DNA of 64,000 nt from Desulfovibrio ferrophilus (GTDB lineage: Bacteria; Desulfobacterota; Desulfovibrionia; Desulfovibrionales; Desulfovibrionaceae), in assembly GCF_003966735.1 (NCBI RefSeq), contig NZ_AP017378.1, positions 2,376,905 to 2,440,904 on the forward strand, given 5' to 3'. Each line of letters begins with the position of its first letter. Position 1 is the first letter of the stretch. The notes below the pieces were generated by a model that saw nothing but the letters and a program-made list of their open reading frames with translations, was not told where the DNA came from and ran no database searches. Positions 1-64,000 of the stretch are shown piece after piece. The translations under genes and the position numbers were made by a program.

Positions 1-195
1 TCCCCGTTCGTGACCTCGGGCATCCGCCTGGGCTCCCCGGCCATGACCACCCGCGGCTTCACCGAGCCCGGCATGGAAAAGATCGCCGCCTGGATCGTGG
101 ATGCACTGGGATCTCTGGACAACGACACCAGACTCAAGGAAATCAAGGCCGAAGTGGCTGCCTTTGCGCGCCAGTTCCCCCTGTTTGCCTGGTAG
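1..195 (+). CDS. glyA: Serine hydroxymethyltransferase, C-terminal end (partial)
   Basis: The window opens inside this gene; the reading frame is open from base 1 to the stop at 193-195. The visible 64 residues begin [20 protein letters not shown], which is the strongly conserved C-terminal PLP-enzyme segment of serine hydroxymethyltransferase (the family reads very similarly, with the Arg of SGIR binding the substrate carboxylate). The enzyme interconverts serine and glycine while charging tetrahydrofolate with a one-carbon unit. The rest of the gene lies upstream of the window. It sits just before a deaminase and the riboflavin genes, on the same strand, but a 156-base gap with hairpins separates them. 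Confidence 0.93.
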
Positions 196-208
196 ACTGA
201 TTTCATCG

Positions 209-244
209 CGCAGCGGGGCGGTCCCCTGTTTCCGTCCCGCTGCG
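209..244 (+). terminator. Hairpin after glyA, terminator-like
   Basis: A 9-bp perfect stem (209-217 with 236-244) with an 18-base loop follows the glyA stop by 14 bases. The bases after it (TCATTT) are only moderately T-rich, so termination efficiency is uncertain. A second hairpin at 284-300 (7-bp stem, 3-base loop, followed by TTTGA) may act with it. I looked in this gap (196-351) for an FMN riboswitch ahead of the rib genes and did not see its conserved motifs. Confidence 0.5.
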
Positions 245-351
245 TCATTTGACACCCCCTCTTTGGGGGAATAGGGGCAAAACGCCGGGCACTGCCCGGC
301 TTTGACAGTCAAATCGAGGCGGCATCTGTCGCCACCAAGGTGGAAGCGCCC

Positions 352-807
352 ATGTCCCAACGCATGTCCTGGCCCGACTACTTCATGAGGATCACCTACA
401 TGGTGGCCGAACGTTCCACCTGCACCCGTCGCAAGGTGGGTGCCGTTGCCGTACTCGACAAACGGATCCTCGCCACCGGCTACAACGGCGCCCCTGTCGA
501 CACCCCCCACTGTCTTGATATCGGCTGCCTGAGAGAAGAACTTGGCGTGCCCTCGGGCCAACGCCATGAGATCTGCCGTGGTCTGCATGCCGAGCAGAAC
601 GTCATCATCCAGGCTGCACTGCACGGCATCAGCATCCGAGGCGCAGACCTGTTCTGCACCACGCAGCCCTGCCTGATCTGCACCAAAATGCTGATCAACG
701 TGCAGGTCAAAAACGTCTTTTTCACCGAAGCCTACCCGGATGAACTGGCCGAACGCATGATGGCCGAGTCGGGAGTCAATTTTGAGCGCATCGACTTTAC
801 CCCCTAA
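352..807 (+). CDS. dCMP/cytidine deaminase family protein (ComEB-like)
   Basis: A 151-residue zinc deaminase. The zinc site is complete: HAE at residues 79-81 (His ligand and catalytic Glu) and the PCLIC motif with Cys 107 and Cys 110. The N-terminal [10 protein letters not shown]-like strand and GYNGAP loop match dCMP deaminases, which make dUMP for thymidylate synthesis. I chose the ATG at 352, with AAGG about ten bases upstream; a GTG at 340 would add four residues and has no better ribosome site. The 3' end overlaps ribD by 26 bases, so the two are probably translated together. Its place at the head of a rib cluster is consistent with a pyrimidine deaminase, but RibD carries its own deaminase domain, so dCMP is the more likely substrate. 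Confidence 0.85.
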
Positions 808-1924
808 CGACGCGGCGCGCTTCATGCGCCACGCCGCCACGCTCGCCCGGCGCGGACGCGGCAACACAGCACCCAACCCCTGTGTTGGGGCCGTGCTGGT
901 GCGCGACGATCAGGTGGTTGCCGAGGGCTGGCACCAGCAATTCGGGGGCCCCCACGCCGAACCCAATTGCCTGGCCGATGCCCGATCCAAAGGCATCAAC
1001 CCTGCGGATTGCGTGATGTTCGTAACTCTGGAGCCCTGCAACCATCAGGGCAAGACTCCGCCCTGTTCCCATGCCGTACACAAAGCGGGTATCAAGGAAA
1101 TTTTCATCGGCACTCTGGACCCCAATCCGCAGGCCGAAGGCGGGGCCCAGTATCTTCGCGACAGAGGTGTCACGGTCCACGAGGGCATCGAGGAACAACT
1201 CTGCCTGGACCTGACAGCCGATTTCAGGACTTGGCAATTCACCGCCAGGCCTTATGTGTTCCTGAAGATGGCCTCAACCCTGGATGGCAAGATCGCCACA
1301 CGCACCGGCCACTCCAAGTGGATCACCTGCGAGGAGTCCCGGGCTGACGTGCATCGATTACGCATGCTGTGCGGCGCAGTCATTGTGGGCGGGGGCACCC
1401 TGCGTGCCGACAACCCGCGTCTGAACGTACGCCGGGCCGAATCCGAGGTTGACCCGCTGGCAATAGTGGTTACTTCCAACCTGCCCGACGCAGAGGAAGA
1501 CTACTTCCTGCTCAGACAGCGAGCACTGCAAACCATCTTCTGGACCACGGAGCAGGCTGCAGCTTCGGCCAAGGCCAAAGCCCTGACCGATCTGGGCTGC
1601 CGGATCTGGGGACTGCCCGCCGCCACAGGTGGTGGACTGGAACTGGGCCATGGGCTGGAGCGTCTGCGCAGTGAATGCGGCGTCTGGTACGCCCTGTGCG
1701 AAGGTGGAGGCACGCTGGCCTTGCGTTTCATCGAGGCCGGGCTTATGGACGAATTCCGGCTGTACGTGGCTCCCCGGATAGTGGGAGACGCCCAGGCCAA
1801 GAACCTGTTTTCCGGCCGGGCTCCGGAAACCATGGATCAAGCGCTCAACCTGCGTTTTGCAGGCTCGCGCACAAGCGGTGTGGACACATTGCTGACCTAT
1901 CGCCCCAAGGACAAGGACGACTAA
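782..1924 (+). CDS. ribD: Bifunctional pyrimidine deaminase/reductase RibD
   Basis: A 380-residue two-domain riboflavin enzyme. The N-terminal deaminase domain has HAE at residues 58-60 and the zinc cysteines 86 and 95 in [11 protein letters not shown]. The C-terminal half is the NADPH-dependent reductase ([12 protein letters not shown] start, G-rich VGGGT loop near residue 200). Together they convert the GTP cyclohydrolase II product to the ribitylamino-uracil phosphate. The start is a TTG at 782 with GGGAG six bases upstream; an ATG at 824 would cut into the conserved first helix. The stop codon is immediately followed by the ribE ATG with no gap, which implies translational coupling. Confidence 0.95.
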
Positions 1925-2581
1925 ATGTTTACTGGACTCGTGGAATGCACCGGCAACGTGCTGGCTACCGAAAATCGTGGAGCCGAAACCCGGCTGCGCA
2001 TCGCACCAGCCTCCATGCGGGACTTCGTCATGGGCGAAAGCATCGCCGTGAACGGAGTCTGCCTGACGGTGGACAGCTTCGGGGCCGACTGGTTCAGTGC
2101 CTATGCCTCGGCCGAGACCATGGGCTGCACCAGCCTGGGCAGCCTCAGTTCCGGGTCACTGGTCAATCTGGAGCGTGCTCTCGCCCTGGGTGATCGCCTG
2201 GGCGGGCATCTTGTCTCTGGACACGTGGACAGCATCGCCGAGGTGGCCTCCGTGACCCCTGCCGGCGAATCAAAAATATATCGAGTGACCTACCCCGCCG
2301 AATACGGACCACAGGTGATCGAGAAAGGTTCCGTGGCTCTGGACGGCATCTCGCTAACGGTGAACGCCTGCGGACAGGATTGGTTGGAAGTGAACATCAT
2401 CCCCGAAACCCAGCGCGTGACCACCATTTCCAAGTGGGCAGCCGGGGTCCGGGTGAACATAGAGACGGACTTGATCGGCAAGTACGTGCAGCGTATGGTG
2501 GCCCCCTGGGTGAACGGCGCATCGCCATCCACACCCAAGAGCAACCTGACCGAAGAATTCCTGCGAAAGAACGGATTCTGA
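1925..2581 (+). CDS. ribE: Riboflavin synthase, alpha subunit
   Basis: A 218-residue protein with the two tandem lumazine-binding repeats of riboflavin synthase: the first begins MFTGLVE and carries the conserved NGVCLTV, the second carries GHLVSGHVD and DGISLTVN. It dismutates two 6,7-dimethyl-8-ribityllumazine molecules into riboflavin and a pyrimidine that is recycled to the RibH step. Length is normal for the family. The ATG follows the ribD stop directly. The gene is followed by 83 bases to ribBA containing only a small 5-bp hairpin (2599-2612). Confidence 0.95.
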
Positions 2582-2664
2582 TCCACGACAGCATGACCCC
2601 GCCTAACGGCGGTTCGGGCGTGGCCACTGAGCCAAATTCGACGCCCATAAAAGGAATGAAGATT

Positions 2665-3876
2665 ATGCCCATCATTTCGGCCGAACAGGCCATTGAAGAG
2701 ATCCGCCAGGGGAAAATGATCATCCTCGTGGACGACGAGGACCGCGAAAACGAAGGTGATCTGACCATCGCCGCAGAATTCGCCACCCCCGAAGTCATCA
2801 ATTTCATGGCCACCCATGGCCGCGGCCTGATCTGCCTGCCCATGTCTCACGACATGGTGGACAAGCTTGAACTGCCCATGATGACCAACAAGAACGAGTC
2901 CGGCTTCGAGACTCCGTTCACCGTGTCCATCGAGGCCCGCAAGGGCGTGAGCACCGGCATTTCGGCCTTTGACCGCTCCACCACCATCCTGACCGCCATT
3001 CAGGACGATGTGAAACCCGAGGACATCGTGATGCCCGGGCACATCTTCCCTCTGCGCGCCAACCCCGGAGGGGTTCTGGTGCGTTGCGGCCAGACCGAAG
3101 GTGGCGTGGACCTGTCGAGACTCGCCGGCCTGAAGCCCGCCGCAGTGATCTGCGAGATCATGCGCGAGGACGGCAACATGGCTCGCATGCCCGACCTGAA
3201 GGAATTTGCGAAGAAGCACGACCTGAAGATCGCCACCATCCGCGATCTGATCGAATACCGCATGAAGTTCGGCCAGCTGGCTGTGGAGCGCAAGGCCGAA
3301 GCCAAATTGCCCACCTGCTTCGGCGGAGACTTCAAGGCCGTGGCCTTCTATTCCGAAGTGGACAAGAAGGAGCATCTGGCGCTGGTCAAGGGTGAACTCG
3401 ATCCTGAAAAGCCGGTTCTGGTACGCGTGCATAGCGAATGTCTGACCGGTGACGTGCTCGGCTCCATGCGCTGCGATTGCGGCGGACAGCTCCAGACCGC
3501 CATGAATATGATCGCCGAAGAAGGCGAAGGCGTGATACTGTACATGCGCCAGGAAGGTCGAGGCATCGGCCTGTGCAACAAGATCCGCGCTTACGCCTTG
3601 CAGGACGAAGGCCTGGACACCGTTGAAGCCAACAAGAAGCTCGGCTTCAAGGCCGACCTGCGCGACTACGGCATCGGCGCTCAGATTCTGGTTTCATTGG
3701 GCATCCGCAAGATGCGCCTGATGACCAACAATCCCAAGAAGATCGTCGGCCTCGAGGGCTACGGTCTGGAGATCGTCGAGCGCGTCTCCATTGAAATGAA
3801 ATCCTGCGAGTGGAATTACCACTACCTCGAGACCAAAAAGAAGAAACTCGGCCACATGCTGAACCTCGACAAATAG
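2665..3876 (+). CDS. ribBA: Fused DHBP synthase / GTP cyclohydrolase II RibBA
   Basis: A 403-residue fusion. Residues about 1-200 are the 3,4-dihydroxy-2-butanone-4-phosphate synthase domain, with the acidic loop [11 protein letters not shown] (23-33) and STGIS. Residues about 205-400 are GTP cyclohydrolase II, with the zinc cysteines 259, 270 and 272 and the RQEGRGIGL loop. The two activities feed both branches of riboflavin synthesis. I chose the ATG at 2665, nine bases after AAGGA; the frame is open far upstream into ribE but that part is not conserved. One oddity: the segment that reads GHTEA in characterised DHBP synthases reads GQTEG here (Gln 143), replacing a His described as a metal ligand. 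Whether the domain is still active cannot be told from sequence. Confidence 0.93.
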
Positions 3877-3918
3877 CATCAGACCGATCACAACTTTTCA
3901 AAACTCACGGAGAGAATC

Positions 3919-4389
3919 ATGACTGATCTGAAAACCATCGAAGGAAAATTCGATGCCCAGGGGCTGACCGTTGCCATTGCTGCCTGCCGGTTCAACGACT
4001 TCATCGTGGACAGGCTGGTTGGCGGAGCCGTTGACTATCTGGTCCGCAATGGAGCCGCCAAGGAAAACCTGACTCTGGTGCGCATCCCCGGTGCATTCGA
4101 AATGCCCCTGGTCGCCAAGAAGCTGGCCGCCAGCGGCAAGTACGACGCCGTCATCTGCCTCGGTGCAGTCATTCGCGGCGCCACCCCTCACTTCGAGTTC
4201 GTTTCCGGCGAAGCCGCCAAGGGCATTGCCCAGGCCATGATGGAAACCAACGTACCCATCGGCTTTGGCATCCTGACCACCGACACCCTCGAGCAGGCCA
4301 TCGAGCGCGCTGGGTCCAAGGCCGGCAACAAGGGCGTGGAAGCCGCCTCCGCAACCCTGGAGATGGTCCGGGTCATGGAGCAGATTTAG
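3919..4389 (+). CDS. ribH: 6,7-dimethyl-8-ribityllumazine synthase
   Basis: A 156-residue lumazine synthase, the usual length. Conserved pieces include the substrate-binding RFND (residues 23-26), GAFEMP, the phosphate-binding [14 protein letters not shown] and GILTTDT with the flavin-site residues. It condenses the RibA/RibD product with dihydroxybutanone phosphate and usually assembles into pentamers or 60-mers. The ribosome site GGAGAG lies six bases before the ATG. It follows ribBA by 42 bases and precedes nusB by three, the ribH-nusB order common in many bacteria. Confidence 0.96.
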
Positions 4390-4392
4390 TCC

Positions 4393-4860
4393 ATGCCGCA
4401 AAAAAAGAAAGGAGGCCGCCGTACCGGGCGGCGCCGCGCATTTGAAGTGTTGTATGGCTTGACCTTTGCCCCGGTCGAGACCATGGACGACGTGAGACGG
4501 TTGTTCAAAATGACACCGGAACGCAACGAGGAGCTGGAGCAGAATCCGGATGGAAACCGTTCGGAATTTGCCTGGACCCTTGTTTCTGGAGTCTGGAGCA
4601 ACACAGAAAGCATTGACGAGACCGTCACCAAGTTCTCTCAGCACTGGAAGATCAAACGCATCGCCCGTGTTGAGCTGACCATCCTGAGGCTGGCCCTGTA
4701 CGAGATGCTTCACGTCGATGACGTACCGCTCAAGGTCGCCATCAACGAAGCCATCGAACTGGCAAAACGCTTCGGTGATGACAATTCCAAGAACTTCATC
4801 AACGGCATCCTGGACGCCGTCGCCAAAGCCATCGAAAATGGTGAGCTTAGGGTTCGTTAA
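4393..4860 (+). CDS. nusB: Transcription antitermination factor NusB
   Basis: A 155-residue all-helical protein. The first residues are Lys/Arg-rich and lead to RRRAFEVLYGLTF, the NusB signature helix, and the C-terminal half has the conserved LRLALYEML, VAINEAIELAKRFGDDNSKNFINGILDA. NusB with S10 (NusE) binds boxA RNA and promotes rRNA antitermination. The ATG lies three bases after the ribH stop, so it is part of the same transcript. The last 23 bases overlap the next predicted reading frame. Confidence 0.94.
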   Translation: MPQKKKGGRRTGRRRAFEVLYGLTFAPVETMDDVRRLFKMTPERNEELEQNPDGNRSEFAWTLVSGVWSNTESIDETVTKFSQHWKIKRIARVELTILRLALYEMLHVDDVPLKVAINEAIELAKRFGDDNSKNFINGILDAVAKAIENGELRVR

Positions 4861-5365
4861 AGACGCGGGCCAAAGCCCCAGGGGAACCCCCCGGGTCTAT
4901 CTGCGCCGCAACGCGTCCTCCGGGGCTGCAATCCGCGCCTGGTCCGGCAAGCGCCGGTCCACTGGAGTGGAATTGTGCTGGAATACGCCCTCGGAAAACC
5001 CGGAGACCTGGGCTGGTCCCATGGCCGAGGCCATCATGGACCTTGGCTGGCGCAGTTGGTGGCTGGATAGCGAAAGCGTGGCAAGGGTGCTGGGAGGCAC
5101 CACTCAGGAAGCCCTGACCCGTTGGGGCCTGGCTTTCTGGGGCCAATACCGCCGCGTGGGGTCCGTATATCTTCTGGTGGGCGAGAACAGCCGCACCAAG
5201 ATCAGCGGCGCTGTGGAGGCCTGGGAACGGGCCTTCAGCCACGTGCGTTATGCAGAGCGACTCGACATCGATCGCCAGATGAGGCAAAAAACCGAAGAAT
5301 TACAAAACAAACCCGTGCGACGCACGTTGGTGAAGTTTTTCCCCGCATTGTTCAAAAGCCTGTAA
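4838..5365 (+). CDS. Conserved-looking hypothetical protein between nusB and leuS
   Basis: A 175-residue protein I do not recognise. The ATG at 4838 overlaps the nusB end by 23 bases; a GTG at 4841 is an alternative, and no strong ribosome site is visible, so translation may depend on nusB coupling. The sequence is rich in Trp and Arg (for example [19 protein letters not shown]), has no membrane segment or signal peptide, and ends in a basic tail ([15 protein letters not shown]) that could be an amphipathic helix. The frame is open throughout and its codon use resembles its neighbours. It is 10 bases from leuS. No function is proposed. Confidence 0.6.
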
Positions 5366-5375
5366 GGGAACAGAT

Positions 5376-7880
5376 ATGTCGCAATCCGGATACGCCCCCG
5401 AAACCATTGAGCTCAAATGGCAAAAAGCCTGGGAAGACAACGGTATTTTCAAGGTCTCACCCGACCCGGACAAGAAGAAATACTACGTCCTGGAGATGTT
5501 CCCCTATCCTTCCGGGCGCATCCACATGGGTCATGTGCGCAACTACTCCATCGGTGACGTAGTGGCCAGGTTCCAGCGCATGCAGGGCTATAATGTCCTG
5601 CACCCCATGGGCTGGGACGCCTTTGGTCTGCCTGCCGAAAACGCAGCCATCAAGAATGATACCCATCCCGCAAAATGGACCTACGAGAACATCGACACCA
5701 TGCGGGTTCAGCTCAAGCGCCTGGGCTATTCCTATGATTGGGACCGCGAACTGGCGACCTGCCACCCCAAGTACTACAAGTGGGAGCAGCAGTTCTTCCT
5801 GAAGCTCATGGAAAAGGGCCTGATCTACCGCAAGCAGTCCCCCGTGAACTGGTGTCCGGACTGCCACACGGTGCTGGCCAACGAACAGGTAGAAGAAGGC
5901 CTGTGCTGGCGTTGCGATTCCGAGGTTCAGCAGCGCGACCTGAAACAATGGTTCCTGCGCATCACCGACTACGCCGACGAACTGCTGGAGGCCCTGGACG
6001 ACCTTCCGGGCTGGCCCGAGCGCGTCAAGACCATGCAGCGCAACTGGATCGGCCGCAGCTACGGTTCGCAACTGACCTTTGAGGTGGAAGGCACTGGCGA
6101 GACCGTTGACGTCTTTACCACCCGTCCCGACACCTTGTTCGGTGCGACCTTCATGAGTGTCGCTGCCGAGCATCCGCTGGTGGACAAGATTCTTGAGGCC
6201 TGTACGGATGAAACGCGTACTGCAGAAATCACCGCCTTTGTGGACAAAGTCCGCAACATGGACCGCATCGTCCGTGGCGCCGATGACCTCGAAAAGGAAG
6301 GCGTCTTCACCGGCGTGTACTGCACCAACCCGGTCACCGGCCAAAAGATGCCGCTGTGGATCGCCAACTTCGTGCTCATGGGGTACGGCACCGGTGCAGT
6401 CATGGCCGTCCCTGCACACGACCAGCGCGATTTCGAATTTGCCAAGAAGTACGACCTGCCCATTCAGGTAGTCATTCAGCCCGAAGACGAAGCCCTGGAG
6501 GCGTCGACTCTGGACGTTGCCTACACCGACCCTGGTGTGCTGGTGAACTCGGGTTCCTTCGACGGTATGCCCAACGCGGATGCCAAGGAAGCCATCACCA
6601 ACCATCTGGCAGAAAGCGGCAAGGGCAAAAAGACCGTCAACTACCGTCTGCGGGACTGGAACGTATCTCGTCAGCGTTACTGGGGCGCTCCCATTCCGGT
6701 CATCTACTGCGACAGTTGCGGTGCAGTCCCGGTCCCCGAGTCTGACCTGCCCGTGGAACTGCCCATGGATGTTCGCACCCGTGAGGATGGCCGCAGCCCG
6801 CTGGCCGACACCGACAGCTTTGTCAAGACCACCTGCCCCAAGTGCGGGGCCGAGGCCCGGCGCGAGACCGATACCATGGACACCTTCATGGAGTCTTCCT
6901 GGTACTTCCTGCGCTACGCCTGTGCCCGTGACGACTCGCAGGGGCTCGACCCCGAAGCCATCGATTACTGGCTCAATGTCGACCAGTACATTGGCGGTAT
7001 CGAACACGCCATCCTGCACCTCTTGTATTCCCGATTCTACGTCAAGGCCCTGCGTGACCTGGGCTATGTGAGCATCGACGAGCCCTTCGCCAACCTGCTG
7101 ACCCAGGGCATGGTGCTCATGGACGGGGCCAAGATGTCCAAGTCCAAGGGCAACGTGGTGGACCCCGACAAGCTCATTGCCCGCTACGGAGCCGACACCA
7201 CGCGTCTGTTCTGCCTGTTCGCTGCTCCGCCTGAAAAGGATCTGGAATGGAGCGACAAAGGTGTGGAAGGCGCCTCCCGCTTCCTGGGACGTCTCTGGCG
7301 CCTGGTGGACGAACTGCTGCCGAAACTCTCGCCTGTCGGCCCCTGTGCTGGCATTGACGGTCTGTCTCTGTCCGACGAGGCCAAGGATCTGCGCCGCAAG
7401 GAACACGCCACGGTCCAGAAAGTCCTGCGCGATATTACCAGCAGCTTCCAGTTCAACACAGCCATCGCAGCGGTCATGGAACTGGTCAACGCCATGTATC
7501 TGTGCAAGGACAAGCTGGCAGACACCGAAGACGGGGTTCGCGTCCTGTCCTCTGCCATCAGCTCAACCCTGACGGTCCTGTCTCCCGTGGCTCCACATAT
7601 CTGCGAGGAACTGTGGGCCAAGATGGGATACACGACCCTGCTCTCCGAGCAGTCATGGCCCGAGCACGATGAAACGGCACTTGTCGTGGACGAAGTCACT
7701 GTCGTGGTCCAGATCAATGGCAAACTCAGGGCTCGAATCAATGTTTCCGCACAGGCCTCCAAGGAAGACATTGAACAGGTCGCCATGACCGAAGAAAACG
7801 TGCTCAAACATATTGAAGGCAAGACGGTCCGCAAGGTCATCGTCATCCCCGGCAAACTCGTAAACATCGTGGTGGGCTGA
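5376..7880 (+). CDS. leuS: Leucyl-tRNA synthetase
   Basis: An 834-residue class I aminoacyl-tRNA synthetase. The HIGH-type motif reads HMGH near residue 50 (preceded by YPSGRI), and the KMSKS loop is at about 586-590. Between them are the zinc-binding CPDC...CWRC cysteines, the CP1 editing domain with the [12 protein letters not shown] threonine-rich loop and the [15 protein letters not shown] segment, and the second zinc-like CDSC/CPKC motif. The C-terminal anticodon-binding and LeuS-specific tail are complete. The start is preceded by AAGGGAACAG. It is followed by a one-base gap to lptE. Confidence 0.97.
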
Positions 7881-7881
7881 T

Positions 7882-8379
7882 ATGCGAATTCTCCGCACTT
7901 TCGTGGTCATGACTCTGGCACTGTCCCTGTGGGGCTGCGCCGGCTATCAACAGGCCTCCAACAAGGATGCCCCCTTCGACCTTCCCGAAGACGCTCGTGC
8001 GCTCTTCATCAAAAGTGTGGAGAACCCGACCATGGACCCCGATCTGGAGTCCCTGCTACGCGCTGAAATCCGTGATGAATTCACCAGGCGCGGCCGCGTC
8101 AGTTGGGTTGATCGTGACGAGGCCACAGCCTACATGAGCATCAAGGTCAAGCGCTTCAGGACCGCAACCTCTCTGACCGACGAGAACGATGACACCATCA
8201 AGTCCAGCGCTTCCATCAATATCGAGGCCTGGATCGTTTCCAAGAGCAGCGGCAAAGAACTCTGGCGCGGGAATGCTTCGCATAGCGAAAGCTTCACCTC
8301 CGACCAGGAAGGAGCCGAAGCCGACGTGATGGAAATGGCCGCCCGAAAACTGGCTGACAGGCTCAGCCAGAACTACTAG
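7882..8379 (+). CDS. lptE: LPS-assembly lipoprotein LptE-like
   Basis: A 165-residue lipoprotein with a short signal peptide (MRILRTFVVMTLALSLWGC) whose lipobox ends at Cys 19. The mature part has the alternating-strand pattern of LptE (LPEDARALFIKSVENPT, then a Ser-rich strand with ASINIEAWIV, then SGKELWRGNASHSESF). LptE plugs the LptD barrel that inserts LPS in the outer membrane. Sequence identity in this family is low, so the call rests on the fold-like pattern, the lipobox and the leuS-lptE-holA gene order common in proteobacteria. It is followed by a strong terminator. Confidence 0.82.
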   Translation: MRILRTFVVMTLALSLWGCAGYQQASNKDAPFDLPEDARALFIKSVENPTMDPDLESLLRAEIRDEFTRRGRVSWVDRDEATAYMSIKVKRFRTATSLTDENDDTIKSSASINIEAWIVSKSSGKELWRGNASHSESFTSDQEGAEADVMEMAARKLADRLSQNY

Positions 8380-8386
8380 CTCTCGC

Positions 8387-8420
8387 CGCCCCGCGGCCAT
8401 CTGGTCGCGGGGCGTTTTTT
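8387..8420 (+). terminator. Intrinsic terminator after lptE
   Basis: A 9-bp perfect GC stem (8387-8395 with 8406-8414), a 10-base loop and six T residues (8415-8420). It probably ends most transcription of the upstream cluster, although holA starts only 30 bases later. Confidence 0.9.
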
Positions 8421-8449
8421 CAAGATACAGACCGTCATCCGGGAGCGTC

Positions 8450-9451
8450 ATGTCAGACAGGCCAGGATTCTCCTTTCTTATCTGCCCAGACCCTGAACTC
8501 ATCCGCCTTGAAGTGGAATCCCTTGTAGAGCTCCACGGTGAAGGCAAGACTTGGGATCGCCGCGCTTACTGGGCCGACGACGAGCTCCCCGGAGCATTCT
8601 GGCAGGACCTGTCCATCCCCGACCTGATGGGCACTCCGCGTTTGGTGGTGGTCCGCCGGGCTAACAAGTTTCTCAAGGACTCCTGGGACAAACTCACTTC
8701 CACCCTGTCCAGCTTCAACGCCCAGATCTGGCCCATATTCTGCCTGGAGCCCGCCGCAGACAAGAAAGGCCAGGTCAAGCCTCCCGCGGTGCTCACCAAA
8801 CAGAAGTACTGGCCCGTGGCTGAAAAGCGCGGTTGGGTCTGGACCAGCCCCGGGCTGACCCCCAGAACCATGCCCGACTTCGTGAGCAGCTTTGTCCGGC
8901 GCAAAAAACTGATTATCAGCCCCCCCGTGGCCCATGCCCTGGCCGATGCCCTGCCCCACGACGCCATGGGTGCCAAAAACGAATTGGAGAAAATAGCCCT
9001 GGCCGCCGGAGAATCCGGAGAAGTCGTCAAGGCCCACATCGCCCTGATCTCGCACCAGGCCGACATGGATGTCTTCGAATTCATCTCCTCGGTGCTCGAA
9101 GGAAAATCCCCTGAACGGGTCTGGCAGAAGGTTTTCGACAATCGTCTGGTGTCTTCATCGAACAGCATTTTCTTCTCCTTCCTGGCTCTCATGATCCGCG
9201 AAGGCCGCATCCTGTGGGAACTTGGTCAGGGCGAAAAGCCTTCGGTCTGGGTCCATCATACCGTTGTTCAGCGCAAATCAAGCCTGGCCAAAAGGCTCGG
9301 CCCGGCTCGCCTGTCCCGCATCTGGCACCTTGTTCTTGAAGCGGAATTCGGCGTAAAAACCGGCCAACGCACACCGGAGCAGGCCTTCGAAGCTCTTGTG
9401 GGTGGCCTGTACTCTCTTTTCAGCCCCAAAACAGCTCAATCCACGCGCTAA
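8450..9451 (+). CDS. holA: DNA polymerase III, delta subunit
   Basis: A 333-residue protein with the HolA layout: a divergent AAA+-like domain (FLICPDPELIRLEVESLVE, then LMGTPRLVVVRRANKFLK) and a C-terminal helical bundle (NELEKIALAA, DMDVFEFISSVLEGK, FFSFLALMIREGRILWEL). Delta opens the beta sliding clamp in the clamp-loader complex. It has no Walker A motif, as expected for delta. It follows lptE, the usual gene order. The ATG follows GGGAGCGTC. Confidence 0.88.
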   Translation: MSDRPGFSFLICPDPELIRLEVESLVELHGEGKTWDRRAYWADDELPGAFWQDLSIPDLMGTPRLVVVRRANKFLKDSWDKLTSTLSSFNAQIWPIFCLEPAADKKGQVKPPAVLTKQKYWPVAEKRGWVWTSPGLTPRTMPDFVSSFVRRKKLIISPPVAHALADALPHDAMGAKNELEKIALAAGESGEVVKAHIALISHQADMDVFEFISSVLEGKSPERVWQKVFDNRLVSSSNSIFFSFLALMIREGRILWELGQGEKPSVWVHHTVVQRKSSLAKRLGPARLSRIWHLVLEAEFGVKTGQRTPEQAFEALVGGLYSLFSPKTAQSTR

Positions 9452-9562
9452 CCCTTCTCTTGGTCATTGCATCTGCACCAGCAAGCGGATACAAGCACTT
9501 TTATTGCGTAGAAGCCTGTTTTTTTGCCATTCCCCTTGCCCAAGGCCTAATGCGGACCTATT

Positions 9563-10270
9563 ATGAGCGGTAAGAAGCACTATCAGGGTCACCGGCGACG
9601 GCTACGCGAGCGCCTGTTGCGTTCGCCCCGTCAGCTTGCGGAATATGAAATCCTGGAGTTGCTGCTTGGACATGTCCTGCTCAGGCAAGACACCAAGCCG
9701 CTGGCCAAGGAACTTCTGCACCGCTTCGGGACCTTGAACGGGGTCTTTTCGGCTCGGACCGAAGACCTCCGCAAGGTGCATGGTTTCGGTCCAGCCCTGG
9801 AATCATTCTGGGCGCTGTGGCGCGAGACCTGGGCCCGAATGTCCGAAGCGCCCCTGACCCGGCGCGAGGTGCTGGAAAGTCCGCAGGCTGTGGCTCAAAT
9901 GGCCATAGCCAGACTCGGCGGCAAGACTGCCGAGGAATTCTGGGTCGCCATGGTGGACACCAAAAACCGGCTGGTAGCCTGGGAACAGGTCAGCCGAGGA
10001 ACGGTGGATCAAGCTCCCGTCTACGTTCGGGAGGTCCTGGCCATGGCCTTGCGATTCGAAGCCAGTGGACTCATCCTGGTGCACAATCACCCGGGAGGCG
10101 GTCTGGAACCGTCCCGCAAGGACAGGGAATTGACCAGACGTATCAGTGCCGCAGCCCAGGCACTGGGGGTCCGTGTCCTCGACCACATGATCGTTGGAGA
10201 CGACACGCATTACAGCTTTAGGACAGAAGGCTTGCTGCCCGAACAGGGCCTGTCGCACACCTTTGAATAA
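9563..10270 (+). CDS. radC: RadC/MPN-domain protein
   Basis: A 235-residue protein with an N-terminal helix-hairpin-helix part (RKVHGFGPA near residue 75) and a C-terminal JAMM/MPN domain: HNHPGG at about 174-179 followed by PSRKD gives the HxH...D metal-binding pattern. The usual HNHPSG has Gly in place of Ser here. RadC proteins are widespread; a role in DNA repair or recombination was proposed but the biochemical activity is not settled. The 111-base gap upstream is T-rich with no clear stem. acyP starts 11 bases downstream. Confidence 0.9.
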   Translation: MSGKKHYQGHRRRLRERLLRSPRQLAEYEILELLLGHVLLRQDTKPLAKELLHRFGTLNGVFSARTEDLRKVHGFGPALESFWALWRETWARMSEAPLTRREVLESPQAVAQMAIARLGGKTAEEFWVAMVDTKNRLVAWEQVSRGTVDQAPVYVREVLAMALRFEASGLILVHNHPGGGLEPSRKDRELTRRISAAAQALGVRVLDHMIVGDDTHYSFRTEGLLPEQGLSHTFE

Positions 10271-10281
10271 GGAGAGCGCTC

Positions 10282-10557
10282 ATGACTCGCAGCCTGCAAT
10301 GCATCATCCATGGCACTGTCCAGGGCGTGGCTTATCGCGCTTGGACAGCGGACCAGGCCCGCAGTCTCGGTGTCAACGGCTGGATTCGCAACCTGGCCGA
10401 CGGCACCGTCGAGGTCCTGGCTCAGGGGACTGAAGACAATCTCAAGGAATTCAAAACGCGCCTGTTGACGGGATCGACCCTGTCCAGGGTGAACGATCTG
10501 CAAAGCAAGTGGCTGGATTACGACAAGGAATTTGACGGTTTTCAGATCCGGACCTGA
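10282..10557 (+). CDS. acyP: Acylphosphatase
   Basis: A 91-residue protein with the complete acylphosphatase signature: GTVQGVAYRAWT, whose Arg binds the phosphate, and GWIRNLADGTVEV, whose Asn orients the water. These enzymes hydrolyse acyl-phosphates such as carbamoyl phosphate. A good ribosome site, AAGGAGAG, lies just before the ATG. It lies between radC and lon on the same strand. Confidence 0.95.
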   Translation: MTRSLQCIIHGTVQGVAYRAWTADQARSLGVNGWIRNLADGTVEVLAQGTEDNLKEFKTRLLTGSTLSRVNDLQSKWLDYDKEFDGFQIRT

Positions 10558-10684
10558 GCCGGACCCCGCAAACACCAGACAGTAAACGCCAAAAACGGCG
10601 TACGAAAGGCTCACACACCCTCCCAGGCTGGCAGTCCAGGCCGGCAAGGTAGGGTGCGGCCTCCTCATATGGAAAGGAACAATC

Positions 10685-13126
<2,442 letters not shown>

Positions 13127-13130
13127 TTCA

Positions 13131-13159
13131 AGGCGGCCTCCGGGCCGCCTCTTTGTTTT
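13131..13159 (+). terminator. Intrinsic terminator after lon
   Basis: An 8-bp GC stem (13131-13138 with 13143-13150), 4-base loop, then CTTTGTTTT. It begins four bases after the lon stop codon. Confidence 0.9.
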
Positions 13160-13329
13160 GGGCATGCAACGCCGAATCCCGGGGGTTCGGCATGCAAACA
13201 GAAGCTTGACCCGGACGGGCACTCTGTTCTACCCAAACATCGGTTACCTAGCGACGACAGACTCGCCGGTGCAACATCAGATCAACAGCATCAGAGCAAC
13301 ATATTGAGCTCCCTCGAAGGAAGAACACC
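13160..13329 (+). promoter_or_regulatory. greA upstream region with hairpin and weak promoter
   Basis: This gap holds a hairpin (13162-13195: GCCGAA at 13171-13176 with TTCGGC at 13186-13191, extended by GCAT/ATGC) and a candidate -35 box TTGACC at 13206-13211. The matching -10 at the right distance is poor. A clear ribosome site, GAAGGAAG, stands before greA. Confidence 0.35.
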
Positions 13330-13821
13330 ATGAACAGTATCCCGATTTCCACTGAAGGCTACGAAAAGATCAAGAAAGAACTGGAAGAACTCAAGAAGGA
13401 ACGCCCGGGAGTCATCCTGGCCATCAAGCTTGCCCGCGAAGAAGGTGATCTGAAGGAAAATGCGGGATACCATGCCGCACGTGAACGCCAAGGCATGCTT
13501 GAAGCCAAGATCAACTACATCGAATCCCGCATTCCTACGTTTGACATCATCGATTTGAACACCATGTCTGGCGACAAGGTCATGTTTGGCGCCACAGTGG
13601 AAGTAGAAGATCTGGATACGGAAGAACGCAAAACCCTCATTCTGCTCGGCCCCGACGAAACCGATCATGTGAAAGACGGCATCTCCGTGCTGTCCCCCGT
13701 AGGCCGTGCCCTGCTGGGCAAGGAAGAAGGCGACGAGGTGTCCATCGATGTGCCGCGCGGCAATATCGAATACGAAATTCTGTCGGTGAGTTACAACGGC
13801 CCGGCCATCAAGGACAACTAG
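13330..13821 (+). CDS. greA: Transcript cleavage factor GreA
   Basis: A 163-residue protein with the N-terminal coiled coil of Gre factors (EGYEKIKKELEELKKERP), the acidic tip residues in AREEGDLKENAGYHAARE that reach into the RNA polymerase secondary channel, and the C-terminal FKBP-like domain (SPVGRALLGKEEGDEVSI). GreA rescues backtracked RNA polymerase by stimulating transcript cleavage. It is a single-gene unit between two terminators. Confidence 0.95.
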   Translation: MNSIPISTEGYEKIKKELEELKKERPGVILAIKLAREEGDLKENAGYHAARERQGMLEAKINYIESRIPTFDIIDLNTMSGDKVMFGATVEVEDLDTEERKTLILLGPDETDHVKDGISVLSPVGRALLGKEEGDEVSIDVPRGNIEYEILSVSYNGPAIKDN

Positions 13822-13857
13822 GCGATACCGCCTGATTGACCTCCCTCAAAGACGATA

Positions 13858-13890
13858 CCCCCCGGATTCTTACGATCCCGGGGGGTTTTT
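13858..13890 (+). terminator. Intrinsic terminator after greA
   Basis: An 8-bp stem (13858-13865 with 13878-13885), 12-base loop, and five T residues. The convergent minus-strand gene ends at 13932, so the same hairpin may also serve it in reverse. Confidence 0.9.
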
Positions 13891-13931
13891 CATTCATTGC
13901 TGTGCAGCGTATCTCTGTGCACCGCTTCGTA

Positions 13932-14204
13932 TCATTCTTCGTCCAGCAGTCCCTGCTCGGCGGCATAATCAACCAGTTCGACCACGACCCGCTCGCTGTC
14001 CAGGAACATCTCAATGAGTTCCTCGGAGTCCAGCCCCGCAAGTTTGTCGCGCATAAAGCTCTTGATTCCCAAAGCCAAGGTCATTTCCAGAAGATCGGAA
14101 TATTCCTTGCCCTCGGTGACCAGTTCGAACAGTCCGCCCTCGAAGACGTCCAGCAATTCATCCCTGGACAAACTCTGCAATTCAGCGCGTTCATCGGCTG
14201 CCAT
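13932..14204 (-). CDS. Small acidic hypothetical protein
   Basis: A 90-residue, very acidic, predicted helical protein (many Glu, Asp and Leu; for example LDSEELIEMFLDSERVVVEL). It has no signal peptide and no membrane segment. The start is well supported by GGGAG seven bases before the ATG. I do not recognise a family. It is divergent from the DUF3536 gene and convergent with greA. Confidence 0.75.
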   Translation of the reverse strand: MAADERAELQSLSRDELLDVFEGGLFELVTEGKEYSDLLEMTLALGIKSFMRDKLAGLDSEELIEMFLDSERVVVELVDYAAEQGLLDEE

Positions 14205-14403
14205 GGGTATTCTCCCTTCTCATGGGTTTGGGTCCTGTTTTCACCTGCGGGGGTACTGCATGCCTGTCTGGTCGTCAACTGAATCCAAAGGGCATGCTCA
14301 CACCTCCATAACACAACTTTGTCCATATTGACTTGGCACGCCTTTGCAGTGAAACTGCTCTAAGAAGTGAAAAAGCATCATCACCAACGGCGAGGCTGCC
14401 CCC

Positions 14404-16656
14404 ATGAGCGATCAGCAACTATGCATCCACGGCCATTTTTATCAACCACCGCGTGAAGATCCCTGGCTGGGTGAAGTCCTGCCCGAGGGCAGCGCCGCAC
14501 CGGAGCTGAATTGGAATGAGCGCATCTGCCGCGAAAGTTATGCCCCGTTGGCCTTTGCCCGCATTCTGAACGACGCTGGCCAAATTCAGGACATCATCAA
14601 CGCCTACGAGTGGATCAGCTTCAATTTCGGCCCGACGCTGTTGTCCTGGATGCACCGGCACGCTCCCGAAACCTATGCCCGCATCCTGGAGGGCGACCGG
14701 CTCTCTCGCTCCCGGCTGGGCTTCGGCAACGCCATGGCACAGGTACGGCACCACGTAATCATGCCCTTGGCCACCGAACGGGAAAAGCGAGTGGAAGTCG
14801 CCTGGGCCGTGCATGATTTCCAGGCTCGTTACAAACGGCTGCCTGATGGCATGTGGCTGGCCGAAACCGCTGTCGACACAGCGACGCTGGAGGTCCTGGC
14901 CGAGGCGGGCATTGCGTATACGATCCTTGCTCCTCGCCAGGCTCAGGCCGTTACCGAACTGGGAAGTGAACTCTGGCAGGATGTCCATGAAGGCACGCTG
15001 GATATCACAGCCCCCTACCGGATGGACCTGCCATCGGGGCGATCCATTTCCATCTTCTTCTATCATGGCGGCCTGTCCCAGGCCGTGGCTTTCGAGCGTC
15101 TGCTGGAAAACGGCGAAGCCTTCTGGACTCGCGTACGCAAAGCTCTCACTCCAGGGCTGCTCTCCCTGGCGACGGATGGCGAGACCTATGGCCATCACTT
15201 CACTTTCGGCGAGATGGGTCTGGCCTATCTTCTGAAACAGGCAGATCGCGATCCCGATGTGGTGCTGACCAACTATGCTGCCTATCTGGCTGCGACCCCT
15301 CCCACGCACAAGGTCCGGCTGCATCAGGAATCCTCCTGGAGTTGCGCCCATGGCGTGGAACGCTGGCGCGGCGACTGTGGCTGTTCCACCGAAGGCCGCC
15401 CTGGTTGGAACCAACAGTGGCGGCTGCCCCTGCGCCGGGCTCTGCGCCTGGTCAAAGACACGTTGGACACCCATTTCGACCAGCAGGGAGCATCCCTGTT
15501 CCGCAATCAGAATGATGCATTGGAAGCCTACGGGCAGGTGCTGGCGGGGGGGGCGCGAAGTGTCTTTGAAACCACGCAGTTCAATACCGCTCTCTCCGGG
15601 AAAGACAAGGAAAAGGCTTGGACACTCCTGGATATGCAGCGCTATGCCCAAGCTTCCTTCGCCAGCTGCGCATGGTTCTTTGACGACCTCGATCGCATTG
15701 AACCGCTCAATGCCATGGCCAACGCACTACGAGCCATGGAACTGGCCGGTGACAGTGGCATTCCCATCGGTTGTGCCGAACTGGAGCGCCAGTTCAGCAA
15801 GGCTCTTCAGGACGCCCGTTCCAACCCCACGCGCCGCAATCCGGGCGGACTACGCGGCGACGAGTTATTCCTTTCCGAAGTCCTGACACGCCGTGAAACC
15901 CCCGTCAGTCTCATGGCCCAGGCTCTGCTCATGGCCTGGGGAGATTCGTTGGGAGACTTCAATCAAAAGAACATCCAAATCCATTGGCCTGAGATCACGG
16001 TCAGTCTGACCTTCAAGGAACAAGGCGAAGCACACACTGCCTCGGGAACAGCCAGTTTTGAATTCGCTGGAGGAGAAATCAGCCGGGAATCGATCTGGTA
16101 CTGGAAACCTGCCTCCGGAACAAAAGTACTGCAAGGGCGCTTCAGAATCGAAGAAGAGAAAGACTGGTTCCCAGCAGATGCATTGCCCTGGGGCAAGCGC
16201 CAGGCCCTGGTCCTGGCCTGGGCCAAAGCCGCGGAAGAAAATGGATGGGAGCGGGACCTGCTGCTGATGCAGACGGGACGGGACTTGTTTTTACCCCTGG
16301 CAGAATCACAGAACAATCAGAATCAGGCCCGGAGTTGGGGGCGTTTTAGACCGGCTCTGGCCTGGAGCTGGATCACCTCACCAGGGGATGACGATGACCT
16401 GCTCGAAGCATTCCTGAAGGCCACAGAAATGGACTCGGATGGCCGTGAGGCCTTGCAGCGGAGGCTCCAGAATCACCTGCTGAGCCTGCTGGAACTCGAC
16501 ACCCCGGACCTGAATACGGCAGAGCAAGTCCTGCGGCGTTCACAAGACATCTGCCCAGGGCTGGACTTTTGGCCGGTGCAGAATCGCATCTGGCTTCTGC
16601 TGTCCGATACACCAGAGGCAAAACCTCTGGCGCAACTGCTTGGCATCGCTGTCTAG
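14404..16656 (+). CDS. GH57-like glycoside hydrolase, DUF3536 type
   Basis: A 750-residue protein that starts with the CIHGHFYQPPRED motif of glycoside hydrolase family 57 and continues with the features of the DUF3536 subgroup: NERICRESYAP, the NFGPTLL segment, PDGMWLAETAVD (about residue 153, the region of the nucleophile Glu) and LATDGETYGHHF (about 257). GH57 enzymes act on alpha-glucans (amylases, branching enzymes); the substrate of the DUF3536 group is not known to me. No signal peptide. No other glycogen gene is nearby. The 199-base divergent upstream region has TTGACT at 14329-14334 but no good -10. Confidence 0.85.
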   Translation: MSDQQLCIHGHFYQPPREDPWLGEVLPEGSAAPELNWNERICRESYAPLAFARILNDAGQIQDIINAYEWISFNFGPTLLSWMHRHAPETYARILEGDRLSRSRLGFGNAMAQVRHHVIMPLATEREKRVEVAWAVHDFQARYKRLPDGMWLAETAVDTATLEVLAEAGIAYTILAPRQAQAVTELGSELWQDVHEGTLDITAPYRMDLPSGRSISIFFYHGGLSQAVAFERLLENGEAFWTRVRKALTPGLLSLATDGETYGHHFTFGEMGLAYLLKQADRDPDVVLTNYAAYLAATPPTHKVRLHQESSWSCAHGVERWRGDCGCSTEGRPGWNQQWRLPLRRALRLVKDTLDTHFDQQGASLFRNQNDALEAYGQVLAGGARSVFETTQFNTALSGKDKEKAWTLLDMQRYAQASFASCAWFFDDLDRIEPLNAMANALRAMELAGDSGIPIGCAELERQFSKALQDARSNPTRRNPGGLRGDELFLSEVLTRRETPVSLMAQALLMAWGDSLGDFNQKNIQIHWPEITVSLTFKEQGEAHTASGTASFEFAGGEISRESIWYWKPASGTKVLQGRFRIEEEKDWFPADALPWGKRQALVLAWAKAAEENGWERDLLLMQTGRDLFLPLAESQNNQNQARSWGRFRPALAWSWITSPGDDDDLLEAFLKATEMDSDGREALQRRLQNHLLSLLELDTPDLNTAEQVLRRSQDICPGLDFWPVQNRIWLLLSDTPEAKPLAQLLGIAV

Positions 16657-16708
16657 CAGTTCACTGTCGATGCATCCTCAGCGGATGCCCATGCCCGTAA
16701 GTCCCCTG

Positions 16709-16921
16709 CTAATAATGTGGCGGGGCCTCGTCTGGCGGGCCGTCCACGGACAGGCCTGGATCGTACATGGCATGCAGCTTGTTCGCCACAGCCCTGAGCA
16801 TGCGCTCATTCTTGTCGATCTGCTTCTGCTGCTCGGCAATAACGTCGGACAGGTCATCAATGGTCTTCCCCTGCAATCCCACGGTTTCTTCCAGGGCAAT
16901 GATGCGGCTTTCATAATCCAT
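16709..16921 (-). CDS. slyX: SlyX family protein
   Basis: A 70-residue protein beginning MDYESRIIALEETVGLQGKT, a heptad-repeat coiled coil ending in a Pro-rich tail with PPHY, the SlyX hallmark. Function in the family is unknown. I set the start at the ATG at 16921, six bases after GGGAGGAT; a longer open frame upstream is not conserved. It is the last gene of the minus-strand run from 19245, separated from the EVE gene by 61 bases. A 6-bp hairpin (16672-16688) follows but has no T-run. Confidence 0.85.
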   Translation of the reverse strand: MDYESRIIALEETVGLQGKTIDDLSDVIAEQQKQIDKNERMLRAVANKLHAMYDPGLSVDGPPDEAPPHY

Positions 16922-16982
16922 GACATCCTCCCGGTGTGGACCTCTGGTCCGGTCTGTCATCTTGTTGCTGTCAAGACTGTCA

Positions 16983-17459
16983 TCAACGACCCAGGTCACT
17001 CTCGTGGGCCAGGGCACGGATCACTTCGAACTCATGGGCTCGCACGGGCTGTACGGACAGTCGGCTGCCCTTGCGCAGCAGTTCCATGCTCGCCAGTTCG
17101 GGGACTGTACGCAGAAACTTCAGCGACAAGGGCACTTCGAAGGTCTCCACCAGCCGAATGTCCACCATGAACCACAGCGGTTTTTCGGGAGTGCTGCGGG
17201 CATCATAATACCGGCTGCCTTCCTCCCAGGCCGTGTGATCGGGATAGCCTTCGCGCACAACCTCGGCCACACCCACCACGCCCGGGTCGGTTACGCTGTG
17301 ATAAAACAGCACCTGATCGCCCATCTTCATGGCATCGCGCATCATGTTGCGGGCCTGGTAGTTGCGCACTCCGTCCCAAGGTGTCGTCTGCTCTGGTCCG
17401 CCCGCGAGATCCCTGATGGAAAAGGACCCCGGCTCAGTCTTCAGCAGCCAATAGTTCAC
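16983..17459 (-). CDS. EVE domain-containing protein
   Basis: A 158-residue single EVE domain, a PUA/YTH-like fold that binds modified bases in nucleic acids. It begins NYWLLKTEPGSFSIRDL and contains WDGVRNYQARNMMRD and the Trp/aromatic-rich core (YYDARSTPEKPLWFMVDI). The GTG start at 17459 shares its first base with the TAG stop of trmFO, and AGGGA precedes it. The tight coupling to a tRNA methylase suggests, without proof, a role connected with modified RNA. Confidence 0.88.
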   Translation of the reverse strand: MNYWLLKTEPGSFSIRDLAGGPEQTTPWDGVRNYQARNMMRDAMKMGDQVLFYHSVTDPGVVGVAEVVREGYPDHTAWEEGSRYYDARSTPEKPLWFMVDIRLVETFEVPLSLKFLRTVPELASMELLRKGSRLSVQPVRAHEFEVIRALAHESDLGR

Positions 17460-18805
17460 TATTCTTCCCTCACACAGCCAGACTCTTCCTGCCATGTGGC
17501 CCAAGCCTTTTCGGCGCGCTGGGCATACAGCCCCTTACGCTTGCGCTTGTTGGCCTTCACGCCCAGCGGCGGCATCAGCCCGAACTGGACGTTGGACGGC
17601 TGAAAATTCTTGGCTTCGGTACGCAGATGCATCAGCAAGGCCCCAAGGGCCGTTTCGGATGGCGGCGTAGACACCTCATGACCAGTCAGCTTCCCGGCCA
17701 GGTACAGGCCCAGCCACAACCCACAGGCCGTGGACTCCACATAGCCCTCAACTCCGGTCACCTGCCCGGCCAGGAACACTCCAGGGCAAGCCTTGAGCTC
17801 CAGGTGTTCGGTCAGCACCTTGGGCGCGTCCACATAGGTATTGCGGTGGATGCTGCCCATGCGCTCAAACTCGGCATTCTCCAATCCCGGAATCATGGAA
17901 AAGACCCGCTTCTGCTCCGGGTAAGTCAACTTGGTCTGGAAGCCCACCATATTCAAGCGAGTCTTGGCTTCGTTCTCGGGCCGCAGCTGAACCACGGCAT
18001 AAAAACGCTCCCCGGTCTCGGGATGCTCCAGCCCCACCGGCTTCAATGGCCCGAAAGACAGGGTCTTCTCCCCGCGTTCGGCCATGGCCTCAATGGGCAG
18101 ACAGCCCTCGAAATGCACTTCCTTTTCAAAATCCTTGGGCTGAACCTTATCGGCTTCCAGCAGGGCGGCATGGAAGACCATGTACTGCTCCTCGGTCATG
18201 GGGCAGTTCAGGTAGTCCTTTTCTTCCGGGTTGTAGCGCGAGGCCCAATAGGCCGTGCCCAGGTCCACGGAATCGGCCTCCACGATAGGGGCAATGGCAT
18301 CGTAAAAATACAGGCGTTCATTGCCCACGGCACGGGCCAGGCTGGAGGCCAACTCTTCGCTGGCCAAAGGCCCGGCAGCCACGACCACGGCCTCGAATCC
18401 CGCCAGAATCGGGTCCTCCAGAGACTGAATCTCACGATGCTCCAACCGAATCAGAGCATGGGTCTCGACAGCCTCGGTGATATAGTCGGAGAACCGCTCC
18501 CGATCCACGGCCAGCGCCTTGCCTGCCGGAACACGTGTAGCCTCGGCGGCTTCCATGATCAGGCTCTCGGCCTCGCGCATTTCGCGCTTCAGCTGTCCCA
18601 CCGCTGTTTCGGGATCATCGGAGCGGAACGAGTTGGAACAGACCAGTTCGGCCAAACCTTCCCGGACATGGGCCGGGGAAAACTGCTCGGGCTTCATTTC
18701 AAAGATCACGGCGCCGACGCCGTAGCGGGCCAACTGCCAGGCGCATTCGCATCCGGCCAGGCCACCGCCGATGATCGCTACTTTCGCTGTATTCAATGGA
18801 CTCAA
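17459..18805 (-). CDS. trmFO: tRNA (uracil-54,C5) methyltransferase, folate-dependent
   Basis: A 448-residue FAD protein. The dinucleotide-binding motif is IIGGGLAGCE (11-20), followed by the TrmFO-specific CSNSFRSDDPETAVGQLKREM. TrmFO uses methylene-tetrahydrofolate and FADH2 to make m5U54 in the T-loop of tRNA. The start is TTG at 18805, overlapping the TGA stop of the upstream gene; another TTG three codons later is possible. The conserved C-terminal GYVESTACGLWLG motif is present. Confidence 0.95.
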   Translation of the reverse strand: MSPLNTAKVAIIGGGLAGCECAWQLARYGVGAVIFEMKPEQFSPAHVREGLAELVCSNSFRSDDPETAVGQLKREMREAESLIMEAAEATRVPAGKALAVDRERFSDYITEAVETHALIRLEHREIQSLEDPILAGFEAVVVAAGPLASEELASSLARAVGNERLYFYDAIAPIVEADSVDLGTAYWASRYNPEEKDYLNCPMTEEQYMVFHAALLEADKVQPKDFEKEVHFEGCLPIEAMAERGEKTLSFGPLKPVGLEHPETGERFYAVVQLRPENEAKTRLNMVGFQTKLTYPEQKRVFSMIPGLENAEFERMGSIHRNTYVDAPKVLTEHLELKACPGVFLAGQVTGVEGYVESTACGLWLGLYLAGKLTGHEVSTPPSETALGALLMHLRTEAKNFQPSNVQFGLMPPLGVKANKRKRKGLYAQRAEKAWATWQEESGCVREE

Positions 18806-19245
18806 TACCTCGGTTTCAGACGCGCCTCGGCCAAATAGACTTCAAGGCCCATCTCGCGCATGCGCTCGTTATTCTGTTTCCAGCGCTCATGAAGTGCCGG
18901 AGGCAGCATTGTTTTGTTGCAGGGGAAATCGCCACACTCGTGACAAAAGTCAACACCCTGTTCCCGCACGCAATCCTTAACCCCGCAGCCGGACAGCAGG
19001 CAATTGCCACTCCGGCATCCCGTGCAGCCCCCTTTGCCCAGCCGATCCAAGAGCCGTTCAAAGGCCGGATACTCTCCAAAGGCAGGGTCCATCTTGGCAA
19101 ACCGTTCGGCCAGGGCAGAAAAGCCACCCAGCTCTTCCCTGAGGCGCTGCGAAAGCCCACAGATAGCACTGTCCGGATTGTCCAGACAACGACCACAATC
19201 AAGGCCGCAGGGGGCCACCTGATCGACCATCTCCGCGTAGTGCAT
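18802..19245 (-). CDS. Cysteine-rich DUF3795-type protein
   Basis: A 147-residue protein with at least twelve Cys in clustered CxxC-like motifs (APCGLDCGRC, GCTGCRSGNC, CGVKDC, FCHECGDFPC), typical of DUF3795 proteins, which are thought to bind metal or iron-sulfur clusters; their function is unknown. The ATG at 19245 is preceded by GAGGAG at six bases; a TTG two codons earlier is too close to that site. Its stop overlaps the trmFO start by four bases, so it is translated together with trmFO. Confidence 0.85.
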   Translation of the reverse strand: MHYAEMVDQVAPCGLDCGRCLDNPDSAICGLSQRLREELGGFSALAERFAKMDPAFGEYPAFERLLDRLGKGGCTGCRSGNCLLSGCGVKDCVREQGVDFCHECGDFPCNKTMLPPALHERWKQNNERMREMGLEVYLAEARLKPRY

Positions 19246-19328
19246 TGACAACTCCTCTGCCGCACTCCACTATAGCTCGCGGCTCCAATTTACTGTCCCA
19301 CAATATCCATAGCGAGGCAATGCGACAC

Positions 19329-20291
19329 ATGGCCCCGATTCTCGACATCCGCAACTTGCAGACCCACTTTTTCACCAGCCGGGGCGTGGCTCGCGCCGTG
19401 GATGGCGTCAATCTGGAAGTGCCCCGTGGAGAAGCCATGGCCGTGGTGGGTGAATCCGGCTGCGGCAAAACAATGCTTGCTCTTTCCGTGCTGAGATTGA
19501 TCCCCCAACCTCCGGGCCGCATCGTGGATGGAAAAATCATTTTTGATGATACGGACCTGCTCTCCCTGAGCGAAAAAGAGATGCGTTCGGTACGCGGCAA
19601 CCGCATCTCCATGATCTTTCAGGAGCCCATGACTTCCCTGAATCCAGTCTTCAAGATTGGCGATCAGATCGCCGAAGCCATTGAGCTGCACCAGAAAACA
19701 ACTCATCAGGAAGCCGCAGAGGCCGCCGTGGAAATGCTCAAGCTGGTGGGCATCCCCAATCCTGAAAATCGTGCCCAAAGCTACCCCCACGAGATGAGTG
19801 GTGGCATGCGCCAGCGTGTGGTCATCGCCATGGCTCTGGCCTGCAATCCCGAACTGGTGCTTGCCGACGAACCCACCACCGCACTGGACGTCACCATCCA
19901 GGCCCAGATTCTGGAACTGATGCTTGGCCTGACCCGGGACAAGGACGCCTCCATCCTGCTCATCACCCACGACCTGGGCATTGTGGCCCAATCCTGCTCG
20001 CGCGTGGCGGTGATGTATGCCGGCAAGATCGTAGAGCAGGCACCAGTAACCGACCTGTTCCGCGCCCCCCTGCACCCCTATACGCAGGGCCTGATGCGAT
20101 CCATCCCCCGGCTTGGGGACAAGGCCGTAAAGCTCACCCCCATCACCGGCATCGTCCCCAGCCTGACAGACCTGCCCCGGGGCTGCCATTTTCACCCGCG
20201 TTGCCCTCACGCCTTTGACCGCTGCCGCGAAGAACACCCGCCGTTGATCATGCAGAATGGTCAGGGTGTGCGCTGCTGGCTGCACGAATAG
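19329..20291 (+). CDS. Oligo/dipeptide ABC transporter ATP-binding protein (orphan)
   Basis: A 320-residue ATPase of the OppD/DppD group. It has Walker A GESGCGKT, the signature MSGGMRQR, Walker B LVLADEPT, the H-loop LITHD, and the C-terminal oligo_HPY extension with [16 protein letters not shown] chose the ATG at 19329; an ATG at 19320 adds three residues and lies only two bases from GAGG. The usual partners (two permeases, a second ATPase and a binding protein) are not in the neighbourhood, so it must work with components encoded elsewhere or be a remnant. It diverges from the DUF3795-trmFO run. Confidence 0.9.
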
Positions 20292-20303
20292 GGCTAAGCC
20301 CCC

Positions 20304-20768
20304 ATGAGCCTGCTCGCCGTTGATTTGGGGCTGCGCACCGGCCTGGCCCTGTACAACCCACAGGGCAGGCTTGTCTGGTACCGCTCCCACAACTTCGGTT
20401 CACAGGCGAGGCTGAAGCGTGGCGCCCACGGCATTCTGAAGGATATCCCCGAACTGGACATTCTGGTGCTGGAAGGCGGGGGAACTCTAGCGGACCTCTG
20501 GGCCAACGAGGGTGTCAAACGCGGACTGGATGTACACACGATCACTGCCGAAATCTGGAGGAAGCGCCTTCTGCTGCCACGGCAACAAACCTCCGGAGCC
20601 AAGGCCAAACGACACGCCGATCAACGGGCACGCAAGATTATCCAATGGTCAAACGCCCCTCGCCCGACATCCCTCAGGCACGACGCCGCCGAAGCCATCC
20701 TGATCGGCCTGTGGGGGGTGCTCAACGCAGGCTGGCTGACCGAACTGCCTGCCGAACTCAAAGCCTGA
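20304..20768 (+). CDS. Single-domain RuvC/RNase H-like protein
   Basis: A 154-residue protein whose pattern fits the RuvC-like nuclease fold: a first strand with Asp (LLAVDLGLRTGLAL), a second acidic strand (ILVLEGGGTL) and a C-terminal helix start with HDAAEAILIGLW. These supply the three acidic positions expected of a metal-dependent nuclease. It is not classical RuvC, which is accompanied by ruvA and ruvB and has a different sequence. It starts 12 bases after the ABC ATPase stop. Function unknown; a resolvase or other structure-specific nuclease is an inference. Confidence 0.7.
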   Translation: MSLLAVDLGLRTGLALYNPQGRLVWYRSHNFGSQARLKRGAHGILKDIPELDILVLEGGGTLADLWANEGVKRGLDVHTITAEIWRKRLLLPRQQTSGAKAKRHADQRARKIIQWSNAPRPTSLRHDAAEAILIGLWGVLNAGWLTELPAELKA

Positions 20769-20880
20769 TTCGCCGTTTTATCGCCGCCGATCAACGTCCT
20801 TACCGATACCCCCTGTTTCTTAAGAAATATTGATTTTACTGAATTCCCGGGTCCGATTCTTGCTTTTCTCCTGCTCAATC

Positions 20881-20900
20881 AAAAGATTGGGAAATCTTTT
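20881..20900 (+). promoter_or_regulatory. Perfect hairpin in the leader of the next gene
   Basis: An 8-bp A/T-rich inverted repeat, AAAAGATT at 20881-20888 and AATCTTTT at 20893-20900, with a 4-base loop. It ends 6 bases before the ribosome site GGGGAG (20906-20911) of the gene at 20918, so it may be an operator or a translational control hairpin. Confidence 0.5.
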
Positions 20901-20917
20901 CCCATGGGGAGCACGAC

Positions 20918-21517
20918 ATGAGCATTCACGGAATCGGCTACGACACAGCCAGCGATAAAATGATCCTTCAGGCCCGCGAGACCACTGAAGAAGATGTTAA
21001 GGCAGCAAAGCAACGCACCGAAGATATCCTGAATGGCGATGAACTTCTGGACAAGCTGACTCTGTCGTCTCTGGCGGACAAACTGTCGCGCATGGTGCAA
21101 GCCAATCCCATGGCCAACGTCGCCAACTCCATGGCCGAAGATCTCAAGGTCCTGCAGCAAGAATTCGTGGGGGTTCTGACAGATACGCTTCAGGCCGGTG
21201 GGGTCAGCGTCACACGCGATTTCATCCTGCAGCGTGACGACTCGGGCAAGATCGCGGTATCCGGAGATCATCCGGACAAGGAGGCCATCGAAGCTGCTCT
21301 GGAAGATCCCAAGCTCCAGCAAGCCTTTGCGCGCATCGAGGAACAATCCGAGACCTTGAGCAAACTGGCCAACAACAGTACATTCAAGAATGTCAGTTCC
21401 GGGCTGGCCGCTTACATGAGCCAGGTCGAGGAAGACGAGAACGATCCCTTCCTGATTCGGTATCAGCAAGGCACAATGAATTCGCTGGCAAGGAAATCAC
21501 TGGCCGATTATTTATAG
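20918..21517 (+). CDS. Hypothetical protein, helical, cytoplasmic
   Basis: A 199-residue protein I do not recognise. It is mostly predicted helix, with regular acidic and amphipathic segments (ETTEEDVKAAKQRTEDI, NSMAEDLKVLQQEF, EQSETLSKLANNS), no Cys, no signal peptide and no membrane segment. The start MSIHGIGYDTAS follows GGGGAG by six bases. The gene stands alone: 149 bases upstream and 66 downstream are non-coding. The pattern resembles no enzyme known to me; a structural or regulatory role is possible. Confidence 0.75.
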   Translation: MSIHGIGYDTASDKMILQARETTEEDVKAAKQRTEDILNGDELLDKLTLSSLADKLSRMVQANPMANVANSMAEDLKVLQQEFVGVLTDTLQAGGVSVTRDFILQRDDSGKIAVSGDHPDKEAIEAALEDPKLQQAFARIEEQSETLSKLANNSTFKNVSSGLAAYMSQVEEDENDPFLIRYQQGTMNSLARKSLADYL

Positions 21518-21583
21518 CGCCAGCCTCGATCTTCACCGGAAGTGGGGATCGAATTTCACGCTGAAGACCGACACTAGGCTCTT

Positions 21584-22180
21584 ATGAAACGCTTTCCAAT
21601 CATCCTGGCCATCATCTATGCCATCTACTGGACTGTACTGGCCATCGAACCCGTTTCACGCGCCGTCTGGTGGGCAGAAAACATCCCGGCCCTGGCTGTA
21701 TTCATCTTTCTCGGGGCAACATACACTCGCTTCCGGTTCTCCAACACGGCCTATGCCCTGATGGGCTTCTGGCTGTTCTGGCATACCATGGGCGGCCATT
21801 ACACCTTTGCCAACGTGCCCTTCGACTGGTTCAACAGCCTGATCGGTTCCGAGCGCAACCACTTTGACCGCATCGGACATTTTTCCGTTGGGTTCTATGC
21901 CTACCCCATTGCCGAATACCTGCTCCGCAAACGACTTTGCGGCCCTGTGTTGGCGACCCTCTTTGCCCTATTCAGCATCATGGCCGTGGCTTGCGGGTAC
22001 GAGATCATCGAATGGTGGTATGCCGTGCAGGAAGGCGGGGATACGGGCATAGAATTCCTGGGCAGCCAGGGAGACGTCTGGGACGCACAAAAAGACATGC
22101 TGCTGGATACCATGGGAGCCCTAACCAGTCTGGGACTGTATCATTTCATCCGCCCTGACAGGTCGCTTTACCGACATTAG
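21584..22180 (+). CDS. DUF2238 (YjdF-type) inner-membrane protein
   Basis: A 198-residue membrane protein with about five to six hydrophobic segments. It carries the DUF2238 motifs: WHTMGGHYTFANVPFDW, DRIGHFSVGFYAYP and GSQGDVWDAQKDMLLDTMGAL near the C-terminus. The conserved His, Asp and Gln residues in these motifs suggest a catalytic or metal site, but no activity is established for the family. It is convergent with the activator gene at 22252. Confidence 0.88.
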   Translation: MKRFPIILAIIYAIYWTVLAIEPVSRAVWWAENIPALAVFIFLGATYTRFRFSNTAYALMGFWLFWHTMGGHYTFANVPFDWFNSLIGSERNHFDRIGHFSVGFYAYPIAEYLLRKRLCGPVLATLFALFSIMAVACGYEIIEWWYAVQEGGDTGIEFLGSQGDVWDAQKDMLLDTMGALTSLGLYHFIRPDRSLYRH

Positions 22181-22251
22181 GCCCGCAGACCTGCGGCAAC
22201 AAATATTCAGCACACCAAAACGATCAGTGGATCATCGCCTGTAACAGCTCC

Positions 22252-23007
22252 TCACGCCTCTGCAGGAGCGCACAGCGCCGCGCCCAAGGCCCCGATCATA
22301 TCTGGTTCATCAGGAATAACCGGCTCGGTCCCCAGAGCCTCGGCCAACAAACGGACCATACAACGATTGTTGGCCACGCCACCGGCAAAGACGAGTGGCT
22401 CCCGCAGACCGACCCGGCGCAGCATATTCACCGTGCGCGACACCACCGAGGCATGGAGCCCGCGGGCAATGGATTCCGGGGCCGCGCCACCAGCCATGAG
22501 CGAGGTCGCCTCGGTCTCCGCGAAGACGGTACACATGCTATTGATGGGCAAAGAGACCGCAGCCTCCAGTGCATAATCACCAAACTCTTGTACCGGGATC
22601 TGAAAAACCGTGGCCAGATGCTCAAGGAACTTGCCCGTGCCCGCAGCGCAGCGGTCATTCATCTCGAACTTGCTGACTCTGCCGCTGTCGGTCAGGGCTA
22701 TGGCCTTGGTATCCTGTCCACCGATATCCAGCACGGTCCGCGCCAGGGGGCAACGCGCGTGCACTCCAGCCGCGTAGGCCTTGATTTCCGTGACCGTAGT
22801 CACGGGCACTTCCAGTCCCGCCCCGGCCACCAGTTCACGTCCGTAGCCCGTGGCGACAATGCGCTCAGGATTTACTCCCTCCAATAACTGCCGCAGCTGT
22901 TGCCGGGGGTGAAAGGTGGTGGGCAGGCGGCGCGACACAGCCACACCACCGCCATTCAAAACCACCAACTCCATGGAGCGCGAGCCCACGTCGATGCCTG
23001 CAATCAT
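22252..23007 (-). CDS. ATP-dependent activator of a 2-hydroxyglutaryl-CoA dehydratase-type reductase
   Basis: A 251-residue ASKHA-fold ATPase (BadF/HgdC family). It has the phosphate loops GIDVGSRS and DIGGQDTKAI, and the two cysteines that bridge one [4Fe-4S] cluster in the homodimer: NDRCAAGTGKFLE and NSMCTVFAE. Such proteins couple ATP hydrolysis to low-potential electron transfer into a partner. I used the ATG at 23007; a TTG two codons earlier overlaps the stop of the upstream gene. The partner is the gene directly upstream. Confidence 0.9.
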   Translation of the reverse strand: MIAGIDVGSRSMELVVLNGGGVAVSRRLPTTFHPRQQLRQLLEGVNPERIVATGYGRELVAGAGLEVPVTTVTEIKAYAAGVHARCPLARTVLDIGGQDTKAIALTDSGRVSKFEMNDRCAAGTGKFLEHLATVFQIPVQEFGDYALEAAVSLPINSMCTVFAETEATSLMAGGAAPESIARGLHASVVSRTVNMLRRVGLREPLVFAGGVANNRCMVRLLAEALGTEPVIPDEPDMIGALGAALCAPAEA

Positions 23008-23009
23008 GC

Positions 23010-24281
23010 TCAAGACACCATTTCCACAAAGGCTTCGATTCTGGTCTTCAACTGCTCCACATCCTCCATGCTGTAGTCGGTCTCCAAGGACATGGTCGGC
23101 ACCGTTCCCTCCAGGAAATGCTCCAGCTTCATAGCCTCATGGGCATAGGGCTGACAGAACATCAGCGAATAGTTGATCACCCCATCAGCCTTCAGGGTCT
23201 GGGCCATGCTCGCCACATTGTCCTGTCGATCCGTATTGGGAGTGAAGCAGGCGCAGTCGATCTTCATGTAACGATCCACCAGAGCGTCGACCATCTCTGC
23301 CACGGTCTCGCCGGACTCATCCACCAAATCGCGGGTATTGCGCGTTCCAATGCAGGATTCCTCCCCCACGATGACCGCGCCTGAACTTTCGATGACATAC
23401 GGCAATTTCCAATTGGGTACGGCCATGGGGCAGCCCGAGAGCATCAGTCGCGGAGTCCCCACCGGGGCGACACCCTGCCCGGCCTGGACGCGGAGTTCCA
23501 GCTCATCGCACAGTTCATTGATCTTGTAGGTGAAGCGATGCGGATCATCATAGAAGCTGATCTGGTTGATCAGCAGCGCGTCCCGCCCCGAGATGGGCGC
23601 AGGGTCGGCGGAGCGCAATGCGGTCAATCGCTGCAAAGCCCGACGCCGATCATTGACCGTCTTGATGGCCGTACGCAGACGCTCGGCGGTGATGGTGACG
23701 CCAGTCAGCTTCTCCACCTGCGCCATGTATCGCAGGACCTCATCGCGCCACAGTTCGCGCGCCGACACGGATTTGGTCTGGGGCACTTCCATCACATACA
23801 GAGGAGCGTGATCGGCAAAAGCCTCATAGGCCTTTTTCTTGCCGTCGCAAGTGGTCTCACCCACGACCAGATCGCTGGATTCGAGATACGGACAAAGACG
23901 CGCCAGCTTGAAACCGATGAATGACTTGATGAGTGCACAGGTATTACGCGGCACCAGTTCCTCGGCCAGGTCACTGCCAGCCTCGGCCCCGGCGCAGAGT
24001 CCCACCTGAACGGCGTCAGCGGCCAGGGTCAGTTCCTCGGGCACAAAGACGCAGAAGGTACCCACAACCTTGCGCCCCTGAGCCTTGGCTTCCTGCAATT
24101 CCTTGATCCGCAGACCATGAACCTCGGACAGAACGAAATCCATGTATTCCATCCCTTTGAGGCGATTATCCTGGGACATATAGATGTCACCATAAAATTT
24201 CCCCAAGACCTCCAGCAATCCGTCATGGGCTGTCAGATCAAGATTCAGCCGCTCCCACATTTCACGATGCGCGTCGCTCAT
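23010..24281 (-). CDS. Double-cubane-cluster-type reductase (2-hydroxyacyl-CoA dehydratase D family)
   Basis: A 423-residue protein of the HgdB/YjiM family. It has GTFCVFVPEEL, RNTCALIKS, CPYLESSDLVVGETTCDGKKKAYE, SGCPMA and EESCIG, a cysteine set that matches the proteins shown to hold a double-cubane [8Fe-9S] cluster rather than the acyl-CoA dehydratases. In those systems an ASKHA ATPase injects electrons for reduction of small molecules; the physiological substrate is unknown. The start is the ATG at 24281, six bases after GGAGGG. With the gene downstream it forms a two-gene unit (the start and stop nearly touch). A 10-bp palindrome, CTTGATCAAG at 24385-24394, lies upstream. Confidence 0.85.
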   Translation of the reverse strand: MSDAHREMWERLNLDLTAHDGLLEVLGKFYGDIYMSQDNRLKGMEYMDFVLSEVHGLRIKELQEAKAQGRKVVGTFCVFVPEELTLAADAVQVGLCAGAEAGSDLAEELVPRNTCALIKSFIGFKLARLCPYLESSDLVVGETTCDGKKKAYEAFADHAPLYVMEVPQTKSVSARELWRDEVLRYMAQVEKLTGVTITAERLRTAIKTVNDRRRALQRLTALRSADPAPISGRDALLINQISFYDDPHRFTYKINELCDELELRVQAGQGVAPVGTPRLMLSGCPMAVPNWKLPYVIESSGAVIVGEESCIGTRNTRDLVDESGETVAEMVDALVDRYMKIDCACFTPNTDRQDNVASMAQTLKADGVINYSLMFCQPYAHEAMKLEHFLEGTVPTMSLETDYSMEDVEQLKTRIEAFVEMVS

Positions 24282-24534
24282 TATTTGCCCTCCTCAGGGT
24301 CTGGTGCAGTTTGGTGCCTGCCCGACTTGCGGGCGGATTCTACACCTTGCATTATCAGAATATACAATGGCAAGTATTTATAAACTTGATCAAGAATTGA
24401 CACATAGCCCTTAGCGTCTCCTCATCAAATGAATCAGTCTGATGAAGGTCTTCAGCGTAAGCTGCCCACAAATCATTACGACTTACCCATCAATACTTGC
24501 CTCAAATGACGATTTACATTACTCCGATGCGGTC

Positions 24535-24553
24535 CGTTGCGCGAATCGCAACG
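24535..24553 (+). other. Leader hairpin upstream of nhaC
   Basis: A 7-bp perfect inverted repeat, CGTTGCG at 24535-24541 and CGCAACG at 24547-24553, with a 5-base loop, 24 bases before the nhaC start. The 24282-24577 gap otherwise shows the palindrome at 24385 and no clear sigma-70 promoter. Confidence 0.5.
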
Positions 24554-24577
24554 AAATCAAACTGCAGTGGGGAATGT

Positions 24578-26296
24578 ATGCAACGTCTTCGTCGTACCAT
24601 CTTGGTCAATTTCATCTGTCTTGTTCTGGCGGGTCTTGTTCCTGCCCTGGCCTTTGGCGCCGATTCCAGCCTTGGCCCCGTCAACGCCGCCCACTATGGG
24701 ATGTGGACGCTCATTCCGCCTCTGGTTGCCATCGCCCTGGCGTTCATCACCAAGAACGTCATCCTGTCGCTGTTTCTGGGTGTCTATTCCGGTACTTTCA
24801 TGCTCGAGGCCAAAGGCTTCGATCTCTATAACGGCGTTGTCGGCGGGTTCCTGCGGCTGTCCAACGAGATGCTGGCCTCGCTGGCCGACTCCTGGAACGC
24901 AGGCATCGTACTGCAGTGTCTGGCCATCGGCGGCATGATCGCCCTGGTCTCCAAGATGGGCGGAGCCAAGGCCATTGCCGAGGCACTGGCCAAGAAGGCC
25001 AACAGCCCGCGCAGCTCACAGTTCGTGACCTGGCTCTTGGGCCTGTGCATTTTCTTTGATGACTACGCCAACTCCCTGACCGTTGGCCCCATCATGCGTC
25101 CGGTGACAGACAAGATGAAAGTCTCCCGCGAGAAGCTGGCTTTCATCATCGATGCCACTGCCGCGCCCATCGCGGGCATCGCATTGATCTCCACCTGGGT
25201 GGCCTATGAAGTGGGCCTGATCCGTGACGCCTTCCAGGCCGTGGGCATCCAGACCAATGCCTACGGCGCCTTCGTGGAAACCATCCCCTATCGTTTCTAC
25301 AACATCTTCATCCTGTTCTTCATCGTGGCCACAATCTGGTTCCTGCGCGAATTCGGCCCCATGTATACTGCCGAACGCCGGGCACGCACCACCGGCAAGG
25401 TTCTGGCCGATGATGCCAAACCCATGGTTGCCGACGAGGCCACCGGGCTGGAGCCCGACGAAGACACCAAGTCCAGCATCTGGTATGCCATCATCCCCAT
25501 CGGTACACTCATCATCGCCGCATTCCTGGGGTTCTATTTCAACGGACGCAGCGCCGTATTGGGGGGCGACGACCAGACGCTCATCGCCCTGCTTAAGGAT
25601 TCACCGGCCAGCTTCACCGCCATCCGCGAAGCCTTCGGCGCATCAGACGCCTCGGTGGTCCTGTTCCAGGCCGCACTGTTTGCCGGGATCGTTGCCCTGT
25701 GCATCGCCATCTTCAAACGTATCCTGCCCGTGGGTGAAGCCGTGGCTGTCTGGGTTCAGGGTGTAAAATCCCTGAATATCACTGCGGTCATCCTGATCCT
25801 GGCCTGGAGCCTGTCCGGCACCATCAAGGAACTGGGCACGGCCGCCTATCTGGTGGGTGTGTTGTCCGAGACAATTCCGCCGTTCCTGCTGCCCAGCATC
25901 ATTTTCATCATGGGCTCGATCATCTCCTTTGCCACGGGAACCTCGTACGGCACCATGGGCATCCTGATGCCTCTGGCCATTCCCCTGGCCTTCTCCATCG
26001 ATCCCAGCCACGGCTACGTGATCATGAACGTGGGAGCCGTGCTCACCGGGGCCATCTTCGGTGACCATTGCTCGCCCATTTCAGACACGACCATTCTCTC
26101 ATCCATGGGCTCGGCCTGCGACCACATCGATCACACGCGAACCCAGCTGGTCTATGCCCTGACAGTCGCGCTGGTGACCATTGTCTTCGGTTATATCCCC
26201 GCAGGTCTGGGACTGCCGGTCGCCATCGTGCTGCCTGCGGGACTGATCGCCGTGGCCCTGATCGTCCGACTGGTGGGCAAACCCGTCCAAGGCTAA
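24578..26296 (+). CDS. Na+/H+ antiporter, NhaC family
   Basis: A 572-residue polytopic membrane protein with many hydrophobic segments. The core carries CIFFDDYANSLTVGPIMRPVTD, the paired Asp typical of NhaC-type antiporters, and the matching second half GDHCSPISDTTILSS with SFATGTSYGTMGI. It exchanges Na+ for H+ or a related counter-ion, or an organic acid in some members. The start at 24578 gives a signal-like N-terminus (MQRLRRTILVNFICLVLAGL). The open frame extends 27 codons upstream without a ribosome site. A strong terminator follows. Confidence 0.85.
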   Translation: MQRLRRTILVNFICLVLAGLVPALAFGADSSLGPVNAAHYGMWTLIPPLVAIALAFITKNVILSLFLGVYSGTFMLEAKGFDLYNGVVGGFLRLSNEMLASLADSWNAGIVLQCLAIGGMIALVSKMGGAKAIAEALAKKANSPRSSQFVTWLLGLCIFFDDYANSLTVGPIMRPVTDKMKVSREKLAFIIDATAAPIAGIALISTWVAYEVGLIRDAFQAVGIQTNAYGAFVETIPYRFYNIFILFFIVATIWFLREFGPMYTAERRARTTGKVLADDAKPMVADEATGLEPDEDTKSSIWYAIIPIGTLIIAAFLGFYFNGRSAVLGGDDQTLIALLKDSPASFTAIREAFGASDASVVLFQAALFAGIVALCIAIFKRILPVGEAVAVWVQGVKSLNITAVILILAWSLSGTIKELGTAAYLVGVLSETIPPFLLPSIIFIMGSIISFATGTSYGTMGILMPLAIPLAFSIDPSHGYVIMNVGAVLTGAIFGDHCSPISDTTILSSMGSACDHIDHTRTQLVYALTVALVTIVFGYIPAGLGLPVAIVLPAGLIAVALIVRLVGKPVQG

Positions 26297-26318
26297 CAGC
26301 CGCTTCAGTATCCACAAA

Positions 26319-26358
26319 CAACGGCCCGGAACCTGATGGTTCCGGGCCGTTGTCATTT
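26319..26358 (+). terminator. Strong terminator after the antiporter gene
   Basis: A 15-bp perfect stem (26319-26333 with 26338-26352), 4-base loop TGAT, then TCATTT. Confidence 0.88.
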
Positions 26359-26441
26359 CACACAGTCATCAATCTTGCCTCCTGCCAGCCTCAGGAGGTA
26401 TCAACCGTTTATCTGCAACCCATTAGCCCCAGGAGCCACCC

Positions 26442-26792
26442 ATGAGCAACACTCCCCTGAACCTGTGCCTTGTCTGGAGCACTCCCCACCGTGAAGTCGC
26501 CCTGAACATGGTCTTCATGTACAGCGGCAACGCTCTGATTCGTGGCTGGTGGGAACAGGTCCGACTCATCCTCTGGGGACCGAGCCAACCCCTGCTGCTC
26601 GGTGACAAGGAACTGCAAAGCCACTTGTCCGAATTGACCGAGGCCGGTGTCGAACTCATGGCCTGCAGGGCCTGCGCTGAAAATTACGGTATCGCCTCGG
26701 ACCTTGAAGCCCTCGGGCTGAACGTGAAGCACACAGGATCGCTGCTGACCGAAACGCTCAAGGATGACAACTGGCGCGTACTTACAATCTAG
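26442..26792 (+). CDS. DsrE family protein
   Basis: A 116-residue protein with the DsrE/TusD-like fold pattern and the segment MACRACAENYGIASDLEALG, where the two Cys are the conserved pair of this subfamily. DsrE-type proteins take part in sulfur relay or reduction; in sulfate reducers several paralogues exist outside the dsr operon. The ATG follows GGAG by six bases. It ends only five bases from the end of the convergent corA gene, with no terminator between. Confidence 0.85.
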   Translation: MSNTPLNLCLVWSTPHREVALNMVFMYSGNALIRGWWEQVRLILWGPSQPLLLGDKELQSHLSELTEAGVELMACRACAENYGIASDLEALGLNVKHTGSLLTETLKDDNWRVLTI

Positions 26793-26797
26793 TCTCC

Positions 26798-27868
26798 TCA
26801 GAACCAGCGCTTGCGCATGAAGTACCAGACCATGCCCAAAGCCACAGCCAGCATCAACCCCAGCGCGGCCGGATAGCCCCATGCCCATTCCAGTTCCGGC
26901 ATGATCTTGAAGTTCATGCCATAGATGCCTGCGATGAACGTCAAGGGAATGAAAATGGTGGCAACGATGGTCAGCACCTTCATCACGTTGTTCATGCGCA
27001 TCCCAGCAAGCGAGATGTGTACATCCATCATCCCACCCAGGATATCATGCAGCACCTTGGCGGCCTCGGTGCCGTGCAGGGCGTGCTCAAGAACATCTCC
27101 CAGATAATGCACAGCTTCAGCCGAAGCAGCAAAGACCTCGTTGCGCTTGAGCGATGAGAGCACCTCGTGCGTCGGTAACAAGACATTGCGCAACAGCAGA
27201 ATACAGTCACGCCGCACGCGGTAGACCTCCAGCAAAGCCTGCTCCTCGGGCTTGCGTGCCAGCGTGGACTCCAACTCCTGCACCTCCACTGTGAGCAGGC
27301 TCAGGGCCTCCATGGCACCATCCACCAGGGAGTCCATCAGCGCCACGACCAGATAGTCAACGCCTCCACTGCGAATACGTTTCCCACCTTTTCTCAGGCG
27401 CTCGATAACAGGGGCCCAGGCATCCTGCTCACTCTCCTGAAAGGCCAACAGATGCTGCTCCGACCAAAGCAGGCTGACCTGTTCTTCCTGAATGCGTTTG
27501 GTCTCAAGATCATAATCGACATTCCGCAGGGTCGCGAAAAAGACACCATCCTGCTCATTGAGTTTGGGCCGCTGTCCCGTGTTCAGGATATCCTCCATCA
27601 TCAGAGGATGAGCCCCGCCCCACGCACCGAGGGACTTGACCACATCAGCCTCATGAACACCGGTCAGGCTCAGAAAATGAACACGCCCGTCCGAAAGATC
27701 AGGTGCTGGCCCCATCGGATTATAGGCCTGCTCCACCAAACCATCACTGCTGTAGGCAAAATGGTTCAGGTATGGAGAAAACTCACGTTCCTTGCCAGAA
27801 TATTCCAGAGTCCCGGGGGGGGCACCCCGACGCCCTGTGAACAGCTTCAAATTTAAATATTCAAGCAT
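26798..27868 (-). CDS. corA: CorA family metal-ion transporter
   Basis: A 356-residue protein with the CorA layout: a large N-terminal cytoplasmic domain, a long helix (EVQELESTLARKPEEQALLEVYRVR), and two C-terminal membrane helices. The selectivity-filter motif GMN is present (GIYGMNFKIMPEL) between them. It takes up Mg2+, or in some members Co2+ or Ni2+. The ATG at 27868 follows GAGGAGG and overlaps the mscS stop by eight bases, so the two are translated together. Confidence 0.94.
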   Translation of the reverse strand: MLEYLNLKLFTGRRGAPPGTLEYSGKEREFSPYLNHFAYSSDGLVEQAYNPMGPAPDLSDGRVHFLSLTGVHEADVVKSLGAWGGAHPLMMEDILNTGQRPKLNEQDGVFFATLRNVDYDLETKRIQEEQVSLLWSEQHLLAFQESEQDAWAPVIERLRKGGKRIRSGGVDYLVVALMDSLVDGAMEALSLLTVEVQELESTLARKPEEQALLEVYRVRRDCILLLRNVLLPTHEVLSSLKRNEVFAASAEAVHYLGDVLEHALHGTEAAKVLHDILGGMMDVHISLAGMRMNNVMKVLTIVATIFIPLTFIAGIYGMNFKIMPELEWAWGYPAALGLMLAVALGMVWYFMRKRWF

Positions 27869-28898
27869 CGTTTTCCTCCTCGCTCGTCATATAAATCTTT
27901 TGCGTCGGGTAGGCGAAGGCAATTCCCTGCGCCTCGAAAGTTTTCATCAACCCCAGATTGATGGTCTGTTGGATATCCATATAGGTACCATAGTCCGGCG
28001 ACTCCACATAAAATACAACCTCAAAATCAAGGCTGAACGCCCCAAACTGCTTGAAATGGGCACGATCACATGTCGCAAGGTCCACATTTTCAATCACCGC
28101 ACGCACCAATCCGGGGATTGCCTCGACCTTGGCCGCAGGGGTTTGGTAGACCACGCCAAACCCAAACAGGACTCGACGACGAGTCATGCGCCTGTAGTTA
28201 TGAACCCTTGAGCCTGTCAGATCTGAATTCGAGAGAACGATCTGTTCGCCATCAAGGCTGCGGATGCGGGTGGTTTTCAAGCCAATGTGTTCAATATTGC
28301 CCCGCAGGGTGTCGAGCACGATGAAATCGCCAATGCGAAATGGCCTGTCAAAAAGAATTGCAAAATAACTGAACAAATCACCCAGCACAGCCTGCGCAGC
28401 AAAGCCCACAGCCACGCCAGCCACGCCTAAACCGGCCAGAATCGTTGATATCTTGAATCCGAAATTGTCCAACAAAAATGCCAGCGCTACAATCCAGGCA
28501 ATTGCCTTTACCACTGGCAGCAGCACCCGGCTACTGTGTTCATCCAGAGACAGTCCCTTACGCTTCAGTGAGAAGTCCAGCATGCCTCGCACAAAGTTAT
28601 AGACCAGCGAGATACACATTAAGGTGATCCCTATCAGCAAAACATAGGACACATAACGAGTTGCCACCGGTCCGAAGCTAATTTCCCGCATCAGGACAAA
28701 CAGCACAAGCCCCAGCACAACAACCTTGAATGACCGTGAGAAGTCCGCGCGGATGCCCTCGTCGAGCACTATCCCCCGGCTTTTGTAATAGCCTTCCAAT
28801 TTTACGACGGCCCACTTGAGAAACAGGGAAACAACTACAAACGTTGCCAGCACCGCCACGGCCATAGTCACAAAGTGCATCAGTATCTCGCTCGACAT
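27861..28898 (-). CDS. Mechanosensitive ion channel, MscS family
   Basis: A 345-residue MscS-type channel. The N-terminal part has several membrane helices, the pore helix reads GLGVAGVAVGFAAQAVLGDLFS, and the beta-domain contains RPFRIGDFIVLD. Such channels open under membrane tension and release solutes on osmotic downshift. The start follows GGAGG by six bases. It is cotranscribed with corA. Confidence 0.93.
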   Translation of the reverse strand: MSSEILMHFVTMAVAVLATFVVVSLFLKWAVVKLEGYYKSRGIVLDEGIRADFSRSFKVVVLGLVLFVLMREISFGPVATRYVSYVLLIGITLMCISLVYNFVRGMLDFSLKRKGLSLDEHSSRVLLPVVKAIAWIVALAFLLDNFGFKISTILAGLGVAGVAVGFAAQAVLGDLFSYFAILFDRPFRIGDFIVLDTLRGNIEHIGLKTTRIRSLDGEQIVLSNSDLTGSRVHNYRRMTRRRVLFGFGVVYQTPAAKVEAIPGLVRAVIENVDLATCDRAHFKQFGAFSLDFEVVFYVESPDYGTYMDIQQTINLGLMKTFEAQGIAFAYPTQKIYMTSEEENDA

Positions 28899-29029
28899 AT
28901 AACGCCTCCAATTGGATCTTTGCTCAAACTACCACAGGTCCAGCATTCCGCCATGAATTTCGATAACTCACGGACGGTCGCGATATTCCTGCTTGACCAT
29001 GTGGCCCTGAGCCACTAACTAAAAACAAA

Positions 29030-29047
29030 CAGTTGAACAACTGCTCA
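29030..29047 (+). promoter_or_regulatory. Candidate ArsR-family operator
   Basis: A perfect 6-2-6 palindrome, CAGTTG-AA-CAACTG (29030-29043), overlaps TGAACA-AC-TGCTCA (29034-29047), which resembles the 12-2-12 half-sites of SmtB/ArsR regulators with one mismatch. It lies 20 bases before the arsR start. A candidate -35 box, TTGACC at 28993-28998, lies 31 bases upstream of the palindrome; the -10 is poor. Confidence 0.6.
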
Positions 29048-29067
29048 CATGAGAATCTGGAGAAACC

Positions 29068-29418
29068 ATGGCCAACGACCTTTGCGAAGTCCACGGACTG
29101 CACCCTGAGAGCCTCGGGCGGGTGCGCGAGAAAATGCCGGATGATGACACCATGCTGCGATTGGCCGAAATCTTCAAGGCCCTCAGCGATCCAACCCGGG
29201 CGCGCATCCTCTACGCCCTGACCATGGAGGAACTCTGTGTCTGCGACCTGGCCTCACTCACGGGTCTGTCTTCTTCCGCCATCTCGCACCAACTCAGACT
29301 GCTGCGTGCCAACCGACTGGTCCGCTACCGCCGCGAAGGTAAAATGGCCTTCTATTCCCTGGACGACGACCACGTCCGTCATCTGCTGAGCGAAGGCCTG
29401 TGCCACGCACGAGAATAA
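29068..29418 (+). CDS. ArsR/SmtB family metal-sensing repressor
   Basis: A 116-residue winged-helix regulator. The metal-sensing motif ELCVCDL (Cys 57, Cys 59, Asp 60) lies in the alpha-3 helix; a second possible site is at the C-terminal DDDHVRHLLSEGLCHARE. DNA-contact helices read SSSAISHQLRLLRANRLV. The family derepresses metal-resistance genes when metal binds. It is followed 30 bases later by a metal efflux permease, its likely target along with itself. Which metal is sensed cannot be read from the sequence with certainty. Confidence 0.9.
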   Translation: MANDLCEVHGLHPESLGRVREKMPDDDTMLRLAEIFKALSDPTRARILYALTMEELCVCDLASLTGLSSSAISHQLRLLRANRLVRYRREGKMAFYSLDDDHVRHLLSEGLCHARE

Positions 29419-29448
29419 CCCATAATCAACATCGGAGACTGCATCACG

Positions 29449-30594
29449 ATGCTCGACATACTGATCACCTACACCACTGAAACCTGGATTCTCCTCAACG
29501 AAGCGGCCCCTTGGGTCTTGTTCGGCTTTTTCGTTGCCGCTTTGATCAAAGTCTTCATCTCTGATCAATTCATCGCGAAACATCTGGGAAAGAACGGAGC
29601 CACCTCGGTACTCAAGGCCTCGGCACTGGGCGTGCCTCTGCCTCTCTGCTCCTGCGGGGTGGTACCGGCAGCGACAGGCCTCAGGCGTCAAGGCGCCAGC
29701 AAGGGCGCCACCGCCGCCTTCATGATTTCAACCCCGGAGACCGGGGCCGATTCCATGGCCGTAACCTGGGCCATGCTCGACCCGGTAATGACCGTTGTTC
29801 GCCCTATCGCAGCATTCATCACAGCCACCGTGGCGGGACTGGCTATCAATGCACTGCCCGACAGCCGCGCGCTGGACAATAACAACCCTTCGGACATGAC
29901 ATCGGATTGCGGATGCGGTGGGGGATGTTGCGGCAGTGAAACCACGACGAATGAGACTTCATTCTCCCACCGACTTAAGGACGGCTTTACCCAGACCTTC
30001 GGAGAGATGCTTCAGGACATCGGAAAGTGGCTAATCATTGGGATTCTTCTGGCAGGATTGATTTCAACCTTTGTCCCTGCAGACTTCTTCGAAAGCTATC
30101 TCGGCAACGAATGGGCCTCCATGGTGGTAATGCTTGTTGCTGGTATCCCCCTGTATATCTGCGCGACGTCCTCCACCCCCATCGCAGCCACAATGGCCCT
30201 GAAGGGATTGTCCCCCGGAGCGGCCCTTGTCTTCCTGCTCGCAGGACCTGCGACCAATGCCGCGACCATCGCCGTCACCTCCAAGGTGCTGGGCAAGCGC
30301 GCCACCGCCATCTATGTCGGAGCCATCGCCCTCTGCGCCCTTGGCATCGGCTGGCTGGTCAATCGCATCTATTTCGCCATGGGTCTGTCGGTCACATCCT
30401 GGGTCCGTGCCTCGGAGGCCGACCACATCACATGGTGGAGTATCAGCGCATCGCTGATTCTGTTGGCGCTCATTGTTCGCCCTCTGCTCATCCGAGGGAA
30501 AAGCCATCAGCATGCCAGCAGTTGCGGTTCGGGGTGCGGCTGCGGCCCGCAGCCTCTGAAGCCCTTGAGTGGTCAGAATTTCACGGTGAAATAA
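29449..30594 (+). CDS. Permease of the SO_0444-type Cu/Zn efflux family (DUF318)
   Basis: A 381-residue membrane protein with about eight hydrophobic segments arranged as two halves. It has the family motif VPLPLCSCGVVPAATGLRRQGAS (Cys 67 and 69), and the second-half counterpart GIPLYICATSSTPIAA. The linker holds CGCGGGCCG and the C-terminus CGSGCGCG, likely soft-metal ligands. The ArsR gene just upstream and the SO_0444 group's reported Cu/Zn role suggest export of such metals. It ends 4 bases before a bidirectional terminator. Confidence 0.88.
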   Translation: MLDILITYTTETWILLNEAAPWVLFGFFVAALIKVFISDQFIAKHLGKNGATSVLKASALGVPLPLCSCGVVPAATGLRRQGASKGATAAFMISTPETGADSMAVTWAMLDPVMTVVRPIAAFITATVAGLAINALPDSRALDNNNPSDMTSDCGCGGGCCGSETTTNETSFSHRLKDGFTQTFGEMLQDIGKWLIIGILLAGLISTFVPADFFESYLGNEWASMVVMLVAGIPLYICATSSTPIAATMALKGLSPGAALVFLLAGPATNAATIAVTSKVLGKRATAIYVGAIALCALGIGWLVNRIYFAMGLSVTSWVRASEADHITWWSISASLILLALIVRPLLIRGKSHQHASSCGSGCGCGPQPLKPLSGQNFTVK

Positions 30595-30598
30595 CCAT

Positions 30599-30628
30599 AA
30601 ACGGGGAGCCAGAAGGCTCCCCGTTTTT
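30599..30628. terminator. Bidirectional terminator between the permease and the isochorismatase-fold gene
   Basis: A 12-bp stem (30599-30610 with 30615-30626), 4-base loop and a T-run on the plus strand; the A-rich side gives a weaker T-run on the minus strand. It lies between two convergent stop codons, the minus-strand one at 30628-30630. Confidence 0.9.
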
Positions 30629-31251
30629 CATTGGATCGTAATCAAGTCACTGCGGGTCAGACTGATCACCCTGCGCGTTCCCGGCCCGGTCAGCAGCAAC
30701 TGCACAGTGGCCTGCTCGGTATAGAGATCGGCCGCGGACAGGCAATCCACGGGCAGGAGCACCTTCAGCCCCCGGAACCCAGCAGCAGTCGCCGTATGCA
30801 GCACCGCCCCATGAGCCGCAGTGCCCGTGACGATGACCGTATCAACGCCCAGGTCCTGCAGGATTTTCTCCAAATCGGTATCCCAGAATTTATCCACGCT
30901 GGAAGCAACGATGGGCTCACTCTTCTTCGGAACCACCAGATCAAGGATGGGCGTCATCTTCGGCGTCAGACTGTAGACCACAGGCAACCCTGCTTCCCGG
31001 GCACGGCGAATCAGCTCGGCAATGCGTGGCACGGTGTCCAGGCATCGGGGTCGCCTGGCCGCATTGCAGGTCAACTCCTCGATATCCAATACCAGCAGGG
31101 CCGTGCTGGCGGGGTTGGCCTGCACCACATTGATCTGTGGGATCTCAGGGGCCTGCGCCTGATCCCAGAGCCCATCTATGGACTGCGCAAGAGTCTGCCC
31201 AGGAGCAGCCAACAGCCAGACGACCATCGCAAGCAGTATCATCCTCCTCAT
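30628..31251 (-). CDS. Exported isochorismatase-fold protein, nucleophile Cys absent
   Basis: A 207-residue protein with an N-terminal signal peptide (MRRMILLAMVVWLLAAPGQTLA). The cysteine-hydrolase fold is visible: LLVLDIEE with Asp 56, then VDKFWDTDLEKIL, and TVIVTGTAAHGAVLHTATAAGF. Classical members have a Cys where this one has Gly-Ala (GAV), so hydrolysis by the usual mechanism is unlikely; EntB-type isochorismatases also lack it. I set the start at the ATG at 31251, a few bases after GGAGGG, instead of the longer frame upstream. The substrate is unknown. Confidence 0.8.
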   Translation of the reverse strand: MRRMILLAMVVWLLAAPGQTLAQSIDGLWDQAQAPEIPQINVVQANPASTALLVLDIEELTCNAARRPRCLDTVPRIAELIRRAREAGLPVVYSLTPKMTPILDLVVPKKSEPIVASSVDKFWDTDLEKILQDLGVDTVIVTGTAAHGAVLHTATAAGFRGLKVLLPVDCLSAADLYTEQATVQLLLTGPGTRRVISLTRSDLITIQ

Positions 31252-31321
31252 GGCACCCTCCAGAAAACGGATTTTCATGCAGCGTACACCAAACGCCCAA
31301 GCTTGCCACTCCCAAGAGCAT

Positions 31322-31356
31322 AAAAAAGGCTGCACCCCGTGAGGAGGTGCAGCCTT
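31322..31356 (-). terminator. Intrinsic terminator after alaS (minus strand)
   Basis: An 11-bp stem (31326-31336 with 31346-31356) and a run of six A residues at 31322-31327, which read as T on the minus strand. It ends 26 bases after the alaS stop. Confidence 0.9.
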
Positions 31357-31382
31357 GGATGTATCCTGAATGGCTTTGGAGC

Positions 31383-34028
31383 CTAGCCCGCGAGCAAAGC
31401 CCTGAGCTTGGTCAAAGCGGCTTCGATGCCTGCGGGGTTGGTTCCGCCAGCCTGAGCCATATCCGGGCGCCCGCCTCCGGAGCCCCCCACTTCGGCAGCC
31501 ACATCCTTGATCAGGGCCGGTGCGGTGAAGCGGTCATGCAGATCCTTGGAGACGTAGATAGCCACATTGGCCTTGCCGGCAGCCTCGCAAATCAGGCAAG
31601 CCACGCCCGATGCCAGCTTGGAGCGTACGTCATCCATCATCTTACGCATGGCCCCCATGTTGGGAGCGTTGACCTTGGCGGCCAGAACCTTGATCCCGCC
31701 GAGTTCCTCGACGCTGTCCATGATATCCGCACCACCGGCAGAAGAAGCAGCCTGGGCCGCGATCTTCTCGATGTCCTTCTTGAGCTTCTTGACCTCACGG
31801 TTCAAAGCCAGGACTCGCTCGGGCAATTCGGCAGGGCTGCCCTTGAGCACCTCGGCAGCCTTTTCGGCTGCCAGGCGGATGGCATTGAACTGATTGATGG
31901 CATTCCAACCCGTGGCGGCCTCGATGCGCCGCACACCGGCAGCCACGCCGGATTCGGACAGAATCATGAAGGGACCAGCCTGCCCCGTGGAGCGCAAGTG
32001 CGTTCCACCGCAAAGCTCCACGGATTCGCCGGGAACCGAAACAACCCGCACGGTGGAATCGTATTTCTCACCGAACAGGGCCATGGCGCCCTTCTCTACT
32101 GCGGCGTCGTATTCCATCTCCGCCACTTCAAGGGGGATGTCGGCAAGCACGGCACGGGTGACTTCGCGCTCGACCTCGGCCTTTTCCTTCACGGTCATGG
32201 CGGCAATGTGAGTAAAGTCGAAACGCAGGCGATCAGGACCAACCAGAGAGCCGGCCTGCTTGACGTGGTCGCCCAGGATCTTGCGCAGAGCGGCGTGCAG
32301 CAGGTGAGTCGAGGTGTGGTTTCGGGCCGAAGCAGTGCGCTGGCCTTCTTCCACGATCATCTGCACTTCCTGATCGGGCAGTACCTGTCCTTCGGTGCAG
32401 GTCACAGCATGCACGATCAACTCGGGCGCAGGCTTCATGGTGTCGGTCACTTCAACCTTGCCCGAAGGGGAATGGATGGCTCCACTGTCACCCTCCTGAC
32501 CACCAGATTCGCCGTAGAACGGAGTCGAGCTGGTCACGAGATAGCCCTTGGCGCCCTTATCCAGACTTTCCACCGGCTCGGCGGATTCACCAAGCAGCGC
32601 CACGATGCGCGAATCGGCTTTCAGAAAATCGTAGCCCACGAACTCGGAGCGCAGGCCATCTTCCAGCAGTGACTGGAAACGGGCAGCCAGAGTCTGCTCA
32701 CCGCCGCCCTTCCAGGCGGCCTTGGCGCGATTCTTCTGCTCCTGCATGAAGGCCTTGAACCCGGCCTCGTCAACGCTCATGCCCTGTTTCTCAGCCACGT
32801 CGTTCACGATATCCACGGGGAAACCGAAGGTGTCATACAGCTTGAAAGCGAACTCGCCGGAGACAATGGTCTCGCCAGCGCCGCGCATCTTCTCAAGCTC
32901 TTCCTCCAGGATGGCAAGGCCCTTGTCCAGGGTCTGGGAGAAGCGATTCTCCTCCTCGCGCACGACCTTGGCCATGAACTCCTGATTGTCCTTCAACTCC
33001 GGGTAATGGTCACCCATCTCGTCCACAACCTTCAGGGCAACCTTGAACAGGAAGGCCTCGTCCTGGCCGATGAGTTTGCCAAAACGCAGAGCGCGGCGGA
33101 TCAGACGCCTGAGGACATAACCACGCCCCTCGTTGGAGGGCAGGATGCCGTCGGCAATCATGAAGGCGATGGAGCGGCTGTGGTCGGCAATGACGCGCAA
33201 CGCAGTGTCCACGTCCTCGCCCTGCTCCTTGTACTTCACGCCCGCAAGCTCGGCGGTAAAGCCGATGATGGCCAGAAACAGATCGGTATCGTAGTTGGAG
33301 TTGACTCCCTGGCAGACAGCGGCAATGCGCTCCAGCCCCATGCCCGTATCAATGGACGGGCGGGGCAGCGGCTCGCGGGTGCCATCGGCAGACTGGTCGT
33401 ACTGCATGAACACCAGATTCCAGATCTCCAGATAACGATCGCAGTCGCACTGGCCGATGCCACAGTTCGGACCGCACTTCATGTGCTCGCCCTGATCGAT
33501 ATGAATCTCGGAGCACGGTCCACAGGGGCCGGTATCACCCATGGACCAGAAGTTATCCTTCTCGCCCAGGCGGTAAATCATCTCGGGAGCGACTCCAGCC
33601 ACCTTCTGCCACAGCTCGCCCGCCTCATCATCATCCTTGTAGATGGTGATATAGAGTTTGTCCTTGGGCAGCCCCAGTTCGCCAGTGATGAAATCCCAGG
33701 CGTAGCGGATGGCATCTTCCTTGAAATAATCGCCAAAGGAGAAGTTGCCCAACATCTCGAAAAAGGTGTGGTGGCGTGCAGTGCGTCCCACGTTCTCCAG
33801 GTCGTTGTGCTTGCCTCCCACGCGCAGGCACTTCTGGGAAGTGGTCGCACGCACGTAGTCGCGCTTTTCCTGGCCCAGGAAGGTTTTCTTGAACTGGACC
33901 ATGCCCGCGTTGGTAAACAGCAGGGTCGGATCGTCCTTGGGCACGAGGGATGAAGAGGACACGGGAGTATGTCCTTTACCCTCAAAGTATTCGAGGAATT
34001 TCTGGCGGATTTCAGTGGCGGTCAGCAC
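31383..34028 (-). CDS. alaS: Alanyl-tRNA synthetase
   Basis: An 881-residue class II enzyme. The catalytic domain starts [21 protein letters not shown] and contains [15 protein letters not shown] and [18 protein letters not shown]. The editing domain has [16 protein letters not shown] and the zinc motif [11 protein letters not shown]; the C-terminal Gly-rich tail has [15 protein letters not shown]. The start is GTG at 34028 with AGGAG ten bases upstream. It follows recA on the same strand with a structured 122-base gap. Confidence 0.97.
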
Positions 34029-34076
34029 GATGCAAAATCTCCTGATGCGAATAAGTTAACTCTCGTTGTGGTGAGG

Positions 34077-34138
34077 GAAACGGCGGGAGTGGCGGAGTAA
34101 TGGAGCTGCGGCCGGGGCATCCCCGGCCGCGCCGTTTC
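34077..34138 (-). other. Nested hairpins in the recA-alaS gap
   Basis: A 10-bp GC stem with a 3-base loop (34108-34117 with 34121-34130) is enclosed by an outer 9-bp stem (34077-34085 with 34130-34138). Neither is followed by a T-run in either direction, so this is not a classical terminator. It may stabilise or process the recA transcript, or pause polymerase. Confidence 0.55.
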
Positions 34139-34150
34139 GGGAATCGTAAA

Positions 34151-35224
34151 TTAGTTTTTTGCGGCCTTGGGGACTGCCTCTTCGGCGGGCTCCGCCTCGG
34201 GGGCGGCATCCCTCATGCCCAGATGCACGAGCACTTTTTCCTCGATGGCATTACGCAGATCATCGTTTTCAGCCAGCATGGCCCGGACATTTTCCTTGCC
34301 CTGCCCCAAACGCTCATCCCCGAAGGAATACCACGCACCGGACTTGTCCACGATACCGGCGTCCACACCGATGTCGAGAATCTCACCTTCACGGGAGATG
34401 CCCGTGCCATACAGCACATCAAAGATGGCCTCGCGGAAGGGCGGAGCAACCTTGTTCTTGACCGGACGGACACGGGCCTTGATGCCGTAGGCTTCGTCCT
34501 TGTCCTTCAGGGTCTGGATACGTCGGATATCCAGGCGTACAGAGGAGTAGAACTTGAGCGCATTACCACCGGTGGTGGTCTCGGGGTTGCCATAACCGGT
34601 CATGCCGATCTTCATGCGGATCTGGTTGATGAAGATCACGGCGGTATGCGAGGTGTGAATGATACCCGTCAGCTTCCGCAGCGCATGGGACATCAGGCGC
34701 GCGTGCCCGCCCACCTGGGTCTCGCCCATCTCGCCTTCCAGTTCGGCCTGGGGAATCAATGCGGCAACGGAGTCGATGACAATCACATCCACCGCACCGG
34801 AACGCACCAGCAGGCTGGCAATATCCAGGGCCTGTTCACCGTAGTCGGGCTGGCTAATGAGCAACTCGTCGGTTTTGACGCCAAGGCGTTTGGCGTAGTT
34901 CACATCCAATGCATGTTCGGCATCGATGAACGCGGCGTTGCCACCAGCCTTTTGGGCCTCGGCAATAATATGCAATGCCAAAGTCGTCTTGCCTGACGAT
35001 TCCGGCCCGAAAACTTCACAGACTCGGCCTCGTGGAATACCGCCAATGCCCAACGCCAAGTCCAAACCGATAGAACCGGTGGGGATAAATTTGATTGCGA
35101 CGTGGGCATCATCGGACAGCTTCATGACGGAGCCTTGGCCGTACTTACGCTCGATGGTGGTCAGCGCGGTGTCCAGGGCTTCCTTGCGAAGCGCTTCAGG
35201 GCTCTTTTGGGGGCTGCGTGCCAT
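34151..35224 (-). CDS. recA: Recombinase A
   Basis: A 357-residue RecA with the core fully conserved: Walker A GPESSGKT (73-80), [12 protein letters not shown] (Walker B), the L1 and L2 loops ([33 protein letters not shown]) and an acidic/Ala-rich C-terminal tail. RecA drives homologous recombination and triggers LexA cleavage. Ribosome site AAGGAG stands eight bases before the ATG. It is the first gene of a recA-alaS pair. No recX is present between them. Confidence 0.98.
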
Positions 35225-35278
35225 GACGGTATCTCCTTAAAAGGTATTGGATGCTAAAGACGACTCCACATAACAGAA

Positions 35279-35312
35279 GCCCGTAAGGCGGGCAACCGCG
35301 CTTTACAAGCGC
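35279..35312 (-). promoter_or_regulatory. Palindromic elements upstream of recA
   Basis: Two inverted repeats lie 55-88 bases upstream of the recA start: GCCCG-TAAGG-CGGGC (35279-35293) and GCGCTT-TAC-AAGCGC (35298-35312). Read on the minus strand they flank a weak promoter (TTGCCC, 17 bases, TATGTG). Neither matches the E. coli or Bacillus LexA box; one of them could be the SOS operator of this lineage. Confidence 0.4.
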
Positions 35313-35427
35313 TCAAACGTTGAGAATTCCCATTTCAGACAGAGCAAGCAGGGTCATTTTCGCCTTGCCGGCGCACAGATAGCCCCCCTTGCCTTGCCAC
35401 CTGCTCATGGTTATAGGCACTTCACCC

Positions 35428-36489
35428 ATGACTAAAACTAACCAAAAATACGACGCGGTGGCCCTGTTCTCCGCCGGTTTGGACTCCCTGCTTGCGGCCA
35501 AGGTGATCATGGCCCAGGGACTCTCCGTCAAATGCCTGCATTTCACCTCCCCCTTTTTCGGCAAGCCGGACAAGGTGGCCCATTGGCGTGACATTTACGG
35601 CCTGGATATCGAAGCCGTAGACATCGGCGACGCCTATGTGAAAATGATGCTGGCCGGACCCAAATATGGTTTCGGCAAATACTTCAATCCCTGCGTGGAT
35701 TGCAAGATCATCATGCTCTCCCACGCCCGACGGATGATGGAGCACTATGGTGCCAAATTCATCATCACCGGAGAGGTTATCGGCCAACGTCCCATGTCCC
35801 AGCGCCGCGACGCCATGAACAGCGTGCGCAACGAGTCCGAGACCAAGGACATCCTCTTGCGCCCCCTGTGTGCCAAGCGGCTGGACCCGACCCCCATGGA
35901 AGAATCCGGACTTGTGGACCGTGAGCGCCTGCATGGCATTGGCGGACGTGGGCGCAACGACCAACTGGCAATGGCCAAGGAATTCGGTATCACCGAAATC
36001 CCCACCCCCGGTGGCGGATGCCTGCTCACGGAACCGGCCTCGGCCCGGCGCTATGGCCCGGTGTTTGAGCATATCGACAATCCATCGGCCAATGATTTCC
36101 ATCTGGCCAACTCGGGCCGCCAACTCTGGGCCGGAACCCACTGGCTGTCCATGGGGCGCAATGAGGCCAGCAACAATGCACTGACACGTCTGGCCCGCAA
36201 AGACGATCTGCTCTTTGACGTGCAGGATTTTCCCGGCCCTCTAGGTTTGGGGCGTCAGATTGGTGACGACTGGCCTGATTCTGCCGTGGCCGAAGCCGCC
36301 GCTCTGGTTGCCAGCTATTCACCCAAAGCCGTCAAGTCCGCCGAGCCAGTAATCGTCATTGTGACTCACAAGGGCGCGCAACGCACCGTGACTGTTGAGC
36401 CTTCCCGCACCCCGTCCATGGGCTGGGCCGAAACCACATGGAACGATTCCAAACCCACCCGCAATCGCATGGACACCCAGGACCGATAG
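35428..36489 (+). CDS. PP-loop ATPase, tRNA thiolation-like
   Basis: A 353-residue protein with a PP-loop nucleotide-binding motif FSAGLDSLLAA and the catalytic-type pair CVDCK (near residue 93) used by sulfur-transfer enzymes. The middle part reads FIITGEVIGQRPMSQ, and a third Cys is in GGGCLLTEP. This arrangement resembles MnmA/ThiI-type tRNA 2-thiouridine or 4-thiouridine synthetases, but it is not a canonical MnmA. I chose the ATG at 35428 as the frame upstream lacks conservation; an ATG at 35407 is also possible, and neither has a strong ribosome site. The C-terminal ~120 residues form a separate domain. Specific substrate uncertain. Confidence 0.72.
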   Translation: MTKTNQKYDAVALFSAGLDSLLAAKVIMAQGLSVKCLHFTSPFFGKPDKVAHWRDIYGLDIEAVDIGDAYVKMMLAGPKYGFGKYFNPCVDCKIIMLSHARRMMEHYGAKFIITGEVIGQRPMSQRRDAMNSVRNESETKDILLRPLCAKRLDPTPMEESGLVDRERLHGIGGRGRNDQLAMAKEFGITEIPTPGGGCLLTEPASARRYGPVFEHIDNPSANDFHLANSGRQLWAGTHWLSMGRNEASNNALTRLARKDDLLFDVQDFPGPLGLGRQIGDDWPDSAVAEAAALVASYSPKAVKSAEPVIVIVTHKGAQRTVTVEPSRTPSMGWAETTWNDSKPTRNRMDTQDR

Positions 36490-36505
36490 TGGCACAGCCC
36501 TTGCT
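36490..36505 (+). promoter_or_regulatory. Sigma-54 (RpoN) promoter, perfect consensus
   Basis: TGGCAC-AGCCC-TTGCT, with GG and GC exactly ten bases apart, starts right after the preceding stop codon. It matches the -24/-12 consensus in every defined position. Transcription would start near 36516 and run into the 330-base gap and then the Bax-inhibitor-1 gene. No bound activator site was searched for. Confidence 0.7.
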
Positions 36506-36832
36506 TATCTTTTATTGAAACCTGGCAAGTGCGACAGTTCGCGACTTGAGGCAAATCAACAGCAGACAAAGCAGCCACCGCCTGGATGACGCAAGCACCG
36601 GCAACGGCGAGACTTTTATAAACAAGATTTGACCCCCGAGCATGAACATCGGCTTCGCCGGGTTTCCTCTTTTCCTCGACAAATCGTCCACTGACACCGG
36701 ACGTCAGCATCATAATCCACTCTTTCTTGACAATTCGGGCTCCAGCGCCCCAACCGCCCTTGCCAGCGGCAAGGTTCGGTATTAATGATGAACCATCGTA
36801 ATCACGAATCAAATTTCCACCCGGAGGATACA
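36506..36832 (+). other. Non-coding gap behind the sigma-54 promoter
   Basis: About 330 bases with no convincing gene. A 47-codon frame (36642-36784) has no clear ribosome site. A 7-bp hairpin, CCTTGCC-AGC-GGCAAGG, lies near 36760-36777, and a TTGACA at about 36726 has no good -10. It could be a long leader for the gene at 36833, or an RNA of its own. Confidence 0.45.
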
Positions 36833-37540
36833 ATGAGTAGGTTCCAGACCGTTTCCATGCCCCGGCAGAAAGCCGAGGTCCTCAACGCTTTCATGCGCGG
36901 CGTCTATCAGTGGATGTCTCTCGGCTTGGCGTTGACTGCGGGCGTTGCCTTCTTCACCGCTTCCAGCCCGGCTCTGCTGAACGCTCTGTTCAGCAACCAG
37001 ATCATGGCCTTTGTGGTCATGCTCGCCCCGTTCGGGCTGGTCATCGCCCTGTCCGCAGGCATCAATAAAATGTCTGCATCCATGGCCACAGGCATGTTCA
37101 TGGCCTACAGCGCACTCATGGGCCTGTCTCTGTCCACCGTGCTTATCGTCTATACCGGCCAGAGCGTCTTCTCGGCCTTTGTGACTGCGGCGGGCATGTT
37201 CGGTGCCATGAGCGTCTACGGCATGACCACGAAAAAGGACCTGACCTCCTGGGGCAGCTTCCTGTTCATGGGCCTTGTGGGCATCATCATCGCCAGTGTT
37301 GTGAACATCTTCCTGGGCTCCAGCCAGATGAGCTTCATCATCTCCTTCCTGGGAGTGATCATCTTCACCGGCCTGACCGCCTACGACACCCAGAAGCTCA
37401 AGGTCATGGGCGAAACCGCTCCGGCCAATGACGCCACCGCAGTCCGACGCGGCGTAATCCTGGGCGCGCTGACCCTGTATCTGGACTTCATCAACCTGTT
37501 CCTGATGCTGCTGAGACTCATGGGCTCCACCAGGGACTAG
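36833..37540 (+). CDS. Bax inhibitor-1/YccA family membrane protein
   Basis: A 235-residue protein with seven hydrophobic segments and the BI-1/YccA pattern (NAFMRGVYQWMSLGLALTAG at the start, then YDTQKLKVMGE with the conserved Asp in TAYDTQ near residue 183, and LYLDFINLFLMLLRLMG at the end). Family members modulate membrane ion flux and FtsH activity in E. coli. The start is the ATG at 36833 after GGAGG; the open frame further upstream is not supported. A hairpin follows. Confidence 0.9.
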   Translation: MSRFQTVSMPRQKAEVLNAFMRGVYQWMSLGLALTAGVAFFTASSPALLNALFSNQIMAFVVMLAPFGLVIALSAGINKMSASMATGMFMAYSALMGLSLSTVLIVYTGQSVFSAFVTAAGMFGAMSVYGMTTKKDLTSWGSFLFMGLVGIIIASVVNIFLGSSQMSFIISFLGVIIFTGLTAYDTQKLKVMGETAPANDATAVRRGVILGALTLYLDFINLFLMLLRLMGSTRD

Positions 37541-37553
37541 CCAAGACAACTTA

Positions 37554-37575
37554 CGGGGGCGGCACTCCGCCCCCG
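37554..37575 (+). terminator. Hairpin between BI-1 gene and lpxK, weak terminator
   Basis: A 9-bp GC stem (37554-37562 with 37567-37575), 4-base loop. It is followed by ATCTATTTATG, so the T-run is poor and it ends just eight bases before the lpxK start. It may attenuate rather than end transcription. Confidence 0.6.
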
Positions 37576-37583
37576 ATCTATTT

Positions 37584-38642
37584 ATGCACAACGTCACTCC
37601 CCTGCAGCGCAAACTCTTTCCTCTGCTGTACCTGCCGAGCAGGCTCTACGCCATGGCGATGCGCCTGAGGCGGCAGTGGTACGAATCCGGGGCCCTGACG
37701 TCCTACAAGCCCGAGCGCCCCACCATCAGCATCGGCAATATCTGCTGGGGCGGCACCGGCAAGACTCCGCTCACGGAGTGGATCGTCCAATGGGCCATCA
37801 ATGAAGGGCTGACCCCCGCCGTGCTGACCCGGGGATACAAATCCATCCCCCCCGAACTGCCCTATCTGGTGCATGAGCAATCCACGGCTCGTGAAGCCGG
37901 AGACGAACCCCTGCTTCTGGCCAAGTCCTGCCCCGAGGCACATGTGGTGGTGGACCCTCAACGCGCCCGCGCTGCCAAGTGGATCGCCAAGCACCACAAC
38001 CCCGACCTCTATCTGCTGGATGACGGCTTCCAACACCTTGGCATCGAGCGACATCTGGACCTCGTGCTGCTTCGCCCACAGGATCTGACCGAGGATTGGA
38101 ACCGAGTGATTCCTTCGGGTCCCTGGCGCGAAGGTGAAGAGGCACTGACACGCACGGCAGCCTTCCTGATCAAGGCACCACAGGATGATTTTCAGGCTCT
38201 GGAGCCTTTCTGCCAGGAGTTTCTGGCCCAATACAAGGCTCCGGTCTTTCCATTCACCTTCTCGCCCAAGGGCCTGACAAGACTGGATCGAAGCGAATCT
38301 GCCCGTGGATTTGGCGACGAGCCTTATCTTCTGGTTTCCGGTGTGGGCGAACACGAGCAGGTCCAGCGCACCGCAGAAGAACTGCTGGGGCATCCCCCGA
38401 TCAAGCATCTGCGCTTTGACGACCACTACAATTACCAAGAAGACGACTGGAAATTCATCCGTGAAAAGGCCGATCTGGCCAATGCGGAACGAGTGCTCTG
38501 CACCGGCAAGGATGCCGTGAAGCTTGTCCAATTCAATCCTTACAACCTCTGGACCTTCGACCACACTCTGGATTTTGGTCCCGGATTGTTCACCAATCAC
38601 AGCTTCCCGGACTGGTGGAGGGCGACCTGGCCCCTGCTCTGA
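37584..38642 (+). CDS. lpxK: Tetraacyldisaccharide 4'-kinase
   Basis: A 352-residue P-loop kinase with the LpxK pattern: SIGNICWGGTGKTP (Walker A at about residue 52) and LLDDGFQHL with the Asp pair, RVIPSGPWREG and the C-terminal FDDHYNY. It phosphorylates the lipid A disaccharide at the inner membrane. No ribosome site is visible before the ATG, and the hairpin is close upstream, so translation may be weak or coupled. The first hydrophobic segment is expected. Confidence 0.95.
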   Translation: MHNVTPLQRKLFPLLYLPSRLYAMAMRLRRQWYESGALTSYKPERPTISIGNICWGGTGKTPLTEWIVQWAINEGLTPAVLTRGYKSIPPELPYLVHEQSTAREAGDEPLLLAKSCPEAHVVVDPQRARAAKWIAKHHNPDLYLLDDGFQHLGIERHLDLVLLRPQDLTEDWNRVIPSGPWREGEEALTRTAAFLIKAPQDDFQALEPFCQEFLAQYKAPVFPFTFSPKGLTRLDRSESARGFGDEPYLLVSGVGEHEQVQRTAEELLGHPPIKHLRFDDHYNYQEDDWKFIREKADLANAERVLCTGKDAVKLVQFNPYNLWTFDHTLDFGPGLFTNHSFPDWWRATWPLL

Positions 38643-38845
38643 TCACACACTCCCGGGCATCCGCCCACTGCCCCCGATTCCAGATTTCCCCTGCGGCGAG
38701 CTCAGGCCGCCTGAACTGATCGACTTCCCTCTCCACAAGGGTAACGATCGCGTGACATCTTGTGCAAGCCTCGGGTATTCGTATCCATTGCACAAAAACT
38801 GATGTAATTTAAAGAAAACCGACAATATAAAAATATGGAGCCATC

Positions 38846-41014
38846 ATGGCGAACAAGAAGAAAGTAAAGAACAAGCCCGACAGGGGCCCCGTTGATGCCA
38901 AAGGTGTCCTGCGCGCCCTGAAAGAAGCCAAACGTCCCATGCGGCGCAACGAAATCCTGCACGCGCTGGGGGCCTACAAAAAAGACAAGCGGGATTTGAA
39001 AGCCGCCCTCAAGGTCCTGATGGACGACGGCAAGATCATTCGCACCCGTGGAGGGTCCTTTGGCCTGACCGAGAGCATGTCGCTGGTGACCGGCGAGTTG
39101 CAGGTCCAGCGCTCGGGGGTCGGATTTGTCCTGCCCGAAGACCAACGCCGCAAAGATATCTTCATCAACCGCCGCAACTTCGGTGACGCCTGGAATGGTG
39201 ACAAGGTCGTGGTGGCGATGATGCCCGCCCCCCGTTCCAAAGGCCGTGATATGAACCCCGAGGGGCGTGTGGTGCGCGTCCTGGAGCGCAAGAACAAGAG
39301 ACTGCCCGTACGCATCGAACGCAAACTCGGGCCGGACCTGTATCTCTCGCGGCCTACGGACCCACGGCTGGACTTCAATGTCATGACGGACACGGCTCAC
39401 ATGGAGACTCGTCCCAAGGATGGCGAACTTCTCTATGTGGAACCCGGCGACAAGCTGGACAACAAGCTCTGGGCAGCCACAGCCACCGAGGTCCTTGGCA
39501 ACGAGGAAGACGTCAGCGTCCAGGAGAAACTGGTCAAGGCAGCCCACGGCGTGCCCACCATCTTCCCCAACGACGCCCTGCACGAGGCCCAAAGGCTCCC
39601 TGCCCAGCCAAATCCGGCAGACTTCGAAGGCCGCAAGGACCTGCGCGAGCTGGCCCTTGTCACCATCGACGGTGCCAAGGCCCGCGACTTTGACGACGCC
39701 GTGCATGTGCGCCGCGAAGGTAATGGCTGGCGACTGACCGTGGCCATTGCCGATGTCTCGCACTACGTCAGGCCGGGCAGCGCTCTGGACCTCGAAGCCC
39801 AGAAACGTGGCAACTCCTATTATTTCCCGCAATCCGTGGAGCCCATGTTCCCCGAGGCCCTGTCCAACGGGTTGTGCAGCCTGAACCCGGACGTCCCGCG
39901 TCTGGCCATGGTCGCAGAGATATCCTTCAGCGCCGATGGGCAGCCGCGTGATGAAGAGTTCTATGCTGCGGTAATCAAGAGTCACAAGCGTTTGACCTAC
40001 ATGCAGGTCCACCGCGCTCTGGAACAGAACGATCCCAAAGAACACGAGTTCATTGGCCCCGAGCTGATGCCCATGCTGCGCGAAGCCGAAGCCCTGGCCC
40101 GGGTGCTGAATGGTGTGCGTTCGAGTCGCGGATCTCTGGACTTCGACCTGCCCGAGCCCGAAATCCACTTCAATCTGCTGGGCGAAACAACAGACATCAG
40201 GCCCAGACCACGCAACTTCGCCCACCAAATCATTGAAGAATTCATGGTAGCAGCCAACGAATCCGTTGCCCGGCGACTGACCGTTTTGGATCTGCCCTGT
40301 CCGTACCGCATCCATCCCAAGCCCGATAGCGAAAAGCTGGCTGGGGTCTTCAAGCTCCTGGCGCGTGCGGGAATCACCCCCCAGTCACCACCCAAGGGCA
40401 CCATCACCCCCGCAGACCTGCAAGACCTTCTGGGCGTGGCCGAAGGTACGGACCTGGAGTTCATGGCCGGACGACTGGTACTACGCTCCATGATGCAGGC
40501 CGTGTATTCGCCCTCCAATGAAGGCCACTTCGGTCTGGCCTCGGAATGCTACGCCCATTTCACCTCTCCCATCCGGCGTTACGCAGACTTGCTGGTGCAT
40601 CGCTCCATGAAGAAAGCCCTGAAGATGCACTCCGAACCGCTGCCAAAGCCCGAAACCCTGAGCAAAATCTGCGAAAGCATCAGTGCCCGCGAACGCGTTG
40701 CCATGAAGGCCGAACGCGAAATCCTGAAACGCCTGACGATCCTCTTCCTGGCGGACAAGGTCGGCGAAGAATTCACTGGCGTGGTCAACGGAGTGGCCGA
40801 ATACGGCTTCTGGGTGGAACTGAACGAAGTCATGGCCGAAGGCATGGTCAGGCTCTCCACACTGTCCGACGACTACTACCATTACCTGCCCGAACGTCAG
40901 GAAATCGTGGGCGAGCGCACAGCGCGACGCTTCCACCTTGGGCAAACCGTCAAGGTCAAACTGTTCAGCGTCAATCTGGCCCGCCTTGAAGTCGACCTGG
41001 AACTCCTGACGTAG
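38846..41014 (+). CDS. rnr: Ribonuclease R
   Basis: A 722-residue RNase II/R family exoribonuclease. It has a basic N-terminus, an N-terminal helix-turn-helix-like domain (MRRNEILHALGAYKKDKRDL), cold-shock domains, the RNB catalytic domain with DGAKARDFDDAVHV (metal-binding Asp residues), HFGLASECYAHFTSPIRRYADLLVHR, and a C-terminal S1 domain (GVVNGVAEYGFWVELNEV). Ribosome site GGAG lies six bases before the ATG. It degrades structured RNA. Confidence 0.96.
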   Translation: MANKKKVKNKPDRGPVDAKGVLRALKEAKRPMRRNEILHALGAYKKDKRDLKAALKVLMDDGKIIRTRGGSFGLTESMSLVTGELQVQRSGVGFVLPEDQRRKDIFINRRNFGDAWNGDKVVVAMMPAPRSKGRDMNPEGRVVRVLERKNKRLPVRIERKLGPDLYLSRPTDPRLDFNVMTDTAHMETRPKDGELLYVEPGDKLDNKLWAATATEVLGNEEDVSVQEKLVKAAHGVPTIFPNDALHEAQRLPAQPNPADFEGRKDLRELALVTIDGAKARDFDDAVHVRREGNGWRLTVAIADVSHYVRPGSALDLEAQKRGNSYYFPQSVEPMFPEALSNGLCSLNPDVPRLAMVAEISFSADGQPRDEEFYAAVIKSHKRLTYMQVHRALEQNDPKEHEFIGPELMPMLREAEALARVLNGVRSSRGSLDFDLPEPEIHFNLLGETTDIRPRPRNFAHQIIEEFMVAANESVARRLTVLDLPCPYRIHPKPDSEKLAGVFKLLARAGITPQSPPKGTITPADLQDLLGVAEGTDLEFMAGRLVLRSMMQAVYSPSNEGHFGLASECYAHFTSPIRRYADLLVHRSMKKALKMHSEPLPKPETLSKICESISARERVAMKAEREILKRLTILFLADKVGEEFTGVVNGVAEYGFWVELNEVMAEGMVRLSTLSDDYYHYLPERQEIVGERTARRFHLGQTVKVKLFSVNLARLEVDLELLT

Positions 41015-41041
41015 CAGGCGTTTATCCCCTCTCCATCAATC

Positions 41042-41067
41042 AGCCCCGACAAGATCGGGGCTTTTTT
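41042..41067 (+). terminator. Intrinsic terminator after rnr
   Basis: An 8-bp stem (41042-41049 with 41055-41062), 5-base loop and six T residues. Confidence 0.93.
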
Positions 41068-41148
41068 ACGCCTAGACATTGTGAATTAAGTAACTTGGAA
41101 ATCGATTGCTTTGGTCCTGAAAATCCACCTAAAACCCACCAGGAAGCC

Positions 41149-41177
41149 TTGACAGGTCTCAGTCGCGGCCCTATATC
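41149..41177 (+). promoter_or_regulatory. Sigma-70-type promoter of the small peptide gene
   Basis: TTGACA (41149-41154), 17 bases, TATATC (41172-41177). It is the best sigma-70 promoter seen in the window along with the one at 60358. The expected transcription start is near 41184, leaving a ~175-base AT-rich leader before the gene at 41360. Confidence 0.75.
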
Positions 41178-41257
41178 CGCCTTGCCTCATAACTCTCAAC
41201 ACGAGAAACACGGCGAAATCGATTTAAACACTTAGAATTTTTACATAAAAATATAGC

Positions 41258-41317
41258 ATGGCATTCTTTATCCTAAGGGTTGCCATCGCTTGTGAAATTT
41301 ATTACATGACTGATTAA
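41258..41317 (+). CDS. Possible 19-residue leader peptide
   Basis: A short open frame (MAFFILRVAIACEIYYMTD) in the leader of the 41360 gene. It is hydrophobic and ends before the 45-residue gene, but no ribosome site is visible before its ATG, so it is speculative. Confidence 0.2.
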   Translation: MAFFILRVAIACEIYYMTD

Positions 41318-41359
41318 CGCCGCTTGATTGCCGGCGACACACACCACAGGAGTAAGAAC

Positions 41360-41497
41360 ATGGTCCAGATTATCAAAAACATCCCCGCATTGGTGGCCCT
41401 GAATCTACTGGCCCTGATTAATGGGTTTGCCGGAGGAATCTTCGACCACGTCTTCGAAGCCCAAACTGACAATGCCACTCGGCCTGGCAGCTTCTAG
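41360..41497 (+). CDS. Small 45-residue membrane-type peptide
   Basis: A 45-residue peptide: MVQIIKNIPALVALNLLALI, then NGFAGGIFDHVFEAQTD and a short polar tail. Residues about 4-25 form one hydrophobic segment. The start is supported by a strong AGGAG seven bases before the ATG, and the gene lies between a good promoter (41149) and a strong terminator (41528). No family is recognised. It may be a small membrane regulator or a toxin-like peptide; nothing in the sequence decides. Confidence 0.7.
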   Translation: MVQIIKNIPALVALNLLALINGFAGGIFDHVFEAQTDNATRPGSF

Positions 41498-41527
41498 CCA
41501 ACTCTGCAGGCCAAGTACCCTCTCTTC

Positions 41528-41561
41528 AGCCCGGTGCGCATCAGCGCGCCGGGCTCTTTTT
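41528..41561 (+). terminator. Intrinsic terminator after the small peptide gene
   Basis: A 12-bp stem with one G-T pair, 4-base loop, then CTTTTT. It ends the 41184-41561 transcription unit. Confidence 0.92.
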
Positions 41562-41666
41562 GTTGCTTGCCCAATGATGTGCCCCAAAGGATCTGATGGG
41601 AAAAGCCAAGGCACCGACAAGGCGTTCTGACACTGGCTCACCAGAAAGAATCGATGGGCACGGCGC

Positions 41667-41713
41667 AAAAAAAACTCACCCCCTCGTGCCTCAATACATA
41701 CACAAGGGGGTGA
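41667..41713 (-). terminator. Intrinsic terminator after the NlpC/P60 gene
   Basis: A 9-bp stem (41676-41684 with 41705-41713), 20-base loop, and eight A residues (41667-41674), which read as T on the minus strand. Confidence 0.85.
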
Positions 41714-41739
41714 ACGGATCGCAGCAACAAAGTAGCTGA

Positions 41740-43119
41740 CTAATCTTCCATCGTTTGCCCTGGGAGGAAGGTCATCCCCTTGATCTTGTGCAGAAGAATA
41801 CCGTCCGGTCGGTCCAACTCGTTCAACTCGCTGCCCGGGGCAAGGGTCGTGATCACCGTGGCACCGATGAAATGGCGTCCCTCGCGATCTCCAACCTTGG
41901 TCTTTACGCCCCAGGTCGTGTGCAGAGCCACAGGCCGTCCTTCGTATTGCCCGATGTAAAGCATGATATGCCCAGGCTTCCAGAGCAAGGTCTGCCAGGG
42001 CTGGGCCATGTCAAGAATACGCTTGACCTTGGCCTGATCATCCAACCCGTCCAGTGATATAAAATGTCCGGCCCGTGCCTGTTGTGATGAATTCCGAGGC
42101 AAGCCGATGCCCAGAGCCGCGAACATGTCCATCAGCGTCGCCGAGCAATCACGATGCCCGTACATCCCTCCCCAGCCATAGGGTTGGCCCATCAAGTCCC
42201 GACCGAGGAGAGCGAGATTGAAGGCCGTTGCCTCCAGGGGAAATTCGGCGCCATCACACTGCGGCACTGAGGTGCTGGCCAACACGGCCCTGCCCAATGA
42301 ATCGCGCACAGCAATCAGGGCTTGGAAGACGCCATCCTCTCTGGCAATAAAGGGCAGCAGCATCCCCACCCGCCCCCGAAAGCGAAAGAGGCCGAAATCA
42401 TCGTACAGGGGCACCCGGTCCGAAGTGAACGTCATCAAATCAAGCTGTTCGAAGCTCTCTGCAAACTCATCATCCACCATGGCAATATCACGCATGGGAA
42501 TCCAGCCATAGGCAAACCGGGATTCACACAAGGCCCAGGCCCCGTCATCCGAAAAATGAGAAACGAACAGCGGAGTCTGCGCCCAGACCGCCGTATTCTG
42601 GAGATAATCGAAGGGGTATCCTTCTCCGGCCTGATTAAAATCCTGAAATGCTGGCTCCATGGTGGGCAGCACCCGCATGGAGGTATTGACCACCGTCAGA
42701 GCCCGCAACCGTGCATTGGGATAGTCACCCTCCATCGACTGACGGCGTAATCCTTCCAGCCAGGCCGGGGATCTGAGCTGCCGATTCTCGCCAAACATCC
42801 GTGCAGAATCGTAATTGTGCAGCCCCTTGAAGACCTTCTCCGCATCATTGGCAGGCCAGGAACGATGCCAGGGCGAAAAATAATCTTCCACAAACTGCCG
42901 GGCCAAGACCTGTGCCTCATCCGGGGAAATCATTGGCACGTCGGCAGTCATCGGGTCCAGATAGGCAGCGGGGCTCTGCGGCAATTGGATCAGGTCGCGG
43001 ATAGGCCCCTGGGGAGTCGGCCCTGTGGCGCAGCCGACCAGCAGGAGACACAACAGCGCCACGGTCATTCCAGCCGAGGTCACACGCCGCCAGCAAGGAA
43101 GGGTATTAGGATAGCTCAT
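41740..43119 (-). CDS. SH3-domain NlpC/P60 endopeptidase lipoprotein
   Basis: A 459-residue lipoprotein with lipobox LLVGC near residue 30. The C-terminal NlpC/P60 domain has the catalytic Cys in GHRDCSATLMDMF and the His in PGHIMLYIG. The N-terminal two thirds hold SH3-like domains. This architecture matches the Desulfovibrio gamma-D-glutamyl-diamino-acid endopeptidases, which trim cell-wall peptides. I used the start at 43119; an internal Met 17 residues later is possible but leaves no basic n-region. Divergent from mnmE. Confidence 0.88.
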   Translation of the reverse strand: MSYPNTLPCWRRVTSAGMTVALLCLLLVGCATGPTPQGPIRDLIQLPQSPAAYLDPMTADVPMISPDEAQVLARQFVEDYFSPWHRSWPANDAEKVFKGLHNYDSARMFGENRQLRSPAWLEGLRRQSMEGDYPNARLRALTVVNTSMRVLPTMEPAFQDFNQAGEGYPFDYLQNTAVWAQTPLFVSHFSDDGAWALCESRFAYGWIPMRDIAMVDDEFAESFEQLDLMTFTSDRVPLYDDFGLFRFRGRVGMLLPFIAREDGVFQALIAVRDSLGRAVLASTSVPQCDGAEFPLEATAFNLALLGRDLMGQPYGWGGMYGHRDCSATLMDMFAALGIGLPRNSSQQARAGHFISLDGLDDQAKVKRILDMAQPWQTLLWKPGHIMLYIGQYEGRPVALHTTWGVKTKVGDREGRHFIGATVITTLAPGSELNELDRPDGILLHKIKGMTFLPGQTMED

Positions 43120-43197
43120 GTTCAGGTTCTACGTTGGCGATTCTCAAATGGCAACCAGCCACTTTGCAAACGGGCCGCGAGAGCATATACCAGCCCC

Positions 43198-44607
43198 ATG
43201 CACATTGCCGGTTCCAAACACGACACCATTGCGGCCATCGCCACTCCTCCGGGCAGCGGAGGCGTCGGCATCGTCCGCGCCAGCGGCCCGGATGCCCTGT
43301 CCATTGCCCAGCGCCTGTTCAGTTCCACGCGGCAGAATTTCGGCGGACTGAAGCCCTACCGCCTGCATCATGGCTGGATTGACGACGAGGGCGGACAACG
43401 CCTTGATGAAGCGCTGGTCGCATACATGCCCGGCCCCGGATCATACACAGGGGAGGATGTGGTGGAATTCAACTGCCACGGAGGCCCGGCAGTACTGCGG
43501 GCAGTGCTGGAGGCCGTCCTCAAGGCTGGCGCTCGAACCGCAAGCCCCGGAGAATTCACCTACCGCGCCTTCATGAACGGACGCCTGGATCTGACCCAGG
43601 CCGAAGCCGTGGCCGAGACCATAGCCGCCCCCACCCGTGCAGGACTGACCCTGGCCCAAGCCAAGCTTTCCGGAGCACTGGGCAAACGCATCACCCAACT
43701 GCGCGACCAGTTGGAAGAACTGCGGGTCAAGCTCTGCGTGGCCGTGGATTTCCCCGAAGATGAAGTGGAATGCTTGAGCCCCGATGAATTTCTGGAAGGC
43801 ATCGGCACGGTCCGTGAGGGACTGCGCACGCTACTGGGCAGCTTCGAGCGAAACCGCTGTTGGCGGGATGGAGCACTGACCGTGCTGGCCGGACAGGTCA
43901 ATGCGGGCAAATCCAGCCTGATGAACGCACTGCTCGGGCGCGAACGAGCCATTGTGACCGACATCCCCGGCACCACACGCGATTACCTCGAGGAAGCCCT
44001 GAATCTGGAGGGGCTGCCTGTACGGCTGGTGGATACGGCCGGATTGCGCGAGACCGAAGATGCTGTGGAACGCGCCGGGCTTGAACGCTCACGCGATCTG
44101 ACCACGCAGGCGGACCTCGTACTGCTGGTGGTGGACCGCCATCGCACCCTGTCTGCGGACGATGTGGCCCTGGCGCAGAACACCGGCCCGGAAAATACGC
44201 TGGTGGTTCTCAACAAGACCGATCTCTCTGCCCCCCCCCACTCCAAGGAATCCCCCGCGCAGGAGACGGACTGGTTCGCCAAAGCCGGGTATGAAACCGT
44301 GGGCATCTCGGCCAAGACCGGCCAAGGGCTGGACGCCCTGTGCCAACGCATCCGCGAACGCATCGTGGGTGGCGGAGCAGAACCCGATGCCGGAGAAGTC
44401 GTCCCCAACCTGCGCCAGTCCCAGGCCCTGTCAGGTGCCCTGGTCGAGCTTGAAGCCCTGGAGACCGACATCCAGCAGGGCTTGCCTTACGATCTGCTGG
44501 GCGTCCGCCTGGAAACGGCCTGTTCCATGCTCTCGGAAATCACGGGAGACATCGCTCCCGCTGGCGTGCTGGAGGCCGTTTTCGGCCGGTTCTGCATCGG
44601 AAAATAG
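43198..44607 (+). CDS. mnmE: tRNA modification GTPase MnmE
   Basis: A 469-residue protein: N-terminal folate-binding domain (DTIAAIATPPGSGGVGIVRASG), a G domain with Walker A GQVNAGKS at about 232-239, TDIPGTTRD (switch), LVDTAGLRETED and NKTD, and the C-terminal CIGK motif. With MnmG it makes the cmnm5U/nm5U34 modification of tRNA. The start is ATG 43198 with no strong ribosome site; the open frame extends upstream without conserved sequence. It stands alone between divergent and convergent genes. Confidence 0.95.
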   Translation: MHIAGSKHDTIAAIATPPGSGGVGIVRASGPDALSIAQRLFSSTRQNFGGLKPYRLHHGWIDDEGGQRLDEALVAYMPGPGSYTGEDVVEFNCHGGPAVLRAVLEAVLKAGARTASPGEFTYRAFMNGRLDLTQAEAVAETIAAPTRAGLTLAQAKLSGALGKRITQLRDQLEELRVKLCVAVDFPEDEVECLSPDEFLEGIGTVREGLRTLLGSFERNRCWRDGALTVLAGQVNAGKSSLMNALLGRERAIVTDIPGTTRDYLEEALNLEGLPVRLVDTAGLRETEDAVERAGLERSRDLTTQADLVLLVVDRHRTLSADDVALAQNTGPENTLVVLNKTDLSAPPHSKESPAQETDWFAKAGYETVGISAKTGQGLDALCQRIRERIVGGGAEPDAGEVVPNLRQSQALSGALVELEALETDIQQGLPYDLLGVRLETACSMLSEITGDIAPAGVLEAVFGRFCIGK

Positions 44608-44669
44608 TTCCCGAAAGCGACCACCACTGCAGACAATACAACTGCCGATGACCGCCGCGAGAGAATCGG

Positions 44670-47600
44670 CTAGATCGCTGGCGGACGCGGAGCCAGTGAC
44701 TTGTGCGGGATGTGCACCCTGCACTCCAGACTGGGGGCAATTCTGGCCTTGGTGTTGGCCTGAATGAATGTGCTGACGTTCTTCTCCAGAAAGTCCAGCC
44801 CCTTGGGTTCGGTCACGCAAAAGACCTCGCCCCAATTGGTGGCATACAGCAACACCACATCACGAATCTCCCTGATCTCGCGATCGGTCATGAAGTTGAC
44901 CACCACGAGAGCGTGGATGACCTCTTCATCACGCAGGGTTTCCTCGATTTCGGGCTCGAAGATCTGCTTGGGGGCGAAGAACTCCGCCAGATCATCCAGC
45001 AACCTGCGCACATCAGGAGTGGAGATGGGAGCCTGAAGATTCGTGCCCCGGAACTGCTCACCAACCTCATACAGATGATTAGCCACCAGCCAGGCCAGCA
45101 AGGCCACGGGACTCCTGTCCTTATGCAGCTCCTCAAAAGGCGCCTTCCTGCTTTTGACCCCAGCGGGTTCACCCTTGGCCAACCAGATTCTGGGGGTTCC
45201 CGGCTGCCCCTCGCAAACGATCTCCAACGATTCGAACAGCCGCTTGGGTGAATCCACAAACGGGATATGCATGATCTTGCCGGGCTTCTTGTCGAAGTGC
45301 CCGAAGATCTTACGCCCCAGCTTGGTCAAATCCTGATCGGTAATCCGGGCCTCGGTATCCAGGTCGTCCACACCTTTGCGAATCTGCTCATAGGTTCCAA
45401 ACATGTACCGGGCAACCATCTGGCCCAATTCGTGGAGATCGGCAAAGGTCCTTGTCCCCTTTTCACCAGGTTTGCCCTGCTTGGGCAGACCACTGCGTTC
45501 GTCTGCGCAGTAGGGATAAAAATATTCCAGCCAACTCGTACCACACATTTCAGCCTGACGGCCCGTAGTCCTGCCTTGGGACGAAAATCCGGTCTTCTGT
45601 TCGAAGGCCATCTGCATCAGTTCCCGGGCGTCCTTGTTGGCGGTGTTCCGGTAGTGGGCCTCCACCTCGCTGAACATCACACCATAGGGATCCACACTCC
45701 AGAAATCATAGCGTCCAGCCTGAATGTTACGATTCAGTCGGTTGCACAACAGGGTGTCCGCATTGCCCCCCGCAATATACTTGTCCAGCAGGGCGAACTT
45801 CATGATGGACTTGAACGGACTCTTGAGCGCCTTGACGATCTGCCACAACGAGGCCCCAAAAAACTCATCACGCGGAATCCGACTCATGGCCCCAAGGTCA
45901 ACCACATCATCGGGGGGCAGGCTCGCGGCCGAGGCAATACGCTCCAACCCCTTGGCATAGGCCGCATCACTTGCATCGGGCGGCAGCAACCACCAAGCCA
46001 GTTTCTTGCCGCCCAAGAGGACAGCGGTACGATAGAACTCCTCCTTGAGCAGCAAGGCCTGGCTGGAACCGGCGCTTTCCTTGTCGCTGAACCCGAAGTT
46101 GTTCTCACGCACCTTGCCCATGTCCATGACGAAGAAATGCAGCTCCAGGCCGTACTCCCTGTCGGCCCAGCGCTCTATGGCCTCGAGTTTCTCCTTGAAT
46201 CCTGTGACCTTGTCAGGTTCAACCCGGGTCTCATCGAAGCAGACCCACATATCGATATCCGAATTTCGGGTCTGGGCGATGGTGCCCACGCTTCCGATGG
46301 AATAGAACGCCTCCACAAGAATGGCAGGGGCAGGCTTCTCGTCAGGCGATGGCGCAGGATAGATTCCGCCAAAATACTCCTCCAGATTCTTCAGGGCCGT
46401 GTATGTCGGAGTCCAGCCCTGAATGATGCAGGCAGGGGCGGGAATAGACGTATCCCCATCACGGATGGCACCGGCCTGCACCAGCCCCGGCAGCATCCCC
46501 AGGACCTTGGAGGCCTCAAGGCCGAGTTTTCCGGCGCACCAGTCCAACCGGCGACGGTTTGCGGCCAGAGCCAACCGCCGGTTGCGGGCGAGGTCCCGCT
46601 CATGGAGCCAATTCTGAACCAGCGAAAGCATGGCGGTCTGGCCTTCGGCCTTTGCCAGTTTGCCACTCACGGCCGTAGGCTGCTCCCTGTCTGCAACTCC
46701 GGCCACCAGGGCCTGGGCCGAACGTTCGACCTCCAGCAACAGACCCGGCTCATCGCCATGAACTCCCGGCAGGGCGCAGGCCTGGAACACGCAGCCCCAT
46801 GCCGCGGCATTCATCACTCGCGATGACGAGGCATACAAGTGCCTGAACACACAATCCGTGAACTCGACGCCATCGAAATCCGCATCCACCAGGGCAGCAT
46901 AGGAAAAATCAATTCGGCCGAATAGGCAGGAGCGCACAGTAGCGCCCTCCAGGTGCGCACCCCAGAATGACGACTCATCAAAACGGCAGCTCATCAACTC
47001 CAATCCCGACGTCAACACTCCATCGAAATGGGTTCTGGTCAGGGAACAGCGCACCAGACGAACGCCATCCAACGAACTCCCCGAGAACAGACAGCCCGCA
47101 AAATCACACTCCTCAAACACGGTATTCTTGAAGCGCGCGGCGGACAGGTCCACTCCATTCAGGCGGCATTTGACAAACCGCGTTCCTGCCAGTTTGGACT
47201 GGCGTAAATCCATGGCCCCCAGGGCACATCCCTGGAACGCCATCTTGCTCAAATCCTTACCTGGGCATTCGACATCCTTGATGATCTTGCTCTTAATCTT
47301 TGCCCCGGGTGCAAGATTCCCCACGAAGACTTGCCCTGCCGATGGACCGGCCTCGGATTCACCACCCATCATCTTCTTGACCTTTCCCAGCAACGACTTG
47401 GGCTGATCCGGGGCCTTGCGGTATGGGGCTGGTTTTTGCGGCTTGAACCGTGGCTTGTGCACCGCCCGCTTGCGCCCCTTGACGAGACCGGCGACGGCAG
47501 TGGCTATCGAACCATCAATTCCCTTCAGGGCGTTGCGCAGCCACACCGGATCCAACCGCGCCAGACACGACAGCAACGCGCCCAAAACCTCGGGCCTGGC

Positions 47601-48563
47601 CTTGGCAGGCAACGCCTTGGCAAAGCGGGCAAAATCCTGTGCACCGAGCATCAGAGCCACGCCAAGTACGCCAGAACGGGCTTCGGGAGTCGCGGCATAG
47701 ATCATGGCCAGGACCTTGGATGCCTTGGGCGAACCCAATCGGACCAGAACTCGGGCCGCTGCCAGTCGGACCTGAGGTTCCTTGTGCTTCAAAAACAGCA
47801 ACGCGGCCTTGGCCGTGCGCCCTCCGGGGTCGCTCCAGGACGGTTCCACCATGTCGAAGATGGCAGGCAAATCGTCAGGTCCGGCATATTTGAGCAGACG
47901 CAAAATATTTCCGGTCAGCGGCGCCCAGTCCAGACGCGAGGCCGTATCCGCCATATAACGGGCCTGCTCCTGATCCAGATCCAGGCGCAACAATTCCTGC
48001 AGCCAGAATCCAAATCGCCCGTGCAGCATCTCGCGCTGCACGGCAAAGGCAGGGCGTTCCCCCGACTGCGCCAATCTATCCAGGAACAACAACGCTTCTT
48101 CGGGGTCGTCGCTTTGCAGTTCATGCACCGTCTCCGTGGCCCAGGCCTGTTCCTTGGGCTGGGCCGCACGCGGAGCAGACAAGAAACGATTGGTCACAGC
48201 CAGCAGACGATTGGCAGGCAATGCCTGCAGTGCAATACGCAATTTTTCGCCGGTGATCTTGTTGGAACCAATAAAGGATGCGCACAGCAACTCGCCCAGG
48301 GCACCCTGTTCGACCAATTCCTGCAGGAGCTTGCGGATAATGGCATTGTCCCCTGACGAGGAGGCCAGTTCGGCCATGAGATAGGATAAGCGTGAGGTCA
48401 GCCGAGCGGATTCGGGATCACTGTCATCCAGTTCCTGCTGAAAGGACAGGGCCTGGTCGACAATGTTGCCCACAACTTCAAACGCATCGGTGGGCAGGTG
48501 CATGGCCCGCCACAGCTGGTCCAGGACCTGCGCCAGAGGGGAAACGGAAGAGGGCTTGACCAC
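44670..48563 (-). CDS. HEAT-repeat / pentapeptide-repeat / class I adenylate cyclase fusion
   Basis: A 1297-residue multi-domain protein. Residues about 1-350 are helical and HEAT-like (ARLDPVWLRNALKGI, AALLFLKHKEPQVRLAAARVL). A basic linker follows, with RFKPQKPAPYRK. Residues about 445-575 form pentapeptide repeats (FDGVEFTDCVF, SLDGVRLVRCSL), a right-handed beta-helix. From about 680 to the end is a class I adenylate cyclase domain with the nucleotidyltransferase signature FYSIGSVGTIAQTRNSDIDM near residues 755-772 (Ser-Asp-Ile-Asp equals the metal-binding pair). Class I cyclases are best known in enterobacteria and make cAMP. The start at 48563 is followed downstream of the HD-GYP gene by 59 bases. 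It is likely cotranscribed with it. Confidence 0.85.
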   Translation of the reverse strand: MVKPSSVSPLAQVLDQLWRAMHLPTDAFEVVGNIVDQALSFQQELDDSDPESARLTSRLSYLMAELASSSGDNAIIRKLLQELVEQGALGELLCASFIGSNKITGEKLRIALQALPANRLLAVTNRFLSAPRAAQPKEQAWATETVHELQSDDPEEALLFLDRLAQSGERPAFAVQREMLHGRFGFWLQELLRLDLDQEQARYMADTASRLDWAPLTGNILRLLKYAGPDDLPAIFDMVEPSWSDPGGRTAKAALLFLKHKEPQVRLAAARVLVRLGSPKASKVLAMIYAATPEARSGVLGVALMLGAQDFARFAKALPAKARPEVLGALLSCLARLDPVWLRNALKGIDGSIATAVAGLVKGRKRAVHKPRFKPQKPAPYRKAPDQPKSLLGKVKKMMGGESEAGPSAGQVFVGNLAPGAKIKSKIIKDVECPGKDLSKMAFQGCALGAMDLRQSKLAGTRFVKCRLNGVDLSAARFKNTVFEECDFAGCLFSGSSLDGVRLVRCSLTRTHFDGVLTSGLELMSCRFDESSFWGAHLEGATVRSCLFGRIDFSYAALVDADFDGVEFTDCVFRHLYASSSRVMNAAAWGCVFQACALPGVHGDEPGLLLEVERSAQALVAGVADREQPTAVSGKLAKAEGQTAMLSLVQNWLHERDLARNRRLALAANRRRLDWCAGKLGLEASKVLGMLPGLVQAGAIRDGDTSIPAPACIIQGWTPTYTALKNLEEYFGGIYPAPSPDEKPAPAILVEAFYSIGSVGTIAQTRNSDIDMWVCFDETRVEPDKVTGFKEKLEAIERWADREYGLELHFFVMDMGKVRENNFGFSDKESAGSSQALLLKEEFYRTAVLLGGKKLAWWLLPPDASDAAYAKGLERIASAASLPPDDVVDLGAMSRIPRDEFFGASLWQIVKALKSPFKSIMKFALLDKYIAGGNADTLLCNRLNRNIQAGRYDFWSVDPYGVMFSEVEAHYRNTANKDARELMQMAFEQKTGFSSQGRTTGRQAEMCGTSWLEYFYPYCADERSGLPKQGKPGEKGTRTFADLHELGQMVARYMFGTYEQIRKGVDDLDTEARITDQDLTKLGRKIFGHFDKKPGKIMHIPFVDSPKRLFESLEIVCEGQPGTPRIWLAKGEPAGVKSRKAPFEELHKDRSPVALLAWLVANHLYEVGEQFRGTNLQAPISTPDVRRLLDDLAEFFAPKQIFEPEIEETLRDEEVIHALVVVNFMTDREIREIRDVVLLYATNWGEVFCVTEPKGLDFLEKNVSTFIQANTKARIAPSLECRVHIPHKSLAPRPPAI

Positions 48564-48622
48564 GAACGGATTCCTTTCAGCGTTTTGGCGGAGGTTGATC
48601 GCTCGGGACAGGGCACCTGCCG

Positions 48623-49972
48623 CTAGGCGCCGTCGCCCACTGCCTCGGCATAATAATTGATCGTCTTGCTCGGACTCAGGTAGGAAAAGACCTCTCGGGG
48701 TAAGTCTTCGGGGCGGAACGTCTCAGCCACGTTCAGATCCTCTTCCACCACAAGATCCACCAGCAGGGCTTCATTCTTGGGGATTTCAGAATGGTACATG
48801 AGCACCGTGGGCCGCGCTGCATGGTCCGGGTTGACGGCCGTGACCATCCCGAATTGTCCGTTGGACAGCTTGACCACCGTGCCTGGAGGATAGACGCCCA
48901 TACTGCGAATGAACATGGCCAGAATTCTGGAATCCATCTTACCGCGCATGCTGGCATACAACTTCTTCAAGGCTTGGTGTGGAGTGGCCAGAGTTTCGGC
49001 CCGGTGATCGTTGATCAGGTTGTCGTATTGATTGACCACAGCCACGACCCGCGCCAGCGGGGAGATGGCATCACCCTTCAGGCGCTTGGGGTAGCCGGAC
49101 CCGTCCAGCAGTTCGTGATGCTGCAGCACGGCCTGTGTTGCCAGCTTGGGGAACTGCGAAAAATCGTTGACCAGCCGCGCCCCGATCAGGGGGTGTTCCT
49201 TCACATACTTCTCGGCGGCCTTGGTCATGGTGGTTGCCCCCATGCCACTCACGGCCTGCATGGGCACACGCCCCTTGCCGATGTCATGAAACATGGCCCC
49301 CAGGCCCAGAGGGTGCATGATCTCGCTCTTGAACCCCAGCCCCTTGCCCACCATCATGGAGAGCACCGTCACGTTCAGGGCGTGATAGTTCTTGGCCTCC
49401 TCGCTGGGCTTGGAACTCATCAGATTGATCATGGTGTCACGCTCGGACAGGAACGTTTCCACCAGAGAATTCACAAGTTCGGATGCCTCTTCTGCGGCCT
49501 CGCTGGAATGTCCCGAGGCCCTGCGCAAGATGGTGACCACGCTGCTCATGGTCTTGTCGTAGCGTTTTTCAACCTTGCGGAAGCGTTTACGCCGTTCCTT
49601 GTTGCGCTCGATGGTTTCGCTCTTCAAACCCAAAAGCTGCACTGACACCGGCGTCTTGCTTCCGGGCTTGGCTTTGGAGCCGGAAGTCTTACTCGCCGAA
49701 GCGCCCCCACCGGAAGTCTCGGCTGAACCGCCCCTGGCCCCACCTGAACCAGCCTTGCGCTTGTTCTTGGGTGGCAAAGGCATACGGTCGGATTGTTCCA
49801 GGACACAAATCACATGCTCAAGTCCCATCCCCTTCAGGGTCTGGAGTTGCTTATCCGTCTTGATCTTGAACTCGGATTTTCGGAATGGATTCTTTCCCTC
49901 TTCGAGCTCAAGACGGATAAACAGCCCGATCACGAGCTGCTCCACATGGATGGGATATTCCGTTTGTGCCAT
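48623..49972 (-). CDS. HD-GYP domain protein, c-di-GMP phosphodiesterase type
   Basis: A 449-residue protein. Residues about 1-55 look like the DUF3391 module often found before HD-GYP; a Ser/Gly/Lys-rich low-complexity linker (about 75-108) follows. The HD-GYP domain has HALNVTVLSMM, FHDIGKGRVP (HD at about residue 227) and HHELLDGSGYP with the GYP intact. It likely cleaves cyclic di-GMP. It is upstream of the cyclase gene on the same strand, so the two second-messenger enzymes are probably made together. Confidence 0.9.
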   Translation of the reverse strand: MAQTEYPIHVEQLVIGLFIRLELEEGKNPFRKSEFKIKTDKQLQTLKGMGLEHVICVLEQSDRMPLPPKNKRKAGSGGARGGSAETSGGGASASKTSGSKAKPGSKTPVSVQLLGLKSETIERNKERRKRFRKVEKRYDKTMSSVVTILRRASGHSSEAAEEASELVNSLVETFLSERDTMINLMSSKPSEEAKNYHALNVTVLSMMVGKGLGFKSEIMHPLGLGAMFHDIGKGRVPMQAVSGMGATTMTKAAEKYVKEHPLIGARLVNDFSQFPKLATQAVLQHHELLDGSGYPKRLKGDAISPLARVVAVVNQYDNLINDHRAETLATPHQALKKLYASMRGKMDSRILAMFIRSMGVYPPGTVVKLSNGQFGMVTAVNPDHAARPTVLMYHSEIPKNEALLVDLVVEEDLNVAETFRPEDLPREVFSYLSPSKTINYYAEAVGDGA

Positions 49973-50094
49973 AACGAGTACCGAACCGCCCAGCCCACGG
50001 ATCGCGGGCCAAAAACAGGGTTTCTGTGCTAATTAAAGGACCTACGTTGCCATCTACGTCCTGTCAATACTCTCCGCCGCAACAGGGCGGTCTC

Positions 50095-50466
50095 TTACGC
50101 CGCATCGCGGCCATCTGCAGCCTGTGCCACGGCCTTTTCATAGGATTGACCCCACTCACACATGGTACGCATCACCGGTACGACACTGGTGCCCAATTCG
50201 GTCAACGAATACTCCACCTTGGGCGGCACCTGCGGATACACTTCGCGATGCACCAGCCCATCGGCCTCCAGTTCCCGCAGCTGCTGGGTCAACATCTTTT
50301 GGGTAATGTTGGGCATGGTGCGCCGGAGCTCGCCAAAACGTTGGGTTCCATTCGTGTGCAAATACCACAGAATAATCGGCTTCCACTTGCCACCAATAAT
50401 CTGCAGCGTAAGCTCCACGGTGCAATAGTATTCCTTGTCGCCACAGCGCTTGATTTCGCATCCCAT
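50095..50466 (-). CDS. HxlR family transcriptional regulator
   Basis: A 123-residue winged-helix regulator. It begins [15 protein letters not shown] and has the family segment [14 protein letters not shown] and [25 protein letters not shown]. Members sense redox or electrophile stress, some by Cys; three Cys lie in the first 15 residues here. I set the start at the ATG at 50466 after GGAG. It diverges from the nitroreductase gene, and the region between holds the direct repeats below. Confidence 0.92.
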
Positions 50467-50531
50467 TGGCACTTCTCCTTTGGCCCATGAAGGCGTATTA
50501 TGCCGCAATCGGCCCTTCGACTTACAGTTCC

Positions 50532-50564
50532 CAAAAGGTAGCTACATGTTCAAAAGGTGCCTAC
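50532..50564. promoter_or_regulatory. Two near-identical direct repeats, likely HxlR operator
   Basis: CAAAAGGTAGCTAC (50532-50545) and CAAAAGGTGCCTAC (50551-50564) are 14-bp repeats differing at two bases, with a period of 19 bases (about two helical turns). They end immediately before a candidate promoter of the nitroreductase gene, and the first contains the palindrome GTAGCTAC. Confidence 0.65.
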
Positions 50565-50592
50565 TTGCGATTCTGTCCCTATGGCGTACAAC
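50565..50592 (+). promoter_or_regulatory. Candidate promoter of the nitroreductase operon
   Basis: TTGCGA (50565-50570), 16 bases, TACAAC (50587-50592), four of six matches in each box. It starts right after the second repeat, so a repressor bound to the repeats would block it. Confidence 0.5.
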
Positions 50593-50635
50593 AAACCCCA
50601 TGGGACAAGCAACTCCAATACTCAGGAGAAAGAAA

Positions 50636-51145
50636 ATGGATATTATCGAAGCCATCCATACCCGCCGCAGCATCCGCAAATTCACGGATCAGCCCGTGGA
50701 CGAAGCACAAGTGACCCAGTTGCTCCAGGCTGCCATGTCGGCACCCAGCGCAGGCAACGCTCAGCCTTGGCAGTTCGTGGTCATCGAGGACCGCCAGACT
50801 TTGAGCAAAATCCCCGAATTCCATCCCTACGCCGCCATGTGCCGTCAGGCTCCCTTGGCCATTCTGGTCTGTGGCGATACCAGCCTGGAAAAATATCCGG
50901 GATACTGGGTGCAGGACTGTTCCGCTGCCGTGCAGAATATCCTGCTGGCTGTGCATGGGCTTGGCCTTGGAGCCGTCTGGACGGGAATCTACCCCGACCT
51001 GCCCCGCGTGGAAGGCATGCGCAATCTGCTGGGACTGCCCGAGCAGATTCAGCCCCTGGCCCTGATTCCCATCGGTCACCCGGATCAGCCTTCGGGCAAG
51101 GTCGACCGCTTCCGCCCCGAACGCATCCACCACGACCGCTGGTAA
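50636..51145 (+). CDS. Nitroreductase family protein
   Basis: A 169-residue FMN-dependent nitroreductase. It has the signature TRRSIRKFTDQPV, SAPSAGNAQPWQFVVI, and the FMN-binding Arg and Asn residues, then a C-terminal GLGLGAVWTGIY and IPIGHPDQP. The family reduces nitroaromatics, quinones or flavin substrates. The ATG at 50636 follows AGGAG at seven bases. It begins an operon with the next two genes, under likely control of the divergent HxlR regulator. Confidence 0.93.
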   Translation: MDIIEAIHTRRSIRKFTDQPVDEAQVTQLLQAAMSAPSAGNAQPWQFVVIEDRQTLSKIPEFHPYAAMCRQAPLAILVCGDTSLEKYPGYWVQDCSAAVQNILLAVHGLGLGAVWTGIYPDLPRVEGMRNLLGLPEQIQPLALIPIGHPDQPSGKVDRFRPERIHHDRW

Positions 51146-51155
51146 AGGAGTTTTC

Positions 51156-51449
51156 ATGCCTCAGATCGCCGTTACCGCCCTGCTGACCGTCAAGCCCGGC
51201 CAGGGGGCAACACTGGAAACAATCCTCGCCCCCCTGGTCGCCGCAACCCGCGCCGAACAGGGCTGCCTGAGCTACATCCCGCATCGCACCGCCGAGGCGG
51301 ACCGCTACTGCATTCTGGAACAATGGGAGAGCCAGGAACATCTGGATCGACATCTGGCCACCGCGCACATCGCGGCCTTCCGCGATGCCTCAGCCGCAAT
51401 CATGGAATCCGCTGATGTCACCGTTTGGACGGCCTTTGATCCCACCTGA
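51156..51449 (+). CDS. ABM-domain putative quinol monooxygenase
   Basis: A 97-residue antibiotic-biosynthesis-monooxygenase domain (Pfam ABM), of the YgiN type. It has VTALLTVKPGQ, EQGCLSYIPHRT and ILEQWESQEHLDRHLAT. Such small dimeric proteins handle quinones or aromatic compounds. Ribosome site AAAGGAG is in front of the ATG, ten bases after the nitroreductase stop. The pairing supports a quinone/electrophile detoxification role. Confidence 0.9.
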   Translation: MPQIAVTALLTVKPGQGATLETILAPLVAATRAEQGCLSYIPHRTAEADRYCILEQWESQEHLDRHLATAHIAAFRDASAAIMESADVTVWTAFDPT

Positions 51450-51590
51450 CGCCAGGCCAAATCAAATATGCTCCAATGGCGACCAAGCTCCTCGACTTGT
51501 TGACAACGTCCGTCGATTGGGCTTTCTCGTGGGGAGCACTCCACAACCCGCAAGCCCTCTACCAACATAGAACCCAAGGATGCACGCCTC

Positions 51591-52724
51591 ATGTCCACAC
51601 TTTTTGATTCCGTTCGCGTAGGCTCGATGGAGCTTCCCAACCGGTTCGTACGTTCCGCCACATGGGAAGGCATGGCCGGAGAAGACGGCTCATCTTCCTC
51701 AAAACTCAATGCGATGATGGGCCACTTGGCCAAGAACGAAATCGGGCTGATCATCACCGGTCACGCCTATGTCTCGCCCGAGGGCCAAGCCGGTCCTTGG
51801 CAGCTGGGCATCCATACTGACGAGATGATCCCGGGACTGACGGAAATGACTGCCAAAGCCCACCAGGCTGGCGGAAAGATCTGTTGCCAATTGGCCCACG
51901 CGGGCAATCGCGGAGCCCAGGACCTGACAAATCTTCAGCCTTTCGGCCCCTCGGACAAGGACTTCAGGGGCAAGGCCCGCGACTGCAAGGCCATGACCGC
52001 AGACGACATCCAGGCCGTGATTCAGGCCTTTGGCAACGCCGCCTCCCGCGCCAAGCAGGCCGGGTTCGATGCCGTACAGATTCACTCGGCCCACGGCTAT
52101 CTGCTGGGCCAGTTCCTCTCCCCCTTCTACAATCTGCGCGACGACCAGTACGGTGGCAACCGCGAGAACCGCGAACGCCTGACCATGGACGTCTACACGG
52201 CCGTACGCGAAGCCGTGGGCCCGGATTACCCGGTACTGATCAAGCTCAATGCCCACGACTACATGCACGACCTGGAAAATTCGTACACCCTCGACGACAT
52301 GCTCTCCATCTGTGCCCGGCTGAACGAGGCTGGCATCGATGCCATCGAGTTGTCCGGCGGCACCATCGACTCCCGCCAGAACATCCCCTCGCGCATGGGC
52401 ATGATCAAACGCGACCGCGAAGGCTTCCATCGCAAGGCCGCCGAGGCCTACAAAAAAACAAACAATGGCGCGCCACTGATGCTGGTGGGCGGCATCCGCT
52501 CCTTCGAGAAGGCCGAGCAGTTCGTCAACGATGGCATCTGCGATTTCATCTCCCTGTGCCGCCCGCTAATCCGCGAGCCAAACCTCATCAAGCGCTGGAA
52601 AAGCGGTGATCACGCCAAGGCCGAGTGCATGTCCGACAACCTGTGCTTCAAGCCTGTGCGCGCCGGCGAGGGCCTGTACTGCCTGCTCAAGAAAAAGCAG
52701 TTGGAAAACAAGAAAGAAAAATAG
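51591..52724 (+). CDS. Old-yellow-enzyme family NADH:flavin oxidoreductase
   Basis: A 377-residue TIM-barrel flavoprotein. It has the OYE features LPNRFVRSATWEGMA, QLAHAGNRG, the HxxH active-site pair in QIHSAHGYLLGQFLSP and the GGIRSFEKAEQFV phosphate site. The C-terminus reads AECMSDNLC...GLYC, similar in place to the cluster motif of iron-sulfur-linked relatives, but one Cys of the usual CxxCNxC is replaced by Asp. It is third in the operon begun at 50636, after a 141-base gap. A terminator follows. Confidence 0.9.
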   Translation: MSTLFDSVRVGSMELPNRFVRSATWEGMAGEDGSSSSKLNAMMGHLAKNEIGLIITGHAYVSPEGQAGPWQLGIHTDEMIPGLTEMTAKAHQAGGKICCQLAHAGNRGAQDLTNLQPFGPSDKDFRGKARDCKAMTADDIQAVIQAFGNAASRAKQAGFDAVQIHSAHGYLLGQFLSPFYNLRDDQYGGNRENRERLTMDVYTAVREAVGPDYPVLIKLNAHDYMHDLENSYTLDDMLSICARLNEAGIDAIELSGGTIDSRQNIPSRMGMIKRDREGFHRKAAEAYKKTNNGAPLMLVGGIRSFEKAEQFVNDGICDFISLCRPLIREPNLIKRWKSGDHAKAECMSDNLCFKPVRAGEGLYCLLKKKQLENKKEK

Positions 52725-52748
52725 GGCCTAAGCCCACATGAGCTGAAC

Positions 52749-52778
52749 GCCCCTCTGGTTCCGGCCAGAGGGGCTTTT
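52749..52778 (+). terminator. Intrinsic terminator after the OYE gene
   Basis: A 10-bp stem (52749-52758 with 52765-52774), 6-base loop and TTTTG. Confidence 0.92.
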
Positions 52779-52793
52779 GTCATGGCCTCCCCC

Positions 52794-52822
52794 CTTGACT
52801 GTCTTGGTGGCGGACCTATCTA
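52794..52822 (+). promoter_or_regulatory. Candidate sigma-32 heat-shock promoter of htpG
   Basis: CTTGAC (52794-52799) and, after 14 bases, CCTATCTA (52815-52822), close to the CTTGAA and CCCCATNTA elements of heat-shock promoters (two mismatches in the -10). It lies 33 bases before htpG. A weaker sigma-70 reading overlaps it. Confidence 0.55.
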
Positions 52823-52854
52823 TGCGGCACGACAACGCTTAAAGGAGGTCTTCA

Positions 52855-54753
52855 ATGGCAGCAAAAGAACATAAAAAACAATTCAAGGCTGAAATCAAAC
52901 AGCTCTTGGACATCATCACCCACTCCATCTACACCAATCACGAGATTTTCCTGAGGGAGCTTGTCTCCAACGCTTCCGATGCCCTGGACAAACTGCGTTT
53001 CCTGACCGCAGGCGGACACGATGTCGCCGATGCCGACGCTCCTCTGGAAATCCGCATCAATGCCGACGCCGACGCCGGAGTGTTGACCATCGAGGACACC
53101 GGCCTGGGCATGACCGCCGATGAACTGGTCGCCAACATCGGCACGATTGCCCACTCGGGTTCGGCCCAGTTCATGAAGGAGGCCGAAGCCTCCGGTGAAA
53201 GTCTGGACAATATCATTGGCCGTTTTGGCGTGGGCTTCTACTCCGTATTCATGGTCGCGGACAAGGTGGTCATCACCACCCGTTCGGCCACACCCGACGC
53301 CAGCCCCATGTCCTGGACCTCCAGCGGCACCGGTTCCTACACCATGCAGGAACTGGACGGCGACGCCCCGCGCGGCACCAAGATCGAAATTCATCTGAAG
53401 GAAGAGGCCAAGAAATACGCCGAAGAGCGGACCATCAAGGACATCCTTCACCGTCACTCAAATTTCATCAATTTCCCCATCATGCTGGCGGATGAACAGG
53501 TCAACACCCAGCCCGCCCTGTGGCGCGAGCCCAAGTTCAAGATCAAGAAGGAACAATACGACGAGTTCTACTCCTTCCTGACCCTGGACCAGACCCCGCC
53601 CCTGGAGACCCTGCACATAGCCGTGGACGCCCCCGTGCAGTTCACCAGCCTGGTCTTCATCCCGGCCAGCCCCTCCAACAGCCTGTTCGACAACCCGGAC
53701 AACTACGGCCTGGACCTGTACGTGCGTCGGGTACTCATCGAGCGCAAGCACAAGGCCCTGATCCCCGAATACCTCGGCTTTACCCGAGGCTTGGTGGATA
53801 CCGAAGACCTGCCGCTCAACCTCTCGCGCGAGACCCTGCAGCAGAACCTGCTGGTGGACAAGATCAAGACCACCATCACCAAACAGGTGCTGGCACAGCT
53901 GGCCAAGCTGACCGAGGACAAAGAGCGCTACGCCCAGTTCTGGACCAACCACAACAAGGTCTTCAAGCTCGGTTATTCCGACTACATCAACCGCGACAAG
54001 TTCGCGGAGTTGCTGCGCTTCAATTCCTCCACCGATGAGGACGCCCAGGGCCTGACCTCGCTGGCCGAGTATGCAGAGCGCATGAAGGAAGGCCAGAAGG
54101 CCATCTACTATGTTTCCGGCCCCAGCCGCGAAGCCGTGCGCCTGGACCCGCATCTGGAAATCTTCACCCAGCGCGGGCTTGAGGTGCTCTACCTCTACGA
54201 ACCCATCGACGAGTTCATCATGGACGCCCTGGGCAAATACAAGGACTTCGACCTTGTGGCCGCAGAACAGGCCGACATCGGCGAACTGGAAAAGTTCGAA
54301 ACCGTGGATGAGGACGAGGTCAAGCCCGAGGCCCTGAACGAGGAAGACGCCAAGACCTTTGAAGGCATGCTTTCCGCCATCAAGGAGATTCTGGGCGAGC
54401 GTGTGGAAGATGTGCGTGAATCCAAACGCCTCAAGGGCAGCGCCGCCTGCCTGGTCACTCCTGATGGAGCCATGTCTTCGCAGATGCAAAAGTACATGCA
54501 GCTCATGGTCAAGGACTCCACGCCCCCGGTGCGGGTCATGGAACTGAACCGCGACCATCCGCTGACGCGTAATCTGCTGCGCATCTTCAAGAGCGATGCA
54601 GGCGACGATTTCCTGAAGTCCACCGTGGAACAGTTGTATGAATCGGCCCTGCTCATGGATGGCTATCTGAACGATCCCCATGCCATGGTGGGCCGTATCA
54701 ATACGCTGCTGGAGCAGGCTTCCGGCTGGTATGCGGAGATCAAAAAAGCCTAG
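52855..54753 (+). CDS. htpG: Chaperone HtpG (Hsp90)
   Basis: A 632-residue Hsp90. The GHKL ATPase part has [20 protein letters not shown] and GVGFYSVFM; the middle domain has the [18 protein letters not shown] and [10 protein letters not shown] motifs; the C-terminal dimerisation region is present. Ribosome site AAGGAGG six bases before the ATG. Length is normal. Confidence 0.97.
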
Positions 54754-54764
54754 CAGGTCGCCCA

Positions 54765-54866
54765 AACCTGAGCGATTGCGTTGTTGCTTCGTCCCGCGCA
54801 ACACCTCGTGTACCTTTCGTACACGTCGGCCTTGAGCGATCCTCGCGCCTAGCACTCGCACAGGTT
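54765..54866. repeat. Palindromic intergenic element, copy 1
   Basis: A 102-base imperfect palindrome with inverted termini (AACCTG at 54765-54770, CAGGTT at 54861-54866) and a central hairpin, GTGTAC-CTTTC-GTACAC. Its reverse complement has the core CCGACGTGTAC...GTACACGAGG, matching copy 2 in opposite orientation. No open reading frame and no transposase. Confidence 0.6.
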
Positions 54867-54901
54867 AGAACGATCTGCGCATATAGAAAATTAATATCAA
54901 A

Positions 54902-54940
54902 CAAAGAGCCCCCGCTCGGAAATTCCAAGCGGGGGCTTTG
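54902..54940. terminator. Bidirectional terminator between htpG and the minus-strand gene
   Basis: A 10-bp GC stem (54907-54916 with 54928-54937), extended by CAAAG/CTTTG, then CTTTG and further T on the plus side. It serves htpG and possibly the convergent DUF6899-like gene. Confidence 0.85.
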
Positions 54941-55004
54941 CTTTGTGCTTTTTTCCTTTCGACAAAGGTATCACTGGCGGGAGACGCCAGGAGCATTTTG
55001 TCTT

Positions 55005-55137
55005 CTAGCGGCGGTTCAAATGGCGTGAGATGCAAGGCGCGAGCGAATTCCAGTTCCGACGTGTATTAAGACATACGCGAGGGGCTGGAATTCGCGCAGC
55101 AACGCAGCAGATTGCGTCATTTCAGTCGCCGCCCTAG
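55005..55137. repeat. Palindromic intergenic element, copy 2
   Basis: A ~133-base long imperfect inverted repeat. Both ends are CTAG-GGCGG type, the arms pair for most of their length (GCGAATTCCAG on one arm against CTGGAATTCGC), and the centre is CCGACGTGTA-TTAAGAC-ATACGCGAGG. The last bases include the stop codon of the gene at 55134. Copies are inverted relative to each other. Confidence 0.65.
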
Positions 55138-55388
55138 ATATCACCGTTGTCTTTAATCTTGATGTCTTCGTATGGAGAGAGCTTTTTCCGGTACCACTCC
55201 AACTTGGCGTGCTCCATGGCCGAAGAGCACATGGAGAGCTTTTCGTAGGACTCGCCGATGCGGTCGATGATCAGGGTCGAGAGCTTGTAGATGCAGTAAT
55301 TCAGCTCGCCCTGATTGGTGACTTCTTCGGCCAATTGAGCCAGGGCCTGGTCAAAGGCCTCACGGCGGTCCGGCGTGATATAGGGCAT
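55134..55388 (-). CDS. Small DUF6899-like protein
   Basis: An 84-residue protein beginning MPYITPDRREAFDQALAQLAEE and containing TNQGELNYCIYKLS, the pattern of the DUF6899 family (function unknown). The ATG follows GGAGG. It is 15 bases downstream of the YhaN-like gene on the same strand. Its stop codon lies inside palindromic element copy 2. Confidence 0.75.
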   Translation of the reverse strand: MPYITPDRREAFDQALAQLAEEVTNQGELNYCIYKLSTLIIDRIGESYEKLSMCSSAMEHAKLEWYRKKLSPYEDIKIKDNGDI

Positions 55389-55403
55389 AGGGCCTCCAGA
55401 GGG

Positions 55404-58400
55404 CTAAAGAGTATGGACGGTCAGCGAGGTGGCAGGCACAGCCTCACGGGCCAGTTCCACCAGATGCGCGTGGTGGGTGAAGAACACCACCTGCGTACGC
55501 TCGGCCAGCTCAGCCAGGGCCATGAGCGTAGCACGGGAACGATCGTCATCAAAATTCACGAGAATATCGTCCACGATGAATGGCATGGGCGGATTATTAT
55601 CCAGATACCGGTGCAGGCCAGCCAACCGCAGGGCCAAATACAACTGGTCGCGTGTGCCATCGCTCATGGCTTCCACCTCCAGGCGATCCCCCGTGGGGCG
55701 CACGCCCTTGAGCACGGGCTCACCCTTGTGGTCGAAATCCGCTTCCAAGGCGCTGAAGGATTCCAGAGTCAGCTTGCGGAACAACCCACTGGCCCTGTCC
55801 AGCACCGGGCCCTGGTTGCTGCGCCGATAGCGCTCCATCTCCCGGGCCACCACGGCGGCAGCCAGACGCAGGCGCACCAGACGATCAACCCCAGTCTGAA
55901 TATCAGAGGAAAGGCCCTGAGCCTCCTGTGCCTTATCTGCGGCCAGGGAGGTGCCATCCATATCCGCCAGCTGTTTGTTCAGGCTACCGAGTTCCTGAAG
56001 CAACTCATCACGACCGGTTGTATGGGCGGTGATCTCCACCCCGAGGCGGGCGATATCCGCCTTGGCCACATCCGGGTCCTGCTCTATGACCTGAGTCGCA
56101 AAGGTATCCAAATCCTGCCCGCCGCACAGGGCCAGCAGGCGTTCCTCGGCGTGATCCAAGGCCGTCTGAGCTTCGCTACGGCTGCGAGCGCTGGCTTCGG
56201 CCTGCTCCAGATCTTCGGGAGCTTCGCACCCGGCCTCGCCACACAACAGTTTCAATGCCTCGGCATGCTCCAGGGCCGCCTGCTGGGCAGCTTCGCGCTG
56301 AACAAGGAAACGCTTGCGCTGGGCAGTGAGTTCCAGCCGTTGATCGGCGGCCTGCTGCGAGGCCTTGAGCTGCTTGAATAATGTTGTTGCTGCCCGCGCG
56401 GGGTCCTCGGCATCAAGATTCGGAGCCAATCGCTGACAGGCCGCCTGCACCTCGGCGCTGTAGGCTGAATAATCGGCCTGAATAGCCTCGATGCGGGCCT
56501 GGAGTTTTGTGGCTTCATCCAGAGCACTAAAGAGTGAGACCAACTCATCCAGTACGGCCTGAGCCTCAACAGGCAAAGCCTGTGGCCCCAATCCCAACGG
56601 GGCAACGGCCAGCGTCCAGGCAGCAGCCCATTCGCCCAGAGCATCAAAGGCATCCTTACCCAGGGCTTGGGCTTCGACCATCGAGCGTTCCAAACCAGCC
56701 AGCTGTTCGGTCAAAGCCGTCACCACACGTCGCTGCTCGACATGACGTTCCAGTGCCGCATGGGCCACTGCCAGCAGCGACGCCAAGGCGGCGTCCTCAC
56801 CCGGCAGGTCCTCGCCCATCCGTGCCAACGCTTCACGCAGCCCCAGACGCAACGCCTGCGCCTCATCCTCGATACGTACTTCATCTGCGCGGCGCTCGTG
56901 CACGACCTGCAACATCTCGCGCAGCCGCTTCCAGCCCCCCAGCCAGGACAACATCTCCGTGGGACTGGCTGGGGTCACCCCCAATGGCACCCACAGGGCC
57001 TGCCACTGACCATGGATTTCGGCGCTCTCCGCCTCCAACTCGGCCAAGCGCTCGCCCTCGGCCTTCTGCTGACGGCGCAGCCGGTCCAATGCGGCTTCAA
57101 GCTCCGCCCGGCGGGCCACCCGATCAGCGTCACGATACAGACCATCAGCAACATCGTCGGACCGACGCACGCAGAGTTCATAGGCTTGGGGCAGGTCGTC
57201 GCCCTCGGACACATTCTGCAAAAAGATTGTTCGTTCCATCTCGCCGGGCTCACTCCCGGCCAGCGAGCGCCGGATAAGCGACCAACCCGAGTCACGCAGC
57301 TCCCTTGCCTGGCGCAGGTCCTTGGGTCGAGGCACTGGGCCGTCATCCATGAACCGTTGCAGATCTACGGTGAGTTCTGCCAGGCGCGCAGCGGTTTCCC
57401 GTTCGGCATCCGAGACGCTCTTGCGGACGGCGTTCAGATCATTCAACTGAGCTTCAAAACGGTGCACCACGCTTTCATCCGGCACGGCAAGAGTATCGAC
57501 CTCGGACAACTCCCCCTGCCAGCGCCCCAGACGCGCAAGCTCTGTCTGCGCCCGCTGTTCCTGACGTTCGCGCACGGCATGGGCCTCGCGCCAACGTGCC
57601 TGAGGGTCCCCCTCGGTGGCTGTACGCTTCAGAAGCACCGCCAGCTCCGTGGTCTCCACTCCTTCAGGAGCCGCGGCCAACTGGGCACGCGACGTTTCCA
57701 ATTCCCGTTGCTGACGACGCAGGTCACGTTCGGCGCTATCCCGGCGTTCCAGCAGGGCTTCATAGCGTCGACCCAAATCCTGAATCCTGGCCTGATCGGC
57801 CTTGTTCAGACGCAGGGATTCGGCCTCTTCCAAAGCGAAACCAGGGCGCAGAGAAGCCAATATTCTAGTGGCTTCGCCCAACAGAACACGCCGCTCATGA
57901 CCGAGTTTTTCGGCATCACGTAGGGCCTTGGCGTGTTGTGACGTCTCCTGATAGAGGCGATCCACCAGCTCCACGGAGTCATTGAGATCGGAATTAACGT
58001 CCAGTTCTGCCAGCCGTCCATCCAATTCGCGCAGGCCAGTGCTGGCCTGATCTTCGTTACGCAAGGCCGCGTCGCGCCCCAAAAGCGCAGTGGTCCGGCG
58101 TTCCGTAAAGCCAGGAGCCAGAGCCGGGGCTTCGCCCAGCGCCGCCAACCGCGAGCGCAATTCAGTGCGTAAACGTGCCGGGGCCGAGGCCTCAAGATAC
58201 CGCTCCAGCCGGCTCCGATCTCTGGTCGCACGATCCAATTCCTTCTGCATGGCCTGCAATCGGACCTGCAACTCGTCGCGGGTCTTGACCAGGTCCTTGT
58301 ACTGAGCAGGGGTGACGGCTGTGTCCTTCACTTCGCGGCGCAGGTCCTTGAGCCTCGTAAGCAGGGCATTGATACGCTTTCCCGCCCCGCCACGGGCAGT

Positions 58401-58919
58401 GAACAGGGCCTCGGCCTCGGCCTGCAACCGGCCCAGAGCGTCACGCAGATGAGTAATGCCCGAAGCCGCAGCAAACAGGGTTTCGCCCAGGTCCCCGCCG
58501 GAAGCAAGGATGTCCTCACCCCCGAAGGCGAGTTCTTCATGATTAAGACCAAACATGGCATTGTAGGCTGGCTCGGACACCCCTCCCAGCAGAGCAGTCA
58601 GGCGCTCCTGCTCCATGGGCTGCCCGCTTGCCAAATCCACAAGGTCGTTCTTGCGGGCCTTGCGCCGCCGGAGTTCCAGGCGTTGCCCATCAGGCAACAG
58701 CAGTGAACCGCGGACCTCCACGGCCTTGCTCTCGTGCAAAAAATTATCGCTGAAACGGTGAGGCATGCCATACAGGAAATTGCGCAGGCCTCTCATGGAG
58801 GAACTCTTGCCAGCCTCGTTGGCCCCATGCACCACATGCAGAGCAAGCCCGTCCCCAAAGTCCAGACTGCGGTCCGTAAAGGGACCAAAGGCCACCAAAT
58901 CAAGCCGTATCAGCCTCAT
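55404..58919 (-). CDS. SbcC/YhaN-type ATPase
   Basis: A 1171-residue ABC/SMC-type ATPase. Walker A GANEAGKSS is at about residue 33; the C-terminal half has the signature SDGTRDQLYLALRLAG and Walker B PFIVDDILVNFDDD near residue 1120. Between lie long coiled coils. It resembles Bacillus YhaN and SbcC, DNA-binding or repair ATPases that pair with a nuclease. The start ATG overlaps the stop of the yhaO-like gene by four bases. Confidence 0.88.
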   Translation of the reverse strand: MRLIRLDLVAFGPFTDRSLDFGDGLALHVVHGANEAGKSSSMRGLRNFLYGMPHRFSDNFLHESKAVEVRGSLLLPDGQRLELRRRKARKNDLVDLASGQPMEQERLTALLGGVSEPAYNAMFGLNHEELAFGGEDILASGGDLGETLFAAASGITHLRDALGRLQAEAEALFTARGGAGKRINALLTRLKDLRREVKDTAVTPAQYKDLVKTRDELQVRLQAMQKELDRATRDRSRLERYLEASAPARLRTELRSRLAALGEAPALAPGFTERRTTALLGRDAALRNEDQASTGLRELDGRLAELDVNSDLNDSVELVDRLYQETSQHAKALRDAEKLGHERRVLLGEATRILASLRPGFALEEAESLRLNKADQARIQDLGRRYEALLERRDSAERDLRRQQRELETSRAQLAAAPEGVETTELAVLLKRTATEGDPQARWREAHAVRERQEQRAQTELARLGRWQGELSEVDTLAVPDESVVHRFEAQLNDLNAVRKSVSDAERETAARLAELTVDLQRFMDDGPVPRPKDLRQARELRDSGWSLIRRSLAGSEPGEMERTIFLQNVSEGDDLPQAYELCVRRSDDVADGLYRDADRVARRAELEAALDRLRRQQKAEGERLAELEAESAEIHGQWQALWVPLGVTPASPTEMLSWLGGWKRLREMLQVVHERRADEVRIEDEAQALRLGLREALARMGEDLPGEDAALASLLAVAHAALERHVEQRRVVTALTEQLAGLERSMVEAQALGKDAFDALGEWAAAWTLAVAPLGLGPQALPVEAQAVLDELVSLFSALDEATKLQARIEAIQADYSAYSAEVQAACQRLAPNLDAEDPARAATTLFKQLKASQQAADQRLELTAQRKRFLVQREAAQQAALEHAEALKLLCGEAGCEAPEDLEQAEASARSRSEAQTALDHAEERLLALCGGQDLDTFATQVIEQDPDVAKADIARLGVEITAHTTGRDELLQELGSLNKQLADMDGTSLAADKAQEAQGLSSDIQTGVDRLVRLRLAAAVVAREMERYRRSNQGPVLDRASGLFRKLTLESFSALEADFDHKGEPVLKGVRPTGDRLEVEAMSDGTRDQLYLALRLAGLHRYLDNNPPMPFIVDDILVNFDDDRSRATLMALAELAERTQVVFFTHHAHLVELAREAVPATSLTVHTL

Positions 58920-60193
58920 TGATTGCCCTCCCCGGTCTCCTTGACGTCCAGAAGTGGCAGCACCAACTCGCGCACGTCATCCAGCAGGGCCGCCATGGCC
59001 GCTTGATCCTCAAGGTCGGGCAAAGTGACGCCCGAGCCGGGAACAGCCCGCAGCTTGGCCTCAATATCCGTCAGATCCAGGCCCAGTTCCGCCAATTCCT
59101 CAGGTCCCTGAGCCAGGCGCTCCAATGACCGCAGCAAGTCACCCTGGGGCGTGTCGCTGTCGCGCAGGGCCTCCACATCAAGGGGAGAGGCCGTCTGCAG
59201 CTTCACCTTCTCCACCCAAGCGCGTCCGGCAGACACATCCTCGGCCAAAGCCCGCAATTCGTTCACCGTACGCTCGGGGTCCGCTGCAAGCGCGGCATGA
59301 GCCGCTGTGCGTCCAACAACCAGCACCCGCACTGCCAGGGGCAGCTCGCCCGCCTGGGCCAATGCAGCGCGCAGGGCCTCGGCGAACAGATCCCCCACCT
59401 CATGGCGATTGACAGCGGCAATGGCGTCCACTTCCACCTGTTCCCAGCGCATCACGGCCAGGGGCAGAAATTCGGTCTCCACGGTCTCGGCTTCGTTGAC
59501 GGAAACGAGCACGCAGCCCTTGGGGCCTGGCTCACGGGCATGACGCCCCTGAATGCATCCCGTGTAGATCACTGCGGGTTCTTCATGCAATTTCTTGTAA
59601 TTGTGAACGTGCCCCAAGGCCCAGTACTGATAGCCCTTGGCCACCAGTTCTTCCAGACGGCACGGGGCATAGGGTGGCGCACTGCCGTGGTTACCGCTGA
59701 CCGCCGTATGCAGCAGACCGATATTGAAACGATCCGGCAGTGGTGCGGGATAGGCTGGGACAAGGTTTTCAGAGACGTCGCGGGTGGCAAAGCTTTGCCC
59801 ATGAACGGCAATACCCAGCTCCGGAAAATCGATGGTCTCGGGCCGCTTGGCCGAAAGGATGGTGACGTTTTCCGGCAAGGGTAGAGAGCGCGTCATGACG
59901 CTGGCGGCATCGTGGTTGCCACGCACCATAATCACCCGGATGCCAGCCTGATTCAGCCGTGACATCTGGGCCGCAAAAAACAATCCCGTCTGAAAATCCT
60001 TCCAGTCGCCGTCATAGGCGTCCCCGGCGATGAGCATCAGAGGCACGGCGTGCTCAATGGCGGTGTCCACCAAACGGACCAGCGCCCGACGCGTGGCACT
60101 GCGGACCTCGTCCACAGGGGCTCCCTCGTAGCGAGACAGTCCTACGAGCGGACTATCCAGATGAATGTCGGCGGCATGCAGAAAACGGATCAT
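58916..60193 (-). CDS. SbcD/YhaO-type metallophosphoesterase nuclease
   Basis: A 425-residue calcineurin-fold nuclease. It has the full set of metal motifs: DIHLDSPL (Asp 9, His 11), GDAYDG, RGNHD, LLHT and GHVHNYK. It would work with the YhaN-like ATPase as an SbcCD-type nuclease on DNA ends or hairpins. I set the start at the ATG at 60193; the frame is open 43 codons further upstream, but that part has no ribosome site and no conservation. It is the first gene of a three-gene operon. Confidence 0.9.
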   Translation of the reverse strand: MIRFLHAADIHLDSPLVGLSRYEGAPVDEVRSATRRALVRLVDTAIEHAVPLMLIAGDAYDGDWKDFQTGLFFAAQMSRLNQAGIRVIMVRGNHDAASVMTRSLPLPENVTILSAKRPETIDFPELGIAVHGQSFATRDVSENLVPAYPAPLPDRFNIGLLHTAVSGNHGSAPPYAPCRLEELVAKGYQYWALGHVHNYKKLHEEPAVIYTGCIQGRHAREPGPKGCVLVSVNEAETVETEFLPLAVMRWEQVEVDAIAAVNRHEVGDLFAEALRAALAQAGELPLAVRVLVVGRTAAHAALAADPERTVNELRALAEDVSAGRAWVEKVKLQTASPLDVEALRDSDTPQGDLLRSLERLAQGPEELAELGLDLTDIEAKLRAVPGSGVTLPDLEDQAAMAALLDDVRELVLPLLDVKETGEGNQ

Positions 60194-60357
60194 GCGACGA
60201 AAGAACCTCGGTGTTTCAGGCAGTTGACGGTTTGTGCATCTGTACACCAAATCCCCTGGGACCGCCACCGATCTCCAGTGGCGGCAACCACATGGACAAC
60301 ACGAAGGCAGCCCTAGTGCCACGGGCGAAAATCATCGATTCAAAAACTGGAAAAGTA

Positions 60358-60385
60358 TTGACAGAAGAGGCCCGGTGGTTATTCT
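60358..60385 (+). promoter_or_regulatory. Sigma-70 promoter of the candidate non-coding RNA
   Basis: TTGACA (60358-60363), 16 bases, TATTCT (60380-60385). Expected start near 60392. Confidence 0.7.
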
Positions 60386-60391
60386 AAAGCA

Positions 60392-60596
60392 TAGGGCGGA
60401 AGTCCCGCCCGATCACATAAGGTGGCCAACCTCAATAGGAGGGTTGCCGAAATAAAACCAGCCTTCCACATCAGGCGCATAGAGGCGCCCCTAAGACTTG
60501 CCTTGCACTACGCATCCCCAGAGGTGCCCAGTCGGTAACCCGGGGACACGGCCTTATGTATCCGGCCCCCCCTGCACAAACTGGCAAGTCTTTTTT
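60392..60596 (+). ncRNA. Candidate structured non-coding RNA, family not assigned
   Basis: A ~205-base transcription unit with its own promoter (60358), several hairpins (60394-60410, 60424-60448, 60474-60489) and a T-run at 60591-60596. Long-range pairings are AGACTTGCC (60494-60502) with GGCAAGTCT (60583-60591), which would act as the terminator stem, and ACATAAGG (60415-60422) with CCTTATGT (60552-60559); these two cross, so they may be alternative. No protein frame fits. Size and location resemble 6S RNA, but I could not confirm a 6S fold; tmRNA, RNase P and SRP RNA signatures are absent. Confidence 0.55.
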
Positions 60597-60673
60597 GTGC
60601 CCTCTAAGCCTGTGTCGAAACATGGCAAGGACGCAGCAACAGGGCTGCAAAAGTGATCAAAAAGCAGGAAGCA

Positions 60674-61075
60674 CTAAGACGATTTACCACGCGGTGCGAA
60701 CAGAAGAGTGCGCACCCAGAACCCCAGCCCCCCGCCGACCACGATCCCCAGCACATTGGCCGAAGCATCGATGAGTTCACAACGCCGATTGGGCAGATAC
60801 AGCTGCCAGAACTCCAGGGAAAATCCGAGCAGCATCAGCACGAACAAGGCCCCAAAGGCCTTGGCGCTGTGCCGAAAAGCCAGGGGAGCCACCCCACCAA
60901 GCAGGGCAAATGCAATGAAATGCAGTACATTGTCCAATGAGACCCGCCAGAAGAGACGGCGGTACGGTGGCATGAAGTCCGAAAAAAGGGACACGAAAAC
61001 AAGAAACAGAATGCCCACCGCGAACAACGCGAAGAACAGCCTGACGATGCGCCGGGACTGCTGATCGTTCTCCAT
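60674..61075 (-). CDS. VanZ family membrane protein
   Basis: A 133-residue protein with three to four hydrophobic segments and the VanZ pattern (DNVLHFIAFALLGGVAPLAF, FSLEFWQLYLPNRRCELIDASANVLGIVVGGGLGF). VanZ-like proteins are widespread; a few affect antibiotic tolerance, most are unknown. It is 6 bases downstream of the small membrane gene and probably coexpressed. Confidence 0.88.
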   Translation of the reverse strand: MENDQQSRRIVRLFFALFAVGILFLVFVSLFSDFMPPYRRLFWRVSLDNVLHFIAFALLGGVAPLAFRHSAKAFGALFVLMLLGFSLEFWQLYLPNRRCELIDASANVLGIVVGGGLGFWVRTLLFAPRGKSS

Positions 61076-61081
61076 GCGGCC

Positions 61082-61252
61082 TTACTCGTCCTTGTCCTTG
61101 CGGCTATCGATCTTGTACTTGGTGTAACCGGCCAACAGCCCGGCAACAATGCCGATACCGAAAGCCCGGGGCGGGTCCCAGTTCAGAACATAGGTGGCCA
61201 TGACGCCCAATGCGCCTCCGATCATGACTCCACGAAAGAGAGCGTCCTTCAT
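61082..61252 (-). CDS. Small membrane protein, 56 residues
   Basis: Sequence starts MKDALFRGVMIGGALGVMAT and has a second hydrophobic segment, FGIGIVAGLLAGYTKY, ending in a charged tail (DSRKDKDE). AGGAG stands six bases before the ATG at 61252. Two membrane helices with a short loop are predicted. No family is recognised. It is directly upstream of VanZ. Confidence 0.75.
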   Translation of the reverse strand: MKDALFRGVMIGGALGVMATYVLNWDPPRAFGIGIVAGLLAGYTKYKIDSRKDKDE

Positions 61253-61386
61253 GCATTGCTCCTAACGGACAAATCGCCGAAATGGTTGGGGTGAGGGGCT
61301 CACCTTACCTCTTTGCGAGGCAATGGAAAAGGGGCAATTCTCGGAAAGTCCCCGGCCAGACACGACCAGTGACTAAAAACAGAGGT

Positions 61387-62424
61387 TCAGGTACCAACAA
61401 CCCGGCGTTTGGGCGCGTCTTTTGCAGCCTTACGCTCGAAGAGTTCTTCATCGGCCTTCTTGAGCAGCAGAGCAGGTGAGGTCACGGCCTCATCTTCGGT
61501 GGAAGAGACGCCAAAACTGAACCGCACGTAACGATCGATATCCGGCACCGGGGACATCTCGAAGAAACGCATCACCCGTTCCATAAACGCGCAGGCCTGT
61601 TTGCGATCTGTGTTGGGCAGGATCACCACAAACTCATCCCCGGCAAAACGGGCGCAGGCATCAATCTTACGGGCCATCTTCTGCAAACGACGAGAGAAAT
61701 AGACCAGCATCGCATCGCCCGCATCGTGCCCCAGAGTATCATTGACCTTCTTGAAATCATCCATATCCACAAAGGCCAGAGCCAAACTATCCCCATAGCG
61801 CTGAGAACGCAAAAACTCCTCGTGCAACCGCTCCTCCATGGCCCTGCGATTCAGCAGCCCCGTCAGGGAATCACGCGACGCCAGCCGAGCCAGACGCTCG
61901 TGCGCCGTGACATTGGACAGGCACAGCGAAACCTTGATGGCCAACTGCGAAAGGAGTGTGGTGTCCATGTCCGGGCTGAAACGGTCCGAACGGGTATCGG
62001 CCTGATTCAGACAGCCCACCAGTTTGCCATCCAGAATCAGCGGAGCCACGGCAATGGAACGAAGTCCCTGTGGGGCAGGAGTGGGGAGCAGCGCATCAAA
62101 CAGATGCAAGGAACGATTTTCCAGAATCGGACTCTTGCGGTCCTGCAGCAGAGAGAGTGCAGCATCGCCATCCACCAGGGCCAACTGCTCGCGCAGTTCA
62201 CCCGAAGCATCCAGATTGTCCAGCATTGCCGCCAACTCACCATCGCGGATGATGGATATCCAGACATGGGGAATATCGAATTTGGTTTTGATCAGGGAGA
62301 CCAGACGCGCGAACAGAGCTTCAAAATCCAGGATGGTCAAGACTTCCGTCTCGATCTCGAAGAATTTTCGGCAGATCTCTTCATTGCGCTTCAGAACCGC
62401 ATAAATCTGCTTTGCGTCGCTCAT
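61387..62424 (-). CDS. GAF-type sensor with GGDEF diguanylate cyclase domain
   Basis: A 345-residue protein. The first ~170 residues resemble a DUF484/GAF sensor (FDIPHVWISIIRDGELAAML, SIAVAPLILDGKLVGCLN). The C-terminal GGDEF domain has DSLTGLLNRRAM and the active loop AGDEF at about residues 258-262, where the first Gly is Ala, a change tolerated in active enzymes. An RxxD inhibition site was not confirmed. It makes cyclic di-GMP, if active. Confidence 0.88.
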   Translation of the reverse strand: MSDAKQIYAVLKRNEEICRKFFEIETEVLTILDFEALFARLVSLIKTKFDIPHVWISIIRDGELAAMLDNLDASGELREQLALVDGDAALSLLQDRKSPILENRSLHLFDALLPTPAPQGLRSIAVAPLILDGKLVGCLNQADTRSDRFSPDMDTTLLSQLAIKVSLCLSNVTAHERLARLASRDSLTGLLNRRAMEERLHEEFLRSQRYGDSLALAFVDMDDFKKVNDTLGHDAGDAMLVYFSRRLQKMARKIDACARFAGDEFVVILPNTDRKQACAFMERVMRFFEMSPVPDIDRYVRFSFGVSSTEDEAVTSPALLLKKADEELFERKAAKDAPKRRVVGT

Positions 62425-62499
62425 CCTGAACGCCTCCCTGACAATTGCGGGAAATCTCCGCCCAACTCTAAAGATTTTCAGGAGTATCTCTCATCATTT

Positions 62500-62537
62500 T
62501 CAAAATAGCAAGGCGGCGAAGATTTCTCCCCGCCGCC
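62500..62537 (-). terminator. Intrinsic terminator after the acyl-CoA synthetase gene
   Basis: A 7-bp GC stem (62512-62518 with 62531-62537), 12-base loop, then TTGCTATTTTG on the minus strand. It lies between the synthetase end and the GGDEF start. Confidence 0.7.
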
Positions 62538-62567
62538 CTACACGATTCATACTATAGATAGCTATAA

Positions 62568-64000
62568 TTACACGCTTTTCATGTCCTGGTCGCGGATTTC
62601 TGCACGCTTAATCTTGCCGGAGATGGTCTTGGGCAGCTCAGCAACATACGCGATCACCCGAGGATACTTGTACGGGGCAGTGACCTTCTTGACGTGGTTC
62701 TGCAACTCCTTGGTCAGTTCATCGGTCCCCTCAAATCCCGAGGCCAAAACAATGGTCGCCTTGACGGCCTGGCCTCTTACATCGTCGGGAACGCCAGTGA
62801 CTGCGGCTTCCACCACAGCCTCGTGGGAAATGAGTGCGCTTTCCACCTCAAAGGGTCCGATGCGATAGCCGGAGCTCTTGATCAGGTCATCCACCCGTCC
62901 CATGAACCAGTAGTACCCATCCTCATCACGCCAGGCCTTGTCACCGGTGTGGTAATAACCGCCCTCCATGGCGTTGGCAGTTTTCTCCGGCTCGTCGAGA
63001 TACTCGCTGAACAGTCCGAGTACGGGCTCCTCACCGAGGCGAATACAGATTTCACCTTCCTCGCCGGACCCCACTTCATTGCCCTCGCCGTCCAGCAGTA
63101 CCACGTCCCAACCGGGGGTGGGCTTGCCGATGGAGCCGGGCTTGGCCTCCATGAACGGGAAAGTGGCAATCTGCAGCGTGGTCTCGGTCTGGCCATAGCC
63201 CTCGTAAATGGGCAGGCCCACAATACGCTGCCAGTCTTCGAACACGCTGGTGTTCAGCAGCTCACCCGCGGTGGTGCAGTGCCTGAGCTTGGTCAGATCA
63301 TACTTCCCAAGATCCTCACGGATCAAAAAGCGATAAATGGTCGGAGGTGCGCAGAAGGTGGTCACTCCCTCACGGGCCACGACTCCCAACAAATCTGCCG
63401 GGGTGAACTTGCCCCGGAAATCATAGACGAACACGGCAGCACCGGCCATCCACTGGCCATACATCTTGCCCCACACGGCTTTGCCCCACCCCGTGTCAGC
63501 CACGGTCAGGTGCACATCACCGGGTTCCAGGTCATGCCAGTAGGCACCGGTCACGTAGTGTCCGATGGGATAGTGATGGTTGTGCATGACCATCTTCGGA
63601 GGCCCGGTGGTGCCCGACGAGAAGAAGATCAGCAGTGGATCAGCACCACAGGCGGCGTCATCGGGACGGGGGAACACATCCGCAGCCGTAGCGCAGATGG
63701 TGTCGTAGTGGCTCCAGCCCGACAGCAGCATGCCCGGACCGGTCTGGACCAGGACCTTGAGCCCCGGACTTTCGGCGCGTGCGGCGTCCACAGTGGCTGC
63801 AACGGAATCCTCACAGACAACGGCGGAGATATTGCCTGTGGCCACCCGATAGACGATGTCCTTGGTAGTCAGCAGATTCGGAGAGGGAACGCCCACTGCG
63901 CCCAGGCGATGCAGGGCCAGCATGGTTACCCAGAATTCGATGCGCCGATACAGAATGATCATCACGCGATCGCCTTTGCCCACGCCCTGCTCTTTCAGGG
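62568..64000 (-). CDS. Acyl-CoA/benzoate-type AMP-forming synthetase (partial, N-terminus outside)
   Basis: At least 477 residues, still open at the right edge of the window (upstream codons read LKEQGV before GKGDRVMI, typical of the family). It has the AMP-binding P-loop FSSGTTGPPKMVMH, YGQTETT, HTGDKAWRDEDGYYWFMGRVDDLI and the C-terminal catalytic Lys in PKTISGKIKR. It activates a carboxylic acid to acyl-CoA; the medium-chain or benzoate-like group fits best, but the substrate is unknown. Confidence 0.9.
   Translation of the reverse strand, partial: LKEQGVGKGDRVMIILYRRIEFWVTMLALHRLGAVGVPSPNLLTTKDIVYRVATGNISAVVCEDSVAATVDAARAESPGLKVLVQTGPGMLLSGWSHYDTICATAADVFPRPDDAACGADPLLIFFSSGTTGPPKMVMHNHHYPIGHYVTGAYWHDLEPGDVHLTVADTGWGKAVWGKMYGQWMAGAAVFVYDFRGKFTPADLLGVVAREGVTTFCAPPTIYRFLIREDLGKYDLTKLRHCTTAGELLNTSVFEDWQRIVGLPIYEGYGQTETTLQIATFPFMEAKPGSIGKPTPGWDVVLLDGEGNEVGSGEEGEICIRLGEEPVLGLFSEYLDEPEKTANAMEGGYYHTGDKAWRDEDGYYWFMGRVDDLIKSSGYRIGPFEVESALISHEAVVEAAVTGVPDDVRGQAVKATIVLASGFEGTDELTKELQNHVKKVTAPYKYPRVIAYVAELPKTISGKIKRAEIRDQDMKSV

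Follow-up and report, generated by a model that had tools for sequence, protein, structure and literature searches.

A class I adenylate cyclase carried on a solenoid and beta-helix scaffold and paired with an HD-GYP gene: a candidate link between c-di-GMP and cAMP in Desulfovibrio ferrophilus and its relatives

The gene of a scaffold-bearing class I adenylate cyclase of Desulfovibrio ferrophilus lies just downstream of a gene for an HD-GYP protein, and we judge it somewhat better than an even bet (about 0.55), going by sequence, that the two products form a module in which the scaffold couples c-di-GMP to cAMP. Throughout the order, class I enzymes appear for the most part to be mounted on a docking scaffold, and in one clade the cyclase gene is bound up with that of a c-di-GMP-type protein. 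This pairing with a c-di-GMP-type enzyme hints at a built-in link between two messengers, and two purified proteins would suffice to test for direct contact. Features are placed in Table 1 by their coordinates in the window, which is the entire 64,000-nucleotide stretch of DNA that was analysed. The cyclase reading frame starts with GTG and is free of internal stops; a ribosome-binding-like AAAGGAA, read by eye, precedes the GTG by 7 nt.

Table 1. Positions of the cyclase, its parts and the partner gene in the window
Feature	Window coordinates	Strand	Basis
Scaffolded class I adenylate cyclase, 1297 aa	44670..48563 (stop included)	minus	ORF, Pfam, alignment with E. coli CyaA
N-terminal alpha-solenoid, HEAT-like, residues 1-365	47469..48563	minus	AlphaFold2, sub-cut-off HEAT_2, structural matches
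Pentapeptide-repeat beta-helix, residues ~422-594	46782..47300	minus	Pfam, model, structural matches
PF12633 Adenyl_cycl_N, nucleotidyltransferase core, residues 661-858	45990..46583	minus	Pfam
Catalytic motif G757-S758 ... S768-D769-x-D771-x-W773	46245..46295	minus	Alignment with E. coli
PF01295 Adenylate_cycl, residues 886-1230, first 340 of 601 profile positions	44874..45908	minus	Pfam
C-terminal tail with conserved TNWGE motif	44673..44873	minus	Alignment
DUF3391 + HD-GYP protein, 449 aa	48623..49972	minus	Pfam, HDIGK and HHELLDGSGYP motifs

Among class I cyclases the enteric type is the best known. Both Pfam families of the class are recognized in the window protein, PF12633 at 146.3 bits and PF01295 at 114.8 bits (cut-off 27 in each case), and its catalytic region is homologous to that of E. 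coli K-12 CyaA, sharing the motifs GS...SDxDxW, EYFGASLW/EFFGASLW and W-x-E in the C-terminal block. The residues that we take to be catalytic in class I enzymes (S103, S113, D114, D116 and W118 of E. coli) are all five retained, at positions 758, 768, 769, 771 and 773, and each is present in 115-117 of the 118 order-level rows. The family matches and these residues together bear out the class I identity proposed in a preliminary description of this DNA; the protein is predicted to be a class I adenylate cyclase capable of catalysis, and we infer that it makes cAMP. It is very improbable that the window cyclase is idle and the protein only a scaffold or nucleotide sensor, given the five intact residues and their retention in nearly all relatives, even though relatives with a dead cyclase do occur, both inside the HD-GYP clade described below (three genomes) and outside it (L051 and the second copy in L052). 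The NCBIfam equivalog cut-offs for class I cyclases (PRK09450 models) are missed, the best score being 372.6 against 802 bits, and by sequence the window cyclase is a homologue, not an equivalog, of these models. Searches of PDB sequences with the window cyclase part or with E. coli CyaA yielded no class I cyclase. A large model, interdomain arrangement included, has a pTM of 0.82; pentapeptide and other beta-helix proteins filled the rows of the fold search made with it, so that this search bears little on the cyclase fold. Eight class III cyclase places are found in the same genome, and cAMP therefore need not depend on the window cyclase.

The alignment with E. coli CyaA stops at residue ~667 of 848, so that the window cyclase has no counterpart of the final ~180 residues of CyaA, the C-terminal regulatory region; conversely, the window protein has ~650 additional N-terminal residues, made up of solenoid and beta-helix. 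Without the enteric C-terminus, the enteric mode of control is unlikely and regulation through the scaffold becomes plausible, and in the mechanism proposed here the solenoid and beta-helix would replace that control region. (The enteric C-terminal region is not needed for class I membership, and short class I relatives also do without it.) Short class I cyclases of other Desulfobacterota (about 630-710 aa) have the same C-terminal end as the window protein in the two that were aligned, L063 and L065, but lack its pentapeptide run; Nitrospinota loci, compared by length and run only, are similarly short and also have no run.

The N-terminal part was modelled with AlphaFold2 (residues 1-440; mean pLDDT 82, pTM 0.72) as unbroken helix pairs up to residue ~365. 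Its assignment as HEAT is weak by sequence in the window protein, since HEAT_2 scores 22.6 bits, below the Pfam cut-off of 27.7; in the homologue L053 the same family is over its cut-off, at 32.5 bits. Matches to HEAT/ARM structures are middling (the best, Kap121p, with Z 12.7 and rmsd 6.9 over 326 residues), and Foldseek returned no match to the solenoid model at E<=0.001. On the model, this part is an alpha-solenoid of helix pairs, of the HEAT or another alpha-solenoid type. Within its own genome, the HEAT part finds only the paralogue at E<1e-3. In the second scaffold element Pentapeptide_4 scores 66 bits, over its cut-off (best stretch, residues 438-513), and the model shows about 35 units of five residues wound into a beta-helix, which matches HetL and other pentapeptide proteins with Z up to 24. 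The fold is held in common with HetL, Qnr, AlbG and MfpA (Z 20-24) with no implication of common function; those are separate proteins, whereas the window beta-helix is an internal domain. Pfam and the models thus confirm that HEAT-like, pentapeptide and class I cyclase parts are joined in one 1297-residue protein, as first described.

The notion that this architecture is unusual is not supported by a survey of the order. A pentapeptide run (operationally, at least 8 pentapeptide-like units by a pattern of our own) is present in every one of the 109 full-length order-level homologues longer than 1100 aa that were retrieved, compared with 8 of 2180 shuffled copies. By sequence, the class I cyclases of the genomes sampled from the order are usually of the pentapeptide-bearing form, and the architecture also occurs outside the order, within the same phylum. 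A literature search, with most subscription journals outside its coverage, turned up nothing on the architecture or the gene pair.

Upstream of the cyclase, on its strand and without overlap, the HD-GYP gene stops 59 nt short of the cyclase start; the HD-GYP product carries both HD-GYP motifs (Table 1). HD and HHE are kept in all 17 aligned partners. An HD-GYP gene stands upstream on the same strand in 23 of the 118 order-level cyclase rows, in 20 of them at 6-105 nt. All 23 cyclases fall in a single clade of 26 (FastTree support 100), whose remaining three rows are truncated at contig ends; none of the 92 rows outside the clade has an HD-GYP gene upstream, and 88 of these show at least 1.5 kb of upstream sequence. 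Six other neighbours in the window were tested, and each occurs in at most 4 of the 26 clade stretches. Co-occurrence of DUF3391 was dropped as a marker: this domain is in 169 of 297 genomes, so that an orthologue-specific profile was needed. The profile separates 27 genomes (at least 594 bits, two of them less certain; 14 supplied its own rows and 13 did not) from the next score, 465. In all 27 the scaffold-cyclase follows directly on the HD-GYP orthologue, bar an intervening ORF in L096 (gap 861 nt; the gap in L050 is 285 nt), only the cyclase start being visible before the contig end in two; none of 20 next-tier HD-GYP proteins has a scaffold-cyclase nearby. An apparent HD-GYP-cyclase overlap in L040 (a 1658-aa ORF) was rejected, since it arises from an upstream start in the same frame, whose reading extends across an HD-GYP ORF that is separate.

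By sequence, the pairing shows functional linkage, not contact. It puts forward the HD-GYP gene, overlooked in the preliminary description together with the paralogue at another place in this genome, as the first specific candidate for the protein contacts which that description had supposed to control the cyclase. Co-transcription would fit the arrangement; a scan of 44400-50700 for sigma-70-like promoters found no site anywhere and thus says nothing on this point. In the mechanism that we favour, the scaffold would, in the HD-GYP clade, work with the protein encoded just upstream. That protein would bind, and probably hydrolyse, c-di-GMP; docked on the solenoid, it would relay the cellular c-di-GMP state to the cyclase and would in this way tie cAMP synthesis to c-di-GMP turnover. 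Physical contact and this direction of control are what we infer from the gene pair. That an HD-GYP protein can act as a c-di-GMP switch in this group is shown by DvhD of Desulfovibrio vulgaris, in which SQ replaces HD, the double His is lost and c-di-GMP is not hydrolysed (PMC13090378). DvhD and the window partner both have an HD-GYP domain; unlike DvhD as described there, the partner keeps HD and HHE and has DUF3391.

A less probable but serious alternative is co-regulation without contact: the operon would set c-di-GMP low and cAMP high, for example in a motile switch, and the scaffold would bind some other protein or structure. Tight same-strand spacing with no overlap would suit this, as would the occurrence of the scaffold in clades without an HD-GYP neighbour (the paralogue of this genome included), which implies that HD-GYP is not the only or original reason for the scaffold. 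There is also a precedent in Pseudomonas putida, where high c-di-GMP is reported to lower cAMP by repressing cyaA transcription, the mechanism in P. aeruginosa being different (PMC8125075). Against co-regulation, the HEAT part is more conserved within the HD-GYP clade: at equal cyclase identity its identity is 0.26 vs 0.18, 0.30 vs 0.21, 0.69 vs 0.43 and 0.71 vs 0.58 (clade vs other) in four bins of at least 13 clade pairs each, the pairs not being independent; two further bins, of just 2 clade pairs each, give 0.35 vs 0.23 and, reversed, 0.32 vs 0.37.

Three genomes of genus code g5, probably Halodesulfovibrio, provide a further argument. Their cyclases, placed inside the HD-GYP clade, have lost catalytic residues, while HD-GYP gene and scaffold are kept. 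The cyclase gene is intact, the dead domain is under purifying selection, with a dN/dS of 0.11-0.32, and the adjacent HD-GYP protein retains HD and HHE. In these genomes the pair can no longer be explained by joint regulation of cAMP synthesis. These genomes, a natural loss-of-catalysis control, also bear on an improbable proposal, that the HD-GYP protein degrades the cyclase product, the two being a synthase/phosphodiesterase pair for cAMP or another cyclic nucleotide: a partner with HD and HHE is kept where the cyclase is dead. Altered specificity might be read from the substitution of GFP for GYP in 13 of the 17 aligned partners, and the six PDB sequences listed for the partner include a phosphodiesterase specific for 3'3'-cGAMP (5z7c), but 4r8z, a chain that the PDB names cyclic di-GMP phosphodiesterase, has GFP in the alignment as well. 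Under the favoured coupling through the scaffold, the dead cyclases would have some non-catalytic role tied to c-di-GMP turnover. More tentatively, there may be one c-di-GMP-gated complex of HD-GYP protein and scaffold-cyclase, with the scaffold as its conserved core and the cyclase as a replaceable output, making cAMP in most lineages of the clade and serving as a dead nucleotide sensor or allosteric arm in the three g5 genomes. The other g5 genomes drawn (G076, G128, G130 and G144) lack any DUF3391 match, and the pair can therefore be dispensed with.

The second copy of the scaffold-cyclase in the D. ferrophilus genome lies between gpmA and mutY. The genes upstream of ten other cyclases are of five unrelated kinds (Lgt, pterin binding, RNA methyltransferase-like, phosphoglucomutase-like and sugar transferase) or, in five cases, are without a Pfam match, and there is no second signalling partner upstream among those ten. 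A gpmA-cyclase fusion in L033 spans a stretch of X and was not counted as real; gpmA does stand upstream of several of the cyclase paralogues.

The scaffolded class I adenylate cyclase of the window is a real open reading frame, as the preliminary description had it, and is preceded by a gene for a DUF3391/HD-GYP protein, of the phosphodiesterase type that handles c-di-GMP (table). Its C-terminal part matches two adjoining Pfam models that together make up a class I cyclase (PF12633, 146 bits; PF01295, 115 bits). In alignment with E. coli K-12 CyaA, the residues that we take to be catalytic (S103, S113, D114, D116 and W118) correspond to S758, S768, D769, D771 and W773, so that the family assignment proposed from the sequence holds. 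(The protein falls short of the NCBIfam equivalog cut-offs.) Its alignment to E. coli CyaA (848 residues) ends at position ~667, so that the C-terminal ~180 residues of the enteric enzyme have no counterpart in it; the ends of two short class I enzymes from the phylum were compared as well and lie at the same point.

Features referred to in the text; coordinates are those of the window or of the fetched locus named
Feature	Coordinates	Strand	Details
Scaffolded class I cyclase ORF	44670-48563	minus	1297 aa; initiation codon GTG, with AAAGGAA 7 nt ahead of it
DUF3391/HD-GYP gene		same as cyclase	449 aa; 59 nt upstream of cyclase
HxlR-type regulator, likely nitroreductase and old-yellow-enzyme genes	50095-52724		near the HD-GYP gene
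Possible diguanylate cyclase	61387-62424	minus	about 11 kb upstream of the HD-GYP gene
Scaffolded class I paralogue in the window genome	L003:4684-8529		1281 aa; contig C1 (about 405 kb); catalytic residues present
Scaffolded cyclase, catalytic residues lost	L051:4764-8735		full length; GQ replaces GS, no DxD
Scaffolded cyclase, catalytic residues lost	L052:3799-7935		full length; second copy, N at D114 counterpart

The pentapeptide beta-helix of the preliminary description is borne out: the repeats exceed the Pfam cut-off and occupy residues ~422-594 as a modelled beta-helix (Z ~24 against HetL; residues 98-1297 modelled with 41 relatives, pLDDT 82.9, pTM 0.82). The accompanying HEAT claim stands only in weaker form. 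HEAT_2 scores 22.6 bits in the window protein, below the cut-off of 27.7, but is above it in the homologue L053, and residues 1-440 are predicted (AlphaFold2, 19 relatives included; pLDDT 82) to form a solenoid of helix pairs up to residue ~365. This model resembles HEAT/ARM solenoids with middling Z (best 12.7) in structural matching and has no Foldseek match at 0.001, so 'HEAT-like' is as much as we accept for the predicted fold.

PF01295 is matched in 104 of 297 Desulfovibrionales genomes and in 50 of 395 Desulfobacterota genomes drawn (some genomes are in both draws). Fetching every place from the order search yields 118 cyclase rows: 109 full-length and >1100 aa, 3 shorter full ORFs and 6 cut by contig ends. 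A pentapeptide run is present in all 109 long rows (8 of 2180 shuffles). The counterparts of S103, S113, D114, D116 and W118 are retained in 116, 117, 115, 116 and 116 of the 118 rows, respectively; the departures are one cut row (L218) and the dead copies in L051 and L052. These two form a group in the tree, and neither has an HD-GYP gene beside it; that of L052 is divergently oriented to an adjacent live copy. In a wider scan of one genome per species (84,980 species; at least 567 loci, of which 80 were kept), the run is found in 46 of 47 rows >1100 aa and in 4 of 33 shorter ones. Some long loci outside the order are named Desulfobacter vibrioformis, Desulfobacula, Desulfotignum or Desulfamplus, and Pfam domains were confirmed for two of the long loci (L163 and L161). 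Judged from these sequence matches, the architecture is widespread in Desulfobacterota. No genome of the genus coded g3 is among the 104, though many g3 genomes have DUF3391 matches.

An HD-GYP gene lies upstream in 23 of the 118 rows, all within one clade of 26 (support 100; FastTree, 118 rows and E. coli CyaA); in the other three clade members (L232, L235, L242) the contig end cuts inside the gene. The gap is 6-105 nt in 20 of the 23, 285 nt in L050 and 861 nt, with an intervening ORF, in L096. (The overlap in L040 is an artefact of the start chosen.) Outside the clade the gene is upstream in 0 of 92 rows, with at least 1.5 kb upstream visible in 88 and less in 4; two weak HD-GYP matches on the opposite strand, 7 kb off, were left uncounted. 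The same picture emerges from a quick IQ-TREE run on 84 rows: in a clade of 17, 15 were labelled as having the gene, which was then found in the remaining two (L040, L050) as well. Each of six further genes near the window cyclase gene occurs in at most 4 of the 26 clade stretches (reach about 5 kb).

The converse holds from the HD-GYP side. A profile built from 14 paired HD-GYPs and run on the 297 order genomes scores at least 594 bits in 27 of them (14 of these the profile's own rows, 13 not), the next score being 465. All 27 HD-GYP genes are followed closely by a scaffold-cyclase homologue, with one ORF between in L096; 22 of these cyclases come from the clade rows, three from genus g5, and two (G268, G296) show the cyclase start before running off the contig end. 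Probably two further genomes belong here: G205, with a partial HD-GYP at a contig edge (427 bits over 356 positions) and its pair already among the 23, and G182, whose HD-GYP is split over two frames and whose contig ends in no more than a cyclase fragment of 12.6 bits. With them the count is 29 genomes and 12 genus codes. Among 20 chosen next-tier HD-GYPs (473 to 339 bits, rescored) none has a cyclase homologue, at least 5 kb downstream being visible in 19 and 0.5 kb in L265.

In the three g5 genomes (G142, G170, G285) the HD-GYP gene is followed 6 nt later by one whose product (1341-1429 aa) has pentapeptide repeats, PF12633 above cut-off and PF01295 below; such pairs (L245, L246, L247) were missed by the Pfam search, so PF01295 counts underestimate the group. 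GA stands in place of GS, and SPLDVW, APLDIW or GPFEVW in place of SDxDxW; the EFFGASLW block has lost its conserved lysines. All three fall inside the clade in a quick tree (clade support 100, inner position 87) on a long shared branch (1.26). Their HEAT parts are 25-27% identical to that of the window protein; for five live members of the clade from other genera the range is 25-35%. The dead domain has dN/dS of 0.11, 0.27 and 0.32 in three pairs (Nei-Gojobori; dS near saturation) and is therefore kept as protein. The adjoining HD-GYPs retain HD and HHE. Elsewhere, these genomes encode a further class I cyclase whose motifs are live (L041, L078, L082). On this sequence reading, then, the gene pair outlives catalysis. 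DUF3391 is not matched in the other drawn g5 genomes (G076, G128, G130, G144), so the pair can also be absent.

Where cyclase identity is matched, the HEAT parts of clade members resemble each other more than those of the remaining cyclases do: identities in four bins are 0.258 v 0.176 (159 and 2146 pairs, which are not independent), 0.302 v 0.208 (49 and 654), 0.689 v 0.432 (21 and 194) and 0.713 v 0.581 (13 and 123). Of two bins holding 2 clade pairs apiece, one points the same way (0.351 v 0.234) and the other the opposite way (0.316 v 0.373). The within-clade excess is smaller for the pentapeptide part. This pattern fits a clade-specific binding partner of the solenoid. All 17 aligned HD-GYP partners keep HD and HHE together with the conserved H of the YHALNV-type motif, and 15 have DG; 13 of the 17 read GFP in place of GYP (GYP in the window, L047, L040 and L034), as does PDB chain 4r8z, named a cyclic di-GMP phosphodiesterase. 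An HD-GYP protein of the sulfate reducer D. vulgaris without these ligands is a c-di-GMP receptor (PMC13090378). Thus, whether the partner is enzyme or receptor, c-di-GMP is its likely ligand.

Gene linkage and scaffold constraint are shown by these comparisons. The module probably couples c-di-GMP to cAMP synthesis, and docking of the HD-GYP protein on the HEAT-like solenoid is the likeliest way in which it would do so. We put this at slightly better than even (about 0.55, lowered from 0.57 because the pair is dispensable in one genus and the converse test is partly on the profile's own rows). The scaffold is probably older than the pairing, since other clades carry it without HD-GYP; there, and in the window-genome paralogue, the partner would thus be another one. 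A search of the open-access literature turned up neither class I cyclases that carry pentapeptide or HEAT domains nor this HD-GYP-cyclase gene pair.

The paralogue is flanked by gpmA and mutY, and gpmA is upstream also in L039, L046 and L077. The window genome has 8 class III cyclase places and 16 cNMP-binding places. The HxlR-type regulator (Pfam), whose companion genes were read by eye, is present in only 3 of the 26 clade stretches. The possible diguanylate cyclase was recognized by eye from an AGDEF motif.
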